59,674 nt of DNA, from the NCBI GenBank assembly GCA_001823545.1, contig MHUV01000007.1:1-59674 (forward strand), given 5' to 3'. Made by a program: the position numbers and the translations under genes. The number at the start of each line of letters is the position of its first letter. Positions within the stretch are counted from its first letter, which is position 1. Shown here one piece after another: positions 1-59,674 of the stretch. The DNA is from Candidatus Yonathbacteria bacterium RIFCSPLOWO2_01_FULL_43_27. Lineage in GTDB: Bacteria > Patescibacteriota > Minisyncoccia > Phycocordibacterales > UBA1550. The notes beneath the pieces were generated by a model. It saw only the letters and a program-made list of their open reading frames with translations, was not told the origin of the DNA and made no database searches.

Positions 1-1
1 G

Positions 2-247
2 CCTGATTGCCAAAAGCATACACGGGCCGATAGACTTATAGAGCGACGATGGATCGGTTCGCTTATGAAGCTCTCTCCGTATCAACAAAAGAAAAAAGAC
101 GACGAAAAAAAGAAAGCTGTTGCTCTCTACGAACAGGGTTTTTCAACCCGGGCGGTTTCTCTGTTGCTAAAAAAATTGGGCATCAGGAAAAGCCACACAT
201 GGGTCGCCGAGCTTATTAGAGCTGAAGGGCAGGGGAGGCTCCCCTAA
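2..247 (+). CDS. 3' end of an ORF open at the window edge; basic HTH-like C-terminus, hypothetical
   Basis: The frame is open upstream of the listed ATG at 65 (PDCQKHTRADRLIERRWIGSLMKLSPYQQKKK...), so the gene is probably truncated by the window start. Confidence 0.5.
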   Translation, partial: PDCQKHTRADRLIERRWIGSLMKLSPYQQKKKDDEKKKAVALYEQGFSTRAVSLLLKKLGIRKSHTWVAELIRAEGQGRLP

Positions 248-543
248 TAGTTTATCCACTTACCCACTTTACAAAATTTTACAGACGGTCTATCGTATGG
301 GTAAGGCTCCCACAAAAAGCCCCAGCACATTGACAACAGAATAGGTGACACCAGGATCAAGATTGTTTTTGAGACTGATGCACTGCGAACTTAATTTTTT
401 GATACGTTTGAGAGAGGGAAGCCCGCAATTCGCGGGATTAAATAATATCCTCTAACGTCGCACAATATATCTTTTGCGACATTGAGTACACAAATAAAGG
501 GTTCCTTAGAAGAGACCCTTAAAGCTCCCCCAGAGGAATTCAC

Positions 544-726
544 TTAAAGGTATAAGTACCCTGTCCACGCGACAACAAAAATATTCCATACTTTTTGAAA
601 TCCTGGGTTCTCCATAATGTTTCCTACGATTGATCTGAGGTCTACATTAAAATAAATCAGCGCACCAAAAATAATTACCGCAAGAATTAAAATATTTGCA
701 CTTCCACGATTTGAGTTCTTTTTCAT
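544..726 (-). CDS. small single-TM hypothetical protein
   Basis: 60 aa ORF with one hydrophobic helix (ILILAVIIFGALIYF). Confidence 0.55.
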   Translation of the reverse strand: MKKNSNRGSANILILAVIIFGALIYFNVDLRSIVGNIMENPGFQKVWNIFVVAWTGYLYL

Positions 727-740
727 AATTATATTATATC

Positions 741-780
741 AAGTCCCGACCTTAACCCGAAATTCCCAAGGTCGGGACTT
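741..780 (-). terminator. hairpin terminator downstream of the M23 peptidase gene
   Basis: AAGTCCCGACCTT ... AAGGTCGGGACTT, 13 bp perfect stem. Confidence 0.7.
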
Positions 781-791
781 GTGGTGCGCTA

Positions 792-2066
792 TTACATATA
801 ATCCAGCAAGTCGAGGTACGCGTTCATAGCAGCCATCGGCATTGTATACATACGACCACTGCATGCCTTACTAGGAAGTGTCTTTACCTCAACTCCATCG
901 TTTGCATACACAGACACATGAAGGTGCGGGCCCGTAGAGTAGCCCGTATTTCCGCTATACCCAATGATAGTATCTGCACTCACGGTGTCCCCTTGCGCAA
1001 CTTTAATTTGAGAGAGATGACCAAATGTTGCCGCAAGTCCATTCTCGTATCGTATGAGCACCCACTTACCAAACGATGCGCCGGGACACGTTAGGTCAGT
1101 ATTACCTGTCCCTGCGACAGTGCCCTTTGCCATCGCTTTGACCTGCGTACCAATACTTGCACGAAAATCTACACCATTATGCGTACCAGAAACATAGAGT
1201 CGCCCTGATGCGCTTGTTTTGCCAAATTTCTGCGTAATGTACACACTATCAAGCGGAGGTGAAAATATTTTTGAACCACGAGTAGGGATCGAGGACGGGT
1301 CAAGAATAAACTTGAGTGTAGATTCATAGTCACTCAATTCTTTTTCAAATGCATCTTTGAGTGCAATTTTTTCTTTGAGAAGTTTGTTGTAGTTTGACTC
1401 TTTATTATTCGTCTGCGCGAGAAGTGCCGCATTTTTCTTTTTAGTATCTTCCGCAATCTTTTTACGATCACTTAGTTCCTCCTTCAATACTAATAATTTA
1501 TTTTTTTCCTTTTGTCGAATACCCTGCTTCTCCTCGAGCTCAATTTTAAGGTCTTTCAATATTTCAGTATTCAAACGCACGGTATTACTAAACTGTGTAA
1601 TTGCTTCAAGATCGTCCCAGAGGCCTGAAAACGACTCTTTGGAAAGTGCGATTTCGGTTAGACTACGTTCGTCGCGCTCGTATACCTCACGTATTGCTTC
1701 ATTAAGTGCTGCTTCATGGGTCGCAATCTCATCTTCTTTAAATGAAATATTACTGCTTAATTCTCGAATCTTAAGATCAGTACTATCTACCTTGGTTGAA
1801 GTAACACGGATTTCCGCATCAAGTTTTTTACGCGTGGTATCCAGTTCTGCAATAAGTGTTTTAAGAGATTTTTTGAGTGTCGTAATTTTTTCAAGATCAT
1901 TCTTATACTGAATAATCTCTTGTTCTATCTCTTTAATCTTATTTTCTGTTTCAGAAATTTTTACTCGCAATTCACCTTCTGTCTGTGCATACAAAAGAGA
2001 ATGCGCACTTAAAGAAAGTGTTCCGATGACAAGAAACAAAAATAATTTAAAAAAGAATGTTCGCAT
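792..2066 (-). CDS. coiled-coil M23 family peptidase (EnvC/NlpD-like murein endopeptidase)
   Basis: Signal peptide from MRTFFFKLFLFLV, long coiled coil, HNGVDF / GHLS / GPHLHV LytM motifs. Confidence 0.9.
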   Translation of the reverse strand: MRTFFFKLFLFLVIGTLSLSAHSLLYAQTEGELRVKISETENKIKEIEQEIIQYKNDLEKITTLKKSLKTLIAELDTTRKKLDAEIRVTSTKVDSTDLKIRELSSNISFKEDEIATHEAALNEAIREVYERDERSLTEIALSKESFSGLWDDLEAITQFSNTVRLNTEILKDLKIELEEKQGIRQKEKNKLLVLKEELSDRKKIAEDTKKKNAALLAQTNNKESNYNKLLKEKIALKDAFEKELSDYESTLKFILDPSSIPTRGSKIFSPPLDSVYITQKFGKTSASGRLYVSGTHNGVDFRASIGTQVKAMAKGTVAGTGNTDLTCPGASFGKWVLIRYENGLAATFGHLSQIKVAQGDTVSADTIIGYSGNTGYSTGPHLHVSVYANDGVEVKTLPSKACSGRMYTMPMAAMNAYLDLLDYM

Positions 2067-2070
2067 AATG

Positions 2071-3426
2071 CTATGACAATGGTGCCAAAAGTAATTGTCG
2101 TGCGAGCTCGATACGCTGAAGCGTGACTTCTTTGCCAAAAACTCCAGACAACGTAAATGGGTCTGGCGACTTGTCACGTCCCGAAAGCGCATACCGCATT
2201 GGCCACAACACATTTCCCTTCCCTACCTCGCTCGCATATCCCCAAAGGGCATCCTTGGTTGTCTCGGCAGTAAAATTATCAGAAGGAATTTTTTGTAATA
2301 TTTCTATGACTTTGTCAAGCTTTTGTCGCGTATGTTCTGCATCTTTGTCGTCTTTCCAGAAAAGTTCTTCTCGTGAATAGGTAGGGTGCTCAAAATAGTA
2401 TGCCACCTCTCCCCTCTCTGCAAGCGTAACAATTTCTCCAAAATGCGTGATGTGGTCAACAAGGAGCGGTACAATGAGTAAAAGTTTCTCGCGTGTATAG
2501 TGTGGGAGGGTCGTAATAAACGACGGCATAAATCGTTCAACGTACGCACACTGCTCTTCAATAGTAAGTCGTTTAATATGCTCTTTGTTAATCCAGTTTA
2601 ATTTTTCAATATTGAAGAACCCTGCACTTTTTTGTACACGTTCAAGGTCGAACAATTGCATGAGTTCTTCTTTGGTAAAAATTTCCTGCTCAGTGCCGGG
2701 ATTCCATCCCACCAAAGAAAGGAAGTTGAGGATCGCTTCGGGGAGATACCCTTGATCGCGATAGTATGTGAGTGGTTGCGCTCCACGACGTTTGGAAAGC
2801 TTTGATCGTTTTTCATCAACAACCAACGGCAGGTGTGCATACTGAGGCACAGAGAACCCGAGGGCGTTATACAACAATATCTGACGTGGCGTATTTGAAA
2901 TATGGTCTTCTCCTCGGATAATGTGCGTTACGCCCATTGATGCGTCATCAACAACAACCGCAAGGTGAAAGAGAGGCTCATCAATACGTTTTGCAATAAC
3001 AAAATCACCCAAATCAGTAGTATCAGTACTTATATCACCACGAATGATATCGTGGAATGTCACGCGTTGATTGGGATTTTTAAATCGCACGAGTTCACGT
3101 ATCTGACCTGAGCCATCCTTTGCCTCTTCGCGTGAAATGTACGCATTACCTGTATCAATGAGCTTCTGGAGTGCCTTCGTGTGTCCTGCCACGAGATCAC
3201 TCTGTCGGTACTGTGCATCATACTCTAACCCTAACCACGCAAGAGAATCCATAATATTATCTTCGTACTCCTTTTTTGAACGTTCACGATCCGTGTCTTC
3301 GATACGTACAATAAATCTTCCTTTATTTTTTCGTGCAAACAAATACGAAAAAACCGCGGTGCGATAATTCCCTCCGTGAAGAAATCCTGTGGGGCTTGGG
3401 GCAAAACGTGTGACGATAGTAGACAT
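2071..3426 (-). CDS. gltX: glutamyl-tRNA synthetase
   Basis: TRFAPSPTGFLHGGNYRTA (HIGH-like), KLSKRRG (KMSKS). Confidence 0.95.
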   Translation of the reverse strand: MSTIVTRFAPSPTGFLHGGNYRTAVFSYLFARKNKGRFIVRIEDTDRERSKKEYEDNIMDSLAWLGLEYDAQYRQSDLVAGHTKALQKLIDTGNAYISREEAKDGSGQIRELVRFKNPNQRVTFHDIIRGDISTDTTDLGDFVIAKRIDEPLFHLAVVVDDASMGVTHIIRGEDHISNTPRQILLYNALGFSVPQYAHLPLVVDEKRSKLSKRRGAQPLTYYRDQGYLPEAILNFLSLVGWNPGTEQEIFTKEELMQLFDLERVQKSAGFFNIEKLNWINKEHIKRLTIEEQCAYVERFMPSFITTLPHYTREKLLLIVPLLVDHITHFGEIVTLAERGEVAYYFEHPTYSREELFWKDDKDAEHTRQKLDKVIEILQKIPSDNFTAETTKDALWGYASEVGKGNVLWPMRYALSGRDKSPDPFTLSGVFGKEVTLQRIELARQLLLAPLS

Positions 3427-3430
3427 AATA

Positions 3431-4564
3431 TTATGGTAATGTTTGATGACGCATAAGCACCATGGTAATTTGCTCGGCAATTTTTTCTGCTGCATCCGTG
3501 CGGGTAAACTTTTTCGCAGATTCTTTCATTTCATCACGGCGTACAGTATCGCCCATCAAGCGTTCGATCTCCGCCATTAGTATATTTGGGGTAAGGTTTG
3601 CTTCCTCGATGACATTGGCACCACCTGCACGAGCATACGCAAATGCATTCTTGCGCTGATGATCAGCGTTCGAATTAGTTATGGGAATAAGAATCGCTGG
3701 TACGCCCCATGCAGCAATTTCAAAAATTGCAGACCCTGCACGAGAAATCACGATAGTCGATATTTCCGAAGCAAGCTTTAAAGAAAGTGCATCGAGGTAC
3801 CCATACACGTGATATCGTGACGCACCTGGGTTGCCAGCAAGAAGTCCATTTACTAAATTCTGCACTTCAACAGCGTTTGCTTCTCCGGCTTGATGAATGA
3901 CTTGGTATTTTTCTACCAGCCGTGGCGAAAGGGATACGATATTATTGTTAATTTTTTGAGCACCCTGAGAGCCTCCTAAAATCAAAATTACAGGAATATT
4001 AGGATCAAGTCCTAACTCTTTAAAACCATCCTTTCCTGTAGGGCGAATCACTTCCTCGCGAATTGGGTTTCCCGTAAGTGCCGTACGTCCTTCGGGAAAA
4101 GATGAGGCAGTTTCTGGATATGAAATTGCAACTTTTTGTGCAAATTTTCCTGCCCATGCATTTACACGGCCGGGTGCGCTATCGGACTCATGAATAATAA
4201 CAGGGATTCTAAAAAATCGTGCTGCCACGAGTGCGGGGAAACTTGCATATCCCCCTTTACTAAAAACAACATCGGGATACAACGAAAACATTTTAAAAAA
4301 TGCTTTGATAACACCACCCGCCATAATAAAAATATCAGTAATATTTTTGAATGAGAAATATGTTCGCAATTTTCCCGCAGATACGGGCAAGAACGTTATC
4401 TTGTTGTTATACAAGAGACGCTCGTTATACGGCTCAGTAGACATATAAAAAAGCTCCACGCGGGCAATTTTTTCGCGCTCAAGAAATGCATTCAATTTTT
4501 GCGCAACAGCAATTATCGGATAAAAATGTCCGCCACTGCCACCACCGGTAAAGAGGACTTTCAT
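3431..4564 (-). CDS. murG: UDP-N-acetylglucosamine--N-acetylmuramyl-(pentapeptide) pyrophosphoryl-undecaprenol N-acetylglucosamine transferase
   Basis: GGGSGGHFYPIIAVA N-terminus, GGSQGAQKIN, full length. Confidence 0.95.
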   Translation of the reverse strand: MKVLFTGGGSGGHFYPIIAVAQKLNAFLEREKIARVELFYMSTEPYNERLLYNNKITFLPVSAGKLRTYFSFKNITDIFIMAGGVIKAFFKMFSLYPDVVFSKGGYASFPALVAARFFRIPVIIHESDSAPGRVNAWAGKFAQKVAISYPETASSFPEGRTALTGNPIREEVIRPTGKDGFKELGLDPNIPVILILGGSQGAQKINNNIVSLSPRLVEKYQVIHQAGEANAVEVQNLVNGLLAGNPGASRYHVYGYLDALSLKLASEISTIVISRAGSAIFEIAAWGVPAILIPITNSNADHQRKNAFAYARAGGANVIEEANLTPNILMAEIERLMGDTVRRDEMKESAKKFTRTDAAEKIAEQITMVLMRHQTLP

Positions 4565-5670
4565 TTTTGTTGAGAAGTTTTAGAAATATTAAGCAGGAGG
4601 CCTATTTCAAGAAACGCAAACAGGAGTGCCGTTCCCCCATGACTCATAAACACCAGAGGCACTCCTGTTAGAGGAATGAGCCCGAGCATTGACGCAACAT
4701 TTGCAAATGATTGCGATACAATCAGTATAACAATTCCAACTGCTAAAAGTCCACTGAACATATCAGGGGTTCGATATGCAACTTGAATACCTCGTACACC
4801 AAACAAAAGAAAGAGTAGAATGATGAGCGAACCCCCTACAAAACCGAATTCCTCCCCTGCAACCGCAAAAATTGAATCTCCCGTAGGCTCAGGAAGTGAA
4901 CCAAATTTCTGAATACTTTGCCCAAATCCACGACCCGAAAGCCCCCCAGACCCGATAGCGATAAGTGACTTTTGAATTTGATAACTCGCCCCCTGAGGAT
5001 CACGTGAGGGGTCCAAAAATGTGAGAACGCGTTCACGAACATACGGCTTCACAAGTGCAAGCGTTCCCACCGCAAGAACTGAAATAATAATGAGGAAAAA
5101 GAAATATCGAATTTTTGTTCCTGAAGCCAAGAGCATTGCGCAAAGCGCCGCAAAAAGCACAGCAAGAGTCCCCGTATCCGGCTCACACAACAAAATGATT
5201 GCGGGAACTGCAATAACTATTCCCGTTAAACCAAGGGCGTACTTCACCGTACGAATACGATCCTTAAAAAGTGGTAGGAGTGCCGCAAAATAGATTATCG
5301 CACCAAGTTTCAGTGCTTCGGAAGGCTGGAATGAGGTGGTACCAAAAATAGAGATCCAGCGTTTAGCACCACCATGTTCAAATCCTACGCCAGGAACAAA
5401 CACGAGGAGCGTCAAAAAAATAGAGATTATGAAAATATGAATGGCGTATTTACGAACAAGTTTGAGAGGGGTATAGAGCGCTCCCACGAGCACCACACAA
5501 CCCAACATCAAACCGAGCACTACCTGATCAAACAAAAGATTAGTGAGAGAAAATCCCTTACGCGCAAAAAGTCCAAATGACGCCGATGTAAAAATAAAAA
5601 ATCCGCCAAGCGCGAGGATCGCAACAAGAACGAGGAGCACAATATCAATTTTTGAATTTTTTTTCGTCAT
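4561..5670 (-). CDS. ftsW: FtsW/RodA/SpoVE (SEDS) family peptidoglycan polymerase
   Basis: Multi-TM, conserved SEDS motifs, adjacent to murG. Confidence 0.9.
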   Translation of the reverse strand: MTKKNSKIDIVLLVLVAILALGGFFIFTSASFGLFARKGFSLTNLLFDQVVLGLMLGCVVLVGALYTPLKLVRKYAIHIFIISIFLTLLVFVPGVGFEHGGAKRWISIFGTTSFQPSEALKLGAIIYFAALLPLFKDRIRTVKYALGLTGIVIAVPAIILLCEPDTGTLAVLFAALCAMLLASGTKIRYFFFLIIISVLAVGTLALVKPYVRERVLTFLDPSRDPQGASYQIQKSLIAIGSGGLSGRGFGQSIQKFGSLPEPTGDSIFAVAGEEFGFVGGSLIILLFLLFGVRGIQVAYRTPDMFSGLLAVGIVILIVSQSFANVASMLGLIPLTGVPLVFMSHGGTALLFAFLEIGLLLNISKTSQQK

Positions 5671-6644
5671 TAATTATTTAGCCCAATTACCGTTTTTGCT
5701 ATCTTTCCCATGTCCTCAAAGCGTCCTTTTTGTGTAGAGCCAAGCACGACCGCAACAACAGGATGCCCAATACTTATATCAAAAATCACTACTAAATTAC
5801 CCCCTGCAAGATCAGTATATCCTGTTTTAGACGCCATCAACCCTGGAATACGGCCTGTGATTTCGTTGGTATTGATAAGGCTATGAGTAATTTCGCTTTG
5901 TGACACCATGCGCACATCCTTATGTGCGGTTATTTCGAAAACATCTGGATATTTTTTCCACAATACAGAAGCAAGTTGCGCGACATCGCGTGCTGACCCG
6001 AATCCACCCGCGCGTCGCACGAGCACCGATTCATTCTCAGTTTCTTTAATATCCAATCCTGATTCATTAGAAAACTCAAGAGAAACGAGGCCAAGCTTTT
6101 CAGCCTCATCATTCATCATTTGAATAAACCGTGCACGCGCAATAGAAGGTTCAATACTATCTTGCCCACCGCTTCCCACAAGACGTGAGACGGCCGTAGC
6201 AGCATCATTCGAAGAAACAAGGAGCATCATTTGTAAAAGATCACCCAAACGCCAGCGCTCGTCAACAAGAAGACCAGAATCCCCCTCTGTTAAAAGATCA
6301 TCGCCCGAAATCACCACGACCGTACTTTCGTTCATATAATCTCGCGCCGTAAGTGCGGTCATAAGTTTTGTAATAGACGCGAGGGGAAGTCGCTCGTCTT
6401 CATTTTTAGCAAACAAAATATGATTTTCAAGGAGATCGTATACATACACCGCATGCGCACCAAAAACAATATCTTTAAATTGATTTACTAACAATTTATC
6501 CTCTTCTAAAGGAATAGAGGACTCCTCTACCGATACCCCCGCTTGTGCAACATAAACGACTGAGAGCAATTGATGCAACCCTATGGTGAACGCCATCATG
6601 CCCCCAAGCACCAACAAAAGTTTATTGTGCTTCACTATCGGCAT
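5670..6644 (-). CDS. dacA: D-alanyl-D-alanine carboxypeptidase (S11)
   Basis: LPLASITKLMTAL (SxxK), SSNDAA (SxN), SKTGYTD (KTG). Confidence 0.88.
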   Translation of the reverse strand: MPIVKHNKLLLVLGGMMAFTIGLHQLLSVVYVAQAGVSVEESSIPLEEDKLLVNQFKDIVFGAHAVYVYDLLENHILFAKNEDERLPLASITKLMTALTARDYMNESTVVVISGDDLLTEGDSGLLVDERWRLGDLLQMMLLVSSNDAATAVSRLVGSGGQDSIEPSIARARFIQMMNDEAEKLGLVSLEFSNESGLDIKETENESVLVRRAGGFGSARDVAQLASVLWKKYPDVFEITAHKDVRMVSQSEITHSLINTNEITGRIPGLMASKTGYTDLAGGNLVVIFDISIGHPVVAVVLGSTQKGRFEDMGKIAKTVIGLNN

Positions 6645-7236
6645 CGTCAATTTGGTCAGGTTCTTCTTCATAGGTTTCTGTTTGTTTTTTATCTTCTTCT
6701 TTGAACGCATCGATCGTCGTATGCACATCTTCATATCCGGGTAATTCTTTTACGTTGCGTACACCCATATATGAAAGAAGTTCAAATGTGGGACGATAGA
6801 CGGTACTGCGCGACCCTCCCTCCTTACCTGCCTCTTCAACTTTTTCTATAAGCCCCCGCACAAGGAGTGCACGGAGAATATGATTCGAATTTACTCCTCG
6901 AATATAATTTATTTCGCTTCGCGCAATAGGCCCACGATACAAAACAATAGATAATGTTTCTAATCCTGCTCTTCCAAGGTCTTTGTTTAATTCATCCTTG
7001 ACGAGCGCCTCGATCATCTGCCCCATCTCTGGCGCGGTACCAAGCGTTACTTCATCCTCGATTTGCACCAACACAATTCCACGCCCTTGCAGTGTGCGTT
7101 CGAGAGAAGTAAGCGCTTCGCGTGCCGCCTCCTCGGAAACCTTGAGCGTTTCAGCTAAAAAACGTACCGATACAGGCTCTCCTTTATAGAAAAGTAATGC
7201 TTCTATGCGCGATGAAATATCTGACGTATCATCCAT
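6622..7236 (-). CDS. scpB: segregation and condensation protein B
   Basis: ScpB winged-helix pattern (ALLFYKGEPVSVRFLAETL; RGPIARSEINYIRGVNS). Confidence 0.92.
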   Translation of the reverse strand: MDDTSDISSRIEALLFYKGEPVSVRFLAETLKVSEEAAREALTSLERTLQGRGIVLVQIEDEVTLGTAPEMGQMIEALVKDELNKDLGRAGLETLSIVLYRGPIARSEINYIRGVNSNHILRALLVRGLIEKVEEAGKEGGSRSTVYRPTFELLSYMGVRNVKELPGYEDVHTTIDAFKEEDKKQTETYEEEPDQIDDADSEAQ

Positions 7237-7311
7237 TTTTTCATTTTATCACAACTGACACTATCTTTCTACGGTAAATGACAGATTATTATTGGCGTGA
7301 TATTACAAGGA

Positions 7312-7680
7312 TTATTCACCGTTGCTATCAGGAATTATATTATTACGAAGAACATCAGGATCACCAGAGTCAGGGAGATCAGATTCAGGATAGAACTCCC
7401 CGAGTTCGCGATCACGGTCAACAAATTCAAAATCAGGAATTTTCCCCCGTGGTGCGCTGTCGTCATACTCAAGCGCAAGCTGTTCATTTTCCATTCGTTC
7501 AAAAAATTCCTCCCACTCTATCTCCTCCATCTCCGGTAAAAGTGGACCAAACGCGACGTGAATCATTTCAGTTGATTCTTTTCCATTTTCTTCAACACCC
7601 TTCACAAGTACCGGCACACCACCATACTCTTCTATCCATGATCTAATTTTTTCCTCACTTGTTGTGTATTTTATTGCCAT
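7312..7680 (-). CDS. hypothetical acidic protein
   Basis: 122 aa ORF between scpB and the DJ-1/PfpI gene. Confidence 0.65.
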   Translation of the reverse strand: MAIKYTTSEEKIRSWIEEYGGVPVLVKGVEENGKESTEMIHVAFGPLLPEMEEIEWEEFFERMENEQLALEYDDSAPRGKIPDFEFVDRDRELGEFYPESDLPDSGDPDVLRNNIIPDSNGE

Positions 7681-7690
7681 ATATTATGTA

Positions 7691-8218
7691 TTATTTTTTA
7701 CGTAGTACTTCTATAATTTTTTTACCAAAATCACGTGCGGCCGCTGGACCATGTGCGGTCACCACTACCCCATCCATCACGACCGATTCTTCTACTCGAA
7801 TAACACCATAGGTATCAAAAACACGTTGAAGCTCTCCGTCACCATCCCATCCTGTCGCGTGAACATTTTTCAAAACTCCCGCCTTTGCCAAAATGCGCGG
7901 TGCAATACAAATTGCACCATACGGATAATTTTCAGTCTGGTGCGCTTCCATGAAAATACGCGCGGTTTCGGTAGTATCTAAATATTCTAACGCCCCAGGA
8001 CCACCAATAGCAAACACGCCATCATAATCAGTGACGCGCACATCCGAAAGAGCGAGGTCGGGCATTACCTCGTCACCCATATGAGAATATGCCATTTCAT
8101 GAAGAGGGGCAGTCGTAACAACGTGAATTCCTTCATTTTGCAATACGTCTTTCGTGTCAAAATATTCTTTTGACTGAAATCCTTTTTGCGCAATAATGAG
8201 GAGTACCTTGTTCTGCAT
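7691..8218 (-). CDS. DJ-1/PfpI family protein
   Basis: VLLIIAQKGFQSKEY..., GAICIAPRIL nucleophile elbow. Confidence 0.88.
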   Translation of the reverse strand: MQNKVLLIIAQKGFQSKEYFDTKDVLQNEGIHVVTTAPLHEMAYSHMGDEVMPDLALSDVRVTDYDGVFAIGGPGALEYLDTTETARIFMEAHQTENYPYGAICIAPRILAKAGVLKNVHATGWDGDGELQRVFDTYGVIRVEESVVMDGVVVTAHGPAAARDFGKKIIEVLRKK

Positions 8219-8228
8219 ATGTTGTTAT

Positions 8229-8969
8229 TTATGAATTAAACTCTCCATATTTGGGTGTTTCTAAGATCCCTGTCTCCATATGAATATCATCACCGTGTGC
8301 ATGTTGGGTCACCGCAAGGACACCTTGCTTCACGAGCTCAAGCATCGCAAGGAAACTTACAATGACATTAACTTTTTCTGCCTTCCCTACTCCGGCAAAT
8401 TCACGAAAACTCATTTTCAAATTAGAGGTAATGCGATCCGTAAGGCGAGACATCATTTCGTCAAGAGAAATAACTTTCCTTACCATTACCTTTGGAAGCG
8501 AAACTTTTTTAGGAAAACGCGCAATCACATCACGTATTGAGGAAAAAATGCTTGACGTAGTGATTTCCTCACTTGGTACGAACAGTGCCTCACGCAAGCG
8601 AGTCTGCCCCTTAGGAAACAGCATATTGAAACCAAAGAGTTTCTTCACGTGAAGCGAAAGCTCACGAATGCGCTGATACTCCTTCAGGCGTGCTTCGAGC
8701 TCCGCAATGTCTTGTGTTTCTTCGGGGGTAAGACTGAGCGTTGGGAGGAGTGATTTTGATTTTATGAGAATGAGCGTAGACGCCACCATGAGAAAGTTTG
8801 ACACAAAATCTACGGGAAACTTTTCAAAACTTTTTAAATGCGCAACATAATCATCCGCAATCTGCGCAAGCGAAATCTCATTGATAAAGAGCTTACGCTT
8901 TTCAATAAGGTCGAGTAATAATTCGAGCGGCCCTTCAAATACTTTGGTTTTAATTTGGTAATCGGTCAT
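8229..8969 (-). CDS. scpA: segregation and condensation protein A
   Basis: YQIKTKVFEGPLELLLDLIEKRKLFINEISLAQIADDYV. Confidence 0.92.
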   Translation of the reverse strand: MTDYQIKTKVFEGPLELLLDLIEKRKLFINEISLAQIADDYVAHLKSFEKFPVDFVSNFLMVASTLILIKSKSLLPTLSLTPEETQDIAELEARLKEYQRIRELSLHVKKLFGFNMLFPKGQTRLREALFVPSEEITTSSIFSSIRDVIARFPKKVSLPKVMVRKVISLDEMMSRLTDRITSNLKMSFREFAGVGKAEKVNVIVSFLAMLELVKQGVLAVTQHAHGDDIHMETGILETPKYGEFNS

Positions 8970-9008
8970 CCATTTCATTTTACCACACCAATACACTAAA
9001 CAAAGATA

Positions 9009-9773
9009 TCAATTAATACCCTCCCGAAGTTTCTTTGTATATTTCTCCCCGCAATCATCTTCCAATTCTCCGAGAACTAGTTGGATTGATTTGTATTGCC
9101 CTGTCGGCAATAATGAAACATATTTATATTTTTTATATAGTGGTTTATAAAACCTCCTTAGTAAAAAGTGGAGTCCTTTATGCATTCCAGATAATATAAG
9201 GTCGCGTTTTTCATTTCTAATTTTGTTTAGAGCAAAGCTATTTTCTGGGCATCTAATATGAACAGTAAGAGGCCCTAATTCATTTCTAAACATTCGTACT
9301 GCTGACTGACGGATATTCCCGTTGTCGTGTTGTATCAGATAAAACAACCAAGGAAAAAGGAAATCTTGCTCGTTTTCTTTATCGTGCAAGAAATATATTA
9401 CCGATACCGCCATTACAAAATTCTCCTGTCGCCACCCTTCTTTTATATTCCTATATACCTCGTCCGCATTATTAACAATTTTTTTAATCTCAATATATTG
9501 CTCTTTTTCGCTTTTTGAACTATACAAAAGCTTGCGAACCCCTCTCGCCGCTTTACGACTAGATTGCTGATCTCCTTCTAATATTATTCTAAATAGATCA
9601 TTAAATGATTGCATAATTGTGATTGATGTCAAAATCGGCGGAAAAACGCTACGAGAAAAAGTCCCCTCTTTTTTCCTTTGAGTGATGAACGGCTCAAATA
9701 CTGTCAGTTCCACAGGTGTTACCACAGTATCTGATTGCGCTATTTGGTGCGTCGGCGCTTGTTGTCGCTTCAT
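9009..9773 (-). CDS. hypothetical protein, possibly helical-repeat
   Basis: 254 aa ORF; helical, no recognised domain; internal start at 9614 possible. Confidence 0.55.
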   Translation of the reverse strand: MKRQQAPTHQIAQSDTVVTPVELTVFEPFITQRKKEGTFSRSVFPPILTSITIMQSFNDLFRIILEGDQQSSRKAARGVRKLLYSSKSEKEQYIEIKKIVNNADEVYRNIKEGWRQENFVMAVSVIYFLHDKENEQDFLFPWLFYLIQHDNGNIRQSAVRMFRNELGPLTVHIRCPENSFALNKIRNEKRDLILSGMHKGLHFLLRRFYKPLYKKYKYVSLLPTGQYKSIQLVLGELEDDCGEKYTKKLREGIN

Positions 9774-9784
9774 CTTGCATATGG

Positions 9785-10426
9785 TTATGTATTACCTGAC
9801 CCTATTTTTTCTCGTTTTGGTAGCTTAATATGGATTCTTAATATTGAGGTTATCCGACCTATTCTATTTAAAAAAAGGATTGCTGGCTTAGATAATACAG
9901 GAAACCAAGTTATAAAGAAATAATGGATAGCATCTCCAACTGTAAAATTATATTCTAATAATGGTTCGAATCTAATAAACAACATCCCGCCTGTTCTGTT
10001 ATAACAAATAAACTTTAGCTGACGAAATCCATCTGAACCGATGCTTGCCGTAAGACTCCATATTCTTCGCGTAACATCACTAGATATTTTAACATCGTGA
10101 CCCACTCCTTCATCAAATGGGAAATTAGGGATTAACCATCCATTTTGATCTTCAACTCTAAACATAATCCACCCAAGTTTGTTTTCATCTGTTGGATAAC
10201 AAGTAATTCTTATTGATTTGATACGGTAGTGACGTTGCCTATCGAATGTAGTGCTAGATATGAATGGAGCTTCTCCTTCAACATACGGGCGTACAGATGT
10301 CTCGCTCCAAGAGTTTATGGTTGTTGTTCGTTTTATTGTTCGATTCCAACCAGCTATAGCCACCATCAAACCTATCACAGCTAAAAGTAGTTCGATAGAT
10401 GATATAGGAGGCGGGTCAGGTATCAT
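9785..10426 (-). CDS. hypothetical membrane-anchored protein
   Basis: N-terminal TM (IELLLAVIGLMVAIAGW), 213 aa. Confidence 0.6.
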   Translation of the reverse strand: MIPDPPPISSIELLLAVIGLMVAIAGWNRTIKRTTTINSWSETSVRPYVEGEAPFISSTTFDRQRHYRIKSIRITCYPTDENKLGWIMFRVEDQNGWLIPNFPFDEGVGHDVKISSDVTRRIWSLTASIGSDGFRQLKFICYNRTGGMLFIRFEPLLEYNFTVGDAIHYFFITWFPVLSKPAILFLNRIGRITSILRIHIKLPKREKIGSGNT

Positions 10427-10440
10427 TTAATATATACTAA

Positions 10441-11841
10441 TTATTTCTTAGATTTTACAACCACAATCCCCAACTCCTGCAATTGCTCTGCGCTCACTTC
10501 TGACGGTGCTTCCATCATTAGGTCGCGGCCTTCGCCGGTTTTTGGGAAAGCGATCACTTCGCGGATATTGGGCTCATTCGTGAGGATTGCCAAGAGACGG
10601 TCAAGGCCCCATGCAATACCTCCGTGTGGTGGCGCGCCGTATGAAAACGCATCGAGCATATGCCCAAAGTTTTTGCGAATATTTTCCTCGGTGTGTCCCA
10701 ATATTTCTAAAACCTTGATGAGCGCTTCAGGGCGATGATTGCGGATACTACCCCCTCCAATTTCATATCCGTTGAGTGCCACATCGTACTGTGTCGCCAA
10801 AATCTCACCAATCTTTTCTTTGTTCATCAGCCATTCGTAATGCTCTGGCATTGGCGCAGAAAAAGGATTGTGAGTAAATGTCCATTCTCCCGCTTTGTTT
10901 TTTTCAAAAAATGGAAAATCAACAACCCAACAAAATGCCAAAAGATTTGGATCATTTTTGTCCTCGCGCATATCTGGCTTGTCGTTGCCGTATTTTTCCA
11001 TCGCCTCTTTGTAAGTGATGCGCGGAAACGGTATCGTCTGTATTTTTTTCTCTGGCGCAAGTGTTTGCACAAGCTCGATCAAAAGCTTTTCGTTGAGCTT
11101 CATAATGTCCTCTTGTGTTGTAAACGAAAGCTCCATATCGAGCTGAGTGAATTCTGGTTGGCGATCACCGCGCGTATCCTCGTCGCGCATACAACGTGCG
11201 ATCTGGAAATATCGCTCCATCCCCGCCACCATCAAAAGTTGTTTATACTGCTGGGGCGATTGTGGAAGCGCGTAAAATTTTCCTTGTTCAATACGTGACG
11301 GCACAATGTAATCGCGCGAACCCTCGGGTGTTGATTTTGTAAGGAGAGGGGTTTCTATTTCAAGAAAGCTGTGTTTAGAAAGAAAATTACGAATATGAAG
11401 AGCAACCTCATGACGCAAACGCATATTACGCTGAAGGCGTGGGCGACGAAGGTCGAGGTAGCGATACTTGAGGCGCGTTTCTTCCCCTATCTCGTGACCA
11501 TCTGAAGTTACATCCATTGGCGGAGTTTGTGCTTCGTTCAATACTACAATATTCAAAACTTCAAGTTCAATATCACCATTGGAAACATCCAATTTTACAT
11601 TTCTCTCTGGGCGCCTGTTTACCTGCGCATTAACCTCAACAACCCACTCTGGACGAATAATTTGCGCTACAGCGAGAGCTTCGGTGTGATTGGGGAGTAC
11701 CACCGCCTGCACCTTGCCACTCATATCACGCAAATCCAAGAAAACCATCTTTCCTTGATCACGACGAATATCCACCCAGCCGGCGATCGTTACTTCTTTT
11801 CCTATGTGATTTTTGAGATCCTTGATGTATGTACGTTCCAT
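10441..11841 (-). CDS. aspS: aspartyl-tRNA synthetase, short form lacking the GAD insertion
   Basis: Bacterial AspRS motifs; YGNDKPDMREDKNDPNLLAFCWVVDFP bridges where the GAD domain normally lies. Confidence 0.93.
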   Translation of the reverse strand: MERTYIKDLKNHIGKEVTIAGWVDIRRDQGKMVFLDLRDMSGKVQAVVLPNHTEALAVAQIIRPEWVVEVNAQVNRRPERNVKLDVSNGDIELEVLNIVVLNEAQTPPMDVTSDGHEIGEETRLKYRYLDLRRPRLQRNMRLRHEVALHIRNFLSKHSFLEIETPLLTKSTPEGSRDYIVPSRIEQGKFYALPQSPQQYKQLLMVAGMERYFQIARCMRDEDTRGDRQPEFTQLDMELSFTTQEDIMKLNEKLLIELVQTLAPEKKIQTIPFPRITYKEAMEKYGNDKPDMREDKNDPNLLAFCWVVDFPFFEKNKAGEWTFTHNPFSAPMPEHYEWLMNKEKIGEILATQYDVALNGYEIGGGSIRNHRPEALIKVLEILGHTEENIRKNFGHMLDAFSYGAPPHGGIAWGLDRLLAILTNEPNIREVIAFPKTGEGRDLMMEAPSEVSAEQLQELGIVVVKSKK

Positions 11842-11847
11842 ATAATT

Positions 11848-12108
11848 TTAGTGATATAACTTTCTTTTTACTTCTTCGATTGCGTCATTGTGTGTTTCGC
11901 TGTCAGCCAAGCGGTTAAATAAAACGCTCCCCTCTTCATCGATAAGCTCACGGAAACGACGGGAATACGCATCGATCCAAACTCCTGACTTATCTTCACC
12001 AAACGCCATCATAAGTTCAATTTGCGCCTTGTTGGTGACTTCCAAACGATGTTCAGCTGGGTCAACTTTTTCCTCTACCCATTGCCCAATTTTTTCTAAC
12101 ATTCCCAT
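11848..12108 (-). CDS. hypothetical protein
   Basis: 86 aa ORF between aspS and trpS, same strand. Confidence 0.6.
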
Positions 12109-12125
12109 GATATAAATATAAAAAA

Positions 12126-13103
12126 TTATAATGATAACAGTAACCCAACTTTCTCGCGCACGTCGTGCATCATTTTCTGTGCCTCGGCACGTGCAACTTC
12201 ACCTCCTTCACGCAAGATACGAAGTACCGCCTCGGGGTCGCGTGCGATGTCTTCACGGCGAGAACGAAGTGGGGTGATAAATGCACGAAGGTTATCAATT
12301 AAAATTTCTTTTGATTCTTTGTAGCCAATACCACCAGCAAGGTACCTCGTACGAACGTCCTCAAGATTTTCTGCTTTCAAAAGTTCGTGGAATGCAAACA
12401 CGTTGCACGTTGCGGGATCTTTTGGTTCCTCGATACCCTTCGAATCCGTAGGAATACTCATCACTGCTTTTTTAATTTCTTCATCAGAGGCAAAAAGGCT
12501 TATCACATTGCCGTAACTCTTGCTCATTTTGCGACCATCGGTACCCATAACCGTTTTCACTTCAGGAAGAATCATCGGTTCAGGAAGCTTAAACGTCGCG
12601 CCAAAAACATGATTGAATTTTTGTGCAATATCGCGTGCAATTTCAATGTGCTGTTTCTGGTCTTGCCCCACCGGTACCACATCAGTACCATACATGAGAA
12701 TGTCTGCCGCCATAAGGACTGGGTAATCAAACACTCCCACATTCACCTCTTTGTTTTTTTGCTCGGCATCCTTGTATGCATGCGCGCGCATAAGGTACGG
12801 AACAGAAATAAGAGTGTTGAAAATCCAAGAAAGTTCAGTCACCTCAGGCACATCTGATTGAAGAAAAAGGGTGGTCTTTTTAGGATCAAGACCAATTGCG
12901 AGGTAATCCATCGCCACATCGAGGGTGAGCTTTTTTAAGAGCGCGCCATCCGAAATACTGGTCAGTGCATGATAGTTCACTACAAACGCAAACGAGCGAT
13001 AATCGTTTTGAAAATCAACCAATTGGCGCATTGCACCAAAATAGTTGCCCAAATGCACTGTTCCTGTCGGTTTTATCCCCGTAAGTAATGTTTTCTGCAT
13101 CAT
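12126..13103 (-). CDS. trpS: tryptophanyl-tRNA synthetase
   Basis: [27 protein letters not shown]. Confidence 0.95.
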
Positions 13104-13171
13104 TTCATCTTACCAGAAAAACGATGTTTATTGAAGGGTATCCCCTCAATATACTCGTTATATAAAATAAT

Positions 13172-13201
13172 AACCCTGCTCCGATAAATTGGAGCAGGGT
13201 T
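13172..13201 (-). terminator. Rho-independent-type hairpin
   Basis: AACCCTGCTCC...GGAGCAGGGTT. Confidence 0.75.
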
Positions 13202-13222
13202 AAATTCTAAACCCTAAAGAGC

Positions 13223-13834
13223 CTAGGATTCAGTACTGGCGTGCGACACGACGAATGCAGACCCACCGGCTCTATTCCACACTTTATCACTCTCGTTGCA
13301 GCACGCGTAGATCCAACTACCACCATCACCACGATATACACCTAGAAAGCGCGGTTTGCCGTTAGGAGTGATGATGGATTCGTGCATGGCAATGATGTAC
13401 CACAAACCCATGGCCTCTAACTCATCGTCCGTGAACTTCTCGCGGATGAGGCAGGCCAGTTCAGGTTCAGGTTTGCCGAGCTTGCGATTGTCGGGCGTCC
13501 TGAAAGCTTTCGCATATGCGCGGATCTTCTTCGTTGTCCGGTTGTTGTCCTCGAAGAAACAACCCCGAAGAACGGCAACATCGGTCGTCACGCCGCTCGT
13601 CGGCTTGAAGGAAGGCGAACGGAGCACCTGCTTGGCGTAGTCACCCACGCGGGAGCCTTTGCTTTCGAGTCGGGTGATCCAGTCCTTGCCGGTCGTGCCG
13701 TCCGAGGTGACCGAGAAGTAGATGATGCCGTCTACCTCGCACCACGAACGGACCAGTTCAGAGACCGAAAGTTCATCGGTGCTGAGTTGGCCGGCAGTGA
13801 AATCAGCAGATGCAAATCTGTTACTGTTGCCCAT
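13223..13834 (-). CDS. hypothetical protein; resembles a family recalled as recurrent in Parcubacteria
   Basis: SD AAGGAGG before ATG at 13834; MGNSNRFASADFTAGQLS..., DGIIYFSVTSDGTTGKDWI, VACLIREKFTDDELEAMG-type core. Confidence 0.75.
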   Translation of the reverse strand: MGNSNRFASADFTAGQLSTDELSVSELVRSWCEVDGIIYFSVTSDGTTGKDWITRLESKGSRVGDYAKQVLRSPSFKPTSGVTTDVAVLRGCFFEDNNRTTKKIRAYAKAFRTPDNRKLGKPEPELACLIREKFTDDELEAMGLWYIIAMHESIITPNGKPRFLGVYRGDGGSWIYACCNESDKVWNRAGGSAFVVSHASTES

Positions 13835-13932
13835 AATTGCCTCCTTGCGTTCATATGCGCGTTTTAGTTTTCCTCTCATTCGAGGAAGGAATGTACCTAC
13901 TCGCAAATCGTATCAAAGAACTGTATTAATAC

Positions 13933-13961
13933 ATTATACACCTAATAGACACATATGTCAA
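13933..13961 (-). promoter_or_regulatory. sigma70-type promoter TTGACA-17-TATAAT
   Basis: Perfect consensus hexamers with 17 bp spacing upstream of the 13834 start. Confidence 0.8.
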
Positions 13962-13978
13962 ACGCCAGAGTACGTTTT

Positions 13979-15001
13979 TTACAGCGAAAAACTTTTGATG
14001 TTATAGAGATCTTCTTCAGGCGCCTCTCCTACCGTATCCTTGCCATCCTCAGCAAGCTCATGAGGCTCTGCGGGGCGTGTCGCTTCCTCGACAGTCTCTC
14101 CGAGTGGGGGAAGGTTCTTTGCTTCACTCCCTGCTTCAAGTTCTGCCTGTAAGCGTTTGATGAAATTGCGCACGTCATCACTTGAAAAGAAATCGATGAC
14201 GATTTTCCCTCCGACTTCACGTTTTTCAATCTGCACGCGTGTGCCAAGGCGCTCGGTAAGTTCGTGCTCAAACTCCATAATCTCAGGATCAATCCCCCGT
14301 TCTGGCTTGCGCACTTTGTTCACCGCGATACGACGTGCGATACGTTCTGCTTCACGCACATTGAGCTTCTTAAATATAATTTCCTTAAAAAGGGTCATTT
14401 GCTCCTCCGCGCGATCACCGAGCATAAGGAGTGGACGAGTGTGTCCTTCGTTGATACGTCGCTCAGCAAGTGCGGTGAGCATTTCTTGAGGAAGCGCCAA
14501 AATGCGAATCGTATTAGATACATATTCGCGACTTTTACCAACCTTGTGCGCGATCTGCGCGTGCGTAAATTTGAATTCAGACGCAAGACGGTTAAAAGCC
14601 ATCGCGCGATCAACGGCATTCAGGTCTTCACGTTGGAGATTTTCAATGATCGCAAGTTCTAGTTTTGCTTGCGCTTCTTCTTCTTTTCCTTCTTCGCCAA
14701 TACGAATAAGTACTGGCACTTGGGTTAGTCCCGCAATTTTTGAAGCCCTCAAACGACGTTCGCCTGCAATAAGCTCGTATTCTACGGCAAGACCACCTTC
14801 TGGCTTTTCTACCTCACGACGCGTCACGACGAGTGGCTGAAGAATACCGTACTGTTTAACCGAATCAGCAAGATCACGAAGTTTCTCTTCATCAAATTCT
14901 TTGCGTGGCTGAAATGGATTTGGTTTTATTTTTTCAACTTCGATCCAAAAGATCGCATTCTTATACATTTGATGGTGTTGATTCTCGTGTGGTGTGGTCA
15001 T
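13979..15001 (-). CDS. parB: ParB/Spo0J family chromosome partitioning protein
   Basis: KIKPNPFQPRKEFDEEKLRDLADSVKQYG..., GERRLRAS. Confidence 0.93.
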   Translation of the reverse strand: MTTPHENQHHQMYKNAIFWIEVEKIKPNPFQPRKEFDEEKLRDLADSVKQYGILQPLVVTRREVEKPEGGLAVEYELIAGERRLRASKIAGLTQVPVLIRIGEEGKEEEAQAKLELAIIENLQREDLNAVDRAMAFNRLASEFKFTHAQIAHKVGKSREYVSNTIRILALPQEMLTALAERRINEGHTRPLLMLGDRAEEQMTLFKEIIFKKLNVREAERIARRIAVNKVRKPERGIDPEIMEFEHELTERLGTRVQIEKREVGGKIVIDFFSSDDVRNFIKRLQAELEAGSEAKNLPPLGETVEEATRPAEPHELAEDGKDTVGEAPEEDLYNIKSFSL

Positions 15002-15117
15002 AAGAAATAAAATAGAATTATACGTTCCATCTTAGCACAAGAAATCCTTTGCGCAAGATTTTTTAATACATTACGTCATATGCACATGCCTCTACTAAGT
15101 GAGGAGAAATTTTATTA

Positions 15118-15147
15118 TTTACAAACAACGATATTCAATGTTATAAT
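15118..15147 (+). promoter_or_regulatory. candidate promoter TTTACA-18-TATAAT of the flavin/heme locus
   Basis: Hexamers just upstream of the ATG at 15157. Confidence 0.5.
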
Positions 15148-15156
15148 ATAAGACAT

Positions 15157-15399
15157 ATGGGGCAAATAACAATATTTTTAGGGCACGGGTTGGTATGGTG
15201 GACAGGAATGCTCGGCGGGTTTTTCTTCCTTCTCCTCATTATCACCGCACTCGTAAAACAATTTAATTATAATATTTTTATGGGATGGCAGATCCCGCTC
15301 ACGCCACTTCACCATTGGTTTGGATGGCTTGCGTTTGGACTGCTCTTTATTCATTTCCTTCTCGCACTCTTTAGTTCTGTATTTATGGTCTTCTTCTAA
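15157..15399 (+). CDS. small two-TM protein resembling a ferric reductase/cytochrome b-like segment
   Basis: LHHWFGWLAFGLLFIHFLLAL: H53 and H66 spaced 13 residues in/near TM2, plus H10 in TM1. Confidence 0.65.
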   Translation: MGQITIFLGHGLVWWTGMLGGFFFLLLIITALVKQFNYNIFMGWQIPLTPLHHWFGWLAFGLLFIHFLLALFSSVFMVFF

Positions 15400-15427
15400 A
15401 AAACCATAATAGGACCACGAACACAAG

Positions 15428-16150
15428 ATGAATATTATCGCAAAGATCAAACACTGGTTTACCGAAGCACCATACGTTGAAGGCACGGTCATTGAATCAG
15501 AACGTATTGGCTCACGTATCCAAAAAGTTACCATTGGACTTCCGCTGGATGTCCGTGGCCCCTTTCCTATGGGTTCCTACATTGTCGCTTATACCTGGGG
15601 TTGTATACCTCGCGCATACTCGATTGCAAAAACCGACGGAGGTTCATTTACTCTTCTCGTAAGTTTTAGTGGTGGTGGCGCAGGCGCGCGATATTTCCGC
15701 GATATTACCGTCGGCAAAAAAGTTATTTTTTATGGACCTTTCGACGACTTCCCTTATCGTGCGGGCACTGGCCGTCCAAAAATATTCTTTGCAACCTCAA
15801 CAGGAGTTGCTCCTTTTCGTATGATGGTAGACGCTGCTATCAGCGAAGGTCTTCATGCGACGATCGTACTTGGATCACCCAAAGAAGGCGATGTCGCATT
15901 CAAGGAAGAGCTTGAGGAGCTCTCGCGCACGAACCCTCTCTTTTCTTTTGTCCCCACACTCTCAAACGCTGATCCTAATTGGCAAGGCGCGCGCGGATAT
16001 GTAACTGACTACATTTACAAAAACCCAGAGATCGTACGCTCAAGCGACGTATATATTTGTGGTATTCCCCCCATGACACTCGGTGTTCTCGATGCACTCA
16101 AAAAGATCCGCATGCCACAAGACAAGATATTTGTGCAAAAATTCGGATAA
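15428..16150 (+). CDS. FNR-like FAD/NAD(P)-binding oxidoreductase
   Basis: RAYSIAKT FAD-binding, FFATSTGVAPFRMM NAD-binding, YICGIPPM motif. Confidence 0.88.
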   Translation: MNIIAKIKHWFTEAPYVEGTVIESERIGSRIQKVTIGLPLDVRGPFPMGSYIVAYTWGCIPRAYSIAKTDGGSFTLLVSFSGGGAGARYFRDITVGKKVIFYGPFDDFPYRAGTGRPKIFFATSTGVAPFRMMVDAAISEGLHATIVLGSPKEGDVAFKEELEELSRTNPLFSFVPTLSNADPNWQGARGYVTDYIYKNPEIVRSSDVYICGIPPMTLGVLDALKKIRMPQDKIFVQKFG

Positions 16151-16192
16151 AGAGTATACTTACAATATTACTGATATCTCATCAATTCAACT

Positions 16193-16675
16193 ATGAACAT
16201 AAAAGAATCAACGATCTCTCATGGAATACAAGACGTGCGTAGGTACGGTATCGCTGTTTTAATAGTACTTTTTTTACTCAACGTCATCACATTGGGTGCA
16301 CTTCATTGGGTTGAATCGAACCAGCTTCATAATGAGCTCGCAAAATATATGGAAACGATCCCATCCCCTAGTGCCACAAGCACCACACAGACAATTCGTC
16401 TTCCTGAAGATGTTCTATCATTTCAATTGAGATCTTCTGATCGCACAGGTTTTTACGAAACCTCCCTCGGCACGGGGAAGGACCGACAGGATTATCTTGC
16501 GTACGCAGACCCTAACAAACATTATGTATTAATGAAATCCGAGAAGGCAATCCAAGAAGAAACAAAAGGGTTCGGTATTACACTCCTCGCGCTGTATGCA
16601 GGTGAAGTGATCCTTCTTCTTGGGTGGTGGTTCTTTGTTCGCGCAAAGATACGTGAGATCTTTGACATTGACTAA
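16193..16675 (+). CDS. membrane protein with two TM helices and an extracytoplasmic loop
   Basis: Two TM segments flanking a ~90 aa soluble segment. Confidence 0.65.
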   Translation: MNIKESTISHGIQDVRRYGIAVLIVLFLLNVITLGALHWVESNQLHNELAKYMETIPSPSATSTTQTIRLPEDVLSFQLRSSDRTGFYETSLGTGKDRQDYLAYADPNKHYVLMKSEKAIQEETKGFGITLLALYAGEVILLLGWWFFVRAKIREIFDID

Positions 16676-16697
16676 CAACGATAAATTAATAATTACT

Positions 16698-17276
16698 ATG
16701 CCAACATCCTTTTCAAAAAATATTCAAAAATTTCTTGTGCTCTCATTTACTGCCGTCGCGTTGGTAGTGATCGTCATTGGCGTCAGTCGTACCAAAAAAA
16801 CTGACGTTACTACAGATGCCAACAATGCATCCCCCACCCCTACACCAATAGACACCACCGGAGCGAAAACGTTCACAGGCACCTCCTACCAAACGCCGTG
16901 GGGTAACGCCGTTGCTTCTATTTCAGTCAAAAACGGCAAAGTTGTTGCTGTTACGATGCCTCAAGTACCAAACTCACCACCAAGCATCTTTGCAGAGCCA
17001 TACCTTGTCGACCAAGCACTTCGCACAGGAAGTGCTAACATCCAAGGTGTGTCTGGCGCCACCTTTACAAGCATGGCGTTTAAATCTTCTCTTGAAAATG
17101 CTCTTCTTCAGGCACAAACACAAGGAGAAACGATTACCGGAGGTACCGGCACCACGACCTCGACAGCAAAACCCGTAGTTCCACGTAAATACCGCGACGA
17201 TGATGACGAAGATGAGGATAGCGACGATGATTTCTTTGATTTTGACGACGACGAAGACGACGATTCAAGTCTCTAG
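16698..17276 (+). CDS. membrane-anchored FMN-binding domain protein with Asp-rich tail
   Basis: N-terminal TM; TPWGNAVASISVKNGKVVAV...NIQGVSGATFTSMAF; DDDDEDEDSDDD tail. Confidence 0.85.
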   Translation: MPTSFSKNIQKFLVLSFTAVALVVIVIGVSRTKKTDVTTDANNASPTPTPIDTTGAKTFTGTSYQTPWGNAVASISVKNGKVVAVTMPQVPNSPPSIFAEPYLVDQALRTGSANIQGVSGATFTSMAFKSSLENALLQAQTQGETITGGTGTTTSTAKPVVPRKYRDDDDEDEDSDDDFFDFDDDEDDDSSL

Positions 17277-17417
17277 TGTATCTTGTACAAGGTTGTACGA
17301 TACGTTTTTTAACGATTTTTTGAGTTTGTAAGATTTTTTTGCTGACATCGTCTTAATATTGGTACGCACTGCGAGACTTTGTTTCGTGGTTGTTTTGAAA
17401 ACTTTTATATTTTATTT

Positions 17418-18509
17418 ATGTCAACATTTTCAAAAAAACTTCAAAAATTCTTCATTTATTTCTTTACCGGTGTTTCGGCAGTTGTTATTGTGCTTGGGAT
17501 TCATCGTGCAAAGGAAACAAACGCGCTGGGAATAAATCCTATTCCTGACAACACGAGCGATATCCCCGGCGACACGTCTGAAACTTCAAGGCAAAATATT
17601 GTAAAAAACTCAAGCATACTCGGTACCTCGGTCGCTCTTCTCGATAAAACAGTTACCGCACAAGGCACCTCATACAAAACACCGTGGGGAAACCTCTCCA
17701 CGAAGATCCAGGTAAAAAATGGCAAGATTGTTGCCGTGGAAATCCCAGAGCTTCCCGATTCTCCTCCAAGTATCTACGCCGAGCCATACCTTATTGATCA
17801 GGCACTTCGTTCTGGTAGTACCAACATTCAAGGAGTTTCTGGGGCAACCGTTACCACCAATGCTTTCAAATCATCTCTTGAAAGCGCACTTGCGACGGCG
17901 CGTAAACAAGAAGGAACTTCCTCAGTAAATTCACCAAAAGCAGTGAGTGCAAAAAATACCAGCACGTCAGCAAAAACTACCTCACAAATTACGACCCCTC
18001 CTCCAGCCTATGCACTACCTCCTGCATACGTACCTCCGCAAGTAAAAACGCAGACAATTTCTCAACCTACACTTACACAGGCAACCCCAAAAGCAGGTGT
18101 ATCAGGGAATTTTACCGGTAATCCATTTTCAACCAAATGGGGAAATGCGGTTGCTTCAATTACCGTAACGAATGGGAAAATTACCGGCGTTACAATGCCG
18201 CAAGTTCCAAACTCTCCTCCGTCTATCGACGCAGAGCCATTTCTCATTTCACAGGCACTCGCCTCAGGAAATGCTAATATTCAAGGTGTGTCAGGCGCAA
18301 CCGTGGTAAGTAATGCATTCAGAGCATCGCTCGAAAGCGCTATTGCAAAAGCAAACGCGCAAGCAGTGACACAAGGAGCAACGACCGTAGTTACAAGCCC
18401 GACAACAACGGCAACTTCTAATACTACAATGACATCTTCAACAAACACTCAACCAACCAAATACAAAAAAAATAAAAGAAATCATGATGACGAAGAGGAC
18501 GACGACTAA
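17418..18509 (+). CDS. membrane-anchored protein with two FMN-binding domains
   Basis: Two SGAT-containing domains (VSGATVTTNAF and VSGATVVSNAF); Pro/Thr linker; acidic C-terminus. Confidence 0.85.
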   Translation: MSTFSKKLQKFFIYFFTGVSAVVIVLGIHRAKETNALGINPIPDNTSDIPGDTSETSRQNIVKNSSILGTSVALLDKTVTAQGTSYKTPWGNLSTKIQVKNGKIVAVEIPELPDSPPSIYAEPYLIDQALRSGSTNIQGVSGATVTTNAFKSSLESALATARKQEGTSSVNSPKAVSAKNTSTSAKTTSQITTPPPAYALPPAYVPPQVKTQTISQPTLTQATPKAGVSGNFTGNPFSTKWGNAVASITVTNGKITGVTMPQVPNSPPSIDAEPFLISQALASGNANIQGVSGATVVSNAFRASLESAIAKANAQAVTQGATTVVTSPTTTATSNTTMTSSTNTQPTKYKKNKRNHDDEEDDD

Positions 18510-18518
18510 TTTATATTT

Positions 18519-19442
18519 ATGAACCAACCCGAACATCGTGTATTTCATTCAATGGGGATCCCCATTCACATAACACTGGTGGGCTGTTCGGCAACAGAGG
18601 CAGACCACGCAGCACAAAAAGCAGAGGCCATATTCAACGAGTACGACCTCCGTTTTAGTCGTTTTAAAAATGAAAGTGAGCTCATGTCGCTTAATAACAG
18701 CAATGGTGTATGGCACAAAGTGTCACTGCCATTATTCCAAGTACTCAAAAAATGCGTAGCACTCTCGGCCGATACCATGGGAATATTTGATGCATCCGTA
18801 GGTGGAATACTTGCATCCTATGGATATGGATTGCCAAAAAAATTCATTCGAAAGACCCCCTTCCCTACGTACCGCGATCTTGCGTTCAACGATCGCGAAC
18901 TTTTGGTGCGTCTTGCGCCTGGACAAATTCTTGAACCAGCGTGTATTGTAAAAGGAATGTCAATTGATGCTGCCGGACAAGCTCTTTCGGAAGTACGCGG
19001 TTTTATGATAAATGCAGGTGGTGATATTCTTACGCATGGTTCATTTAATAATGGCTCAGCATGGAACATTGCCATACAGGATCCGCGTGACCTGCGCGCA
19101 ATTGTCACCACGATAGGTATCAAGAATGCCGGCATTGCAACTTCGGGTATTTACCAAACAGGAGGAGAACACGATGGTGAAAAATGGCACCACCTCATCA
19201 ATATGCAAACAGGAAAACCAGCTAATCGCACCATGAGCGCTACGGTGATTGCACCTACGTGCGAACAAGCAGACATTGAAGCATCGCTCGCAATCCTTCT
19301 CCCCTTCGAACAAACTGTTGCTCGCCTTGAGCAGAGAAAATTGCCATATTTCCTTATTTACAACGATGGGCATATTGCGAAAAATGCCGCTTTTTCGGCA
19401 CTTGAGGTTCCGTTTGACAAAATAGCAACGGATACAGTATAA
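18519..19442 (+). CDS. apbE: ApbE family FAD:protein FMN transferase
   Basis: FNEYDLRFSRFKNESELMSLN, FMINAGGDILTHG, GIATSGIYQTGG, HHLINMQTGKPA. Confidence 0.9.
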   Translation: MNQPEHRVFHSMGIPIHITLVGCSATEADHAAQKAEAIFNEYDLRFSRFKNESELMSLNNSNGVWHKVSLPLFQVLKKCVALSADTMGIFDASVGGILASYGYGLPKKFIRKTPFPTYRDLAFNDRELLVRLAPGQILEPACIVKGMSIDAAGQALSEVRGFMINAGGDILTHGSFNNGSAWNIAIQDPRDLRAIVTTIGIKNAGIATSGIYQTGGEHDGEKWHHLINMQTGKPANRTMSATVIAPTCEQADIEASLAILLPFEQTVARLEQRKLPYFLIYNDGHIAKNAAFSALEVPFDKIATDTV

Positions 19443-19478
19443 TTTAAAAGTGCCTATCCTTAACAAGGGAGTAAACTT

Positions 19479-19700
19479 ATGGAGGAATTTAAAATAGACC
19501 CGATCAAACAGAAGGAACTTCACGAAGAAGTTCTGCAAAAAATTGATCCTCGTATCGCAGAGATTTTACGAAAGCACCTTCATTATTCCACTCCTCAAGA
19601 AGAAGAGGTGCCATTCAACGAGGAGCCTCCAAAAAAGACCTCCCACAAAAATGGACCAGGTGCATTTATCGAGAATTCTATACCAGAAAGCCATCGATAA
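19479..19700 (+). CDS. hypothetical protein
   Basis: 73 aa ORF, upstream AAGGGAG-type SD. Confidence 0.55.
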   Translation: MEEFKIDPIKQKELHEEVLQKIDPRIAEILRKHLHYSTPQEEEVPFNEEPPKKTSHKNGPGAFIENSIPESHR

Positions 19701-19734
19701 ATGTCACCAATAAGGACAGCCGCACGTAGTACAA

Positions 19735-19760
19735 AGAGCGGGGACCCCCCTCCCCGCTCT
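19735..19760 (+). terminator. Rho-independent terminator
   Basis: AGAGCGGGGA CCCCCC TCCCCGCTCT TTTTTT. Confidence 0.85.
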
Positions 19761-19779
19761 TTTTTTATTTATATTTTTA

Positions 19780-20295
19780 TTATTTCATTACAAAACGATA
19801 TTTCTTTTTAGCCCACACTCCTGCATAGTCAACGCCAATACGCGTAGTCTTTTTTATTTTTTGTTCAGGAACTACAACCCCCTTATCTTCAATCCATAAA
19901 CCACTTATTCGTATTGCACGCAAACCATTCTGAGCACGCGTGATATGTAAAAATTTTGTAAGTCTTCCCGGCCCAACAATACCATCAGTACCACGAATAA
20001 GTACCGCCGCGGGATACCCACGTGCTCCCGTGACGATGTTGAGCATCTCGTACATACCGTATACCAGATACACATACCATCGTCCTGCATCACCAAACAT
20101 CACCGCATTTCGCTCGGTCTTTCCTTTGTGCGCATGCGAGGCTTTATCGCCAACCCCGTCATATGCCTCAACCTCGGTTATCATCACGGCGACATCTTTG
20201 CCTTGTATGCTCCGCACCAAATACTTACCAAGAAGCTCACGCGCAACAATGAGTGTATCCCGCTCAAAAAAACTTTTTCCTAACACTTTTTTCAT
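19780..20295 (-). CDS. DNA-3-methyladenine glycosylase (AAG/MPG family)
   Basis: ARELLGKYLVR, EVEAYDG.GDKASHA, RNAVMFGDAGRWYVYLVYGMYEMLNIV. Confidence 0.92.
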   Translation of the reverse strand: MKKVLGKSFFERDTLIVARELLGKYLVRSIQGKDVAVMITEVEAYDGVGDKASHAHKGKTERNAVMFGDAGRWYVYLVYGMYEMLNIVTGARGYPAAVLIRGTDGIVGPGRLTKFLHITRAQNGLRAIRISGLWIEDKGVVVPEQKIKKTTRIGVDYAGVWAKKKYRFVMK

Positions 20296-20984
20296 TTGCT
20301 ATTAAGATCATAGATCACATCTTTGCGCTCAACCACGATCTGCCATCCATTGCGCTTTGCATGACGATAGAGCTTCATATTAGGGTTAAAACATATGGGA
20401 TTTTCTACGAGCTCAAGAAAAGGAATATCACTTTCAGTGTCTCCTACCCCCACTGAAGCTTCGAGTGTCAAACCTTCCTTTTCTACGGCACGACGAAGAA
20501 TTGCAGCCTTATTCTCAATCAAGTGTTCATCTTCAACACGTCCTGTAAAACAGTCGGTAGGGCCAAGTTCATAAAATCGCCCATATACTTTATCGAAACC
20601 AAGTTCCTTACAAAAAAGATCGAGAATGCCTTTAGGTGATTGAGAGATAGCGAGAATAAAATATTTTTTACGTTTTAGTTCGGCAATAAGGTCGGTAGTC
20701 ATACGGTAGGTACGATTACGATACCGGTCCACAACGATGTTTGCCGAACGATTGAAATCTTTGTACGATACTCCCTTGATATTTTTTACAAACACTTTTA
20801 CTACGGCGCTAATATATGAATCATAATCACCTTTACGATCAAGCCATCGTACCTTTTCTCGCGCATAATCAGCACGCACCGATACAGGAAAAATTTTCTC
20901 TTCAATGAGCACTTCTACGAGTTCAATCAATAAACTTGAACGAAAAATAGTACCATCAATATCAAAAATAGCAACGTTGCGCAT
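20292..20984 (-). CDS. HAD-superfamily hydrolase (phosphoserine phosphatase-like)
   Basis: AIFDIDGTIFRSS, VGVGDTESDIPFLELV. Confidence 0.88.
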   Translation of the reverse strand: MRNVAIFDIDGTIFRSSLLIELVEVLIEEKIFPVSVRADYAREKVRWLDRKGDYDSYISAVVKVFVKNIKGVSYKDFNRSANIVVDRYRNRTYRMTTDLIAELKRKKYFILAISQSPKGILDLFCKELGFDKVYGRFYELGPTDCFTGRVEDEHLIENKAAILRRAVEKEGLTLEASVGVGDTESDIPFLELVENPICFNPNMKLYRHAKRNGWQIVVERKDVIYDLNSK

Positions 20985-21024
20985 ATCTATATAATATCAC
21001 AATGCACAGCTGGATAAAAAAACC

Positions 21025-21050
21025 GCCAGTTCCCTCGAAAGGAAACTGGC
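21025..21050 (-). terminator. hairpin terminator
   Basis: GCCAGTTCC...GGAAACTGGC with a bulge, flanked by A/T runs. Confidence 0.55.
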
Positions 21051-21079
21051 AGCTTGTCAAAAAAAACGGCACTTAATTA

Positions 21080-21634
21080 TTAAGGGATTATCCCAGAAAC
21101 TCCTCGTATTGCCTCGCGAAGACTTTCTCCCAGGCCTATGTATCCGACATGAAGTTCGGAAAAGTTATTACTCAGTTCGAACAACTCAAGTGCGTTTCTC
21201 TTAACCCTTGTTATGTCAATAAGGGTTCCTTTGTTTTCTCTGACCATACAGCGCATACCTGGTGCGTTGCTCATTACGCCGAGATGTTCCTCGAGAAATT
21301 CGCTCACCTCGAAATGAATGGGACTGGCCGGGACAAAGAGAACAAGAAACTGTCCTTGCTGGTTTTTCCAGACAAAAAAAGACATTTCTTTTTCTCTTGC
21401 CCAATAATCAAGAAACGACGATACATGAGGGCTTCTAATCTCATTGAAGCACAACATTCTGTTCACTTCTATCGTCGCTTCATTCTCCAAAAGGCTCGGC
21501 ATCTTATCCAGAGCGCTTTTTACGCAATACCCCCCTACCAATACGTCAGAGGGTTTTCCTGCAAGAATTCCTGTTATCCTCACCTGTGCTTTGGAATGTC
21601 TAACCAGTCCCTGCAACATTAAGGCTCTGTGCAT
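21080..21634 (-). CDS. hypothetical protein
   Basis: 184 aa from MHRALM with AGGAG SD. Confidence 0.6.
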   Translation of the reverse strand: MHRALMLQGLVRHSKAQVRITGILAGKPSDVLVGGYCVKSALDKMPSLLENEATIEVNRMLCFNEIRSPHVSSFLDYWAREKEMSFFVWKNQQGQFLVLFVPASPIHFEVSEFLEEHLGVMSNAPGMRCMVRENKGTLIDITRVKRNALELFELSNNFSELHVGYIGLGESLREAIRGVSGIIP

Positions 21635-21716
21635 ACCGTATACTCCTAATTTTTTTGAACTACCTTTTTTTAGTATACCACAAATATCAACAAAAAACAA
21701 TAGCCTGTGGATAACG

Positions 21717-23501
21717 CTAGTTCTTTCTCTGTGCTTTTACACGATCAAGTTCGGTGAGATATTGCTTGCGAAGACGAACGGATTTTGGCGTAATCTCCAA
21801 ATACTCATCGCCATTCATAAGCTCAAGTCCACGCTCGATAGTAAGCTCAAAAGGAGGCACGAGGGTAACCGCTTCATCTGAACCAGATGCGCGCATATTA
21901 GTAAGCTGTTTACCTTTGGTAGGATTAACCGACATTTCATCGCCTTTAGAGGTATTTCCTACTACCATTCCTTCGTAAACCTCGGTAGCTGGACCGATAT
22001 ACAACACACCACGCTCTTGGAGATTCCAGAGTGAAAATCCGAGTGCTTTTCCACTTGCCATAGAAACCATTGAACCTGCATCACGCTTCTTAATTTCGCC
22101 TGCAAATGGACGAAACTCAATAAAACGACTGGAAAGAATTCCCTCACCTTTCGTATCGACAGTAAATTGTCCACGGAAACCAAGGAGACCACGCGTAGGA
22201 ATTTCGTATACCACACGCGTAATACCATGCTCCTCTTTCATATTGGTCATCAGCCCTTTTCGCTTGTTGATTTTTTCAATAACCACACCGGAGCATTCGG
22301 TCGGCACATCAATAATAAGCTCTTCGTATGGTTCAAGCTTAACACCTTTTTCTTCTTTAATAATAACCTGTGGTTGTGATACCTGCAGTTCAAATCCTTC
22401 ACGGCGCATTTGTTCAAGGAGGATAGAAATGTGGAGTTCACCACGACCATACACTTTGAAAGAATCCATTGCAGAAAAATCAACACGGAGGCCCACATTC
22501 ACCTCAAGCTCACGCTCAAGACGATCACGAATCTGACGAATCGTAACAAATTTTCCTTCACGGCCTGCAAATGAGGAATCATTTACCAATAAGTTAAGGG
22601 AGATAGTAGGCTCATCGATTTTGATAGCAGGAAGTGGCTCTTGGTCAGCGTTCGCGCAGATCGTCTCACCAATATAAATATCAGGAAGTCCTGCAACCAT
22701 TACAATATCTCCAGCTATTGCCTCTGCGACTTCTTTGCGCTCGGTTCCCTCGTGGGTACAGAGTTTCGTAATGCGTCCTGTGCGCGTTTCGCCGTTAGAC
22801 TTTTTTATTACCACAGCTTCTCCTGCATGAATAGTTCCTTCGTAGATGCGTCCAATAGCAAGACGTCCGAGGAAATTGTCGTACCCAAGGTTAAATGGTT
22901 GCATACGGAGTGGTACTGAAGTATTTGCTTGCGCAGGTGGTACCTGTTCGAGGATAACATCAAGAAGTGGCGTAAGATCTTTTGAATCCTCCTCAAGTGT
23001 TCTTTTTGCAATACCCTGACGACCAATAGCATACACAGTGGTAAAATTGAGCTGTTCATCGGTTGCGCCGAGCTCGAAAAAGAGTTCGAATACCTCATCA
23101 TGCACTTCCTTAGGACGTGCTGCTGGTTTATCAATTTTATTCAACACGACAATCGGTTTAAGACCGAGCTCGAGAGATTTCTTGAGCACGAAACGTGTCT
23201 GAGGCATAGGACCTTCTTGTGCATCCACAAGGAGAAGCACGGTATCAATAGAACGAAGCACACGCTCTACTTCAGAACCAAAGTCCGCGTGTCCAGGAGT
23301 GTCTACGATATTAATTTTTGTATTCTTATAGAACACAGAAGTATTCTTTGCATAGATCGTAATACCACGCTCAAGCTCGAGTGCATTTGAGTCCATCGAA
23401 ACTCCCTCACCTACCATTCCTGTCTGGCGCATCAAGGCATCGGTCAAGGTGGTCTTGCCATGGTCTACGTGTGCGATAATTGCAATGTTTCTGATTTCCA
23501 T
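21717..23501 (-). CDS. typA: ribosome-associated GTPase TypA/BipA
   Basis: [33 protein letters not shown], full length. Confidence 0.95.
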
Positions 23502-23656
23502 AATGAATAATTTATATAAATGTGGTAATAACGGTTATGCGTATGCTCTGCCAACAAATAAAAAATCCGCACAAAGCGGAAGTTAATTCCTAGATAGTTA
23601 CTATACCAAATATAAGTTTAATGGTCAACATTGTTACGGCGTAACCATTATGTAAA

Positions 23657-23685
23657 TTGACTTAAACGCACGAAATTAGTATAAT
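23657..23685 (+). promoter_or_regulatory. promoter TTGACT-17-TATAAT
   Basis: Hexamers with optimal spacing upstream of the 23723 ORF. Confidence 0.7.
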
Positions 23686-23722
23686 ATTTAAAGAATAAAA
23701 TAACCAAAAGGAGGGCGCTGTA

Positions 23723-24154
23723 TTGAAGATCCGAACAAAAAGAGACTGCTCAAAAGCAGCAAAATTGATTGGAGAGGAAGATATTACCGCCCTCATAATC
23801 GCAGAAGCATTTGGACTCTCGGAGAACGAAGAGGTCACAAAAAGAAAAGCAATGCGATTGAAACTTGAAACAGCAACATCACAGAAAGAGCTCTGGGAAG
23901 TGCTTGATGAGTCTTCGCGAGGTTCTGAAATAGAACTCGAAGCACTTAAAAAACTTCTCGAGAATGCCCACACCCAAGAAGAACGATGGGCTGTCCTTTC
24001 CGAGACTTACGCGAGTTCAGAAATAAAATTCAAGATTGTACGTGAAATTATTTCTCATGATACCTCACAAGACGAACTTGTTAGGATTTACCGAGAGAAC
24101 CCCCTCAGTGAACTCAGCGAGGAAGCACTTCGTAAACTTTGTGAAATACTATAA
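23723..24154 (+). CDS. hypothetical helical-repeat protein (TTG start)
   Basis: AAGGAGGG SD; repeated TSQKELWEVLDES.. / TQEERWAVLSETY.. / TSQDELVRIYREN.. units. Confidence 0.65.
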   Translation: MKIRTKRDCSKAAKLIGEEDITALIIAEAFGLSENEEVTKRKAMRLKLETATSQKELWEVLDESSRGSEIELEALKKLLENAHTQEERWAVLSETYASSEIKFKIVREIISHDTSQDELVRIYRENPLSELSEEALRKLCEIL

Positions 24155-24156
24155 TA

Positions 24157-24182
24157 CCCCGGCACACCTTGTGGTGCCGGGG
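24157..24182 (+). terminator. hairpin terminator
   Basis: CCCCGGCACACC...TGGTGCCGGGG followed by T-rich tract. Confidence 0.75.
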
Positions 24183-24197
24183 ATTTGTTTTTAATAA

Positions 24198-25742
24198 CTA
24201 TTTTACCACTACGGCTTGATCGGTAACACCAGGGATTGCATTGATATGTGTTATCAATTTATCAGCATCCCAATACTCGTATTCTGCACCACTCAAAGGG
24301 TCGTGGAGATAGAATCCTGCGGGAAACTCGACCGAGCCATACACACCCACGACAAGGCGCGCATGCTCGCCAAAATTTGCCGTAATTTCTTTTCCTTCTG
24401 GCGTCTTCCATGTTGTTACCCCCGCCCCGAGAGATGTATATCCCCACAGTACAATAGGGTATCCTTCTCTAATGTTTTTTGCAAGAAATTTTGGTGTAAT
24501 TGCTGATGCTTTTACATATTCAGCGTTTCGCCCAAACTTCGTTGCCGCCAGCGCGACAGGCTCGCCATATACACCATATCCTTCACCATTATCTTTTGAA
24601 GCATCCCCGACAAACATCTTGTGAGGGTCATCCCATACGTTATTTTCTTTATCTTTTGAGCGTGGGTTGTATCCCATTTTTTGAATAATTGCCATATCAT
24701 CAGTACTAATACCATAGTATGCTAGTGCCATACGGAGCGATGCCGCTTCACAACTTCGTGAATATAATTGTTTAAAATAAGGAACATCGAGCTTATAAAC
24801 TTCTGGCGCAGTTACGAAAGAAATACTTACTTTTTCCTTGCTTGGTAAACCAAATTTTGCCTGCACGCCTGGCGTAATCGATGCTACGTATCGTTTTTGA
24901 GGTTCAAGTTTCTTTGGCGTAAAAATCAACTTTTCTTCTTCCCATGAAAATACTCCTGATGTCTCTGGTGACAACTGAAAAGCTTTTTCGGCACTTGCTT
25001 TATCCACCGGCTGATTAAAAGAAACTTCAATCGGTGTCCGTGTCCCGTGCTCATGCGATATTGAAGAAAATGAAGCAACCACATACCCCGGAGAAGCAAT
25101 GGTGCGAACGTCATCTACGGTTACTACCCCACCCTCCTCTCCACGTATACCTTGTAATAGTTTTACAAGGTATGTCTTACCGCCAATTACTTCACTGACC
25201 GTATGTTCATAGGTGAGAGAGTCAACCCACGTCCCTTCTCCAGGAACATCGAAAAAAAGAGTAGATGACTCTCTCTTCATCGGTACATTAAAGGTAACTC
25301 GTATTTTGTCCCCAGGAAGTACTGGTTTCTTTGTAGAAAAATCCACGATCTTTGGCTCAATAGAAGATGGGGCTACTGAAAATGTTATCGAGGAAAGATG
25401 ATTAGGTTCTCTCTCTCCATATCCCTGCGCAATAGAAATATCTGCAGTATACACCTCGCCTTTCATAAAAGAACTACTTGGCTTAAACGTAAGCGCAGTA
25501 ACACCGAACATGCCCTTGTGAGCATACCACGAACCAGAAACAGCGGGCACAATACGTGCGCGCGTAATACGCACGTCCCTTCCGAAGGAAATCGTCCATT
25601 CATCAGTACTGCCAATTCCTTCTTTCTTATATTCAAGAACTAAAGGAAGCTCTGTACGAACAACGTACACACCAGCAAAAAACACGCCGGCTATTACAAA
25701 GAGAACTATTGGCAAAGTAAGAACTAATTTTAGTGAAGACAT
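24198..25742 (-). CDS. membrane-anchored Ig-like domain protein with C39-like cysteine peptidase domain
   Basis: N-terminal TM; VSFNQPVDKASAEKAFQLSPETSG (bacterial Ig-like); LDVPYFKQLYSRSCEAASLRMALAYYG...GEHARLVVGVYG. Confidence 0.8.
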   Translation of the reverse strand: MSSLKLVLTLPIVLFVIAGVFFAGVYVVRTELPLVLEYKKEGIGSTDEWTISFGRDVRITRARIVPAVSGSWYAHKGMFGVTALTFKPSSSFMKGEVYTADISIAQGYGEREPNHLSSITFSVAPSSIEPKIVDFSTKKPVLPGDKIRVTFNVPMKRESSTLFFDVPGEGTWVDSLTYEHTVSEVIGGKTYLVKLLQGIRGEEGGVVTVDDVRTIASPGYVVASFSSISHEHGTRTPIEVSFNQPVDKASAEKAFQLSPETSGVFSWEEEKLIFTPKKLEPQKRYVASITPGVQAKFGLPSKEKVSISFVTAPEVYKLDVPYFKQLYSRSCEAASLRMALAYYGISTDDMAIIQKMGYNPRSKDKENNVWDDPHKMFVGDASKDNGEGYGVYGEPVALAATKFGRNAEYVKASAITPKFLAKNIREGYPIVLWGYTSLGAGVTTWKTPEGKEITANFGEHARLVVGVYGSVEFPAGFYLHDPLSGAEYEYWDADKLITHINAIPGVTDQAVVVK

Positions 25743-25780
25743 TGTACTATATAGAAATTAACTAAAAGTCCATTACCGTC

Positions 25781-27184
25781 TTAACTACTCACTCCTTTCA
25801 AGAAATCAATATTATCTTGGATGCTCTCAGCTTTTTTCAAAACTTGATTGCCATAAAATGTATTTGCGGGACGCGCATTATCACACTTTCGCCCAGAGTA
25901 ATACCTACATGCTGCGTTTCTTTCTGCGGTATATCCACCATTGTCAGCACCAAGGTCAGAAAGGTAAATTGCAGTTGCAGTAAACGCATGTGCAGGATCC
26001 CATGGGTTTGCACTTTGAGCGCTCACCCCAACAGCCGAAGCAATACGCTCCTTAAAAAGCTCCCATGTTGAGGGAATAAACTGCGAAGGCCCCATACCAC
26101 CACCGAACCCACGTCCTTTGTAATAGCGCGCCTCAGGAGGACACGATACCGGGGTCTTCTTCCAATCGAAACCTAAACGATCAGTAATTTTTTTGAACGG
26201 ATCAGTATCACGTGGTGCTTTCATTACCTGACTGAATACCGTACCAGTGTTTTTACCCACACCATCCCCCGAATCGAGATCAGAGACGAGACATGAACCA
26301 ACATTTTTTCCAAGATCTGATTCTTGCGTCAAAATAGCGAGCACGAGCGCAGGACGCACATTCGTTGCTTTTGCAGCGATATTTGCATATTCAAGCGCCT
26401 TCTCGAACGGAATTCCTTCAGTATCGCGAAGAGAGAACAATGCTGCACGAATCTGCGCAGCCTTCTTCTGCTTTTCTTTTAACTCTTTTTGGTATGCTGC
26501 TTCTTTTCCTTTCGTTTCTTTGAGAATACGTTGCTTTTCTGCTTCATTAGCTTCTGTTTTCTTTTTCTCTAACTCTTGCTGATAACGCAAATCAGCTTCT
26601 TTATTTTTCTTCTGTTCAAGAAGCGTTTTCTCTTCTTCGGTCATTTTTTTTGTAGCACCAATTTCAACAAGTGAATCATAGATTGATTCCTCTATATACT
26701 CGAAATCATCAATATCAGCAAAAAATTCAGAAATAGGTTGGTCTGAAAGAGCAATCTCAACAAGCGAATACGAATCAATCTCATCAGTGCGACGAAGTAA
26801 CCCCGCAAGCGAATCGCGCTCGCGTTCAATTTTTTGCGTTAAATTTCCAATTGTTTTATTTTTTACCACAATATCCTCGGTAAGGTTATTGATGGAAGCC
26901 GTGCGCATTTTAATTGCGAGTTTTGCCTGTTTTATTTTATTGTTCAAAAGCGTAATATCGCGAGAAAGCGTTGTTTTCTCTTTTCCTGTTTTTTCAATAT
27001 TCGCCTCAAGAATCATTGACTCTTTCTCACACGCCACAAGCGCATCCATAAGCTGTTCCTTAGTAAGACCATTGAAATTATCAGGGCATACTGTTTCCGC
27101 TTGTACCATCACGCCAAAAACCCATAGAGAGATCATAGGGAGCAAAAAAAGTATTTTGTATTTTGCGAGAAAATGTTTATGCAT
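25781..27184 (-). CDS. coiled-coil lytic murein transglycosylase
   Basis: Signal peptide, coiled coil; LVLAILTQESDLGKN...GGGMGPSQFIPSTWE. Confidence 0.85.
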   Translation of the reverse strand: MHKHFLAKYKILFLLPMISLWVFGVMVQAETVCPDNFNGLTKEQLMDALVACEKESMILEANIEKTGKEKTTLSRDITLLNNKIKQAKLAIKMRTASINNLTEDIVVKNKTIGNLTQKIERERDSLAGLLRRTDEIDSYSLVEIALSDQPISEFFADIDDFEYIEESIYDSLVEIGATKKMTEEEKTLLEQKKNKEADLRYQQELEKKKTEANEAEKQRILKETKGKEAAYQKELKEKQKKAAQIRAALFSLRDTEGIPFEKALEYANIAAKATNVRPALVLAILTQESDLGKNVGSCLVSDLDSGDGVGKNTGTVFSQVMKAPRDTDPFKKITDRLGFDWKKTPVSCPPEARYYKGRGFGGGMGPSQFIPSTWELFKERIASAVGVSAQSANPWDPAHAFTATAIYLSDLGADNGGYTAERNAACRYYSGRKCDNARPANTFYGNQVLKKAESIQDNIDFLKGVSS

Positions 27185-27272
27185 ACGTATTTTTTACAAC
27201 AACCAACACTGCTCATTATAACAAAAAAATCCACATTTGTATGTGGATTTTTTTGTACATAAATCGTCGTAT

Positions 27273-27914
27273 TTATTTTTCTGCAGGAGCCTCTTCTTCT
27301 TCCTCTTTTTTGCCTTTCTTTTCAACCTCGATCTGAGAAATATCCATTGCAGGTGCCTCAACTGGCTCATCTTTTCCAACAGTTATTGACACTACCACAT
27401 CATCTGGATCGGTAATAAGTGTAACGCCTTTTGAAAGAATGATGTCTTTCGCGAGAATCTGACTATCAAGAGCCTCGAGTTTTGAAATATCAACCACCAC
27501 ATTATGAGGAAGGTTTTCTGGGAGTGCCTTCACTTCGAGCTCATACAATACCTTTACCAAGGTACCACCGAGAGATTTTACTGCTTCTGAAACTCCCACA
27601 AATTCAATAGGCGTATGTACCGTTACTTCTGCACCCTTTTCTATAGCATAAAAATCAACATGAATAGGGAGGCCACGAATTGGTTCCTTTTGTACTTCGT
27701 GAATAAGAGCGCTCACCTTTCCTTTTGGCATCTCAAGGGTAATCACGGTTGACTCACCAGCCTCCTTCCAAACTTTTACAAACTCATTTATTGGGAAAAC
27801 GCAAAGTGTTGCCTTTTCCTTGTGTCCATAATATACGCCAGGAATAAAACCCTGCTTGCGGATTTGTCCAAGCTTGGTCTTTCCTTCACGAATTTCTCCT
27901 TTTAGGGTAATCAT
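27273..27914 (-). CDS. rplY: 50S ribosomal protein L25/general stress protein Ctc
   Basis: LIHEVQKEPIRGLPIHVDFYAI, ALPENLPHNVVVDISKLE. Confidence 0.92.
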   Translation of the reverse strand: MITLKGEIREGKTKLGQIRKQGFIPGVYYGHKEKATLCVFPINEFVKVWKEAGESTVITLEMPKGKVSALIHEVQKEPIRGLPIHVDFYAIEKGAEVTVHTPIEFVGVSEAVKSLGGTLVKVLYELEVKALPENLPHNVVVDISKLEALDSQILAKDIILSKGVTLITDPDDVVVSITVGKDEPVEAPAMDISQIEVEKKGKKEEEEEAPAEK

Positions 27915-28009
27915 AGTGGGTAGTATACGGATTTAAAGAAAAAAAGCAACTGATAATGAGATTTATTATGCCACCGAACCATTTTTACACAATACTCATC
28001 AAAACTATC

Positions 28010-28885
28010 TTATAGCTTGCCTGAAAACAATCTCAAACGTCTTTCAATAACTGCAGTCATAGCATCAACGCCAGGCTTGCCAAATTTATAAGGTGCAGTC
28101 TCATCTGGGTGCTCTACAAAGAATGCTTTCAATGCTTGTTGGTACGCAACACGAATTTCAGTATTGATATGTACCACACTGATACCTGCCTTTATCGCCG
28201 AGACAAAGTCTTCATCACTGGTACCAGACCCACCATGAAGCACCAGAGGTACGCCCGATGCCTGACGTATTTCACGAACACGCTCGATATTCAATCGTGG
28301 TTCGGGTGCATTGCGAAGCATCCCATGAATATTCCCCACTGCAGGCGCAAAAAGATCGATACCGGTTTCCTCAACAAAACGCTTCGCTTCTTCGTTGGTC
28401 GTAAGATTATCAAATGACACACCTTCGGGAACCGCATCAAGCACTTTTGAACCAGAGCCAATATATCCAAGCTCTGCCTCAACAATGATTTCTGGATTTA
28501 CGCTTCGTGCATAATCTACGCATTGTTTCGTAATGCGTGCATTTTCTTCAAACGAAAGTTTGGCACCATCAAAAATAACTGCGTCATATCCCGCATCGAT
28601 CACCTCTTTTACACGTTCAAACGAGTACGTGTGGTCAGCGTTGAGATACACAGGGTAATTCAATTCTTCACGAACACTCCTTACCATCGCAGCCACTTGT
28701 CGTATACCAATAAAATCACGTTCGCCCTCAGAAACGCCAATAATAACCGGTACTCCTACGGCACGTGCGCCATTGACGACCCCCCAAAAACCCTGGCTAT
28801 CGGAAATATTAAAATGACCTATAGCAGTGCCTGCGTTTCCTGCTTCGGCAATTGCTTCTCGTAATGTTGGTATGGTGGTAGTCAT
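28010..28885 (-). CDS. fba: class II fructose-bisphosphate aldolase
   Basis: AIGHFNISDSQ, LNADHTYSFERV, GNIHGML, LHGGSGTSDED. Confidence 0.9.
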   Translation of the reverse strand: MTTTIPTLREAIAEAGNAGTAIGHFNISDSQGFWGVVNGARAVGVPVIIGVSEGERDFIGIRQVAAMVRSVREELNYPVYLNADHTYSFERVKEVIDAGYDAVIFDGAKLSFEENARITKQCVDYARSVNPEIIVEAELGYIGSGSKVLDAVPEGVSFDNLTTNEEAKRFVEETGIDLFAPAVGNIHGMLRNAPEPRLNIERVREIRQASGVPLVLHGGSGTSDEDFVSAIKAGISVVHINTEIRVAYQQALKAFFVEHPDETAPYKFGKPGVDAMTAVIERRLRLFSGKL

Positions 28886-28902
28886 ACGGTTATAAAGTTA
28901 AA

Positions 28903-29064
28903 TTACAATTTTGAACTATCCTGCATTGAATAGAAATCATTGATTTTATCCATTACTGCAGATTTAGCTTCAGGTACCCCTTGCTTTTTACGTGCAATGC
29001 GATATCCAAGCGAACAAACAAAACCAACCCCCAATGCAATTCCTCCGTACAAAATAATATCCAT
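28903..29064 (-). CDS. small TM protein
   Basis: 53 aa ORF MDIILYGGIALGVGFVCSLGYRIARKKQGVPEAKSAVMDKINDFYSMQDSSKL (below the 60 aa track cutoff). Confidence 0.5.
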   Translation of the reverse strand: MDIILYGGIALGVGFVCSLGYRIARKKQGVPEAKSAVMDKINDFYSMQDSSKL

Positions 29065-29166
29065 AGTACCTACGTATAATAATTATTTTCTATTAATGTT
29101 CATATTCTACCACAAGATACCTCTCTATGATACAATATCCCTAATTATTCAGTAATTATTTTTAAT

Positions 29167-30168
29167 ATGGAACAACAACTTGATTTTGTAGCGATTGGGG
29201 ACACGGTCGTCGATGCGTTCATACGACTAAAAGAGGCACATATAGACAACGGACATCGCGTTGATGTCGCAAACCGTGAAATTTGTATGGTGTTTGGTAC
29301 AAAAATTCCTTATGATTTTGTAAATGTACTCTACGCAGTTGGCAATAGCGCTAATGCGTCCGTATCAGCATCACGCCTCGGTCTCAAGAGTGCCCTTATT
29401 TCAAACGTAGGCGCTGACGAGGACGGCAAAAAATGCTTGGAATCACTTCAAAAAGATGGTGTCGACATTCGTTATATGCGTACCCACGACGGAATGAAGA
29501 CCAACTATCACTATGTATTGTGGCTTGGTGACGAGCGCACGATTCTTATCAAACACGAGGATTTCCCCTACACACTCCCCCTAGAAACTCCAGGACCACG
29601 CTGGCTCTACCTCTCCTCGCTCAACGAGCAATCACTTCCCTTCCATAATGAAATTGCAAAGTATCTCGCAGAACATCCAGAAACAAAACTTGCATTTCAA
29701 CCAGGAACATTCCAGATAAAGCTTGGTGTGGAGAAACTCAAAGACCTCTACGCACACACAGAAGTATTTTTCTGTAACGTTGAAGAGGCACGTATCATCC
29801 TTAATACAGATGAGCCTGAACCAAAAAATCTCGCGCGTATGATGACAACGTTTGGCCCAAAGATTGTGGTCATTACTGACGGACCAAACGGCGCGTATGT
29901 ATTTGATGGCACCGACGTATGGTATATGCCGGTTTATCCAGACCCTGCACCACCGTATGATCGTACGGGCGCGGGCGACTCATTTGCCTCGACATTTGTT
30001 TCCGCACTTGCCCTTGGAAAAACGCCTGCAGAAGCAATCGCATGGGCACCCATCAACTCGATGTCTGTGGTGCAAAAAGTAGGCGCACAAGAAGGTCTTC
30101 TCAAGCGTACCGAATTAGAAAAATATCTTTCTGAAGCACCAGAGCATTACAAAGCAGTGAAATTATAA
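29167..30168 (+). CDS. PfkB/ribokinase family carbohydrate kinase
   Basis: DRTGAGDSFASTFVSALALG signature; NASVSASRLGL. Confidence 0.9.
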   Translation: MEQQLDFVAIGDTVVDAFIRLKEAHIDNGHRVDVANREICMVFGTKIPYDFVNVLYAVGNSANASVSASRLGLKSALISNVGADEDGKKCLESLQKDGVDIRYMRTHDGMKTNYHYVLWLGDERTILIKHEDFPYTLPLETPGPRWLYLSSLNEQSLPFHNEIAKYLAEHPETKLAFQPGTFQIKLGVEKLKDLYAHTEVFFCNVEEARIILNTDEPEPKNLARMMTTFGPKIVVITDGPNGAYVFDGTDVWYMPVYPDPAPPYDRTGAGDSFASTFVSALALGKTPAEAIAWAPINSMSVVQKVGAQEGLLKRTELEKYLSEAPEHYKAVKL

Positions 30169-30175
30169 AATAAAT

Positions 30176-30205
30176 AAAACCGCAGGCAATAACACCTGCG
30201 GTTTT
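30176..30205. terminator. bidirectional hairpin terminator
   Basis: AAAACCGCAGG...CCTGCGGTTTTTT. Confidence 0.8.
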
Positions 30206-30226
30206 TTGTACATACTGGCACCTCTA

Positions 30227-30823
30227 TTAACCAGTGTAGAGTAACCTCAGTTTATTATTTCTCTGAAGTTTCCCGATTGCGCATTTTTTTAACTGATCAA
30301 CTCTCGCGCGAGAGATTTTTAATTCCCTGCTCGCTTCCACGAGAGTTCTTTCGCCCTTGCCATCAAACCCAAAGCAGGTACAGATGGCGCGCTTTTCTTT
30401 TTCTGTAAGTCCAGCGAGCATGTCATCCATACGTCGTGCAAGTTCACTCCGGAACACTGCACGTTCCGGATGAAAAATTTCCTCGGCGTGAGACAAAAGA
30501 ACGTCACTACGCTCGTGTGCAAAACACGTCTCCGCACGAACGTTGTGAAAATCACGCGCTCGTGACTTTTTTTTGATGCCCAGAAATTCGCCAGGCAAAC
30601 ATTCAAAAAACGCCGAAAGAGAAGTTACTGCTTTCCTCCATACCCCCTTCTTGGTTTTGAATGAGAGGATCCCGCTGACCAGACTGCTTAACGTCGGCTG
30701 GTCAATACCGCTTCGTGATGAAAGCTCAATGATACTGCCGATACCCTGCTCCTTCATTTTGCTAAGGATAATCGTGCCGGAAAACTGAACAAAACCGTTC
30801 CCTCTTGCACATCTTTTTTCCAT
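30227..30823 (-). CDS. XRE-like HTH + sigma70 region 4-like protein
   Basis: N-terminal IIELSSRSGIDQPTLSSLVSG; C-terminal LTEKEKRAICTCFGFDGKGERTLVEASRELKISRARVDQLKKCAIGKLQ. Confidence 0.75.
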   Translation of the reverse strand: MEKRCARGNGFVQFSGTIILSKMKEQGIGSIIELSSRSGIDQPTLSSLVSGILSFKTKKGVWRKAVTSLSAFFECLPGEFLGIKKKSRARDFHNVRAETCFAHERSDVLLSHAEEIFHPERAVFRSELARRMDDMLAGLTEKEKRAICTCFGFDGKGERTLVEASRELKISRARVDQLKKCAIGKLQRNNKLRLLYTG

Positions 30824-30932
30824 ACGCGGGACCCCCTTCAAAATTTTTTTTACTATCTTTTATAAGCATAGTACACAACACTACAACAATCAATCAATAG
30901 TTATCAACAAGGCTAATGTGTGTCTACAAAAA

Positions 30933-30958
30933 AGCCACGGGGTTGACTACCCGTGGCT
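30933..30958 (-). terminator. hairpin terminator
   Basis: AGCCACGGG...CCCGTGGCT. Confidence 0.75.
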
Positions 30959-30967
30959 CAAGAAAAC

Positions 30968-31495
30968 TTATCTCGATTTTTTCTTCTTTTTCACAATATG
31001 ATACTTTACTTTGCCAATTGCTTTTTTCTCTATTTCCCCAATACAGAAGGCTGAAATCTTTAAAACCTTCTTAATTTCTTCGAGAGTCTTCTTGGGGCCT
31101 TCTCCGAATCCAAAACGGAGCGAGAGCACCTCGCGTTCCTTGAATGAAAGCTCACGTAATGCAAAAGAGATATCTTCCCACGATGCATTGAAACACTCTT
31201 TGGCACGCTTTCGCCCAAGATCAGAGGTGATGCAAATCTGGTCTTCCTCAAAGAGTTCGTACGGTGTAACTGAAAAAAACTTTGCAATTGCAAGCACGCA
31301 CGGCCTCCACCTATGCATACGATCCTGAGGAGAAAGTTCTTTATTAATCAATTTAAGGAGCAAGGTCTGACATATGTCACTCTGCTGTGAAAGCTCGACA
31401 ACACTTGAAATGCCGTGTTTTTTCATCATGTCCAAAATGAACATATTTCTCTCTTTCACACCACAGTGAAAGACACTATGCTTATTTTTATTCAT
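30968..31495 (-). CDS. XRE-like HTH + sigma70 region 4-like protein (paralog)
   Basis: VVELSQQSDICQTLLLKLINKEL; LSFKEREVLSLRFGFGEGPKKTLEEIKKVLKISAFCIGEIEKKAIGKVK. Confidence 0.75.
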   Translation of the reverse strand: MNKNKHSVFHCGVKERNMFILDMMKKHGISSVVELSQQSDICQTLLLKLINKELSPQDRMHRWRPCVLAIAKFFSVTPYELFEEDQICITSDLGRKRAKECFNASWEDISFALRELSFKEREVLSLRFGFGEGPKKTLEEIKKVLKISAFCIGEIEKKAIGKVKYHIVKKKKKSR

Positions 31496-31536
31496 ACCAC
31501 GTACCTCTTTTATTTTTTTTGAACAACTCTTGTATG

Positions 31537-31565
31537 AAAATAACGTACTATTATTCAATTGTCAA
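31537..31565 (-). promoter_or_regulatory. promoter TTGACA-17-TATTTT
   Basis: Hexamers upstream of the 31495 start. Confidence 0.55.
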
Positions 31566-31574
31566 TAAAGCACA

Positions 31575-32936
31575 TTACACGACAGGTAGGGTAATAATGA
31601 AATCAGTTCCCTTACCTTTAATTGATTCGATGCTGATTGAACCACCCATTTCTTTAACAATTTGATGCGTAATCCAGAGTCCTAATCCCGTACCACGAAC
31701 ATCTTCTGTTTCTTTTGATTTTACGCGGTAAAACTTTTGAAACAAATTCTTTTGATCTTCTGCGGAAATACCAATACCGGTATCACTCACGCGTACGACC
31801 ACGTGATTTTGTTTTACATCTGCTCGCACCACCACCTCACCAGCAAACGTATACTTAAGAGCATTTCCAATAATGTTTGTAAAAATCTGCTTAGTTCTTT
31901 TTTCGTCAGTAGTAAGGAGAGGTATCGCATCAGAAAACTCCACGCGAAGTGCGAGACCTTTACTCTGCGCAACATTCTGAAGTGTCAAGACAACAGAAGA
32001 AAGAAGAGCTCTCACGTCTATCTCTGTTCTCGTAAACGACATTCGTCCCTCTTGAATACGCGCCACATCCAAAATATCATCCACGAGAAATGCGAGATCG
32101 CGGGCAGAAGCATCAATCATTTCAATATCCCGCTTGTGTGTTTGTGGGATATCTTTCATCCCCTGTAATAAATTGGCATATCCGCGAATAGCGGCAAGTG
32201 GCGTACGTAGTTCATGTGCTGCCATCGAAACAAAATCATCTTTCATTTGATCAACCTCCTTTAATCGTTGATACAACGTTGCATAATCAATAATGCGTGC
32301 CTGGCGCGCCAACATAACAATAATGAGTAGGATAATAATACCGAGCAATCCATAGGCATTACGCATATTTTTGCGCATCACAGCATCCGCTTGAGACATC
32401 GAGAGATCAACAACGATATACCCTATAGTTTCAGAGCTACTTGTCGCCGTGATTGCGCGTACACCACGCCAGTAACGCTCACCTTCTATAAAATAGGAAG
32501 TGGCATACGTCTCACGCGGATTTCCTGAAGCCGATCCCAATAGAAATGTTGAAAGATTATCTACTTCAGATCCTGTGTCGAGGTCGCCTGAATTAAGTGA
32601 CGCTACTACCGGATAGGTTTCTCCAAAACGAGGACCAAGTACTTGGAAATTTCGCATGGTCTCATTATTTTTACCCAGCGCAACAATACGTTCTCTCAAA
32701 TACGCAGGATCACGCATATGATCGCCGGCAAAAAGAGCAAATGTTTCTTCGAGGATGCTAATACGATTGCGCTCTAATTTGTTTTGATTCTCGCGCGTAA
32801 TTTTCAGAAATTGTTCGCTCGTAAACACGAACGCGAGAGGAATCACAATCACAAGAAAAAATGTGTAGATGATTTGGGGGTTATTGCGCACAAAATTAAA
32901 ACCATGAACGAAGAATTTTTTTAGTCGCTCTGTCAT
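31575..32936 (-). CDS. sensor histidine kinase
   Basis: MAAHELRTPLAAIRGYANLL H-box, N and G boxes, two TM helices. Confidence 0.93.
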   Translation of the reverse strand: MTERLKKFFVHGFNFVRNNPQIIYTFFLVIVIPLAFVFTSEQFLKITRENQNKLERNRISILEETFALFAGDHMRDPAYLRERIVALGKNNETMRNFQVLGPRFGETYPVVASLNSGDLDTGSEVDNLSTFLLGSASGNPRETYATSYFIEGERYWRGVRAITATSSSETIGYIVVDLSMSQADAVMRKNMRNAYGLLGIIILLIIVMLARQARIIDYATLYQRLKEVDQMKDDFVSMAAHELRTPLAAIRGYANLLQGMKDIPQTHKRDIEMIDASARDLAFLVDDILDVARIQEGRMSFTRTEIDVRALLSSVVLTLQNVAQSKGLALRVEFSDAIPLLTTDEKRTKQIFTNIIGNALKYTFAGEVVVRADVKQNHVVVRVSDTGIGISAEDQKNLFQKFYRVKSKETEDVRGTGLGLWITHQIVKEMGGSISIESIKGKGTDFIITLPVV

Positions 32937-32941
32937 ATTGA

Positions 32942-35041
32942 TTACATTTCTGTAGCGCCAGCTCCACTGCCATCACGTCTTCGCACGATCACACCAATAG
33001 TCAAGAAGCTAAGGCCTAAAATACCAACGATAAGTACAAAAAGAGTGTAGAGCGAAAGCCCAGAGAAGAACCCCGGTTCATTATGCGCAACCGGAAGCAT
33101 TACATCAACATTTCCCAAAGTGACAGCTTCTGCAACTTTCACAAATGGTAACGGTTCCGATTTTACAAGGACACGCCCATCGCCATCGGTAATTGCCGAC
33201 ACTACATGATGGGTGCCATCAGGAAGCTCTTTATCAAGCGTATATGACCATTCACCTAATGAATTTGTTTTTACCATCACTACGATTGGCTCAGAAAAAA
33301 TGTAAAGTGTCACAAAACTATTAGGCAATGCTGTTCCGGTAAATGCAAAATGAGGAGCATGAGATTCACCAAGGGCGTCTGTTGTCGAGGTGCTCATAGT
33401 ATTGTTTAATGCAAGCACCTTTTTAACCACAAGGAGTTGCTTGTCAGTAGTACCAGAAACAAGAGGATTGTTCTCGGTTGCAAGCACGGAAATAGATGGA
33501 ATTACAGCACCCGTAGTGGTGGCTTGCGTGGCAAAAAGTACCGCAGACGTCTTGCTTCGGGGGTTAGAACGCACCGCAATTTCGTTTCCATCAGAAACAC
33601 CATCTTGGTCCGTATCTCTATTTTTTGGATCTGTATGATAAATGTTGACTTCATCATAGTCCGCAAGTTCGTCATTATCAGTATCAACAAAGACACGAGC
33701 GCCAATGCGTTCAGTAAAAATTTTCTTTTCTTCCTTGTGATTCTGATTAAGAGCTTGTGTGCGTTCAATTATTGTTTCATTGGATACCAACTTATTTTTA
33801 ACAAGGACCTGCGTACAAACACCCGTGTTCTTGAGGTCTGAACAGAACTGCTGAAACTCTTGTGGACTTTTTACTACAGAAGGAAGCTCTGGAGGACGCA
33901 CGGCAATGTCGGCAAGAATACTCTCGATACGTTCAAAGGGAACACTACCAACGAGAGAAGGCTTTATCGGGGAAAGCATCGGCATCTTTGTTTGAGCAAA
34001 TGTCACACACGTACTCGTTTCGCGTTTTTCTTTTTGCTCACAATACACCGCACACTCTTTAATGTCCGTACACCCAGCAGGATTTTTTATTCTGTTTACA
34101 ATTTCTTGTTGTTCTTTTTTAGAAATTTTATTTACAATCTCTTTTTGCTTTTTCTCATCAAATCTTTCAAAATGTTCTACGGCGGGAAGAGCAGACCTCA
34201 TTCCCTCAACGAACGCGACATTAACACGAACAGGTGTTCTCTTATCTTCGTTATGTTCTTCTCCACGAACAGGGGGGCCAACATACAAAGGAAGAGTTGG
34301 CGTGAGCGTTGTTTTAGGTAACGTGGAAGGCAACGTGTTGTTTGCCGTTGAGGAAAGTGGCGCAGGAACAATAACAGGAGGTGGTGGTAATGGTATCTTT
34401 GGCAGTGAAGTCGTGGTGGTAACGGGAAGTGGCGCTGATGGTGAGACCTGAGGCAACGTAGCAACAGAAGTACCAAAAGAAGAAGTGATGTTATCTTCTT
34501 CATGATCGTCATCATAAGAAACAGCGACATTCCCCGTCGTCACCACCACACTTTCCGTAGTCACCGTACTACTTGCCGACGAAACCACATTCCCCGTACC
34601 AGAAAGCGTACAGGTGACATCCAACACAAACTTACCATAGAGCATTCCAGATCCTACGTGGGGTTGATTGACCACCGCCGACCAATGATACACCCCATTA
34701 CGAAGAAGGTGGGATCCTGGCAACACTGATGTGTTTGACGAATCAGTACCAACAGAGAGTTTAAAACTTCCCCCCGCTAAAGGATTCGCAATAAATGCAG
34801 TTTTTGTTTTTGGATGAGTAGGCTCAGAACAATCAACGCTTGTTGTGGGAACAACAGAAAAGGTAACAGGGGTTCCTGTGGTAGTGGTATTAGAATACGT
34901 AGCGGTTGTGCTCGTGGTGGTATTAAAAAAACTGGTCGTATCAGCAAATGAGTTCAAAGGAAAACGGATAACACCGACCCCAATTATAAGTGCAGCGATC
35001 ACACCTATGTGATATTTATAAACGTGAAAGAAATTGTACAT
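32942..35041 (-). CDS. large cell-surface protein with TSP3-like Ca-binding repeat and C-terminal TM
   Basis: Signal/TM N-terminus, DTDNDELADYDEVNIYHTDPKNRDTDQDGVSDGNEI, C-terminal TM followed by RRRDG. Confidence 0.8.
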   Translation of the reverse strand: MYNFFHVYKYHIGVIAALIIGVGVIRFPLNSFADTTSFFNTTTSTTATYSNTTTTGTPVTFSVVPTTSVDCSEPTHPKTKTAFIANPLAGGSFKLSVGTDSSNTSVLPGSHLLRNGVYHWSAVVNQPHVGSGMLYGKFVLDVTCTLSGTGNVVSSASSTVTTESVVVTTGNVAVSYDDDHEEDNITSSFGTSVATLPQVSPSAPLPVTTTTSLPKIPLPPPPVIVPAPLSSTANNTLPSTLPKTTLTPTLPLYVGPPVRGEEHNEDKRTPVRVNVAFVEGMRSALPAVEHFERFDEKKQKEIVNKISKKEQQEIVNRIKNPAGCTDIKECAVYCEQKEKRETSTCVTFAQTKMPMLSPIKPSLVGSVPFERIESILADIAVRPPELPSVVKSPQEFQQFCSDLKNTGVCTQVLVKNKLVSNETIIERTQALNQNHKEEKKIFTERIGARVFVDTDNDELADYDEVNIYHTDPKNRDTDQDGVSDGNEIAVRSNPRSKTSAVLFATQATTTGAVIPSISVLATENNPLVSGTTDKQLLVVKKVLALNNTMSTSTTDALGESHAPHFAFTGTALPNSFVTLYIFSEPIVVMVKTNSLGEWSYTLDKELPDGTHHVVSAITDGDGRVLVKSEPLPFVKVAEAVTLGNVDVMLPVAHNEPGFFSGLSLYTLFVLIVGILGLSFLTIGVIVRRRDGSGAGATEM

Positions 35042-35059
35042 AATATTTTTTTGCTCCCT

Positions 35060-36037
35060 TCATCCAAGAAGCATTTTCACGGCATACTTAATTCCCTCTT
35101 TGTCCATACCATAATGTTTAAGAAGCTCCTCAGGTTTACCCGACTGTCCAAACTTGTCATGTACCCCCACAAATGCCATACGCGTAGGATGCGTGGTAGC
35201 AAGAACCTCGGCAACCGCGCTACCCAACCCTCCCGCAACCTGATGCTCCTCTACCGTAACAATAGCGCCACACTCTTTCGCAAGCGCCACAATGGCATCG
35301 CGGTCAAGCGGTTTTATCGTAGCAATATTCATCACCATCGCACCAATTCCGTCGTTTTCGAGTTCTCGTGCCGCAAGGAGTGCGTTGTGGACGAGTGCAC
35401 CACACGCAATAATACCTACGCGTACTGTCCCCTGTGGACGATAGAAAATTTGTGCCTTACCTATTTCAAACGGCGTATCCTCGGTCGTAACGATAGGAGT
35501 TTTTTCGCGCGCAAGACGTAGATAGGTAGGGGTTGTTGTTTTTGCCATAGCAATCGTTGCCTTCTTGGCCTCGATAGTATCACAGGGTGCAATAACGACC
35601 ATATTGGGAATTACGCGTGTGATCGCAATATCCTCTACTGCTTGGTGCGTACCACCATCAGGACCAACGGAAATACCCGCATGAGAACCAACGATTTTCA
35701 CTGGCCGATCGTTGTAACAAATTGTGGTACGAATTTGTTCCCAGTTACGCCCCGGGCTAAACATTGCGTATGATGAAATAAAAGGAACCTTCCCCATCGC
35801 TGCCATTCCCGAAGCAACCGATGCCATCGACTGTTCCATAATTCCCATTTCAAAAAAACGTTTCGGAAATTCTTTTGCAAACGCGTCCATTTTGGTGGAT
35901 TCCGTAAGGTCGCAACAAAGTCCCACCACACGCTCGTCAGCGCGCGCTGCTACAAGAAGTCCTTCACCAAACCCTGCGCGAATAGGTGCTTGCTCTACAT
36001 CTGTATCAAAAAGTTTTGGATTAAGGGGAATGTTCAT
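35060..36037 (-). CDS. transketolase, C-terminal subunit
   Basis: Pyrimidine-binding and C-terminal transketolase domains. Confidence 0.92.
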   Translation of the reverse strand: MNIPLNPKLFDTDVEQAPIRAGFGEGLLVAARADERVVGLCCDLTESTKMDAFAKEFPKRFFEMGIMEQSMASVASGMAAMGKVPFISSYAMFSPGRNWEQIRTTICYNDRPVKIVGSHAGISVGPDGGTHQAVEDIAITRVIPNMVVIAPCDTIEAKKATIAMAKTTTPTYLRLAREKTPIVTTEDTPFEIGKAQIFYRPQGTVRVGIIACGALVHNALLAARELENDGIGAMVMNIATIKPLDRDAIVALAKECGAIVTVEEHQVAGGLGSAVAEVLATTHPTRMAFVGVHDKFGQSGKPEELLKHYGMDKEGIKYAVKMLLG

Positions 36038-36040
36038 ATA

Positions 36041-36910
36041 TTACTCATGTTCGCTTACAATTTGTCCACCGAGCGTACGAAGTTCTGCTAGTGCATTTGC
36101 TCCCTGATCTTTATTCGGAGGGTTGCCATGCCATTTATAATCTCGTTGAAATGCTTCCACACCCTTACCCGGAATCGTATGCGCAATGATAACGGTAGGT
36201 TTTTCAAAAATTGCTTTTCCTTCGTTGACAGCATCGTTGATTGCCTCCATATTATGACCGTCAATTTCAAGCACATGCCATCCAAACGCCTCCCATTTTT
36301 GAACAAGTGGTTCAAGAGGCATCACATCTTCCGTGAAGCCATCAATCTGAATATTATTACGATCAACAATAGCAATAAGGTTATGGAGTCGCTCTTTCCC
36401 CGCGAGCATAATAGCTTCCCATACTTGTCCTTCATTAAGCTCACCATCACCAAGGAAACAATAGATGTAACGATCTGAGGAAAGACCATCGTTCAAACGA
36501 TCTACCAGCGCCATACCAACCGCCTGTGACAATCCTTGTCCGAGAGGACCCGAGCTTGTCTCTAGCATTGGTAAATATTCACGATGAGGATGACCTTGCA
36601 GGCGAGAACCAAATTTGCGGAGCGTTTTCATTTCCTCGACGGGGAAATACCCACTGTGTGCCATCGTTGCGTAGAGTACGGGACAAATGTGTCCATTGGA
36701 AAGAATAACCCGGTCGCGTTCTTCCCACATTGGGTCTTCAGGGTTATGTTTGAGAATATGAAAATAGAACGCAGTAAAAATATCAGCCATACCAAGAGGT
36801 CCTGCGGTATGCCCTGACTTTGCTTCAACTAATCCTTCAATAATTGTTGCGCGAATGGCAACTGCTTTTTCTTCAAGAAATTTTATTTTCTCATCATGAA
36901 GATGTGTCAT
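36041..36910 (-). CDS. transketolase, N-terminal subunit
   Basis: SGHTAGPLGMADI, GDGELNEGQVWEA TPP motif. Confidence 0.93.
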   Translation of the reverse strand: MTHLHDEKIKFLEEKAVAIRATIIEGLVEAKSGHTAGPLGMADIFTAFYFHILKHNPEDPMWEERDRVILSNGHICPVLYATMAHSGYFPVEEMKTLRKFGSRLQGHPHREYLPMLETSSGPLGQGLSQAVGMALVDRLNDGLSSDRYIYCFLGDGELNEGQVWEAIMLAGKERLHNLIAIVDRNNIQIDGFTEDVMPLEPLVQKWEAFGWHVLEIDGHNMEAINDAVNEGKAIFEKPTVIIAHTIPGKGVEAFQRDYKWHGNPPNKDQGANALAELRTLGGQIVSEHE

Positions 36911-36914
36911 GCAA

Positions 36915-37589
36915 TTATTGTACCAGATTTCTTAAATCTTCAATAGTGTTTGAAACGTCTCCACTCTTCAAAATAGTTGAACCAGAAACCAAACGTGTTG
37001 CGCCAGCATCTACGAGTATGCGTGCGGTCTCGTAATTAACTGAACCATCAATACTAATAGGCATTTCTGGATAACGTGAACGTATGTTGCGTACCTGCTC
37101 AAGAACACGCTCGTCAAAAGCCTCTCCTTGAAATCCAATTTTTCCAATTCCCATACATTGCACAAAATCAATATCCTGCATATAGGCTTCAATAGACTCA
37201 AATGGTGTTGTGGTATTGAGCGCAAGACCCAGCTCAACCAAGTCTTGCGGCACACTGTTGCGAACTGCCTCGAAATCTGTCATCGACTCAACATGCACGA
37301 TAATGCGACGTGCACCAGCGGTAACCCATTTACTCACTGCTTCTTCAGGATTCTCGATCATAAGATCAGCTTCGAAGTCAATGAATTCCCATTCCGGCAT
37401 CCCTTCGTCTTCAGTAATAATGTTCGCAAAATGCTGATCTCCCGGATAATACGGCCATGTGCGTGCGGGAACAAATTTCCCATCCATGATATCCAACTGT
37501 ACCAACGGGACCACACCAGCAAAGAGTCCCATCTTTTCTGCGAGATCCTCATAGCTCTTTGGCATAATGGCAGGGATAATTTCAATCAT
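36915..37589 (-). CDS. ribulose-phosphate 3-epimerase-like TIM barrel
   Basis: LDIMDGKFVPA, DLMIENPEEAV, SIDGSVNYETAR. Confidence 0.8.
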   Translation of the reverse strand: MIEIIPAIMPKSYEDLAEKMGLFAGVVPLVQLDIMDGKFVPARTWPYYPGDQHFANIITEDEGMPEWEFIDFEADLMIENPEEAVSKWVTAGARRIIVHVESMTDFEAVRNSVPQDLVELGLALNTTTPFESIEAYMQDIDFVQCMGIGKIGFQGEAFDERVLEQVRNIRSRYPEMPISIDGSVNYETARILVDAGATRLVSGSTILKSGDVSNTIEDLRNLVQ

Positions 37590-37632
37590 TTTTTGTTTTC
37601 AAAGTTTGCCAAGGACCGCCCTTGGCAAACTA

Positions 37633-38646
37633 TTATTTCTTAGTAATGATACTTTTCTTATACGTATTCAAATGTTCAAGTGCGATACCGGTACCTTTTG
37701 CCACACAATAGAGCGCATCTTCAGCAAGAACCGCTTTTACTCCCGTGCGACTAAATACAAGCTCGGGAAGATTGCGAAGTTGTGATGAACCTCCCGTCAT
37801 AATTACTCCTTGATCAATAATGTCTGCAGAAAGTTCAGGAGGGGTCTCTTGTAACACATCTTTAATAGCGCGGATGATCTCGCGTAGTTCGCGATCAATT
37901 GCCTTTACAATTTCATTTGTCGAAACTTGCGCTGTGCGAGGAAGTCCCGTGACATAATCACGTCCCTTAATTACCAAAACAAGCTCATCATCAAGAGGAA
38001 TAGCGGAACCAATGCGAATTTTTACCTCTTCTGCCGTACGGTCACCAATCGCAAGATTGAATGTTTTTTTAATATAGTCTGCAATGGCGTGATCAATTTT
38101 GTTTCCTGCGCATTTTACCGATGTCGATGCAACAATTCCTCCCAACGAAATCACCGCAACATCAGTAGTACCACCACCAATATCCACCACCATATGTCCG
38201 CGCGCTTCGTGAATAGGAATACCCGCACCAATAGCGGCAAGGATCGGCTCTTTCACTACGTATGCATTTTTTGCACCGGCTTTAATCGTCGCTTCAATAA
38301 CAGCACGACGCTCGGTCGATGACACACCAGCAGGCACAGAAACCATCACGTCTGGCTTCAGAATATTCCATTTACCCAACGCCTTGTTGAGGTAGTAGCG
38401 AATCATTGCTTCGGTGATGCGGTAATCGGCAATAACACCATCCTTCATCGGACGATATGCAATAATATTGTCAGGGGTACGACCAATCATCTGCTTTGCC
38501 TCGAGCCCCACAGCCATAATGCGATTATTCTGTTCATTTACTGCAACGACAGACGGTTCATTGAGTACAATTCCCTTTCCTGGAATAAACACAAGTGTAT
38601 TTGCCGTACCGAGATCAATACCGATTTTTCTAATAAAAAATGACAT
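37633..38646 (-). CDS. mreB: rod shape-determining protein MreB
   Basis: IGIDLGTANTLVFIPGKGIVLNEPSVVAV, VVDIGGGTTDVAVISLGG. Confidence 0.96.
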   Translation of the reverse strand: MSFFIRKIGIDLGTANTLVFIPGKGIVLNEPSVVAVNEQNNRIMAVGLEAKQMIGRTPDNIIAYRPMKDGVIADYRITEAMIRYYLNKALGKWNILKPDVMVSVPAGVSSTERRAVIEATIKAGAKNAYVVKEPILAAIGAGIPIHEARGHMVVDIGGGTTDVAVISLGGIVASTSVKCAGNKIDHAIADYIKKTFNLAIGDRTAEEVKIRIGSAIPLDDELVLVIKGRDYVTGLPRTAQVSTNEIVKAIDRELREIIRAIKDVLQETPPELSADIIDQGVIMTGGSSQLRNLPELVFSRTGVKAVLAEDALYCVAKGTGIALEHLNTYKKSIITKK

Positions 38647-38694
38647 GAGAATTATTGAATGAATATTAGGTGCTTTCTTTTCCAGAATTGCGTA

Positions 38695-38811
38695 ATGATG
38701 ACATTATGGACGACGAGTGCACCTTTTGCAACTTTACAGCGTCTAGAGAAAACGTCCCCCACAGACATACTACTACGTGTGACGGCCCTTGAGCAAATGG
38801 GCAAAATATGA
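38695..38811 (+). CDS. putative short ORF
   Basis: 38 aa MMTLWTTSAPFATLQRLEKTSPTDILLRVTALEQMGKI; no clear SD. Confidence 0.25.
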   Translation: MMTLWTTSAPFATLQRLEKTSPTDILLRVTALEQMGKI

Positions 38812-38856
38812 GGTAATATACTATTATGACCTCTCAAACGAGGAATAACCTATTTT

Positions 38857-40809
38857 ATGCATATTCTTACCGTTCTACCAATTACCCGAGGTGTTCTCAA
38901 AGGCACCTACACATACTTTTCAAAAGATCCCGCGGATATAGGATTAGTAATTTCTGTCCCTATTCGTTCACAAGAAATGCCTGCGCTCGTCGTAGAAACA
39001 CAAGAGGTATTTGATGCTAAATCAACGATAAAATCTTCAGGGTATGCTTTACGAAAAATTAAACAAATAAAACCTCTTACCATCTGGAACAGCGCTTTCA
39101 TTGATGCGGTAGATAAAACCGCACACATTCATGCGCAAGGATTTGGCGAGACACTTCTCACCCTCACTCCTAAAACAATTCTTGATGCATACCTTTCAAA
39201 AGATCTTGCTCTCCCCCACACGACATTTCCTTCATTTACTCACCACCCCCGTATTCTTGCTATCCAAAATAGCGCCACCGTGCGCCTCGAGTCCTACCAA
39301 CGTCTCGTACGCGAATCATTTGTCCGCCATGAATCAACATTTATCTGTGCTCCTACTGAGCAAGAAGTAGAACGAATTGGACAAATACTTAGCCACGGCA
39401 TCGAAGACTATGTATTTGTATTTCATAGCGGACTCTCCAAAAAACGCACCCTTGAACGGTGGCGCGCCGCACTTAAAGCAGAGCACGCTGTTCTTGTCGT
39501 TGGTACCCCGCAATATCTGGCACTCGGACGATATTTTGCAAGCATTATTTTAGATGAAGAACATGCACGTGGATGGAAGCCAATGGTACGTCCACTCATT
39601 GATATGCGTATCTTTGCAGAACAATACGCACATTTAGCCGGAAGCACTCTCATTCTTGGTGCTCCTATTCTTCGCGCTGAAACACAAAAGCGTATCAAAG
39701 AAGGAACGATTGAAGAATTTGAAAGAATTGCAGTACACACAGAGAAACATATTACCACCGCAATTATTGACCCTCGTATTGAAGAAAAAGCAATTAAAGA
39801 GAAGGCAGGAAAACGCGTGGTACAAATGCTCACTAATGAAGTGCGCGCACTCATACAAACAGCACGTGAAAAAAATCAAAATATCGTGCTTGTCTCCGCA
39901 CGAAAAGGACTGGCACCTATTACTGTTTGTGGTGACTGCGGTACGGTTGTGCGCTGTACTACGTGCGATAACCCTCTCGTTATTCACCACGTCAAAAGTC
40001 GCGAGAAGACGACCACACACACCACCGTCAAAAAAACTAGTGCAAGAATATTTACCTGCCACACCTGTGGTTTTGTACGTGTCCCTGAAGACGACGAACA
40101 CGAAACGTGTCGCTCGTGTGGCGGATGGCGCCTTGGAGCGCTCGGTATCGGCACCGAACGAATACAGGAGGAAGTAGAAAAGTTTTTTCCGGATACTCCT
40201 CACGTTATTTTCGATAGCGAACACATTACAACACGTACACAAGCAAAAAAATGCATCGCGCAGTTCGAGGAACATCCGCATTGTATTCTCATTGGTACCC
40301 CGATGGCCGTTCCCTACCTCACAAACGCAGACCATATAGTGATCATTTCGCTCGATTCACTCTTTGCAATCCCCGACTTTCGCATCAATGAGCACATTTT
40401 CGCGCTCGTCCTCACGCTTCGTGAAAAGGCAACGGCATCGCTCCTCATCCAAACGCGCGCCGACGACACCACACTTTACACCCAAGCACTCGCAGGTGAC
40501 CTTCTTACATTTTCTGAGAACGAACTTGCTCTCCGTAAAGCTTTTTCATACCCACCCTACAGCACAATTATCAAAATTATACTGCGCGGTACGAAAGAAG
40601 AATTTCCAGAAAAAATTGCACTCCTAAAAACATTTCTCGCTCCCCTTGAGATCATTACTCCCAATACCGTATCGAAAGAACCAAAAAACACCTATCGCAC
40701 GCACACCATTCTCAAGCTAAAAATCTGGCCTGACGAAAAACTCATCACCAAACTGCGCGCCCTTCCTCCCGAGTTCACCATCGACGTAAATCCAGACCAT
40801 TTACTGTAG
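38857..40809 (+). CDS. primosomal protein N' (PriA)-like protein, Walker A absent
   Basis: LDEEHARGWK, eight-Cys zinc region (CGDCG...CTTC...CHTC...CRSC), GTERIQEEVEKFFP; GxTGSGKTE not present. Confidence 0.85.
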   Translation: MHILTVLPITRGVLKGTYTYFSKDPADIGLVISVPIRSQEMPALVVETQEVFDAKSTIKSSGYALRKIKQIKPLTIWNSAFIDAVDKTAHIHAQGFGETLLTLTPKTILDAYLSKDLALPHTTFPSFTHHPRILAIQNSATVRLESYQRLVRESFVRHESTFICAPTEQEVERIGQILSHGIEDYVFVFHSGLSKKRTLERWRAALKAEHAVLVVGTPQYLALGRYFASIILDEEHARGWKPMVRPLIDMRIFAEQYAHLAGSTLILGAPILRAETQKRIKEGTIEEFERIAVHTEKHITTAIIDPRIEEKAIKEKAGKRVVQMLTNEVRALIQTAREKNQNIVLVSARKGLAPITVCGDCGTVVRCTTCDNPLVIHHVKSREKTTTHTTVKKTSARIFTCHTCGFVRVPEDDEHETCRSCGGWRLGALGIGTERIQEEVEKFFPDTPHVIFDSEHITTRTQAKKCIAQFEEHPHCILIGTPMAVPYLTNADHIVIISLDSLFAIPDFRINEHIFALVLTLREKATASLLIQTRADDTTLYTQALAGDLLTFSENELALRKAFSYPPYSTIIKIILRGTKEEFPEKIALLKTFLAPLEIITPNTVSKEPKNTYRTHTILKLKIWPDEKLITKLRALPPEFTIDVNPDHLL

Positions 40810-40852
40810 CACTTCAAAAAAGTAACTATTTAAGGTATACTGTGTCCGAAAT

Positions 40853-41434
40853 ATGGCAAAAATACTCCAGCAAGATGCGCCGGTTCTTCGGGCAGAAGCT
40901 GAACCTGTCAACCCAAAAGATTTTGGCTCACCACGCCTCAAAAAAATCTTACAAGATATGCGCGTCGCCCTTGAGAAAGAAGAGGACGGCGTTGCGATCG
41001 CTGCTCCGCAAATTGGCGTTCCTTTGCGTATTTTTATTGTGTCACATCGTGTGTTTGAAATGGATGACACCTCTTCGGAGACTTCCCCGCAAGGTGAACC
41101 ACAACCTCCAGTCAAAAAAGCACCAGCACGCGATATGGTTTTCATCAATCCAAGCTTGCTGAAAGTATCTCGCAAAAAGAAGTGGGTCCCCGAAGGATGC
41201 CTTTCAGTTCGCTGGCTCTATGGCGAAGTCGCCCGTGCCGACAAAGCAACGGTACGCGCATATGATGAACAAGGGAAACTTTTTACCCGTGGCGCAGGGG
41301 GACTTCTCGCACAAATATTTCAGCACGAAACCGATCACTTAAACGGCGTACTTTTTATCGATACTGCGCGCAATGTAGAACAAGTTACGAAAGAAGAAAT
41401 CGAACGACAAAAACACCAACATCACCATGAGTAA
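40853..41434 (+). CDS. def: peptide deformylase
   Basis: GVAIAAPQIG, EGCLSVR, QHETDHLNG. Confidence 0.94.
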   Translation: MAKILQQDAPVLRAEAEPVNPKDFGSPRLKKILQDMRVALEKEEDGVAIAAPQIGVPLRIFIVSHRVFEMDDTSSETSPQGEPQPPVKKAPARDMVFINPSLLKVSRKKKWVPEGCLSVRWLYGEVARADKATVRAYDEQGKLFTRGAGGLLAQIFQHETDHLNGVLFIDTARNVEQVTKEEIERQKHQHHHE

Positions 41435-42317
41435 TATCCAAGAAGCCCCACCCACCCTCTCGTTTACCTTTTTCGGCACCTCACACATTTCTGTCATCAT
41501 TCTTGAAGAATTGCTTCGTGGTGGCTTAACGCCCACCCTTATTGTTACCGCGCCACCGAAACAAAAAGGGCGCGGTCTCTCACTCACCCCCAGCGAAGTA
41601 AAAGTATGGGCAGACGCGCACCATATCCCAACCCTCGAACCAGAAAAACTTAATGATGAATGTTATAACCAACTGCTTGCCGGAAATTTTGAATTGTTTG
41701 TTATTGCATCGTACGGAAAAATCATCCCTGAAAGGATCCTTAATATGCCACGCCACGGCACCTTAAATGTTCATCCTTCCCTTCTGCCAAAACTTCGAGG
41801 TGCCTCTCCACTCCAAGGAAGCATCCTTGAAGACGTTCCCGTAGGTTCAACACACGAAACGGGCGTGACCATTATGCTTATTGATGAAGAAGTAGACCAC
41901 GGCCCTATTGTTGCACAGGAAAAAATCTCTCTCCCTAACTGGCCACCAAAAGGAAGTGAACTCGAACACACCCTTGGTGTTCTTGGTGGAAAGCTACTCG
42001 TAAAAACGATTCCTCTCTGGACAGCAGGAACTATCACCCCTAGCGCACAAGAACACAACAAAGCCACCTACACAAAGAAAGTCACCAAAGAAAGCGGACA
42101 CATTGACCTCGCTGACGATCCAGAGCGTATGTATCGCAAGATCCGTGCTTTCGATGTATGGCCTCGCTCATACTTCACCACCACGCGAAGTGGACGCGAA
42201 ATGCGGGTGGTCGTTACCGACGCAAAAATAGAAGAGGGAAAACTCGTTCCGCTCCGTGTAATTCCAGAAGGAAAGAAAGAAATGAATTACGAAGATTTCC
42301 TAAAAGGACAAAAATAA
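41427..42317 (+). CDS. fmt: methionyl-tRNA formyltransferase
   Basis: NVHPSLLPKLRGASPLQGSIL. Confidence 0.95.
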   Translation: MSNIQEAPPTLSFTFFGTSHISVIILEELLRGGLTPTLIVTAPPKQKGRGLSLTPSEVKVWADAHHIPTLEPEKLNDECYNQLLAGNFELFVIASYGKIIPERILNMPRHGTLNVHPSLLPKLRGASPLQGSILEDVPVGSTHETGVTIMLIDEEVDHGPIVAQEKISLPNWPPKGSELEHTLGVLGGKLLVKTIPLWTAGTITPSAQEHNKATYTKKVTKESGHIDLADDPERMYRKIRAFDVWPRSYFTTTRSGREMRVVVTDAKIEEGKLVPLRVIPEGKKEMNYEDFLKGQK

Positions 42318-42320
42318 AAA

Positions 42321-42346
42321 AGCAGGCAAGATTTCTCTTGCCTGCT
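42321..42346. terminator. bidirectional terminator
   Basis: AGCAGGCAAG ATTTCT CTTGCCTGCT. Confidence 0.75.
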
Positions 42347-42361
42347 TCAGGTCAACAGGGT

Positions 42362-43168
42362 TTAACTACCGGCAAGGAAGAGCTCCATCCATCTCTTCTC
42401 GAAGATCTCTTTAGCAGTACTTCCATTCGGAGCAGTATTATACAATTCTCGCGCTTCCTCCGCCGTCCGGCATGCAGGAGCTTTTACAGAAGCCTCAGCG
42501 TTAGAAAGTTCTTCTAATCGCGTCTTGAAGATCTTCTCCACAGTGCTTCCTTCCGGAGCGTTGTAATACAACTTTTGCGCCTCCTCCGCCGTCTGGCACG
42601 CAAGAGCTTTCGAGGGAGCCTCAATGTTTAAAAGATCCTCCCACAACATCTTGAAGATATTCTGAGCAGCGCTTTCGTCCGGAGCACCTCCAAATAACTC
42701 AAATGCCTCCTCGACTGTCCAGCACGTTGCAGCTCTTGCGATAGCTTCAGCGTTTGCGAGTTCTTTCCACCGCGCCTTGAATATCTTCTCATCAATGCTT
42801 CCATTCGGAGCACAGAAATACAACTTTCGCGCTTCCTCCGACCTCCGGCACGCTGCAGCTTTTGAGGAAAGTTTTGCTTCCGTTGCGTTTAGGATCTCTG
42901 TATACCGCGCGTTGAATATTTTTTCAGCAGTGCTTCTTTTTGGAGCGTTGATGCGCAAATCCCGCGCCTCCTCCACCGTCCGACATGAAAGAGCTTTTGC
43001 GGGAGCCTCAGCGTTTGCGAGCTCTTTCCACCGCGCCTTAAAGATATTCTCAGTGGTGCTTCCTTTTGGAGCGTTGGAAAACAACTTTTTCGCTTCCTCT
43101 GCTGTCTGGCATGTGGCGGCTCTTTCAGTGATCTCCCTCAACAAAACATCTAATGTCTTAGACTGCAT
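42362..43168 (-). CDS. solenoid-repeat protein with six ~42-aa tandem repeats
   Basis: Repeating A-x-x-C-x-T-x-E-E-A-x-x-L-x-x-x-A-P-x-x-S-x-x-x-x-I-F-x-x-R-W-x-E-L. Confidence 0.85.
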   Translation of the reverse strand: MQSKTLDVLLREITERAATCQTAEEAKKLFSNAPKGSTTENIFKARWKELANAEAPAKALSCRTVEEARDLRINAPKRSTAEKIFNARYTEILNATEAKLSSKAAACRRSEEARKLYFCAPNGSIDEKIFKARWKELANAEAIARAATCWTVEEAFELFGGAPDESAAQNIFKMLWEDLLNIEAPSKALACQTAEEAQKLYYNAPEGSTVEKIFKTRLEELSNAEASVKAPACRTAEEARELYNTAPNGSTAKEIFEKRWMELFLAGS

Positions 43169-43208
43169 ATTCTCACCTCCTCAATTTTTTGTGTTCTATC
43201 TGTTTATT

Positions 43209-43237
43209 ATTTTAGCACAATTAAACATACACGTCAA
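43209..43237 (-). promoter_or_regulatory. promoter TTGACG-17-TAAAAT
   Basis: Hexamers with 17 bp spacing upstream of the repeat-protein gene. Confidence 0.6.
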
Positions 43238-43309
43238 GAATTTACATAAGAAAAATGAAGTTGGTGCAAAGTCTCTTGTCTCACAAGACGCAGTTTAAGA
43301 TTTTATAAA

Positions 43310-43335
43310 AACCGCGCTTCTTGCGAAGCGCGGTT
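43310..43335 (-). terminator. hairpin terminator
   Basis: AACCGCGCTTC TTGC GAAGCGCGGTT. Confidence 0.8.
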
Positions 43336-43361
43336 AAGAGTCTTTTCGACCTTACAAACCC

Positions 43362-43715
43362 TCATCTCTCTCGAACAAAAAGAACTTCGGTCCCTCGAGG
43401 TAACGTCCATACAACGTCTTCTTTGGCTTCCTCAACCCAAGAACCATTGATCCTGTAAATTTTTGCAAGAGCACATGCTTTTGCAAAAAACACAGGGCCA
43501 ATCCCGACGGCCCTCGAGTGCCACCGCGAAGGTGAGTACTTTTGTGCAAACGCCTTGAGTTCCTCTTTTTTTGCGATCCTGAAGTCGTTACTTTCAGCTT
43601 CGTACAATAAAGATATTTCTGTATCAGATAATAAACGGAACACCATTGCTTCCCTACCATCAGGAAGCGTGAGGTCTACCCCTAGCAAGTTCAAAAAAAC
43701 GAGTTTTATACTCAT
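43362..43715 (-). CDS. hypothetical protein
   Basis: AGGAGG SD before ATG at 43715; 117 aa. Confidence 0.65.
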   Translation of the reverse strand: MSIKLVFLNLLGVDLTLPDGREAMVFRLLSDTEISLLYEAESNDFRIAKKEELKAFAQKYSPSRWHSRAVGIGPVFFAKACALAKIYRINGSWVEEAKEDVVWTLPRGTEVLFVRER

Positions 43716-43790
43716 AGCAACCTCCTGTTTGAAGTTATAGTCTTGCAATATTATATCAAATCTACAAACACGAGTATACAGTTATAAAAA

Positions 43791-44046
43791 AACCGCGCTA
43801 TCATCACGACAGTGCGGTTAGCAGCCTTTTCGGCTCGGGTGCTACTACTATGACCCTATCCACTCTTTGGCTTTCAAGGCGTGGATGCCTCGTAATCTAA
43901 GACTTCATCGGAATTTTTGGCGGTGCCGTCTCATTTTGCGAGATACCCCTTTGTTTGCAAGCCTACTTTGTTTTCAGGGTGTAGGTCCCTGTCAAAATTT
44001 GGTTCGGAGTTTTTGCCGTCGAGGCATCTGCTCTCCTCCTTAATTT
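43791..44046 (-). ncRNA. candidate structured transcript / tiny-ORF transcript
   Basis: Promoter TTGACA-16-TATAAT (44058-44085 region), ~280 nt without ORF >=60 aa, terminator AACCGC...GCGGTT+T tract at 43791-43819. Confidence 0.55.
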
Positions 44047-44057
44047 TATCTTAAAAC

Positions 44058-44085
44058 ATTATAGCAAATCTACAGATATTGTCAA
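44058..44085 (-). promoter_or_regulatory. sigma70-type promoter TTGACA-16-TATAAT
   Basis: Minus strand reads cTTGACAatatctgtagatttgcTATAATg. Confidence 0.75.
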
Positions 44086-45152
44086 GAGCGTGTATAACCG
44101 CACCCACTTTTGCACTCCTTGGAGAAAATTACTTGATAATAGGGTGATTGTACCAGAAACTGCATAGGTGACAACTTGTTCTCAAACGCTCCGTGTACCC
44201 GCTCGGTGTTGTAAAAAACAAGCCAGTCCATAAGAGCATGGTTGAACTTCATGGGGTCAAGAAGAAGTCCGGTGTGGTAGTCCACAAATTCTTCTTGAAT
44301 CGTGCGATTGAATCGCTCCACATGGGCGTTCATCTTGGGTGTTCTGGGGTAGGTGTGGTAGTGCGTGAGGTGGAGATTCTTGATCTCTTCATTAAAGTGC
44401 TTCTTGAACTCAGAACCATTGTCGGTGAGTACGAACTCCATTTGAAATGGAAATACGACACGACAGAGATCAAAGAATTCTTTGGCGGCAAGCGATGCGT
44501 GTGAGGTCGTGCACCATGCAAAGGCAAAGCGAGTGTGAATGTCCTCAAAGGTGATGATGTACCTCCTGCATCCGTTCACAAAGCGTTCGATGGTGTCGAG
44601 GGCGACGACATGTCCCGCGTGCGTGATCTTCAAATGCTTTGGTTTCCTTAAGACTTTCTGACGATTTACTTTTTTGATCTTGCCGAAGTGGGATACCTTT
44701 TGCGGGAACTTCCGCAGCCCTCCCATATCTTTCATGAGGCGTCCGATGGTCACGGGCTTGGGGCACGGGAGATTGTTTGCCGTACAGAACTTTGTGAGAA
44801 ATGGGTAGAGTTTTTCTTCTCCGAGATTTGGGTACTTGTCACGCAGGCGACGTATCTCGTCCAAGGTGTTTGCGTCCCAGAGACGTCTCCTTGTTACTTT
44901 GGGACTCTTAGATCCCGAATTTAATGCTTGAATCTTACCACCGCCCTTCTTGAGATTTTTCTGCCAGTAAAAGAGTGTCCGCCGATGCACCCCGTATGCT
45001 TCTAAAACTGCTTCAGTTCCATGCTTCTTCCAAAATGTCAGTATTCTCGCCCGTTCTTGTGCTTGTTCGGTGATCATATACCGAAAGCGTATCAGACGAT
45101 CGGATAAAATAGCAGACCCTTTAATTCCTTTATTTTGATTGAATATCCTCAT
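44082..45152 (-). CDS. IS481-like DDE transposase (integrase core)
   Basis: N-terminal HTH; VVALDTIE, LTDNGSEF, NAHVERFNRTIQEEF; start could be 45077. Confidence 0.92.
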   Translation of the reverse strand: MRIFNQNKGIKGSAILSDRLIRFRYMITEQAQERARILTFWKKHGTEAVLEAYGVHRRTLFYWQKNLKKGGGKIQALNSGSKSPKVTRRRLWDANTLDEIRRLRDKYPNLGEEKLYPFLTKFCTANNLPCPKPVTIGRLMKDMGGLRKFPQKVSHFGKIKKVNRQKVLRKPKHLKITHAGHVVALDTIERFVNGCRRYIITFEDIHTRFAFAWCTTSHASLAAKEFFDLCRVVFPFQMEFVLTDNGSEFKKHFNEEIKNLHLTHYHTYPRTPKMNAHVERFNRTIQEEFVDYHTGLLLDPMKFNHALMDWLVFYNTERVHGAFENKLSPMQFLVQSPYYQVIFSKECKSGCGYTRS

Positions 45153-45197
45153 TTCTTTGGTTTCCCAAAGAGTGCAATATGTATGTGAGGTTATGCA
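44091..45197 (-). mobile_element. IS481/IS3-like insertion sequence, complete with TIRs
   Basis: TIR-L 44091-44122 TGTATAACCGCACCCACTTTTGCACTCCTTGG; TIR-R 45165-45197 reverse complement TGCATAACCTCACATACATATTGCACTCTTTGG; TSD GAGCG at 44086-44090 and 45198-45202. Confidence 0.88.
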
Positions 45198-45242
45198 GAG
45201 CGACAAAAAAACACCAATTTTATTGGTGTTTTTTTGTCGCTC
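45198..45242 (-). terminator. terminator hairpin with 21 bp perfect stem and 3 nt loop
   Basis: GAGCGACAAAAAAACACCAAT TTT ATTGGTGTTTTTTTGTCGCTC. Confidence 0.85.
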
Positions 45243-45254
45243 GTCTCTATAAGC

Positions 45255-45893
45255 CTATTTTACTTCAATTTTTTCTACGATCATATCCTCGAGTGGTCGG
45301 TCAGCAACTCCTGTTGCCGTGTTTTCTATCGCAGTGACAGTCTCCATACCAGACGTCACACGTCCAAAGACGGTGTGTTTTGTATCAAGAAAGTTGTTGT
45401 TGGCCGTATTGATAAAGAACTGACTGCCGTTTGTGTTAGGTCCCGCATTCGCCATTGAAATCGTACCGATATCATTTTTATTCTCTGGAGTAATTTCGTC
45501 CGCAAACTGATACCCAGGACCACCAGTTCCCCACCTATTCTGATTGCTTGCCTCCTTTGAAAGCGGATCGCCACCTTGAATCATAAATCCTTTAATTACC
45601 CGGTGAAAGCGCGTGCCGTTATAAAAACTATCGTTCGCAAGCTTCTTGAAATTCTCAACCGTTTTTGGTGCACGCTCGGTAAAAAGTTCAAGAGTAATAA
45701 TTCCTTTATTGGTCGTAATAGTTGCCGTAGTCATAGTAGTTGTATTAAGGGTAGATGTGGTAATAAGTTCTTTTGATAAGGTGGCGGATTCAGGTGCGGT
45801 ATCTTTCTGTGGAGTAGTTCTGCCATTCACCCAAACCATACCAACAACAAAAATAATCGCGAGAGTAGTGAAAATGATATTTCGTGTATTCAT
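45255..45893 (-). CDS. membrane-anchored cyclophilin-type peptidyl-prolyl isomerase
   Basis: RFHRVIKGFMIQGGDP, GSQFFINT, HTVFGRVTSGME; N-terminal TM. Confidence 0.93.
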   Translation of the reverse strand: MNTRNIIFTTLAIIFVVGMVWVNGRTTPQKDTAPESATLSKELITTSTLNTTTMTTATITTNKGIITLELFTERAPKTVENFKKLANDSFYNGTRFHRVIKGFMIQGGDPLSKEASNQNRWGTGGPGYQFADEITPENKNDIGTISMANAGPNTNGSQFFINTANNNFLDTKHTVFGRVTSGMETVTAIENTATGVADRPLEDMIVEKIEVK

Positions 45894-45897
45894 AGGT

Positions 45898-46269
45898 TTA
45901 ATCTTTCCTTCCAAATCGAATTATATTTTTAATCATACCAGCGCCACGGCGTACGAGGGTGCGATTTTTTTCTTTATTTGAATTAAGTTCGCGCACGATT
46001 TCATTACGTACATCGTCAATCGCTGCGTACAAATCAGACTTTTCAGAAACAGCACGATATTTTTTACCTCGCACCACCATCATTACCTCTGCACAAAAGA
46101 TATCCCCGGCATTGTGATGTCGTGTAGACATACCAATTTCAACATTCGCGAGAATAACTTCTTCTTCGTGAGGTGGCGCAAACTTTTCTACACTGTTAAT
46201 TTTTTCCTCAACATATGCCGAAAGAGCACTCGTGAGTTCTATGTTGGTTGTTTTTATTTTTATCTGCAT
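45898..46269 (-). CDS. hpf: ribosome hibernation promoting factor / RaiA family
   Basis: MQIKIKTTNIELTSALSAYVEEKINSVEKF...DLYAAIDDV. Confidence 0.9.
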   Translation of the reverse strand: MQIKIKTTNIELTSALSAYVEEKINSVEKFAPPHEEEVILANVEIGMSTRHHNAGDIFCAEVMMVVRGKKYRAVSEKSDLYAAIDDVRNEIVRELNSNKEKNRTLVRRGAGMIKNIIRFGRKD

Positions 46270-46362
46270 ATACTCATTTTAGCACCACCTAAGGATTTGG
46301 CAACTCATTGAGTGAGGAGCTTAAAGCTCTCTCACTCACGCACACGCACACAGGGGCTGTTT

Positions 46363-46381
46363 ATCTAGAACCGTTCTAGAT
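46363..46381. repeat. 19 bp perfect inverted repeat
   Basis: ATCTAGAAC C GTTCTAGAT. Confidence 0.9.
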
Positions 46382-46396
46382 GTTTCTTTTATGCAA

Positions 46397-46438
46397 CTAT
46401 CGACGTATAATATACTATAGTATATTATACGTCGATAG
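46397..46438. repeat. 42 bp loop-less perfect palindrome
   Basis: CTATCGACGTATAATATACTA/TAGTATATTATACGTCGATAG. Confidence 0.97.
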
Positions 46439-46458
46439 GGGGAATATATGTTTACAAA

Positions 46459-46478
46459 TATATGAGAATTCTCATATA
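46459..46478. repeat. 20 bp perfect palindrome
   Basis: TATATGAGAA/TTCTCATATA. Confidence 0.95.
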
Positions 46479-46523
46479 CAGGTGACATTATACACTCGTA
46501 CAATACAAGCTCTCTTCAAAAAA

Positions 46524-46754
46524 CTATTGCAAGATATCAGGGATACTTAGTATTTTCCCTGGACTATGATGTCCGGAAATAATACGAATCTGCTTTGGAG
46601 AAATACCGTAATGCAGAGCTATAAGCTCAAGTACCCGCACATTAGCACGGTTTTGCTCTGCCGGTTCCTTCACCGAAACAAGAAAGGAGTCTTCCCGCTC
46701 GCGCGAAAATGACTCCTTCTTTGCATCTGCAGTTACGCGTACGCGTATATACAT
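46524..46754 (-). CDS. DUF167 (YggU) family protein
   Basis: VRVTADAKKESF..., EPAEQNRANVRVLELIA, ISGHHSPGKIL. Confidence 0.88.
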   Translation of the reverse strand: MYIRVRVTADAKKESFSREREDSFLVSVKEPAEQNRANVRVLELIALHYGISPKQIRIISGHHSPGKILSIPDILQ

Positions 46755-46783
46755 AGATAATAAATGAATGCACCTAAAACAAA

Positions 46784-48217
46784 CTAGATGACCTCTACGA
46801 GCAACATATTGGTTCCGCCTGAACTACCAAATGGCATACCTGCGACGATCACCACCTTGTCGCCTTTTTTTGCAAACTTATGCGCAACAGCAAGTGCGCG
46901 TACTTTTTTAGTTACCTCATCAATAGTCATCAGATTTTCTGCATAGATTGGATAGCATCCGAACGAAAGGACAGCCTGATTTACCACAGATACATTTGGA
47001 CTCATTACAATGATCGGCTGTGCGGGACGAAAACGAGAAATCATACGCGCGGTCAAACCAGATTCCGTGAGTGCCACAATAGCGGTCGCACCAATAGCTG
47101 ATGCCGCACTTACCACAGAAAATGTTACCGCATCAACAACCTCCTTTTGCACACTGTTGCCGTTTGCATGGTCACCCAAAATACTTTCTGCAAGCACATC
47201 AAGGTGTGGGTAGTTCTTCTCCATCATAAGCGCAACCTTTTGCATCATGGCAACAGTCTCTACAGGGTACAAACCAAGTGCGCTTTCTTCTGAGAGCATC
47301 ACCGCGTCAGCACCATCAAGGATCGAGTTTGCAACGTCTGACACCTCTGCGCGTGTTGGCACCGGTGTCTTGATCATTGATTCCATCATCTGTGTTGCAA
47401 CAATTACCGGCTTGCCCGCAACGTTACATTTTTCAATAATCATTTTCTGCAAAATAGGAACTTGCTCTGCAGGAACCTCTACCGCAAGGTCACCACGTGC
47501 CACCATCACACCGTCAGTTTCCTCGATGATTGCGTCAATATTTTCAATAGCCTCGTGGGTCTCAATCTTTGCAATTATTTTTGCGGTTGATTTACTCTTT
47601 GCAAGAATACCGCGAAGCTCGCGAATATCTGATGCGCGACGTACAAACGAAAGTGCCACAAAATCAACATTCTGTTCAATACCAAACACAAGATCTTTCT
47701 TGTCTTTTGGCGTAAGACAGCTGATTTTGAGCGATACGCCTGGAAGATTTACTCCGCGACGACCCTTGGTCTCACCGCCCACCATGACGCGACATTTCAC
47801 TTCATCCTCAGAAACGGAAATTACTTCAAGCGCCTTTTTACCATCATCAAGCAAAATAATATTACCCTTTTTCACTTCCTTAGGAAGCGCTTTGTAGTTT
47901 ACAAATGCTTTCGTTTCATCACCTACACACGCTTTGGTGGTAAGAGTAAAAATAGTTCCCTTTTTCAAGATGACACGCTCTTGATAAAAATCGCCAATAC
48001 GGATCTTTGGGCCAGAGAGGTCCTGAAGGATTGCGATAGGTGTTTTGAGCTTTTCTGCTACGGCACGAATATTTTGCACCTGAAGAAGTGCTCCTTCGTG
48101 CGTTCCGTGAGAGAAATTAAGACGACATACATTCATTCCTGCTTTTGAAAGTTTCTCGAGCATTTCCTGACATTCAGATGCTGGTCCAATCGTTGCAACA
48201 ATTTTTGTTTTTTTCAT
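46784..48217 (-). CDS. pyk: pyruvate kinase
   Basis: KIVATIGPASE, MVARGDLAVEVP, CRLNFSHG. Confidence 0.96.
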   Translation of the reverse strand: MKKTKIVATIGPASECQEMLEKLSKAGMNVCRLNFSHGTHEGALLQVQNIRAVAEKLKTPIAILQDLSGPKIRIGDFYQERVILKKGTIFTLTTKACVGDETKAFVNYKALPKEVKKGNIILLDDGKKALEVISVSEDEVKCRVMVGGETKGRRGVNLPGVSLKISCLTPKDKKDLVFGIEQNVDFVALSFVRRASDIRELRGILAKSKSTAKIIAKIETHEAIENIDAIIEETDGVMVARGDLAVEVPAEQVPILQKMIIEKCNVAGKPVIVATQMMESMIKTPVPTRAEVSDVANSILDGADAVMLSEESALGLYPVETVAMMQKVALMMEKNYPHLDVLAESILGDHANGNSVQKEVVDAVTFSVVSAASAIGATAIVALTESGLTARMISRFRPAQPIIVMSPNVSVVNQAVLSFGCYPIYAENLMTIDEVTKKVRALAVAHKFAKKGDKVVIVAGMPFGSSGGTNMLLVEVI

Positions 48218-48313
48218 AAAAAATCTTTTTTCTATTTTGAATTAAGTTCCTATCATACCAGAAAACCAATTACGAGTCCACTCATAATTGGTTCGTGCGC
48301 GCTATACGCGAAA

Positions 48314-50086
48314 CTATTCCAAGACCGCTTTGATGCGACGCACGCCTGCCGACGAAGCTTCCTCTTTAAGGATTTTAAAATGTCCGAGCGTACCCGTGTT
48401 TTCTACGTGTGGGCCACCGCACATTTCAAGACTAAACTTGTTATCCCCCTCGCCTATTTGATACACGCGCACAATGTCGCCGTATTTTTCACCAAAAAGT
48501 CCGATGGCACCACGACTGCGTGCCTCATCAATAGAAATATCTTCTTGGAGAACTGGTAGACGCTCGGCGATCTTCTGATTCACCAGATCCTCTACCTTCT
48601 TTTTTTCATCATCGGTCATTTTATCCGTGTGAGTAAAATCGAAACGCAAACGCTCTACGGTAATATTAGAACCTTTTTGTGCTACATGTTCGCCGAGCAC
48701 CCTGCGAAGCGCCTCATGAAGAAGATGAGTTGCGGTATGATACTTGATAGACATCTCACTCGTATCAGCAAGTCCTCCTTTAAATTTTTGTTCGCTCCCT
48801 TCACGTGAAAGGTCCTGATGCTTTTTCATTTCCTCATAAAACCCATTCGTATCAATCGTAATATTATTCTCACGCGCAATTTCCTCAGTAAGTTCAACGG
48901 GAAATCCATGAGTAGAAAAAAGATGAAACGCTTCATGGGCAGAAATGCTCCCTTTTTCAAGAAGACGTTTGAGCTCCCTGAAACCCTTTTCTATTGTTTT
49001 TCTAAACTTGTCTTCCTCTTCCCAAATCTCCTTAACAATAAAATTTTCTTTTTCCTTAATATTGTCATACACACCACGATAAATACCCGCAATAACCGGC
49101 ACAAGCTCGGAAAGTTGACTATGCTCAATATGAAGCACGTCGGCATAGCGCACCGCACGACGCAAAAGACGACGCAAAATATATCCTTGCTCGGTATTCG
49201 ATGGGTGCACGCCGTCAGCAATCATAAACACACTGGTGCGAATATGATCTGCGACAATTCGTGATGCGCGCACATCACGAATCTCGCCTCCCGAGAGTTC
49301 GCGAATCTTATTCATCAAAGGAACAAACAAGTCCGTATCGAACACATTGTCCTTTTTTTGCACTGCCATCACCACACGCTCAAGCCCGGATCCAGTATCA
49401 ACATTTTTCTTGGAAAGTTTACCGATCACCTTGCCGTCTTTTTTCTCATACTCCATAAACACATCGTTCCAAATTTCTACTACCTCCTGGCGATCATCTG
49501 CTGCCATATATTCTTCCTTGGACATATCGCCCAATCCGCGCTCGGTAACATCGTAGAACATCTCTGTATCAGGACCACATGGACCATTATCTCCCGGACT
49601 CCACCAGTTCGATTTTGCCGACATAAAATAGATGCGATGTTCTGGTATATATTTTTTCCAAATCTCAAATGCTTCAAGGTCGCGTGGTGCATTTTCGTCG
49701 CCTTCAAACACGGTTACATAGAGACGTTGCGGATCAAGCCCAAGTCCTTCTTCTTTTGAGGTGAGAAATTCAAAACTCCACTTGATAGCGTCTTCTTTAA
49801 AATAATCCCCGAGCGACCAGTTCCCCAGCATCTCGAAAAACGTATCGTGTGTTTTGTCGCCGACCTCTTCGATATCCTGCGTGCGCACACACTTCTGAGA
49901 GTTTGCGAGACGTTTTCCTTGTGGATGTGGTGCTCCCATAAGGTACGGCACAAGCGGTTGCATCCCCGCCGTATTAAAAAGCACGGAAGGGTCATTCTCG
50001 GGCACGAGTGGCGCGGAAGGGATAATAGCGTGTTCCCTTTTTTTGAAAAAAGTTAAAAAACGATTTCTAATCTCGTGTGACTCCAT
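48314..50086 (-). CDS. alaS: alanyl-tRNA synthetase, short form without C-Ala
   Basis: RNRFLTFFKKREHAIIPSAPLVP, TATHLLHEALR editing motif, CGGPHV; ends after the editing domain. Confidence 0.93.
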   Translation of the reverse strand: MESHEIRNRFLTFFKKREHAIIPSAPLVPENDPSVLFNTAGMQPLVPYLMGAPHPQGKRLANSQKCVRTQDIEEVGDKTHDTFFEMLGNWSLGDYFKEDAIKWSFEFLTSKEEGLGLDPQRLYVTVFEGDENAPRDLEAFEIWKKYIPEHRIYFMSAKSNWWSPGDNGPCGPDTEMFYDVTERGLGDMSKEEYMAADDRQEVVEIWNDVFMEYEKKDGKVIGKLSKKNVDTGSGLERVVMAVQKKDNVFDTDLFVPLMNKIRELSGGEIRDVRASRIVADHIRTSVFMIADGVHPSNTEQGYILRRLLRRAVRYADVLHIEHSQLSELVPVIAGIYRGVYDNIKEKENFIVKEIWEEEDKFRKTIEKGFRELKRLLEKGSISAHEAFHLFSTHGFPVELTEEIARENNITIDTNGFYEEMKKHQDLSREGSEQKFKGGLADTSEMSIKYHTATHLLHEALRRVLGEHVAQKGSNITVERLRFDFTHTDKMTDDEKKKVEDLVNQKIAERLPVLQEDISIDEARSRGAIGLFGEKYGDIVRVYQIGEGDNKFSLEMCGGPHVENTGTLGHFKILKEEASSAGVRRIKAVLE

Positions 50087-50110
50087 AATATATACCATCG
50101 ACTAAACTAA

Positions 50111-50584
50111 TTATTTTAATTCGTGACGCACAATTGCCTTGAGGCGATCCTCGACATACCAAAAGAAGGTAAAGGTCAAGATTGCGAGCACGGTAGTCAC
50201 CATAGCAAGTGTGTAGAAACCATATCCTATTGCAATACCCACGCCAGCAGAAACCCAGAGGCCGGCAGCGGTTGTTACCCCGCTCACATCGGCTCCCTTT
50301 ATAAAAATAAGGCCAGCACCAATAAACCCGATTCCGGTAATGATCTGTGCTGAAAATCTAATAGAATCCACCAGTGCAGTTGGTGAGTCAAATCCCCCGC
50401 CTATAAATACTCCCGTCATCGCAAGGAGTGCTGAGCCCATCGTCACTAGTCCATACGTTCTCATACCAGCAGTTTTACCCGCAATAGCACGCTCGATACC
50501 CAAGGACATTCCCAACAAAAGGGCGATGGCGAGCTTTGAAATTATCTCAATTTGTTCTCCGGAAATAATGTTTACTATATCCAT
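50111..50584 (-). CDS. MgtC/SapB family membrane protein
   Basis: LLLGMSLGIERAIAGKTAGMRTYGLVTMGSAL. Confidence 0.9.
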   Translation of the reverse strand: MDIVNIISGEQIEIISKLAIALLLGMSLGIERAIAGKTAGMRTYGLVTMGSALLAMTGVFIGGGFDSPTALVDSIRFSAQIITGIGFIGAGLIFIKGADVSGVTTAAGLWVSAGVGIAIGYGFYTLAMVTTVLAILTFTFFWYVEDRLKAIVRHELK

Positions 50585-50624
50585 AGTAATTAATAATATA
50601 CCAAAAAAACTACATAATTGCCAC

Positions 50625-53164
<2,540 letters not shown>

Positions 53165-53174
53165 AATAAATGAA

Positions 53175-53714
53175 CTAACTATTAATGCCTGCAATAAATC
53201 CGGTTATAGAAAGTGTGTGAGATATATTCATTGAGTCTCGCCAAAAAACATAAGAATCAATTCGCTTCTCCTCTGGAACAATAGACGTAATCAGGACATA
53301 CCGTTGAAATTTTGTAACCGTACCTCCTCCAGCACTTGACTGATAGTATAACCCTGTTGCTGTATCCTGACGAATAGTTAACGTAGTTAAATTACACACA
53401 ACACCACCGCATGATATTAACATAGGTACAGATCTTGGATCCACAGCATAGTAATTATTCGCAACAATTCCACTATCCCACGCAGTATTTGTACCATTCC
53501 AATCATTCAACATGTTGGAATCCCTCTTTTGTCGCACTGCTTCTATCCCCTCTTGTGCCAGATTTACCGCGATAGCATGATCGCGCGCATACGCAGATTG
53601 AGGTAATGAACGTCCGATAATAGACATTGGGGCAACAACCGCAATAAGCAAAATAGAAATTGCAACAAGTGTCTCAAGGAGTGTAAACCCTTTTTGTGAA
53701 TGATTAGTGTGCAT
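53175..53714 (-). CDS. type IV minor pilin (PilV-like)
   Basis: KGFTLLETLVAISILLIAVVAP prepilin motif. Confidence 0.85.
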   Translation of the reverse strand: MHTNHSQKGFTLLETLVAISILLIAVVAPMSIIGRSLPQSAYARDHAIAVNLAQEGIEAVRQKRDSNMLNDWNGTNTAWDSGIVANNYYAVDPRSVPMLISCGGVVCNLTTLTIRQDTATGLYYQSSAGGGTVTKFQRYVLITSIVPEEKRIDSYVFWRDSMNISHTLSITGFIAGINS

Positions 53715-53715
53715 A

Positions 53716-54330
53716 TTATATATCATACATTCTTTGCGTTATCGTTGTTTGCAATTTAAATGCTGAGGTAATCTTTCCAGCTGTCGTTATTCCATCAACA
53801 AGCACCGCAACATAGGGCTGAACAGTATTAGGAAGAGGGGCTGCACCATTTACCACAAAGCGTAAGTTCGTAATATGAATGTCCTTTCCTGTTACCAGCA
53901 ATGGTGTTCCTGATGTTATGTGGCGAATCAAACATCCTTGCGTTGTAGAAGAGAAAGTACTTCCACAACCACTTACAGCATTTCCTGCGGTAATAGCTCC
54001 GGTGCCAACACCTCGTTTATAGATAACTCGCTGATCATTTTGGTCTGTTATAGCTAGAATAGTATCACCAGGATAAGGACAATCATTTACCCCAGTTGCC
54101 CCTCCTCCACAATTATACGTCGTTCCCGTCTTAATACGACGCGACATATCCTCCAGAGAAAGATTGAGGTTATCTATCGCCGTACGCGTTGCGCGTGATT
54201 TACGATCAGCATTAAGAACCGCAAGAAATGCACTTGAGGAAATAAAAAGAACGATAGTAAAAAGACCTATGGAAACAATCATCTCCACCAAGGTAAACCC
54301 TTTCTTATGTTGTGTCGTATGTACTCTCAT
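53716..54330 (-). CDS. type IV minor pilin (PilW-like)
   Basis: KKGFTLVEMIVSIGLFTIVLF. Confidence 0.85.
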   Translation of the reverse strand: MRVHTTQHKKGFTLVEMIVSIGLFTIVLFISSSAFLAVLNADRKSRATRTAIDNLNLSLEDMSRRIKTGTTYNCGGGATGVNDCPYPGDTILAITDQNDQRVIYKRGVGTGAITAGNAVSGCGSTFSSTTQGCLIRHITSGTPLLVTGKDIHITNLRFVVNGAAPLPNTVQPYVAVLVDGITTAGKITSAFKLQTTITQRMYDI

Positions 54331-54332
54331 TG

Positions 54333-54872
54333 TTATTCTATCGTTATTTGCCCTGCGGAAGTAATACGCACCGTAGCGCTATTAGTTGAGTTAGAAACAA
54401 GGAAGCTCGCTGTTAAATTACCTGGAACATTATTTATTAATGCGTCTGGAAAAGGTCGCTTAAAAACAATATCGAGTGGCGAGTTAGGAGAAAGTGCTGA
54501 AACATTAACACCAGAAGAAAGATTGATTGCCTCCACTCTCTCAGAAACATTATTATAAGTTCCACTCCCATCTTTATCTACAAAAATAACGTATGTTGGG
54601 TTATTGGCAATTAGCCTCACCCCATATGGACAGTTAAAAGAAGAGCCCCCACACTGTACTGCTGTCGTCGAGGTTGCTCTACCACTCGTCCCATACACCT
54701 GTGCCTCTCGCAGAGAGAGGACGATTGTTTCTGCAGTATTTGCAACCGTAGTCTTAACGCTGTATGAACGATATTTTGCAAGCACCACGCTCGTCAGTAC
54801 CAAAAATATACCCGTCGTCACAAGAAGCTCGATCAAGGTAAATGCTGATTGTGACGTACGAAATTTTTTCAT
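54333..54872 (-). CDS. type IV/GspH-like pseudopilin
   Basis: [23 protein letters not shown]. Confidence 0.85.
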   Translation of the reverse strand: MKKFRTSQSAFTLIELLVTTGIFLVLTSVVLAKYRSYSVKTTVANTAETIVLSLREAQVYGTSGRATSTTAVQCGGSSFNCPYGVRLIANNPTYVIFVDKDGSGTYNNVSERVEAINLSSGVNVSALSPNSPLDIVFKRPFPDALINNVPGNLTASFLVSNSTNSATVRITSAGQITIE

Positions 54873-55705
54873 TACAATAATAAATCAATAATATTTACTG
54901 AGCCGTCAAAGAAATTTATATGAGTAAAGTATACTATAAAAACACCTAAAATAAGAAACGGACCAAAAGGAATTTCACTCTTAAATGTCCACGACGTTGT
55001 AGTGATTTTTGATATAGTAAATTTTTGCTGTATGCGCTGTGCCACCATCATCACAACTGCGAACAATGCGCCAATCCAAAAACCAAACATAACCGCCGAC
55101 ATACCAAGCGTCATTCCTAAAAACCACCCTATACCTATTGCAAGTTTTCCATCACCGAGCCCCATCCATCGTCCTCGTGAAAAAAACCAAAGAGCCCAGA
55201 ACGGGAGAAAATGAAGCGGGCCAGCGAGCAGTGTGAAATAGTATGGAAACTGAAATGCGTGTAGTAATCCTCCAGGTACTGTCCACAAAAACCAGAGTAC
55301 AGAAAGTATCGCAAACATCGCCACGAGACCGTCAGGGATTATCTGGTGGCGAATATCATACACGGCAATTACCAGAAGTATAGAAAAAATAACGACAAGA
55401 TAAATTGATTCAAAAAGAGATTTCTCTAGAGCAAACACCGCAACAAAGATTAAACCAGAAAGCGCCTCGACTAAAGGATACTGCCACGAAAGACGCACCG
55501 AACACCCTCGACAACGCGCGCGCTGAACCAGGAAACTCACGAGCGGGATCAACTCATACCAATGCAGTGTTTTTCCACACGCAAAACACTGCGATCTACC
55601 TTTAAGAGGTGAGGTTCCACTATTGTAGCGATAAATCACCACATTAAGGAAACTACCAATTATAGTACCGAGGACAAACATATAAAGTGTACTCAAAAAT
55701 TCCAT
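54872..55705 (-). CDS. pilD: prepilin peptidase (A24)
   Basis: GSFLNVVIYR, CFACGKTLHWYELIPLVSFL, GLGDGKLAIGIG. Confidence 0.92.
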   Translation of the reverse strand: MEFLSTLYMFVLGTIIGSFLNVVIYRYNSGTSPLKGRSQCFACGKTLHWYELIPLVSFLVQRARCRGCSVRLSWQYPLVEALSGLIFVAVFALEKSLFESIYLVVIFSILLVIAVYDIRHQIIPDGLVAMFAILSVLWFLWTVPGGLLHAFQFPYYFTLLAGPLHFLPFWALWFFSRGRWMGLGDGKLAIGIGWFLGMTLGMSAVMFGFWIGALFAVVMMVAQRIQQKFTISKITTTSWTFKSEIPFGPFLILGVFIVYFTHINFFDGSVNIIDLLL

Positions 55706-55779
55706 ACATATAGTTTACCATAAAACAAAACCTCGCTGTAAGGCGAGGTTTTGCAAAAAACTAAACTAGAAATGCTAGA

Positions 55780-56226
55780 TTATGGACATGCCGTAACGCT
55801 AGCCCCAAGGTAACCTGCAGTGATTCCCTTTGATGCACCTGTACTGTCTACACACCATGAATTTGCGGTATTGCTTTTAAGTGCTGAAGCAATTGCCCAT
55901 GCATCATTAGCTGCTGCAAGGTGACAAACAACTGTTGATGCAGTACCTGCTGTTGCAAGAACATTTACCACCGTACCACCCAAAGCAGCTGCTGCGCCTG
56001 CTGTTTGTCCAGCGACTACAGCGTTTGTACAAAGGTTTGAATAGTTATTATTCGTGTCATACATGATTTCAGCCTGCGCACGAATGTTTGCCAAGTTTGC
56101 CTTGATTGCTGCGTCAGCACCTTTTGCACGTGCACTGTTGAGTGACGCCAAAACAACTGATGCGAGGATACCGATGATCGCGATAACGACCAAGAGTTCG
56201 ATAAGTGTAAAACCTTTTTTATTCAT
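55780..56226 (-). CDS. major type IV pilin
   Basis: [32 protein letters not shown]-terminal Cys pair. Confidence 0.92.
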
Positions 56227-56457
56227 AATTGTTTACTAATAAAAACTCTAATAAAAGCCCATTATCGTGAAAGAGTGATATGGCCATTAATCACCCTTTT
56301 TTGAACAAGAGAGGATACTCGCCTCTCTTTCAATATTATATCACCCGCATTATGAAAGTAGCAAGATAAAAACAGCACAATGTGGATAACTTTCATACAC
56401 AGTTCCTCAAGGTTGACAAACTGCTACAGAATGCGAGAATAGCAATGCTGAAAATAT

Positions 56458-57171
56458 ATGACTAAACCACCCAAAAAACAAACGAGTAGCACGACGTTCT
56501 GGAACAATGAATACAAGAAAGGCAAACATTTCACCCTTTCTCGTGAGCCAAGCGAAGACCTTGTAAAATTTACAAGATTTTTGATGCGTCACGAAGGTCG
56601 CAAATCCTTGAACCCTATTTCCTCGGTACTCGACCTTGGTTGCGGTAATGGAAGAAACCTCATCTACCTCGCAAACACTTTTGGTATGCGCGGTGTAGGA
56701 TATGACATATCAGGAGAAGCAATCGCGCAAGCAAAAAAAGAAAGTGCAGGACTTCCTATTACCTATGACATACAGTCTGTGGCACTCGAAGTCCCTCTGC
56801 CTAACAATTCTCAAACACTCGTTCTCGACATGATGGTTTCCCACTTTTTAAATGCTGACGAGCGCACGCACCTTGTTGCCGAAGTTATGCGCGTACTCAA
56901 ACCAGGGGGCTGGCTCTTTTTCAAAACATTTCTTCTTGATGGAGACACGCATGCAGAACGCCTCCTCCGCGATCATCCTGCAGATGAGTCAGGCTCTTAC
57001 ATCCACCCTGCAATTGGTGTTCAAGAACACGTATTTACTGAAAACGAAATACACGAACTCCTTTCAGAAAACTTTTTTGTACACACGGTTGCCAAATCTC
57101 ATCGTCACAAAGCGCCAGGCAATGCTGCAAAACGTCGCAGTATCTCGGTGTATGCACAAAAGATGGGGTAA
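56458..57171 (+). CDS. class I SAM-dependent methyltransferase
   Basis: VLDLGCGNGRNLIYLA, VMRVLKPGGWLFFKTF. Confidence 0.9.
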   Translation: MTKPPKKQTSSTTFWNNEYKKGKHFTLSREPSEDLVKFTRFLMRHEGRKSLNPISSVLDLGCGNGRNLIYLANTFGMRGVGYDISGEAIAQAKKESAGLPITYDIQSVALEVPLPNNSQTLVLDMMVSHFLNADERTHLVAEVMRVLKPGGWLFFKTFLLDGDTHAERLLRDHPADESGSYIHPAIGVQEHVFTENEIHELLSENFFVHTVAKSHRHKAPGNAAKRRSISVYAQKMG

Positions 57172-57179
57172 CGGAAAAG

Positions 57180-57425
57180 TTACTTACTATTGTCGAAACG
57201 TGCGCTCTCTAATTTACGAAGTGCAGTTTTTTTCAAAAGCTCGATTTCCAGGTCAGTCATACCTTTATCCTTAAAATTTTCGATTTCTTCAGGAGTAAAA
57301 TTGAGCGTGAGCACGTCCGGATTAAACGCTTTCTTCTCTGTCACCACTACGGGTTCAGCAAATGCTTCATCACGTTTCTGCTCAGGCGCTGTCTCCTTCC
57401 CAAAAATTCTTGATAAATTAAACAT
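57180..57425 (-). CDS. hypothetical protein
   Basis: 81 aa ORF. Confidence 0.5.
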   Translation of the reverse strand: MFNLSRIFGKETAPEQKRDEAFAEPVVVTEKKAFNPDVLTLNFTPEEIENFKDKGMTDLEIELLKKTALRKLESARFDNSK

Positions 57426-57552
57426 ATGCTATATAGTACTACGCTTTATGTACTCATGGCAAGTATTATGGCAAGTTTGTTTTCCTTTCGCAAAATAATA
57501 TGCTAATATTTCCACCAGACTTATTTTCTCAATACGCCGCAGGAGAAACGTT

Positions 57553-57750
57553 ATGCCGAACGATAAGGTAATAGTACCGCCGAGCTCGCTCTTTGAGTAC
57601 GTCATACAGGCACTTGCCCCGCGTTCGAAGCACGCTATCGACCTCTGTGCCTTCAACGTCGCGAGAGAGAAAATTGCACACAAAAGAAAGGAGAAAATAA
57701 AGCAGCGCAGACACCTCCAACTGGTTCACTCTAACAGTGACGCAAGATAA
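57553..57750 (+). CDS. small basic hypothetical protein
   Basis: CAGGAGA SD, 65 aa, terminator downstream. Confidence 0.55.
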   Translation: MPNDKVIVPPSSLFEYVIQALAPRSKHAIDLCAFNVAREKIAHKRKEKIKQRRHLQLVHSNSDAR

Positions 57751-57769
57751 CCCGCACGGCTCCACACCC

Positions 57770-57792
57770 ACCCCTACCACGTTTGTAGGGGT
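57770..57792 (+). terminator. Rho-independent terminator
   Basis: ACCCCTAC...GTAGGGGTTTTGTTTT. Confidence 0.8.
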
Positions 57793-57884
57793 TTTGTTTT
57801 TTGTAAATTTCCAAAAAAATTTAATTCTTCTAATCTACCCTTAAAGGATCGACAGAACTCATCGAGCCTTACGTCTAATTTCCT

Positions 57885-58388
57885 TTAGTTTCTATATTTT
57901 TTAAACAAAACCCTCCCTAAGACTAATACAATTGCAAGAAGCGCGACCGTACCGACTATAACTAATATATCTCCTGTAGTATAATTAACATTTTGTACAA
58001 AGGAATACCCTAACTGAGCACAACAATCAGAAAAATCACCAGAAACATTATCGTCTCTCTGTTTAATTATACAACTTCCAGCTTTTGTTTTAAAAGAGAT
58101 ATATTCTTGTAAATGCCTATTAGATTCTAAACCACCTACATAATTCTTACTAGAATTATCAGAGATATCAGTATTGTAGTATAGATGTTCAGGATAATAC
58201 GATTCCCAACCACGAGGTAAATGATATGACGTAAATTCATCCCCAGCCCAATAATTTGCGCATGTCTTATTTGTAGGGTTTAGGGCAATACCTCGGGGAG
58301 CTGGAATTGCTAATACCTTTCCAGCCCCGCTAAATAAAAGAACAGGAACAAAAGAAATTATAAAAGCATACAAAATTTTTCTCTTCAT
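57885..58388 (-). CDS. hypothetical exported protein with C-terminal TM
   Basis: Signal peptide MKRKILYAFIISFVPVLLFSG; C-terminal TM then KKYRN. Confidence 0.6.
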   Translation of the reverse strand: MKRKILYAFIISFVPVLLFSGAGKVLAIPAPRGIALNPTNKTCANYWAGDEFTSYHLPRGWESYYPEHLYYNTDISDNSSKNYVGGLESNRHLQEYISFKTKAGSCIIKQRDDNVSGDFSDCCAQLGYSFVQNVNYTTGDILVIVGTVALLAIVLVLGRVLFKKYRN

Positions 58389-58538
58389 AAATTCATTATA
58401 GCATTTAAATTCTCTCTTTGAACAACTTAACACTCGGTCAGTTTTTTCCATGATATATGCCCCGTTGCGATTTTTAACGATATTTTTCTTACAGCACCGT
58501 AATTTACAGCACTAACAACCTAGGTACTCCTCTTACGA

Positions 58539-59006
58539 CTAGATATTTATAGCTCGTTTGATTGCGACCTCAAGTCTTTCCGGTTCATCCGTTCCTATGC
58601 GATAGACGTTCCCATTTTTCATATTTATTTCAACTGCATCAAAACCAGAAACATTATATATCCACATCTTTGGCCACAGCCATAACCTTATCCCCCAGCC
58701 ATAGTACCAATGATTCTTAACTTGCTTTGTTGATACTATTTCACTAAGCAGAAATTTTTTCTTAAAAATTCCATACCCAAATTTAATCTGAAGATAGCTG
58801 TTATCAATGGATGTTGTTAGGGTGGTAAACGATGCAAGGGTAGACACAATTAAGACCATTATGGCCGTGACGAGGAAATTTGTACCGGAGTAATACGAAG
58901 GTGGCTCAGCCCTAGCCGTAATATACACCCACGCGAAAAGCGCCAGCACAGCAAGCGTAACGACCAGTATCAAGTATCCAATTTGGGTGTGTCTATATGA
59001 CGTCAT
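58539..59006 (-). CDS. hypothetical membrane protein, possible bacterial PH-like domain
   Basis: Two TM helices followed by YLQIKFGYGIFKKKFLLSEIVSTKQVK. Confidence 0.55.
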   Translation of the reverse strand: MTSYRHTQIGYLILVVTLAVLALFAWVYITARAEPPSYYSGTNFLVTAIMVLIVSTLASFTTLTTSIDNSYLQIKFGYGIFKKKFLLSEIVSTKQVKNHWYYGWGIRLWLWPKMWIYNVSGFDAVEINMKNGNVYRIGTDEPERLEVAIKRAINI

Positions 59007-59033
59007 AATTTATTTCAAATTTTTCTTTTCCGA

Positions 59034-59291
59034 TCACTTGGAACGATGAGGACAACCTGCCCAACAACAAGGCCGGCGCATTCCACCCTTAATCTTCGAG
59101 AGCGCCTTCTCGATCCGAACACTTCTTGTCTCCTCTTTCTTGCCGGACGTGACCCAACAGATCCACTCATTGCGTGCGAGTGGTGTAATATCTTCCCATA
59201 CAGCTCGCACCGCAGGCGTTGAGATAATGGCCTTTCGTAAATCATCTGGCATTTTATGCACCACACCACCGGAGAGTCTTTTTTCGGCCAT
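59034..59291 (-). CDS. YdeI/OmpD-associated family protein
   Basis: MPDDLRKAI...ITPLARNEWICWVTSGKKEETRSVRIEKALSKIKGGMRRPCCW. Confidence 0.8.
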   Translation of the reverse strand: MAEKRLSGGVVHKMPDDLRKAIISTPAVRAVWEDITPLARNEWICWVTSGKKEETRSVRIEKALSKIKGGMRRPCCWAGCPHRSK

Positions 59292-59348
59292 AAGATTATG
59301 TTATCAATCTGACGTATTCATTGTACCGCGTGCACCGCAACATGTAAC

Positions 59349-59373
59349 AAGGCCAGAGCGATGCTCTGGCCTT
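59349..59373 (-). terminator. hairpin with 11 bp stem and 3 nt loop
   Basis: AAGGCCAGAGC GAT GCTCTGGCCTT. Confidence 0.7.
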
Positions 59374-59408
59374 GGCAGTTGCGGAGACGGCGGTTCGGTC
59401 ACGAGTTA

Positions 59409-59531
59409 CTAGGTCTGCTCACGCGGGTACGCGTTGTGCGGACCAAGTACTCTCGACCCCAGCTCGTGGTTTTTGACTACAAAAACATCACTGCGCTTTT
59501 CGAATCCCGCACGCAATGTGCGCAGGCACAT
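59409..59531 (-). CDS. short ORF (40 aa) with strong SD
   Basis: AAGGAGacgagcaATG; MCLRTLRAGFEKRSDVFVVKNHELGSRVLGPHNAYPREQT; below track cutoff. Confidence 0.4.
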   Translation of the reverse strand: MCLRTLRAGFEKRSDVFVVKNHELGSRVLGPHNAYPREQT

Positions 59532-59544
59532 TGCTCGTCTCCTT

Positions 59545-59582
59545 AAAACAAAATCCCCCATTTAAATGGGGGATTTTGTTTT
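59545..59582. terminator. 38 bp perfect palindrome, bidirectional terminator-like
   Basis: AAAACAAAATCCCCCATTT/AAATGGGGGATTTTGTTTT. Confidence 0.85.
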
Positions 59583-59674
59583 GGCGGTGACGATGTCCCG
59601 AAGTTAGAACCCATTAGGACGCTACACTTCAGTCGTGTCGATAAAATTGTAAGGGATTTACGCCGATTATACAA

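Follow-up and report, generated by a model that had tools for sequence, protein, structure and literature searches.

In Listeria-type extracellular electron transfer (Ndh2, EetA/B, PplA and FmnB), an ApbE-type transferase is combined with multi-flavin FMN_bind proteins outside the membrane. NQR/RNF-like two-subunit systems, which lead from NAD(P)H to extracytosolic FMN_bind domains and are likewise accompanied by ApbE, have been reported from Actinobacteria and CPR (PMC8238504). MsrQ-like systems bring together an NAD(P)H domain, a membrane haem protein, FMN_bind and ApbE; the membrane protein is described as having six transmembrane (TM) helices and the NAD domain is often fused (Meheust et al. 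2021, PMC8238504). DUF4405 proteins, described as six-TM, bind haem b on expression and cluster with apbE, and FezC has been modelled as a homodimer; the clusters in that work come from Proteobacteria and Firmicutes (PMC11334425, mSystems 2024).

The locus described here, which encodes a small two-TM protein called mini below, appears to be a miniaturised version of this known class of flavinylation-associated transmembrane electron transfer. Like DUF4405/FezC, mini would be a small membrane haem b protein tied to apbE and carrying conserved His, whereas it is a single 80-aa two-TM unit from CPR that occurs with a stand-alone FNR and FMN_bind proteins. It differs from the MsrQ-like proteins in having two TM helices, in being separate from the NAD domain and in scoring below the PF01794 cut-off. 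Unlike in Listeria, no quinone step is suggested, and a reductase acting directly on NAD(P)H would, with the haem protein, take the place of Ndh2/EetAB; Pfam annotation of the cassette gave none of Ndh2, EetA, EetB and PplA.

The window is a stretch of 59,674 nucleotides from Candidatus Yonathbacteria bacterium RIFCSPLOWO2_01_FULL_43_27. Its host genome measures 740,909 bp (99.6% complete) and has Candidatus Yonathbacteria and Nomurabacteria as nearest named relatives, in agreement with the CPR-like genome of the original prediction. The consecutive plus-strand genes that had been claimed are six in a row at 15157-19442 according to ORF calls, with intergenic gaps of 28, 42, 22, 141 and 9 nt from 5' to 3'. 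They are preceded by parB (13979-15001, minus strand) and followed by a series of minus-strand genes. The GC content of the cassette (0.444, compared with 0.434 for the window) indicates an ordinary base composition.

It is probable that these genes encode a minimal transmembrane electron-export chain, running from NAD(P)H through a diheme homodimer of mini to extracytosolic FMN domains; haem binding, dimerisation, flavinylation, and the direction, location and acceptor of the chain are what we infer. A soluble FAD reductase (FNR) would oxidise NAD(P)H and dock at the cytosolic face of the mini homodimer, in which two hairpins would form a four-helix bundle holding two b haems, the first between both H52 near the cytosolic side and the second between both H66 nearer the outside. 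Electrons would thus pass from NAD(P)H to the FAD of FNR, then to haem H52/H52', haem H66/H66' and the FMN on FMN1 and FMN2, two membrane-anchored proteins that would be flavinylated by ApbE at three FMN sites. Candidate final acceptors are Fe(III), quinones or humics, a partner cell and an envelope protein; no acceptor enzyme is encoded within the cassette. The usual description of CPR bacteria is that they ferment and lack respiratory chains, and a co-inherited NAD(P)H-to-outside cassette would let them dump reducing power. For this reason a wire of this kind had been called notable in CPR; to regard it as unprecedented would be too strong, since NQR/RNF-like systems are already known from these bacteria (PMC8238504).

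The same chain with an identical mechanism could serve another purpose, namely iron reduction for assimilation or the reduction of one envelope protein rather than a respiratory-type sink. Iron transporters are found next to MsrQ-like and PepSY-like flavinylated systems and to some of the NQR/RNF-like ones (PMC8238504), and the acidic tails of FMN1 in the genus could bind cations; against this purpose, neither the cassette nor its surroundings showed a conserved transporter or reductase gene. We regard it as rather unlikely; purpose is the only point on which it competes with the export chain.

Evidence for the export chain as a functional unit comes from its inheritance. Among 149 relatives, FMN_bind was present in 27 genomes (the window's own included), ten of which belong to the genus. 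Within the 16 genomes of the genus, mini and FMN_bind are both found in the same ten and both missing from the same six. The order mini-FNR-tm160-FMN_bind-ApbE is shared by 12 genomes, comprising these ten and two recovered by scanning 85,488 species genomes, L067 (a Magasanikbacteria MAG) and L068 (BP6.bin83); G009 is included in the count though its cassette is split over two contigs. Such conservation is more than chance, and the co-conservation in relatives expected from the original prediction is seen both in the order of the 12 genomes and in the 16/16 agreement of presence and absence. A four-gene set without tm160, FMN_bind-ApbE-mini-FNR, was found in G694. In most genomes of the genus the cassette is flanked by parB and a HAD-family gene. 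The two genes lie close together without it in the cassette-less G012, G001, G004 and G006, indicating that the absence there is real and that the cassette is gained or lost as a unit. They are also close together without it in G005, whose cassette is located elsewhere.

Outside the genus, the usual neighbour of FMN_bind and ApbE in this order is a protein of about 500 residues. Six of these were scanned, and all carry an NQR2/RnfD domain (above the cut-off in five, below it in one) together with a C-terminal NAD_binding_1, so that NQR/RNF-like systems are present in the same order with the NqrB/RnfD membrane domain fused to an FNR. The window's genus lacks this arrangement except for G005, the only one of 16 genomes with PF03116 (NqrB/RnfD) and one that has both systems. 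Absences across whole genomes are given here on the basis of family (Pfam-type) searches, and by such a search PF03116 was absent from the entire genome of the window, extending the earlier remark that no Rnf or Nqr gene was visible. The mini cassette thus seems to stand in for an NAD(P)H-to-FMN device that is already known.

The first gene encodes mini (15157-15399, plus strand, 80 aa), a predicted homodimeric diheme b-type cytochrome with two TM helices, which the AlphaFold model places at residues 2-43 and 48-79 (pLDDT 83). The loop joining them, with its conserved basic residues, is expected to face the cell interior, which would put H52 on the FNR side. The candidate haem ligands are H52 (15310-15312) and H66 (15352-15354). 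In an alignment of 19 homologous mini units, with 28-81% identity to the window copy, the pattern H-x3-G-x9-H was found in all 19, and the only invariant residues are G17, N37, H52, G56, H66 and L69. The bis-His pattern H-x12-H proposed earlier corresponds to the H53-H66 spacing, which occurs in only 11 of 19 units, and has to give way to the pair H52-x13-H66; H53 is conserved in close orthologs, whereas it is a lysine in G853 and various residues in tandem fusions. His pairs of diheme b cytochromes are typically 14 residues apart, as H-x13-H.

Homologs of mini in other, distant Patescibacteria were recovered by a phylum-level search. Two of these genomes encode it as a single unit: in G694 it is accompanied by FNR, ApbE and FMN_bind, in G853 by ApbE and FMN_bind. 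Another four Patescibacteria genomes have tandem fusions, five genes in all (151 aa, four TM helices, four His), each of which adjoins an FNR gene. As there are two conserved transmembrane His per mini unit and four in the fusion, the single-unit form needs a dimer to provide four; the fusions suggest, as Rosetta-stone evidence, that mini units act in pairs, and mini would accordingly dimerise. One fusion (L103) exceeds the Pfam cut-offs for both DUF4405 (33.4 versus 26.7 bits, 6.7e-8) and cytochrome b561 (PF03188; 31.1 versus 23 bits, 3.2e-7). If confirmed, the mini homodimer would rank with the smallest natural transmembrane electron conduits, and a path of evolution from homodimer to tandem fusion would be visible. 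The two forms offer a simple natural case of membrane diheme proteins possibly arising by duplication. Weak matches at L071 (Niabella) and G316 are probably due to chance, as they show no gene in frame or an internal stop and have no cassette genes close by.

Sequence comparisons make mini a candidate haem-binding protein. Its close orthologs give weak matches to Ferric_reduct (all 12), cytochrome b561 (seven) and DUF4405 (six). The window copy itself reaches no Pfam cut-off (the best being Ferric_reduct, PF01794, at 16.2 versus 28 bits), comparing profiles with E. coli MsrQ yielded no signal, sequence searches of the PDB gave no matches, and Foldseek with the AlphaFold model returned nothing below E=1 (best E 1.4, uninformative). 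These subthreshold scores and the missing structural match would suit a mini that is a haem-free membrane anchor for the reductase, with another cofactor such as flavin or quinone feeding the FMN domains, and so would the fact that ferrochelatase was undetected by family search in all 16 genomes of the genus. Nevertheless, H52 and H66 are invariant while most positions vary, their spacing is diheme-like, the homolog L103 passes two cytochrome-type cut-offs and the genome is without an NqrB-like flavin channel, all of which makes a haem-free mini quite improbable. No match to FAD synthetase reached the cut-off either, so the likely sources of haem and FAD are scavenging or diverged enzymes. The NAD(P)H-haem-flavin chain of the original prediction thus stands as the best-supported reading, given the co-inheritance, the H-x13-H pattern, the fusions and the DUF4405 and b561 matches. 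Its His motif was wrong, and it would involve haem in a genus with no detected ferrochelatase and "surface-exposed" flavins attached by an ApbE without an export signal.

The reductase gene (15428-16150, plus strand) encodes a protein of 240 aa with no TM segment and with RxYS and CG-x-P-P-M motifs. Pfam matches to NAD_binding_1 (1.4e-16) and FAD_binding_6 (3.7e-5) bear out its assignment as an FNR-like NAD(P)H/FAD reductase, and its closest relatives in the PDB are benzoate dioxygenase reductase and NqrF. It is followed by the 2-TM protein noticed earlier, tm160 (16193-16675, plus strand, 160 aa), in which two TM helices surround a small beta domain, predicted to be extracytosolic. The AlphaFold model (pLDDT 77) consists of a helix, four strands and a helix; the orientation would be N-in/C-in with the beta domain outside. 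No Pfam family matched tm160 and a PDB fold search gave nothing at E<0.1, for which reason its interpretation as a PepSY or sensor domain was dropped. Its absence from the G694 and G853 sets marks it as accessory, perhaps a docking partner.

Both membrane-anchored FMN-binding proteins of the original prediction contain Pfam FMN_bind (27.2 and 57.7 bits against a cut-off of 22), and the second has two domains. FMN1 (16698-17276, plus strand) has one domain (16899-17105) and an acidic C-terminal tail, a feature that also occurs elsewhere in the genus. FMN2 (17418-18509, plus strand) has domains at 17685-17891 and 18138-18344 and matches the FMN-binding domain of PDB 8p2a (E=1.2e-7); across cassettes it is optional and has two or three FMN_bind domains. 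The genome holds three FMN_bind stretches in total, every one of them in the cassette, giving three predicted flavin sites. The canonical flavinylation motif is D-x-x-[ST]-G-A-[ST] (PMC12052999). The motif here is QGVSGAT, so that the SGAT described originally is retained while Gln stands in place of Asp. This substitution is found in all 24 FMN_bind domains of mini systems (genus, L067 and L068), and the same position holds Asp, Asn or Ser in the NQR/RNF-like sets of the order. The motif Asp was found to be essential in one study (PMC10722498), whereas in another its replacement by Ala had a minor effect (PMC12052999). With SGAT kept and Asp replaced, flavinylation of the domains is likely.

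The last gene (18519-19442, plus strand, 307 aa) was correctly called as ApbE, an FAD:protein FMN transferase, with a Pfam match of 1.9e-49, similarity to PDB 3pnd (E=7.6e-24) and S209, H225 and D252 at the catalytic Ser-His-Asp positions. An N-terminal export signal is typical of ApbE, though not universal. In the window ApbE, neither a signal peptide nor a TM segment is visible. None of the ApbEs inspected in the genus and order has a signal peptide, and they start a few residues from the first conserved strand. In the order's NQR/RNF-like sets, which also have a signal-less ApbE, the FMN proteins bear export-type anchors with a basic N-terminus. Cytosolic ApbEs exist, and a seven-residue tag suffices for modification (PMC12052999). 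Flavinylation of the unfolded substrate in the cytosol, prior to export, is one testable explanation. Combined into a single scheme, a homodimeric 80-residue diheme cytochrome, a cytosolic ApbE acting before export on an Asp-less motif and scavenged cofactors would form an NAD(P)H-to-surface sink, a scheme that we put forward tentatively and with some doubt. That the FMN domains and ApbE are instead intracellular, the FMN domain being anchored by its single TM at the cytosolic side, would fit the signal-less ApbEs and an FMN1 anchor that is basic on both sides, leaving the topology unfixed by the positive-inside rule, but is very improbable given that FMN proteins with export-type anchors occur in the order together with the same kind of ApbE, that the linkers are Ser/Thr/Pro-rich as is typical of exported regions, and that a transmembrane haem pair would then be purposeless.

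Surveys of flavinylation may under-count CPR where they demand a cytochrome with six TM helices, a score above a Pfam cut-off or a signal peptide on ApbE, and the few small genes of the export chain make the idea testable in E. coli. An apparent FMN2-ApbE fusion in G002 (L036:8920-11097) was treated as an assembly gap, as its frame spans a stretch of X. Stop-codon readthrough from FMN2 to ApbE was also considered and set aside; the two genes are in frame and 3-9 nt apart in four genomes, and others differ in spacing or frame.

Position 15118, taken previously as the start of the locus, falls in the -35 hexamer of what resembles a promoter, TTTACA-18-TATAAT (15118-15147, plus strand), which matches 11 of 12 consensus positions and has an extended -10 TG. 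Promoter-like sites numbered 12 in a consensus scan against 8.6 expected, hence the match is weak alone. The end of its -10 element lies 9 nt before the ATG of mini, and several relatives have a TANNNT hexamer 7-10 nt 5' of the mini start; the cassette transcript may therefore begin almost at this ATG, i.e. be leaderless.

Replacement of the motif Asp by Gln was found in all FMN_bind domains of the cassettes containing the two-TM protein mini (24/24), and the predicted flavinylation motifs carrying this Gln are located at window 17040-17080, 17820-17860 and 18270-18310. In many FMN_bind domains of the NQR/RNF-like sets, the motif Asp is replaced by Asn or Ser. An N-terminal signal is consistently missing from patescibacterial ApbEs adjoining FMN_bind genes (window 18519-19442; loci L031-L058, L098 and L099), a feature common to mini sets and NQR/RNF-like sets. 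Surveys demanding a signal on ApbE would overlook these proteins.

FMN1 ends in an acidic C-terminal tail (window 17190-17276; 19 D/E among the final 45 residues), the extent of which varies between members of the genus. FMN1 of the Magasanikbacteria locus L067 and of L068 (BP6.bin83) has no such tail. Downstream, window 19414-19762 is predicted to be a separate small transcription unit, comprising a perfect promoter-like TTGACA-18-TATAAT, which overlaps the 3' end of apbE, an ORF of 73 aa (19479-19700) with no Pfam family and a 12-bp terminator-like hairpin.

In family f257, pairs of tandem mini (two fused units) and FNR occur at L100 6263-7397, L101 2-926, L102 5569-6703, L103 5545-6679 and L116 466-1600. 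In the stretches examined around them, ApbE is absent and FMN_bind has no convincing match; the same predicted cytochrome is apparently used there free of flavinylation.

Elsewhere in the window, a 650-aa ORF (38857-40806) matched no Pfam family at E<=0.001. A type IV pilin-like N_methyl ORF (53178-53726) sits among similarly sized minus-strand ORFs (52661-55705), a run that possibly encodes pili.
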